DNA from: Pusillibacter faecalis
GTDB lineage: Bacteria > Bacillota > Clostridia > Oscillospirales > Oscillospiraceae
DNA length: 12,107 nt
Reading direction: 5' to 3'
Assembly (NCBI RefSeq): GCF_018408705.1
Contig: NZ_AP023422.1
Coordinates: 1 to 12,107 of the forward strand
This document shows positions 1 through 12,107 of this stretch, one piece after another. Position numbers and translations under genes: made by a program. The notes under the pieces were generated by a model. It was not told the origin of the DNA and searched no databases. It was given only the letters and a program-made list of their open reading frames with translations. Position 1 is the first letter of the stretch, and the number at the start of each line of letters is the position of its first letter.

Positions 1-81
1 GTTGTTATGCCGGATACTACCCTGTCCCATCATGCCAGAAATGGTTGTGCCGATACCGCTCACCCGTCCTTTCTTCTGCAC
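1..81 (-). CDS. mob: MobV relaxase, N-terminal 27 codons (gene continues from 12107 across the circle)
   Basis: Read leftwards from a GTG at 79-81, this piece encodes the first 27 residues of the relaxase, ending in the HNN of the family's first motif (HNNR). Arginine 28 is encoded by the last three bases of the window. The piece is therefore not a broken gene but the start of the copy 2 mob gene, cut by the linear representation. The start is uncertain: the GTG has only a weak purine-rich GGGAAAA stretch before it, and another GTG six codons later follows AAAGGA more closely. A promoter fits at 109-137. Confidence 0.85.
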   Translation of the reverse strand, partial: MQKKGRVSGIGTTISGMMGQGSIRHNN

Positions 82-108
82 CGTTTTCCCGTATTTTATC
101 TTGCTCCC

Positions 109-137
109 ATTTTACCATACAGCTACCGATAAGGCAA
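109..137 (-). promoter_or_regulatory. mob promoter (TTGCCT-17-TAAAAT)
   Basis: On the minus strand, TTGCCT (137-132) and TAAAAT (114-109) are separated by exactly 17 bp, a good sigma-A-like arrangement. It predicts transcription starting near 102, about 20 nt before the mob GTG. It sits next to the 145-168 hairpin. In pMV158 the MobV relaxase MobM binds oriT and represses its own promoter, so autoregulation here is a reasonable inference. This copy serves the mob gene that wraps through the window ends. Confidence 0.6.
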
Positions 138-144
138 CCTCTTT

Positions 145-168
145 GTTACTTTCTGGTGAGAAAGTAAC
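145..168. repeat. Inverted repeat, 10-bp arms, GGTG loop (oriT-proximal hairpin)
   Basis: Arms GTTACTTTCT (145-154) and AGAAAGTAAC (159-168) are perfectly complementary around a 4-nt loop. The hairpin lies between the mob promoter and the larger hairpin at 168-227. Several small inverted repeats upstream of mob are typical of MobV origins of transfer. Confidence 0.75.
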
Positions 169-227
169 GCAAAAGCACTTTCACACCGCCGCCCTTTATG
201 GGCTGGCAGTATGAAAGTGCTTTTGCG
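168..227. other. oriT: Candidate origin of transfer (oriT): 16-bp inverted repeat upstream of mob
   Basis: CGCAAAAGCACTTTCA (168-183) and TGAAAGTGCTTTTGCG (212-227) form a perfect 16-bp stem. An inner GCCC/GGGC stem (191-194 with 200-203) gives a cruciform-like fold. The minus strand, which is the mob coding strand, reads GTGTG at 186-182 just inside the arm. The pMV158-type MobV nick lies after a GTGTG embedded in an inverted repeat upstream of mob. Position, orientation and GTGTG fit an oriT; the remaining sequence is not the pMV158 consensus, so the nick site is inference. The remaining 228-352 stretch holds no gene I can support, only a distant 8-bp inverted repeat (243-250 with 301-308). 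Confidence 0.55.
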
Positions 228-352
228 CGCTTCCGCGTGGACTGCTGGAGCTGGCTGCGTCTATCGGTCGCTTGTGCTGCCGGTCATGCGCTGCCTCTGC
301 CTCCAGCAAGGGACACTCATTATCAGGCCCGAGTCATTTTAGCAAAATTATC

Positions 353-381
353 TTGCCATTATCATCGATTTTTAGTATAAT
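353..381 (+). promoter_or_regulatory. Cargo promoter (TTGCCA-17-TATAAT)
   Basis: TTGCCA (353-358; 5 of 6 matches to the -35 consensus) and a perfect TATAAT (376-381) are spaced by 17 bp. Transcription would start near 388, about 30 nt before the mini-ORF at 418. This is the strongest-looking promoter in the unit and points away from mob. It suggests high constitutive expression of the secreted cargo, though no operator is evident. Confidence 0.75.
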
Positions 382-417
382 TTGTTTAAATCCCATCCAC
401 AGAAAGAGGTGATTCCC

Positions 418-462
418 ATGGGCCGATATACTCAGTTTAAGCATACCTGCCCACCAAAGTAA
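418..462 (+). CDS. 14-codon mini-ORF (leader peptide or microprotein)
   Basis: ATG at 418 opens a 14-residue ORF, MGRYTQFKHTCPPK, ending with TAA at 460-462. It is preceded by AAGAGGTGAT (404-413), a long match to the 16S anti-Shine-Dalgarno, at suitable spacing. The stop adjoins the AAGGAGG ribosome binding site (463-469) of the secreted-protein gene, so a ribosome terminating here would cover or hand over to that site. The strong SD and the promoter 30 nt upstream suggest that it is translated. The Pro-Pro-Lys-stop ending could slow termination. Its role is not recognised: it could be a coupling leader, an attenuation peptide or a short product. A chance ORF is still possible at this length. 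Confidence 0.5.
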   Translation: MGRYTQFKHTCPPK

Positions 463-476
463 AAGGAGGTCTTTAC

Positions 477-1436
477 ATGAAAAAATCCTTATCGATTATT
501 CTTTCTCTCGCTATGGTCTGCACTATGTCTGCTACCGCTTTTGCAGCCGACAGTTCAACTGACTTATCTGCTATCGCAGACGCAACAATTCAAGTTACGC
601 AAACAACCAGTGAAAGTGGAGCAATTACGAACACCTTTAATAATTTGGACGACTTTGTGAATGCTGTGCACACTGCAAATCCTGCCATTTCTGATTACGA
701 AATTGCAACTTATATTTTGGACTACACCGGTCAAGAGTACCAAGATTTACCCGAAGAAGAAATTCTTTCTTTCCTCACCTATGATAACATCAGCACTTCA
801 TCTTCTTATGTACGAGTTGATGATGAAGGAAACACCATCGTTTCCAATTTTGACGCTATTCCTTTAGCCGATTGGACATCAGATGATGGATATATGAAAA
901 TCACTACAAATTACAGTTACATCAAAACTGTTGGCCGTGAGAAATACTATTCCGTATGGGCAAGGGGAACATGGCAAGAATATCCTGCTATTGCATTGCA
1001 AGACGCCTTTGTTTTGGGCACTTCTGGAACTTTCGATGACAGTTATAGTGAATATGGTTCTGTTTCTCAAACTTTCACCTGTACCAGCGGCTGCACACAA
1101 AAAACATACAAAAATCGAAGTGTATCAAGTTCCAACACCATCGATGAAGATTTAAGCTTTGACTATGAACGATTTATTCCTGTAATGCACTTTGTTCCAA
1201 TTTCTCCAAGATGTGATTATTGCACCGGTGGTGCAAGGGACTATTACTTCAGTGCATACATTCGCTACGGCATGATTGCCGATGAAAGCGTAAATATCCA
1301 AGCTGGATACGCACACAAGACCATTGGTTTCGGCGATATTAGCGTTGGAATTGATGTAAACGGCACACCAAGTTTCTCCGCCAGCGTAGCTACCGTAGTC
1401 CCTTACGTTGCAAGAGCTGTCACCGTTACCTACTAA
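477..1436 (+). CDS. Secreted protein of unknown function, 319 aa
   Basis: The start is fixed by AAGGAGG (463-469) 7 nt before ATG. Residues 1-23 are a classic Sec signal peptide: MKKS, a hydrophobic core (LSIILSLAMVCTM) and an A-F-A cleavage motif followed by AD. The mature chain is acidic at its N-terminus. From about residue 130 it is rich in Tyr/Ser/Thr and alternating hydrophobics, suggesting a beta-structured domain. It has four mature cysteines in two CxxxC/CxxC-type pairs (CTSGC near 204-208; CDYC near 247-250), which could bind metal or form disulfides. No membrane anchor, LPxTG or catalytic motif is visible after the signal. I do not recognise the family well enough to assign a function. 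It is the only cargo-like gene on the plasmid, has its own promoter and terminator, and is visibly more AT-rich than rep and mob. That suggests separate acquisition. Confidence 0.85.
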   Translation: MKKSLSIILSLAMVCTMSATAFAADSSTDLSAIADATIQVTQTTSESGAITNTFNNLDDFVNAVHTANPAISDYEIATYILDYTGQEYQDLPEEEILSFLTYDNISTSSSYVRVDDEGNTIVSNFDAIPLADWTSDDGYMKITTNYSYIKTVGREKYYSVWARGTWQEYPAIALQDAFVLGTSGTFDDSYSEYGSVSQTFTCTSGCTQKTYKNRSVSSSNTIDEDLSFDYERFIPVMHFVPISPRCDYCTGGARDYYFSAYIRYGMIADESVNIQAGYAHKTIGFGDISVGIDVNGTPSFSASVATVVPYVARAVTVTY

Positions 1437-1455
1437 AATAAAAGCGTGACCTAAC

Positions 1456-1489
1456 AAAAAAGCTGCAGAGGCTTCTCTGCAGCTTTTTT
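1456..1489. terminator. Bidirectional intrinsic terminator shared by convergent operons
   Basis: A perfect 15-bp stem (1456-1470 with 1475-1489) with a GCTT loop contains GCTGCAGAG. It is flanked by A6 on the left and T6 on the right, so it works as a rho-independent terminator in both directions. It ends the secreted-protein transcript and also the leftward operon, whose last stop codon (TAA at 1490-1488) overlaps the base of the stem. Confidence 0.92.
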
Positions 1490-1637
1490 ACTCGTCTTTT
1501 TTCATTCTTTTTAGAATGAAAAAACCCATAACCGTTATTGCAACAATAGCTCCCGCATCCGGCCAATTCATAACCGCTCCCATTGTTGCGCCCAAATAGC
1601 CTGCAATAAATGTTATAATAGCCGCAATAAATTCCAT
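1488..1637 (-). CDS. Small two-helix membrane protein, 49 aa
   Basis: A 49-codon ORF runs from ATG at 1637-1635 to TAA at 1490-1488. AAGGTG lies 5 nt before the start, a good ribosome binding site. The protein has two hydrophobic segments: residues about 3-23, and about 29-42 ending in FFILK. They are joined by a short turn with N-W-P-D, and the C-terminus is strongly charged (KRMKKDE). It follows the HTH/DUF536-like gene by 16 nt in the same direction, so it is probably the last gene of the antitoxin-toxin operon, stopping inside the shared terminator. I do not recognise a family. Size and topology resemble small membrane peptides such as holin-like or immunity-type proteins, but nothing specific supports either. 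Its position tail-to-tail with the secreted protein could be functional or accidental. Confidence 0.72.
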   Translation of the reverse strand: MEFIAAIITFIAGYLGATMGAVMNWPDAGAIVAITVMGFFILKRMKKDE

Positions 1638-1653
1638 TGTTACACCTTCATTT

Positions 1654-2148
1654 CTATTTTCTAAAAATCTTACTCCAAAAACTCTTAGGTCGTTCCAGCT
1701 CTACCGAAGCAACAGCACATCCAACCTCACTAGAAAGACGCTGCTGGTGCATCGTTCCGGCATGAAGTGCCTGCGCTGCCTGCACCGTCTGCTGTGCGGC
1801 GGTCAGCGCGTCAGTGAGCCGGGTAATGGTCTTAGCCTGCTGCTCGATCTGCCGGTCTTTCACTTCAAGCTGCCCTTGTAGCGTGTCGATGGTGGCCCGT
1901 AAAACGCAAACTAAATCGCCAACTTCGTGGTTTTCGGTTTGCGTTTTAGTTTGCGATTGGTTTTCGATTTCAGTTTTCGTTTTTTCAAAAAAAGCCTGTT
2001 TTATCAACGCTTCTTGTTGTTCATCAATCGCAAACTGGTTTCCGTTTTTTCGCAAACCTGATCGCAAACCAAGGTTTGCGATTTGCTTACTTACCGCTGT
2101 CTTTGATACCCCTATCTCGTCGGCTATCTGCCGGATCGTTTTTGCCAC
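1654..2148 (-). CDS. HTH plasmid-maintenance protein, DUF536-like, 164 aa
   Basis: The N-terminal residues 1-27 (KTIRQIADEIGVSKTAVSKQ) form a helix-turn-helix. A Gln/Thr/Lys/Glu-rich linker (about 55-75) follows, then a coiled coil (about 80-125) containing TIDTLQGQLEVKDRQIEQQ. The C-terminus is basic-aromatic (FWSKIFRK) and could be a membrane-touching amphipathic tail. This layout matches the DUF536 proteins found beside rep genes on small Firmicutes plasmids, where a role in replication or partition has been proposed but not settled. The start is GTG with a weak GGTGAT site, chosen because the HTH begins immediately after it. The gene lies 28 nt after the toxin gene and 16 nt before the small membrane-protein gene. 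The reading frame carries seven copies of WCGCAAACY, a likely DNA-level signal. Confidence 0.8.
   Translation of the reverse strand: MAKTIRQIADEIGVSKTAVSKQIANLGLRSGLRKNGNQFAIDEQQEALIKQAFFEKTKTEIENQSQTKTQTENHEVGDLVCVLRATIDTLQGQLEVKDRQIEQQAKTITRLTDALTAAQQTVQAAQALHAGTMHQQRLSSEVGCAVASVELERPKSFWSKIFRK
1904..2081. repeat. Cluster of seven iteron-like WCGCAAACY motifs inside the DUF536-like gene
   Basis: Exact 9-mers occur at 1904-1912, 2028-2036, 2050-2058 and 2062-2070 in direct orientation, and at 1936-1944, 1948-1956 and 2073-2081 inverted. Start spacings of 12, 22, 12 and 11 bp are close to whole helical turns. Three GTTTTCG variants at 1930, 1960 and 1973 extend the left block. The last two exact motifs form an inverted repeat with 10-bp arms (2061-2070 and 2073-2082). 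The 7-mer CGCAAAC turns up only once elsewhere in the unit in my reading, at 2900-2906. Candidate roles are Rep-binding iterons, a centromere-like site, or operators for the HTH protein. Confidence 0.65.
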
Positions 2149-2176
2149 CGTATCACCACGCTCTCCCTCTCATTTT

Positions 2177-2449
2177 TCAGAACAAGTCACTATGCGTTCC
2201 CGTTCTGGTCAAGCAGAGAACAAGCTCATCATTCTTGATTTCATAGATCAAAAGCCAGTCCGGAGTTATATGGCATTCCCTGCACCCGATATAATCTCCG
2301 GACAAGTTATGATCCCGATATATCTCCGGCAGCGGCTTTTGTTCCGCCAAAATACTAATTACTTCCTCCAGCAGCCGCACGTCATAGCCTCTCCGGACAA
2401 TTCTCTTATAGTCCTTCTTAAAGGCCGTCTGATACTTAATCGTCAGCAT
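2177..2449 (-). CDS. yafQ: YafQ-family mRNA interferase toxin, 90 aa
   Basis: This is a RelE-superfamily toxin that would cleave mRNA on the ribosome. Residues that define YafQ activity are all present: H47 in YRDHNLSG, H60 in CRECH, D64 and W65 in TPDWLLIY, and H86 in RTGTHSDLF. At 90 aa it has the usual length for the family. The start ATG overlaps the end of the antitoxin gene by 14 bp, and GGAGG lies 6 nt before it inside the antitoxin frame. That is the usual translational coupling of type II toxin-antitoxin pairs. The toxin looks intact. With the antitoxin it should act as an addiction module that stabilises the plasmid. The same transcript seems to continue into the DUF536-like gene. 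Confidence 0.93.
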   Translation of the reverse strand: MLTIKYQTAFKKDYKRIVRRGYDVRLLEEVISILAEQKPLPEIYRDHNLSGDYIGCRECHITPDWLLIYEIKNDELVLCLTRTGTHSDLF

Positions 2450-2708
2450 TCAGATCCTCCATCAGCTCTTTTACGGAGGAAAAAGCCCTGCTCATTCCAA
2501 TCCCATTCTCTACGTCCTCGATTGCTTTTCTCGTGACAGCATTCGGCACTTCGCCGCTGATCTCAAAGGGAATACGATACTCACGCACCGCCTTTTTTGC
2601 AAAAACATTGAAAGCGGTTGTCATCGTCATTCCCATATCAGCGCAAAAAGCCTCAAACTGCATCTTCAAGTCAGTATCCATGCGGATATTGATATTCGTG
2701 CTTGCCAT
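2436..2708 (-). CDS. dinJ: RelB/DinJ-family antitoxin, 90 aa
   Basis: The N-terminal ribbon-helix-helix (residues about 1-50: NINIRMDTDLK, then FCADMGMTMTTAFNVFAKKAV and R-E-Y-R-I-P-F-E) is typical of RelB/DinJ antitoxins, which bind their own operator as dimers. The C-terminal part (about 60-90: AIEDVENGIGMSRAFSSVKELMEDL) is the usual toxin-wrapping tail. The start ATG follows AAAGGGG by about 7 nt. As first gene of the operon it is expected to neutralise the YafQ-like toxin and, together with it, repress the promoter at 2741-2769. Length and gene order are standard for the family. Confidence 0.93.
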   Translation of the reverse strand: MASTNINIRMDTDLKMQFEAFCADMGMTMTTAFNVFAKKAVREYRIPFEISGEVPNAVTRKAIEDVENGIGMSRAFSSVKELMEDLNADD

Positions 2709-2740
2709 AATTTCAGCCCCTTTCTTCCTTTAGTATTTCT

Positions 2741-2769
2741 ATTGTATTCGATTTTATTTACATTGTCAA
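2741..2769 (-). promoter_or_regulatory. Toxin-antitoxin operon promoter (TTGACA-17-TACAAT)
   Basis: On the minus strand a perfect TTGACA (2769-2764) and TACAAT (2746-2741) are separated by 17 bp. The start would be near 2734, about 26 nt before the antitoxin ATG. The surrounding AT-rich sequence repeats AATAC on both sides of AATAGA, a possible part of a RelB-type operator. Repression by the antitoxin-toxin complex is expected from the family, not shown. Confidence 0.75.
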
Positions 2770-2831
2770 TATCATTCCTCGGTTCCCACCTGCAATGCTG
2801 CCCTCGCCGTATTGCGGACGCATAGAAGGAG

Positions 2832-2874
2832 AAAAAGCCTCTTTGTCGCCCCTCTGGGCCGCTTTTCAGAGCGG
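2832..2874 (-). terminator. Possible rep terminator (weak)
   Basis: Downstream of rep on the minus strand are two small GC-rich hairpins: CCGCT/AGCGG at 2859-2874 and GCCC/GGGC at 2848-2859. They share a base and are followed after about 11 nt by a T5 tract (AAAAA at 2832-2836 on the plus strand). The gap to the T tract makes this a poor intrinsic terminator, but nothing better lies between rep and the antitoxin promoter. The remaining 2709-2941 gap shows no gene I can support. Confidence 0.3.
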
Positions 2875-2941
2875 GTCAGCATCTCTACCCTCAGCGCACC
2901 GCAAACGCCGTCCTGCGGGGATAAAGGCCCCCAAATAGCCC

Positions 2942-4444
2942 CTAATCTCCGTCCTTTTTCAAAGCCTCCACCAGCAAATCGCTCAGTGCCTGGGACGGCC
3001 GGACTCTGGCGACCATGTGACCATCCTCCTGCCACACCGCAGGCGGCTCACTGTCCCACCATTTGTAGACCGTTGGCTTGCTCAGACCAGTATCTCGGAT
3101 ACAGTCCGCCTTGCGCCCTTCCGGGTGCTGCTGCCGCCACCTATAGACCTCCCATTCCGCATTATGCCTGCCGTTTCCATCTCTCCAATCCTTTTTTCCC
3201 TTTTGCCGAACCCCAATATCCCTAATGGCCCTTGCAATCTCCAAATGGTCTTTTTGCTTGCGCCAATTCCGCTTATTGACCGGCATAGTCAGACCAGATA
3301 TCTTTGCAATATCATCCCTCGGAAAAGTCACATAGTCCTCATTGAACATCTCCAGAGCACACACCACATCGTCCTTCGTAAAGCGGTTGATGTCCTCCAC
3401 GCTCATATCGTCGTATGGCTTAATCAGCGCGAAAGCGTCATGGCGCAGCTCTTCTTCGTCTATGCCGCACTTTTTGGCATAGATGGCAAGCGTCATAATC
3501 CCGTAGAACCGATGGCCCACACGGATCTCGTCGGCGATCCGATGCAGCCACCAGTCATAGAGATCCCGCTTCACCGTCCAGCGCCCCCGACGTTCCTTCT
3601 TCACCACCCGGCGCTCATACCAGTCTGGGTACTTCTCTTTTGCCTCGGCCAGTGACAGGCGGCTCTTTCGCATGAGCGCCTGTATGCGCTGCTGCTCACC
3701 GTTGCTGTCTGGGATATAGTCAAACAGCTTCTCCAGCTCCACCGCACCGCCATACCGATAGGCCACCACGGGATATTCCTTTCCCAGCTTTGTGCCGGTT
3801 CCCACCACACGGAAGCCCTGCAAAATACCCTGCATCTGCGGCTCACGGATGGACGAGGTAAACCTGTTCCAGATCTGCCGGGTGAGAGCGTATTTCAGCT
3901 CTTTCAAAATCTTCTGATTGTGCGGGTACATAGGGATCGGCTCGGTCAGCACATAATACAGATGCAGCCCCGTCCCGCTGTTTACCACGAAGGTAGCCTT
4001 GGGAATAATGTCCTTGTTCATCTGATGCAGCGTGTCACGGAGCTGCGGCATACCCACGCCGTCCAGATCGAACACCATCGCATAGAGATACCGTGCGTTT
4101 TTCCCATTTCGCTTCCGACCGAAATACGAAATCGGGGACATGATCGTAAACTCCGTGTCCTTGATGTCCTCCAGCTCTTTCAGTTCATCTGTGATCACAT
4201 GACGGTGGGCTTTGCCGTCTCCCTGGATCTCCAGCGCAACACCGTTTTTCGGTGGTACCACCAGAGCGATACCATTTCCCTTGGCATCCTCAAAGTGACC
4301 TCTGCGCTCAAACGATCCCTCAGGGAAAATCTCCCGGTAAAACTCAAACGGCTCCACCGGCTCCAGATACTTTCCGAGATGGGCGTTCTTCTCCCGGTAA
4401 AGCGCCCGCTGCCGCTCCAGCGCAGCCTGCTGATTCATCGTCAT
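2942..4444 (-). CDS. rep: Replication protein, AEP primase/polymerase type, 500 aa
   Basis: The core resembles archaeo-eukaryotic primases used by plasmid Rep proteins. Motif I is MVFDLDG (D126, D128; metal-binding DxD), motif II is SGTGLHLYY (H161), and motif III-like FRVVGTGTK lies at 211-219. A helical segment follows (about 290-370; LRHDAFALIKPYDD, PriCT-like in style). A C-terminal HTH (about 444-464: KADCIRDTGLSKPTVYKWWD) probably recognises the origin. No helicase domain is present, so the host replicative helicase would be recruited. The start is ATG at 4444-4442 because GGAGG lies 6 nt before it. The frame is open for 44 more codons to a GTG, but that stretch is Pro/Arg-rich low complexity. 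It would initiate or prime plasmid replication. No relaxase-like rolling-circle Rep motif is seen, so theta-type replication is the inference. Confidence 0.83.
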   Translation of the reverse strand: MTMNQQAALERQRALYREKNAHLGKYLEPVEPFEFYREIFPEGSFERRGHFEDAKGNGIALVVPPKNGVALEIQGDGKAHRHVITDELKELEDIKDTEFTIMSPISYFGRKRNGKNARYLYAMVFDLDGVGMPQLRDTLHQMNKDIIPKATFVVNSGTGLHLYYVLTEPIPMYPHNQKILKELKYALTRQIWNRFTSSIREPQMQGILQGFRVVGTGTKLGKEYPVVAYRYGGAVELEKLFDYIPDSNGEQQRIQALMRKSRLSLAEAKEKYPDWYERRVVKKERRGRWTVKRDLYDWWLHRIADEIRVGHRFYGIMTLAIYAKKCGIDEEELRHDAFALIKPYDDMSVEDINRFTKDDVVCALEMFNEDYVTFPRDDIAKISGLTMPVNKRNWRKQKDHLEIARAIRDIGVRQKGKKDWRDGNGRHNAEWEVYRWRQQHPEGRKADCIRDTGLSKPTVYKWWDSEPPAVWQEDGHMVARVRPSQALSDLLVEALKKDGD

Positions 4445-4779
4445 AAAATACCTCCAGTCCAGAAAAGAAAAAGAAGCAAAAAGAAAAGTCCGCTGCGGCG
4501 GGACCCGCCTGCGGGCGGGAAGGGGGGAAGGGGGAGCCAAAGAGCTTCCCCTGCGGGGCCTTAAAGAGAAAGTCACCTCCCCCTTTCCCCCTCGCTGAGG
4601 GGCATGGAAATGATGGAAAACCCGTTGGGTTTACCACATTCCCACACCCCTCAGCACACCCCCATTTCCCCTCCGACTTTCTCCCGATCCAGAGAGAAAA
4701 TTTTCTTTCGTCTTTTTGAGCCAGAGGCTCTTAGGGGGGCATATATTATCAATATATTTTTTTTACCTTTTCACCTGTC

Positions 4780-4808
4780 ATTATAGCCTGTCCGAAAGGC
4801 GTTTGCAA
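4780..4808 (-). promoter_or_regulatory. rep promoter (TTGCAA-17-TATAAT) inside a hairpin
   Basis: On the minus strand TTGCAA (4808-4803) and a perfect TATAAT (4785-4780) are exactly 17 bp apart, directed into the rep leader. The -35 element lies in the loop of the 4783-4827 inverted repeat and the -10 element straddles its base. Cruciform formation, or a protein binding the palindrome, would therefore directly affect promoter use. Confidence 0.6.
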
Positions 4809-4827
4809 GGGCCTTCGGACAGGCTAT
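4783..4827. repeat. 14-bp perfect inverted repeat between mob and rep
   Basis: ATAGCCTGTCCGAA (4783-4796) pairs with TTCGGACAGGCTAT (4814-4827). A further GGC/GCC inside a one-base bulge leaves a 10-nt loop. It begins 2 nt after the mob stop codon. In the mob direction the sequence after the stem (ATGACAGG) has no T-run, and on the plus strand only TTTT overlaps its end. It is therefore at best a weak terminator and may instead be a regulatory palindrome or cruciform. Confidence 0.8.
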
Positions 4828-4829
4828 TT

Positions 4830-6134
4830 TCACAGGCTCATGTCACCCCAGGAATGGCCTTTCTCTCGCTGCTGTTCCTGCCGGTAGGACTGATGCTCCG
4901 GCAGCAGATCCCGCGCCTTATCGACGAGGTCAAGAAGCTGCTTCGGCAGGTGCCGCTCCAGCATATCCAGCACCCGGTCGATGCCCTCCAGCAGCCGGTC
5001 GGAAAAGCTCCGTTCTTCCTCCAGCGCCTCTTTCAGTTCCATGTTCTCATACCGGAGTCGTTCAAGCTGGTTCTGTTTTGCCGCAGCTTCCATCCGATCC
5101 ATGATAGACGGAACCTTTTTTTGCAGCTCGGCCTTGTCTTTTCTCAGCGCAGCATTTTCCTTTTTCAGCTCCACATTTTCCTGCTTCGACGCTGCGCCGC
5201 TCATGGCCGCAGCCTTGAGTTCCCTGATCTGCTCCACCGTAACGCCCTTGACAGCTCCTGTGAGCGTTTTTTCCGGTCGGATAGCATCAAAGTCCACCCG
5301 CACCCGTTCTGCGGCCTTCAGCGCCGCAGAAGCGCCGGAGAGCGACTTGATTTCCCGCTTCAGCTCCGTCCTCTGCTCCTGCAGGTCTGTCAGCTCCTGC
5401 GTGGATGCCACCGTCTGCTCTTGCACGGCCTCGGCCTCCTGTATCGCCGCCCGGTACTCCGGCAAGTCCATGTGCCGCCGGTTGCTGCCAAGAGAAATGA
5501 TTTCAAATTCGTGCTGCTGGGCGATCTCTGTCAGCATGTCCTTCTCCCGATCCATCCAAGCCTTCCATTCGGTCTGTTTCCGGCCAAGCCCGGTAAATCC
5601 CTGCTGCTTGAGCGCCTGCTTCATGGACACCCTCGTAGACAGGCCCCGCGTCTGCTCCGTTGCCACCGGGATATAGTCTACATGAAGGTGCGGCGTGGCC
5701 TCGTCCATATGCAGCACCATGTTGAACACCCGGAGATGGGGGTTGCGCTCCTGAAAGGTTTTTGCGAACTCCGTCAGCGCCTCGGCTGCCCGCCGGCCAC
5801 CCTCCGAGCCGCAGCCGCAGTCGCTGAGATTTCCGATCTGGAAGATGGCCTCATGGAACAGCTTCTCTTGCTTACTCTGCCGGATATGCTCGTAATAGTC
5901 CGGGATCTTATCTCTGGTCTTTTTCTTCCCGGCGTTGTAGATCTCCAGCGCCGCGTCAAACAGCTCGTGATAGACCTGCTTCAGATCCTCGTTGACAAAG
6001 ACGATGTTCTGCCCCGACCGGTCGCGGTCTACATTGGCCGCTGTAAACTCCCGGTTGTTATGCCGGATACTACCCTGTCCCATCATGCCAGAAATGGTTG
6101 TGCCGATACCGCTCACCCGTCCTTTCTTCTGCAC
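4830..6134 (-). CDS. mob: MobV-family relaxase (Mob/Pre), 434 aa
   Basis: This protein nicks oriT and pilots the plasmid strand into a recipient using a helper element's mating pore. Motif I is HNNR (25-28) followed by N34-x-D36. The catalytic histidine motif HMDEATPHLH (142-151), followed by VDYIP, is the MobV signature. Residues about 225-265 and 315-380 are heptad-rich coiled coils (ELTDLQEQRTELKREIKSL; ENVELKKENAALRKDKAEL), usual for the C-terminal half of the family. Length is normal and no motif is missing. The start is a GTG with a weak ribosome binding site, 21 nt from the predicted transcript start. A GTG six codons later is an alternative. This is the only uninterrupted copy in the window; it spans the junction at 6053/6054, which shows that the two units are seamlessly joined. 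Confidence 0.94.
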   Translation of the reverse strand: MQKKGRVSGIGTTISGMMGQGSIRHNNREFTAANVDRDRSGQNIVFVNEDLKQVYHELFDAALEIYNAGKKKTRDKIPDYYEHIRQSKQEKLFHEAIFQIGNLSDCGCGSEGGRRAAEALTEFAKTFQERNPHLRVFNMVLHMDEATPHLHVDYIPVATEQTRGLSTRVSMKQALKQQGFTGLGRKQTEWKAWMDREKDMLTEIAQQHEFEIISLGSNRRHMDLPEYRAAIQEAEAVQEQTVASTQELTDLQEQRTELKREIKSLSGASAALKAAERVRVDFDAIRPEKTLTGAVKGVTVEQIRELKAAAMSGAASKQENVELKKENAALRKDKAELQKKVPSIMDRMEAAAKQNQLERLRYENMELKEALEEERSFSDRLLEGIDRVLDMLERHLPKQLLDLVDKARDLLPEHQSYRQEQQREKGHSWGDMSL

Positions 6135-6161
6135 CGTTTTCCCGTATTTTATCTTGCTCCC

Positions 6162-6190
6162 ATTTTACCATACAGCTACCGATAAGGCAA
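6162..6190 (-). promoter_or_regulatory. mob promoter, copy 2 position
   Basis: Same TTGCCT-17-TAAAAT arrangement as at 109-137. This one directly precedes the mob gene that is uninterrupted in the window (start at 6134). Confidence 0.6.
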
Positions 6191-6197
6191 CCTCTTT

Positions 6198-6280
6198 GTT
6201 ACTTTCTGGTGAGAAAGTAACGCAAAAGCACTTTCACACCGCCGCCCTTTATGGGCTGGCAGTATGAAAGTGCTTTTGCG
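6198..6280. other. oriT: Candidate oriT hairpins, copy 2
   Basis: This repeats both inverted repeats of the candidate origin: 10-bp arms at 6198-6207/6212-6221 and 16-bp arms at 6221-6236/6265-6280, with GTGTG on the minus strand at 6239-6235. Two oriT copies in direct orientation on one molecule would let MobV resolve the dimer during transfer, if the dimer is real. Confidence 0.55.
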
Positions 6281-6405
6281 CGCTTCCGCGTGGACTGCTG
6301 GAGCTGGCTGCGTCTATCGGTCGCTTGTGCTGCCGGTCATGCGCTGCCTCTGCCTCCAGCAAGGGACACTCATTATCAGGCCCGAGTCATTTTAGCAAAA
6401 TTATC

Positions 6406-6434
6406 TTGCCATTATCATCGATTTTTAGTATAAT
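6406..6434 (+). promoter_or_regulatory. Cargo promoter, copy 2
   Basis: TTGCCA-17-TATAAT, unchanged from copy 1, about 36 bp upstream of the second mini-ORF. Confidence 0.75.
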
Positions 6435-6470
6435 TTGTTTAAATCCCATCCACAGAAAGAGGTGATTCCC

Positions 6471-6515
6471 ATGGGCCGATATACTCAGTTTAAGCATACC
6501 TGCCCACCAAAGTAA
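6471..6515 (+). CDS. 14-codon mini-ORF, copy 2
   Basis: Identical peptide, ribosome binding site and stop-adjacent AAGGAGG as the copy at 418. The duplicate adds no independent evolutionary evidence for translation because the whole unit is duplicated. Confidence 0.5.
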   Translation: MGRYTQFKHTCPPK

Positions 6516-6529
6516 AAGGAGGTCTTTAC

Positions 6530-7489
6530 ATGAAAAAATCCTTATCGATTATTCTTTCTCTCGCTATGGTCTGCACTATGTCTGCTACCGCTTTTGCAGC
6601 CGACAGTTCAACTGACTTATCTGCTATCGCAGACGCAACAATTCAAGTTACGCAAACAACCAGTGAAAGTGGAGCAATTACGAACACCTTTAATAATTTG
6701 GACGACTTTGTGAATGCTGTGCACACTGCAAATCCTGCCATTTCTGATTACGAAATTGCAACTTATATTTTGGACTACACCGGTCAAGAGTACCAAGATT
6801 TACCCGAAGAAGAAATTCTTTCTTTCCTCACCTATGATAACATCAGCACTTCATCTTCTTATGTACGAGTTGATGATGAAGGAAACACCATCGTTTCCAA
6901 TTTTGACGCTATTCCTTTAGCCGATTGGACATCAGATGATGGATATATGAAAATCACTACAAATTACAGTTACATCAAAACTGTTGGCCGTGAGAAATAC
7001 TATTCCGTATGGGCAAGGGGAACATGGCAAGAATATCCTGCTATTGCATTGCAAGACGCCTTTGTTTTGGGCACTTCTGGAACTTTCGATGACAGTTATA
7101 GTGAATATGGTTCTGTTTCTCAAACTTTCACCTGTACCAGCGGCTGCACACAAAAAACATACAAAAATCGAAGTGTATCAAGTTCCAACACCATCGATGA
7201 AGATTTAAGCTTTGACTATGAACGATTTATTCCTGTAATGCACTTTGTTCCAATTTCTCCAAGATGTGATTATTGCACCGGTGGTGCAAGGGACTATTAC
7301 TTCAGTGCATACATTCGCTACGGCATGATTGCCGATGAAAGCGTAAATATCCAAGCTGGATACGCACACAAGACCATTGGTTTCGGCGATATTAGCGTTG
7401 GAATTGATGTAAACGGCACACCAAGTTTCTCCGCCAGCGTAGCTACCGTAGTCCCTTACGTTGCAAGAGCTGTCACCGTTACCTACTAA
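6530..7489 (+). CDS. Secreted protein of unknown function, copy 2
   Basis: All 319 residues match copy 1, including the signal peptide with its A-F-A cleavage site and the two cysteine pairs. There are no frameshifts. Function is unassigned, as for copy 1. Confidence 0.85.
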   Translation: MKKSLSIILSLAMVCTMSATAFAADSSTDLSAIADATIQVTQTTSESGAITNTFNNLDDFVNAVHTANPAISDYEIATYILDYTGQEYQDLPEEEILSFLTYDNISTSSSYVRVDDEGNTIVSNFDAIPLADWTSDDGYMKITTNYSYIKTVGREKYYSVWARGTWQEYPAIALQDAFVLGTSGTFDDSYSEYGSVSQTFTCTSGCTQKTYKNRSVSSSNTIDEDLSFDYERFIPVMHFVPISPRCDYCTGGARDYYFSAYIRYGMIADESVNIQAGYAHKTIGFGDISVGIDVNGTPSFSASVATVVPYVARAVTVTY

Positions 7490-7508
7490 AATAAAAGCGT
7501 GACCTAAC

Positions 7509-7542
7509 AAAAAAGCTGCAGAGGCTTCTCTGCAGCTTTTTT
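7509..7542. terminator. Bidirectional terminator, copy 2
   Basis: Same 15-bp stem, GCTT loop and A6/T6 flanks as at 1456-1489, between the second secreted-protein gene and the second small membrane-protein gene. Confidence 0.92.
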
Positions 7543-7690
7543 ACTCGTCTTTTTTCATTCTTTTTAGAATGAAAAAACCCATAACCGTTATTGCAACAAT
7601 AGCTCCCGCATCCGGCCAATTCATAACCGCTCCCATTGTTGCGCCCAAATAGCCTGCAATAAATGTTATAATAGCCGCAATAAATTCCAT
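7541..7690 (-). CDS. Small two-helix membrane protein, copy 2
   Basis: The same 49 codons, AAGGTG ribosome binding site and terminator-overlapping stop as the copy at 1488-1637. Last gene of the second leftward operon. Confidence 0.72.
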   Translation of the reverse strand: MEFIAAIITFIAGYLGATMGAVMNWPDAGAIVAITVMGFFILKRMKKDE

Positions 7691-7706
7691 TGTTACACCT
7701 TCATTT

Positions 7707-8201
7707 CTATTTTCTAAAAATCTTACTCCAAAAACTCTTAGGTCGTTCCAGCTCTACCGAAGCAACAGCACATCCAACCTCACTAGAAAGACGCTGCTGG
7801 TGCATCGTTCCGGCATGAAGTGCCTGCGCTGCCTGCACCGTCTGCTGTGCGGCGGTCAGCGCGTCAGTGAGCCGGGTAATGGTCTTAGCCTGCTGCTCGA
7901 TCTGCCGGTCTTTCACTTCAAGCTGCCCTTGTAGCGTGTCGATGGTGGCCCGTAAAACGCAAACTAAATCGCCAACTTCGTGGTTTTCGGTTTGCGTTTT
8001 AGTTTGCGATTGGTTTTCGATTTCAGTTTTCGTTTTTTCAAAAAAAGCCTGTTTTATCAACGCTTCTTGTTGTTCATCAATCGCAAACTGGTTTCCGTTT
8101 TTTCGCAAACCTGATCGCAAACCAAGGTTTGCGATTTGCTTACTTACCGCTGTCTTTGATACCCCTATCTCGTCGGCTATCTGCCGGATCGTTTTTGCCA
8201 C
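7707..8201 (-). CDS. HTH/DUF536-like plasmid protein, copy 2
   Basis: Residue-for-residue the same as the copy at 1654-2148: N-terminal HTH, Q/T/K/E linker, coiled coil, FWSKIFRK tail and GTG start. It also carries the internal motif cluster. Confidence 0.8.
   Translation of the reverse strand: MAKTIRQIADEIGVSKTAVSKQIANLGLRSGLRKNGNQFAIDEQQEALIKQAFFEKTKTEIENQSQTKTQTENHEVGDLVCVLRATIDTLQGQLEVKDRQIEQQAKTITRLTDALTAAQQTVQAAQALHAGTMHQQRLSSEVGCAVASVELERPKSFWSKIFRK
7957..8134. repeat. Iteron-like WCGCAAACY cluster, copy 2
   Basis: The same seven motifs with the same spacing and orientation as at 1904-2081, giving 14 sites on the dimer. If they are Rep-binding iterons, a dimer would carry two origins. 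Confidence 0.65.
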
Positions 8202-8229
8202 CGTATCACCACGCTCTCCCTCTCATTTT

Positions 8230-8502
8230 TCAGAACAAGTCACTATGCGTTCCCGTTCTGGTCAAGCAGAGAACAAGCTCATCATTCTTGATTTCATAGA
8301 TCAAAAGCCAGTCCGGAGTTATATGGCATTCCCTGCACCCGATATAATCTCCGGACAAGTTATGATCCCGATATATCTCCGGCAGCGGCTTTTGTTCCGC
8401 CAAAATACTAATTACTTCCTCCAGCAGCCGCACGTCATAGCCTCTCCGGACAATTCTCTTATAGTCCTTCTTAAAGGCCGTCTGATACTTAATCGTCAGC
8501 AT
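8230..8502 (-). CDS. yafQ: YafQ-family toxin, copy 2
   Basis: Same 90 residues as copy 1, with H47, H60, D64, W65 and H86 retained and the same 14-bp overlap with the antitoxin gene. Confidence 0.93.
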   Translation of the reverse strand: MLTIKYQTAFKKDYKRIVRRGYDVRLLEEVISILAEQKPLPEIYRDHNLSGDYIGCRECHITPDWLLIYEIKNDELVLCLTRTGTHSDLF

Positions 8503-8761
8503 TCAGATCCTCCATCAGCTCTTTTACGGAGGAAAAAGCCCTGCTCATTCCAATCCCATTCTCTACGTCCTCGATTGCTTTTCTCGTGACAGCATTCGGC
8601 ACTTCGCCGCTGATCTCAAAGGGAATACGATACTCACGCACCGCCTTTTTTGCAAAAACATTGAAAGCGGTTGTCATCGTCATTCCCATATCAGCGCAAA
8701 AAGCCTCAAACTGCATCTTCAAGTCAGTATCCATGCGGATATTGATATTCGTGCTTGCCAT
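8489..8761 (-). CDS. dinJ: RelB/DinJ-family antitoxin, copy 2
   Basis: Same 90 residues as copy 1: ribbon-helix-helix N-terminus and toxin-binding tail. First gene of the second leftward operon. Confidence 0.93.
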   Translation of the reverse strand: MASTNINIRMDTDLKMQFEAFCADMGMTMTTAFNVFAKKAVREYRIPFEISGEVPNAVTRKAIEDVENGIGMSRAFSSVKELMEDLNADD

Positions 8762-8793
8762 AATTTCAGCCCCTTTCTTCCTTTAGTATTTCT

Positions 8794-8822
8794 ATTGTAT
8801 TCGATTTTATTTACATTGTCAA
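8794..8822 (-). promoter_or_regulatory. Toxin-antitoxin promoter, copy 2
   Basis: TTGACA-17-TACAAT on the minus strand, unchanged from copy 1, serving the second antitoxin-toxin-DUF536-membrane protein operon. Confidence 0.75.
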
Positions 8823-8994
8823 TATCATTCCTCGGTTCCCACCTGCAATGCTGCCCTCGCCGTATTGCGGACGCATAGAAGGAGAAAAAGCCTCTTTGTC
8901 GCCCCTCTGGGCCGCTTTTCAGAGCGGGTCAGCATCTCTACCCTCAGCGCACCGCAAACGCCGTCCTGCGGGGATAAAGGCCCCCAAATAGCCC

Positions 8995-10497
8995 CTAATC
9001 TCCGTCCTTTTTCAAAGCCTCCACCAGCAAATCGCTCAGTGCCTGGGACGGCCGGACTCTGGCGACCATGTGACCATCCTCCTGCCACACCGCAGGCGGC
9101 TCACTGTCCCACCATTTGTAGACCGTTGGCTTGCTCAGACCAGTATCTCGGATACAGTCCGCCTTGCGCCCTTCCGGGTGCTGCTGCCGCCACCTATAGA
9201 CCTCCCATTCCGCATTATGCCTGCCGTTTCCATCTCTCCAATCCTTTTTTCCCTTTTGCCGAACCCCAATATCCCTAATGGCCCTTGCAATCTCCAAATG
9301 GTCTTTTTGCTTGCGCCAATTCCGCTTATTGACCGGCATAGTCAGACCAGATATCTTTGCAATATCATCCCTCGGAAAAGTCACATAGTCCTCATTGAAC
9401 ATCTCCAGAGCACACACCACATCGTCCTTCGTAAAGCGGTTGATGTCCTCCACGCTCATATCGTCGTATGGCTTAATCAGCGCGAAAGCGTCATGGCGCA
9501 GCTCTTCTTCGTCTATGCCGCACTTTTTGGCATAGATGGCAAGCGTCATAATCCCGTAGAACCGATGGCCCACACGGATCTCGTCGGCGATCCGATGCAG
9601 CCACCAGTCATAGAGATCCCGCTTCACCGTCCAGCGCCCCCGACGTTCCTTCTTCACCACCCGGCGCTCATACCAGTCTGGGTACTTCTCTTTTGCCTCG
9701 GCCAGTGACAGGCGGCTCTTTCGCATGAGCGCCTGTATGCGCTGCTGCTCACCGTTGCTGTCTGGGATATAGTCAAACAGCTTCTCCAGCTCCACCGCAC
9801 CGCCATACCGATAGGCCACCACGGGATATTCCTTTCCCAGCTTTGTGCCGGTTCCCACCACACGGAAGCCCTGCAAAATACCCTGCATCTGCGGCTCACG
9901 GATGGACGAGGTAAACCTGTTCCAGATCTGCCGGGTGAGAGCGTATTTCAGCTCTTTCAAAATCTTCTGATTGTGCGGGTACATAGGGATCGGCTCGGTC
10001 AGCACATAATACAGATGCAGCCCCGTCCCGCTGTTTACCACGAAGGTAGCCTTGGGAATAATGTCCTTGTTCATCTGATGCAGCGTGTCACGGAGCTGCG
10101 GCATACCCACGCCGTCCAGATCGAACACCATCGCATAGAGATACCGTGCGTTTTTCCCATTTCGCTTCCGACCGAAATACGAAATCGGGGACATGATCGT
10201 AAACTCCGTGTCCTTGATGTCCTCCAGCTCTTTCAGTTCATCTGTGATCACATGACGGTGGGCTTTGCCGTCTCCCTGGATCTCCAGCGCAACACCGTTT
10301 TTCGGTGGTACCACCAGAGCGATACCATTTCCCTTGGCATCCTCAAAGTGACCTCTGCGCTCAAACGATCCCTCAGGGAAAATCTCCCGGTAAAACTCAA
10401 ACGGCTCCACCGGCTCCAGATACTTTCCGAGATGGGCGTTCTTCTCCCGGTAAAGCGCCCGCTGCCGCTCCAGCGCAGCCTGCTGATTCATCGTCAT
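8995..10497 (-). CDS. rep: AEP-type replication protein, copy 2
   Basis: The 500-residue protein from the GGAGG-supported ATG is the same as copy 1. The A-run changes at 10521-10526 and 10532-10535 lie upstream of this start. They alter only the hypothetical 44-codon extension, which stays open because +1 and -1 cancel (FLLLLFSF instead of FLFASFSF). Confidence 0.83.
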   Translation of the reverse strand: MTMNQQAALERQRALYREKNAHLGKYLEPVEPFEFYREIFPEGSFERRGHFEDAKGNGIALVVPPKNGVALEIQGDGKAHRHVITDELKELEDIKDTEFTIMSPISYFGRKRNGKNARYLYAMVFDLDGVGMPQLRDTLHQMNKDIIPKATFVVNSGTGLHLYYVLTEPIPMYPHNQKILKELKYALTRQIWNRFTSSIREPQMQGILQGFRVVGTGTKLGKEYPVVAYRYGGAVELEKLFDYIPDSNGEQQRIQALMRKSRLSLAEAKEKYPDWYERRVVKKERRGRWTVKRDLYDWWLHRIADEIRVGHRFYGIMTLAIYAKKCGIDEEELRHDAFALIKPYDDMSVEDINRFTKDDVVCALEMFNEDYVTFPRDDIAKISGLTMPVNKRNWRKQKDHLEIARAIRDIGVRQKGKKDWRDGNGRHNAEWEVYRWRQQHPEGRKADCIRDTGLSKPTVYKWWDSEPPAVWQEDGHMVARVRPSQALSDLLVEALKKDGD

Positions 10498-10833
10498 AAA
10501 ATACCTCCAGTCCAGAAAAGAAAAAAGAAGCAAAAGAAAAGTCCGCTGCGGCGGGACCCGCCTGCGGGCGGGAAGGGGGGAAGGGGGAGCCAAAGAGCTT
10601 CCCCTGCGGGGCCTTAAAGAGAAAGTCACCTCCCCCTTTCCCCCTCGCTGAGGGGCATGGAAATGATGGAAAACCCGTTGGGTTTACCACATTCCCACAC
10701 CCCTCAGCACACCCCCATTTCCCCTCCGACTTTCTCCCGATCCAGAGAGAAAATTTTCTTTCGTCTTTTTGAGCCAGAGGCTCTTAGGGGGGCATATATT
10801 ATCAATATATTTTTTTTTACCTTTTCACCTGTC

Positions 10834-10862
10834 ATTATAGCCTGTCCGAAAGGCGTTTGCAA
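10834..10862 (-). promoter_or_regulatory. rep promoter, copy 2
   Basis: TTGCAA-17-TATAAT on the minus strand, embedded in the second copy of the inverted repeat (10837-10881). Confidence 0.6.
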
Positions 10863-10881
10863 GGGCCTTCGGACAGGCTAT
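10837..10881. repeat. 14-bp inverted repeat between mob and rep, copy 2
   Basis: Same arms and loop as 4783-4827, directly after the second mob stop codon. Confidence 0.8.
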
Positions 10882-10883
10882 TT

Positions 10884-12107
10884 TCACAGGCTCATGTCAC
10901 CCCAGGAATGGCCTTTCTCTCGCTGCTGTTCCTGCCGGTAGGACTGATGCTCCGGCAGCAGATCCCGCGCCTTATCGACGAGGTCAAGAAGCTGCTTCGG
11001 CAGGTGCCGCTCCAGCATATCCAGCACCCGGTCGATGCCCTCCAGCAGCCGGTCGGAAAAGCTCCGTTCTTCCTCCAGCGCCTCTTTCAGTTCCATGTTC
11101 TCATACCGGAGTCGTTCAAGCTGGTTCTGTTTTGCCGCAGCTTCCATCCGATCCATGATAGACGGAACCTTTTTTTGCAGCTCGGCCTTGTCTTTTCTCA
11201 GCGCAGCATTTTCCTTTTTCAGCTCCACATTTTCCTGCTTCGACGCTGCGCCGCTCATGGCCGCAGCCTTGAGTTCCCTGATCTGCTCCACCGTAACGCC
11301 CTTGACAGCTCCTGTGAGCGTTTTTTCCGGTCGGATAGCATCAAAGTCCACCCGCACCCGTTCTGCGGCCTTCAGCGCCGCAGAAGCGCCGGAGAGCGAC
11401 TTGATTTCCCGCTTCAGCTCCGTCCTCTGCTCCTGCAGGTCTGTCAGCTCCTGCGTGGATGCCACCGTCTGCTCTTGCACGGCCTCGGCCTCCTGTATCG
11501 CCGCCCGGTACTCCGGCAAGTCCATGTGCCGCCGGTTGCTGCCAAGAGAAATGATTTCAAATTCGTGCTGCTGGGCGATCTCTGTCAGCATGTCCTTCTC
11601 CCGATCCATCCAAGCCTTCCATTCGGTCTGTTTCCGGCCAAGCCCGGTAAATCCCTGCTGCTTGAGCGCCTGCTTCATGGACACCCTCGTAGACAGGCCC
11701 CGCGTCTGCTCCGTTGCCACCGGGATATAGTCTACATGAAGGTGCGGCGTGGCCTCGTCCATATGCAGCACCATGTTGAACACCCGGAGATGGGGGTTGC
11801 GCTCCTGAAAGGTTTTTGCGAACTCCGTCAGCGCCTCGGCTGCCCGCCGGCCACCCTCCGAGCCGCAGCCGCAGTCGCTGAGATTTCCGATCTGGAAGAT
11901 GGCCTCATGGAACAGCTTCTCTTGCTTACTCTGCCGGATATGCTCGTAATAGTCCGGGATCTTATCTCTGGTCTTTTTCTTCCCGGCGTTGTAGATCTCC
12001 AGCGCCGCGTCAAACAGCTCGTGATAGACCTGCTTCAGATCCTCGTTGACAAAGACGATGTTCTGCCCCGACCGGTCGCGGTCTACATTGGCCGCTGTAA
12101 ACTCCCG
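10884..12107 (-). CDS. mob: MobV relaxase, residues 28-434 (start lies at 1-81 across the circle)
   Basis: This piece begins at R28 of motif I and runs to the normal C-terminus, including the HMDEATPHLH catalytic motif and the coiled coils. It is open to the window edge. The missing 27 residues are encoded at 1-81 in the right frame, so the gene is cut by the linear representation, not truncated. Confidence 0.9.
   Translation of the reverse strand, partial: REFTAANVDRDRSGQNIVFVNEDLKQVYHELFDAALEIYNAGKKKTRDKIPDYYEHIRQSKQEKLFHEAIFQIGNLSDCGCGSEGGRRAAEALTEFAKTFQERNPHLRVFNMVLHMDEATPHLHVDYIPVATEQTRGLSTRVSMKQALKQQGFTGLGRKQTEWKAWMDREKDMLTEIAQQHEFEIISLGSNRRHMDLPEYRAAIQEAEAVQEQTVASTQELTDLQEQRTELKREIKSLSGASAALKAAERVRVDFDAIRPEKTLTGAVKGVTVEQIRELKAAAMSGAASKQENVELKKENAALRKDKAELQKKVPSIMDRMEAAAKQNQLERLRYENMELKEALEEERSFSDRLLEGIDRVLDMLERHLPKQLLDLVDKARDLLPEHQSYRQEQQREKGHSWGDMSL

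Follow-up and report, generated by a model that had tools for sequence, protein, structure and literature searches.

A probable centromere array within its own binder's gene on small plasmids related to one from Pusillibacter faecalis

The window analysed here, a stretch of 12,107 bp, is an entire contig in which a plasmid unit of about 6,053 bp is present twice, head to tail. Between the two copies a few bases change around 4473-4478 and a shift occurs near 4765; the doubling is either an assembly double or a dimer. The genes and features of the plasmid are collected in Table 1. The initial annotation had named the putative replication protein an AEP-Rep, an identity that could not be confirmed, as the protein matched no Pfam or NCBIfam family and, in the PDB, no more than NusG, weakly (E 0.028). 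The 319-aa ORF found a single match among 41 relatives, 31% identical over 99 residues (L027). The yafQ toxin gene and the par-like gene that is the subject of this work are separated by 28 bp, with no 82-aa gene between them, and the repeat array described below lies downstream in what is likely an operon with relB-yafQ. Two inverted repeats were also recorded. The relaxase gene has an imperfect one at its 3' end (4774-4836; 30 nt, 80%, loop of 3 nt), possibly a terminator. The other, 23 nt long (91%) around a loop of 14 nt, lies upstream of the relaxase gene on the circular plasmid (168-227) and is a candidate transfer origin.

Table 1. Coordinates of genes, repeats and predicted protein elements in the window.
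Feature	Position	Strand	Evidence
par-like gene, 164 aa, N-terminal MerR-type winged HTH	1654..2148	-	ORF list, AlphaFold2 model, 8csh match
par-like gene, second copy in doubled contig	7707..8201	-	ORF list
YafQ-family toxin, type II toxin-antitoxin, directly upstream of par-like gene	2177..2449	-	Pfam PF15738
RelB/DinJ antitoxin	2436..2708	-	Pfam PF04221, TIGR02384
Putative Rep, assigned by context alone; start may be near 4441	2942..4576	-	ORF; conserved across these plasmids
Mob_Pre/MobV-type relaxase	4830..6134	-	Pfam PF01076; MobV model below own cut-off
319-aa ORF	477..1436	+	no Pfam/NCBIfam family above cut-off
In-gene array of 7 WCGCAAACY sites; two blocks, at 1904-1956 and at 2028-2081	1904..2081		motif scan
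Array, second copy in doubled contig	7957..8134		motif scan
Motif ACGCAAACT	1904..1912	+	motif scan
Motif ACGCAAACC	1936..1944	-	motif scan
Motif TCGCAAACT	1948..1956	-	motif scan
Motif TCGCAAACT	2028..2036	+	motif scan
Motif TCGCAAACC	2050..2058	+	motif scan
Motif TCGCAAACC	2062..2070	+	motif scan
Motif TCGCAAACC	2073..2081	-	motif scan
Palindrome ATCGCAAACC-AA-GGTTTGCGAT	2061..2082		sequence
Predicted recognition helix codons, residues 16-25 (model helix 15-24; model starts at residue 2)	2074..2103	-	AlphaFold2 model, group-specific residues
Predicted wing codons, residues 33-41	2026..2052	-	AlphaFold2 model
Inter-block stretch without exact motif	1957..2027	-	motif scan
C-terminal tail KSFWSKIFRK	1657..1686	-	sequence

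The nine-mer WCGCAAACY has 14 exact matches in the window, where 0.52 copies would be expected (200 shuffles, largest 3). Since the contig holds the unit twice, the second motif cluster is the same feature, and each plasmid copy has seven sites, all within the winged-HTH gene. There is no exact match elsewhere on the ~6-kb plasmid, the region upstream of the operon included. Genome-wide the motif is found 46 times, 32 of them outside the window contig over about 3.4 Mb. Of the direct-repeat families reported on the plasmid, just one exceeds two copies, and it lies in this array. The motif scan and shuffles thus bear out the cluster of seven exact nine-mers, with its palindrome, that the initial annotation had described, and all three codon registers are used, the sites being read as I-A-N, G-L-R (twice), Q-F-A, S-Q-T, T-Q-T and V-C-V. 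The spacing near whole helical turns, also proposed there, held in part: at 10.5 bp the window array phases with R = 0.76 (naive p ~0.018), and better still at 11.5 bp (R 0.83), but the arrays of five relatives phase worse at 10.5 bp (R 0.20-0.53) and do better at 11 or 11.5, so that the case for helical phasing is weak.

The repeats exceed what the protein requires of its codons. Synonymous permutation of the window gene reached seven copies in none of 100,000 trials (largest 5), and neither did any of 100,000 draws from the codon usage of the plasmid (largest 4). For the relatives (see below) we scored the commonest exact 7-mer of each gene against 1,000 synonymous permutations; the 48 genes, the window's and L059 included, fall into 28 distinct ones after end trimming, and 21 of these reach the 1% level. 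The seven that miss it are three of the four group D genes (L010/L071, L030 and L072), the A-like L074 (11 of 1,000 permutations), the B-like L075 and L077 (31 and 34 of 1,000) and L061, a relative without a clear array. This test covered neither the partial genes L031, L032 and L049, whose matches lie mainly in the C-terminal half and which showed no excess when tested separately, nor L047 and L048, which are frameshifted or cut and in both of which the array is seen; fragments (L063, L076, L078-L082, L086-L088) and near-copies (L067-L070, L073) were likewise set aside. Among the other ORFs on 16 plasmids, three of 97 reach the 1% level (200 permutations each), and two of those overlap par arrays. 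The two synonymous nulls, together with these other ORFs, rule out chance or low-complexity coding. Synonymous differences are fewer inside the motifs than between them in group B (0.034 vs 0.169) and group C (0.000 vs 0.043); in group A they are not (0.080 inside, 0.035 between). The view that selection acts on the DNA, put forward in the initial annotation, is supported by the synonymous nulls and by the presence of other arrays in the same stretch of the relatives.

A genome scan returned 38 loci with a related gene, most of them on contigs of 3-8 kb and mostly from what we take to be Clostridia, and a plasmid collection added three more (L009-L011). Their recognition-helix residues divide them into four groups, which we label A to D. 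Group A has the helix residues TAV[SN]KQ, like the window (L009, L012-L021), and 7-9 copies of the window motif in 11 of 11 loci, representing six distinct genes, at corresponding positions and nowhere else on those loci. Group B (QAVFKK; L022-L028, L047) has no A motif in the gene. Its array motif is CCGTCAACC, in the same stretch of the gene as the A array, with 4-7 exact copies of CCGTCAAC; the six loci examined have 11-13 copies of CCGTCAAC or its neighbour word when up to one mismatch is allowed. Group C (QAVRAW; L011, L033-L046, L048) has 6-7 copies of TTTCGCA. In group D (Q[AT]VYKR; L010, L029, L030) there are 3-4 copies of GCATACG, with the palindrome CGTATGCGCATACG in each locus and TTGGAGCGCTCCAA twice in L029, and GCATACG is less securely the array of this group. 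All CCGTCAAC copies in group B and all GCATACG copies in group D are inside the gene, as are all but at most one TTTCGCA per locus in group C. In groups A-C the sites number 6-13 over ~200 bp, in two blocks, with orientation patterns that differ between groups.

Further genome scans at the level of the class and of the order gave matches in 6 of 391 and 18 of 394 genomes, the window's own genome being included in both, and added further A-, B-, C- and D-type genes; a scan of viral contigs found no relative. A search of proteins counted 3,634 homologues. In one of the fragments, L079, the par-like gene is read across two frames and has a reported internal stop; its TCGAAAAC/TCGCAAAC repeats encode the peptide KSKTENLKSQTDDQ in tandem. 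It had been stated beforehand that a role of the DNA would be contradicted by homologues retaining the protein without the motifs. Groups B, C and D are literally such homologues, but each carries another array together with another helix.

Similarity of the repeated words between genes correlates with that of helix residues 12-22 (r 0.74), and hardly less once Rep is held constant (partial r 0.71; p 0.0002 over 5,000 permutations, 16 distinct genes; earlier versions used 18 genes). For Rep given the helix the partial r is -0.30 (16 genes); taken without correction, Rep correlates with motif sharing at r 0.50 (18 genes). With codons 17-45 as the predictor, motif and protein correlate at r 0.93 and Rep keeps a partial r of 0.19 (p 0.049), but the former value is partly circular because these codons hold part of the array, so we used residues 12-22, which are encoded before the first motif. 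The helix and Rep tests omit L027, whose Rep is split by the end of the contig, and use the Rep of L023 in place of that of L022, the two par genes being identical. Among the 29 pairs of distinct genes whose Rep is more than 90% identical in nucleotides, 11 have no repeated 7-mer in common. The A and B arrays share nothing, despite rep genes that are 97% (L009 or L016 vs L023) or 96% (L020 vs L026) identical. Conversely, L065 has a C-type helix and array, yet an unrelated Rep3 initiator and a MobQ relaxase. In L062, a protein only 28% identical overall, helix and wing are close to those of group B and the gene has CGTCAAC repeats; its Rep is 63% identical to that of the window. On these sequence comparisons, motif sharing follows the recognition helix and not Rep.

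The comparison of an A with a B plasmid (L012 vs L025) shows where the change occurs. Their DNA is 97% identical over codons 3-16, 39% over codons 17-45 (the helix and the first array block), 81% over the motif-free codons 46-56, which are part of the inter-block stretch, 50% over codons 57-83 (the second block) and 91% over codons 84-140. Between A and B, then, the flanks and the motif-free middle are conserved and the blocks with helix and array are replaced; group C differs more widely, flanks included. This pattern suggests replacement of helix and array by recombination or by fast joint change. Helix and array adjoin within about 200 bp between conserved flanks, so that one exchange would change specificity and target together.

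The encoded protein resembles a known partition protein. In a structure comparison of the AlphaFold2 model, the best match of the DNA-binding domain was 8csh, the DNA-binding domain of pSK1 Par with centromere DNA, and the domain has the same MerR-type winged HTH. The match is modest, at a Foldseek E of 9e-3 where no hit reached E <= 0.001, and a profile of 19 sequences ranked 8csh second (E 0.022). After the HTH the model has a long helix (residues 42-144; block pLDDT 90-93 for model residues 81-120), which is predicted to form a coiled coil. The C-terminal tail, modelled with low pLDDT and no helix, resembles by eye the end of pSK1 Par (GFWSRLFGG) and those of relatives. The earlier label DUF536-like is fair, though it falls short of the Pfam cut-off: the relative L060 scores 16.6 bits against 20.7, and the window protein gives no hit at all (pSK1 Par scores 27.3). 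Matches of the HTH protein to defence families were only weak (E 0.003-0.01).

As in the pSK1 par system, no NTPase partner is found among the six main ORFs of the window: a Pfam and NCBIfam scan gave no ParA-, ParM- or TubZ-type family, nor the combination of a ParA ATPase with an RHH protein that marks type Ib partition. The likeness to type Ib lies in one relative, L051, where the same operon slot holds a ParA ATPase gene and, after it, the gene of a small protein whose RHH match is weak and below cut-off. This slot follows an 82-aa gene (90% identical) that precedes par in L009, and the Rep of L051 is 79% identical in amino acids. L051 is a 21.8-kb plasmid of Flavonifractor plautii with two sets of rep, RelB-toxin, 82-aa gene and ParA.

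We consider it probable that the par-like gene is a single-protein partition gene of the pSK1 Par kind and that the in-gene nine-mers are the protein's own binding sites, in effect its centromere. The winged HTH would bind the in-gene array. Multimerisation and bridging would fall to the coiled coil, and the C-terminal tail would tie the complex to the membrane or to some other structure of the cell, by which the plasmid copies would be held and distributed. Several observations count against this reading: no synonymous constraint was seen inside the group A motifs, seven of the 28 genes miss the 1% level, L061 has no clear array, Rep keeps a small partial r with codons 17-45 as the predictor, most of the distant Bacilli genes lack an in-gene excess, the array RNA folds better than shuffles, replication has been assigned to a lactobacillus DUF536 protein (PMC7117683), and the match to 8csh is modest. 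Of the candidates that had been offered at the outset for the array, a centromere bound by the HTH protein is the one supported by sequence and predicted fold, through the array that follows the recognition helix and the likeness to pSK1 Par. Par-like binding within its own gene could also lower its own transcription, and autoregulatory operators, another of those candidates, are possible as an addition to the centromere.

That the sites are only operators, by which the protein blocks transcription of its own or the toxin-antitoxin operon without a role in segregation, is unlikely. Centromere-binding proteins of type Ib are indeed also repressors (PMC5016525), and the array lies downstream in the likely relB-yafQ operon, but the 6-13 sites of groups A-C extend in their two blocks far from the operon start, upstream of which the window has no exact motif. 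Arrays are moreover kept where no YafQ was found (L025, L027, L029 and L030, on contigs that may be incomplete), and the slot is filled by a ParA gene on L051. The protein might instead be a replication factor, with the array as its origin or a replication enhancer. Replication has been assigned to RepB' of a Lactobacillus curvatus plasmid, a DUF536 protein that has a repeat region upstream (PMC7117683), and the pT181 and pSK41 families are known to have origins within their rep genes (PMC5703833). Most relatives have a separate conserved Rep, however, which L051 keeps with ParA in the par slot, and the closest match among solved structures is that of a partition protein bound to centromere DNA, all of which makes this quite improbable.

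An iteron origin bound by the plasmid's own Rep, the third of the initial candidates, is suggested by the likeness of short clustered repeats to iterons, by the location there of the sole direct-repeat family reported with more than two copies and by the uncorrected correlation with Rep. Set against this are nearly identical Rep genes with unrelated arrays, the 11 pairs without a common motif, the C-type array beside a Rep3 initiator and the fact that Rep adds nothing once the helix is given; we reject this origin on the Rep comparison across relatives and regard it as very improbable. We give equally little credence to selection of the repeats as mRNA hairpins for control of translation or stability. 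The RNAs do fold more stably than shuffled ones (z -5.2 for the window, -5.6 for L022 and -3.7 for L033, with none of 200 shuffles as stable in each case), but inverted copies yield hairpins in any case. No Rfam family matched at the gathering score. The copies keep one sequence, even those in direct repeat for which no stem is required, and with another recognition helix comes another sequence; orientation patterns vary between groups. Hairpins exist, but the conserved word argues against an RNA element.

Compared with the systems already described, the partition centromere seems to be placed differently here. In pSK1 par of Staphylococcus aureus the repeats found in the pSK1 record (TTAGGTAGTAAA-like, read by eye; an automatic list gives AATTAGGT four times upstream) are upstream of par, whereas all seven motifs per plasmid copy of the window lie inside the gene. 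Nor is in-gene placement a trait of the wider family, because most of the more distant genes from Bacilli lack an in-gene excess: of the seven, pSK1 par and all but one of the six DUF536 relatives show none, and the exception, L053, reaches 2 of 400 permutations with the simple word CAACAAA. The 350 bp upstream of six Bacilli relatives contained no array either, the top exact 8-mers having 2-4 copies and being mostly A-rich. RocS of Streptococcus pneumoniae is similar by description, with an HTH, a DUF536 coiled coil and a membrane-binding C-terminal amphipathic helix, but acts on the chromosome, unlike the plasmid protein of the window; in its authors' view the wHTH is related to Par and RacA, and they suggest that RocS and Par have a mechanism in common but call for more work (PMC11500499). 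RacA of Bacillus subtilis, which anchors the chromosome in sporulation, is 17% identical in the matched part. Type Ib ParA partition differs in having two proteins, with an ATPase, and in placing its centromere ahead of the operon (PMC5016525). Mycobacterium bovis BCG has a putative parS within parA, likewise a cis-acting maintenance site in a coding sequence, but a single one and in the ATPase gene (PMC2346475), and the sites within rep of the pT181 and pSK41 families are replication origins, not centromere arrays in the gene of their own binder (PMC5703833). As far as these sources describe them, the partition systems compared here have the centromere outside the gene of the binder. In the literature covered, which was partial, we found no centromere array inside its own binder's gene that changes with the recognition helix.

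We are slightly inclined to the broader view that one-gene partition modules of this kind are widespread in gut Clostridia, with centromere and binding specificity held in the same ~230 bp, where one recombination may swap both and so give an unchanged backbone a new type of partition and incompatibility. Maintenance of these plasmids is of practical interest because some with in-gene arrays carry resistance genes, erm(B) on L009 from Blautia hydrogenotrophica, and both cfr(C) and aph(3')-IIIa on L011 from Clostridioides difficile. Overlap of the binder gene with its site would make the two inseparable in transfer and place one stretch of DNA under two codes. If this reading is right, a readable helix-to-DNA code would emerge from at least three pairs of helix and array, those of group A (TCGCAAACY), group B (CCGTCAACC) and group C (TTTCGCA), to which group D (GCATACG) probably adds a fourth. 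Such a natural series on nearly identical plasmids would make directly testable both how the specificity of a winged HTH changes and whether partition type alone decides plasmid incompatibility.
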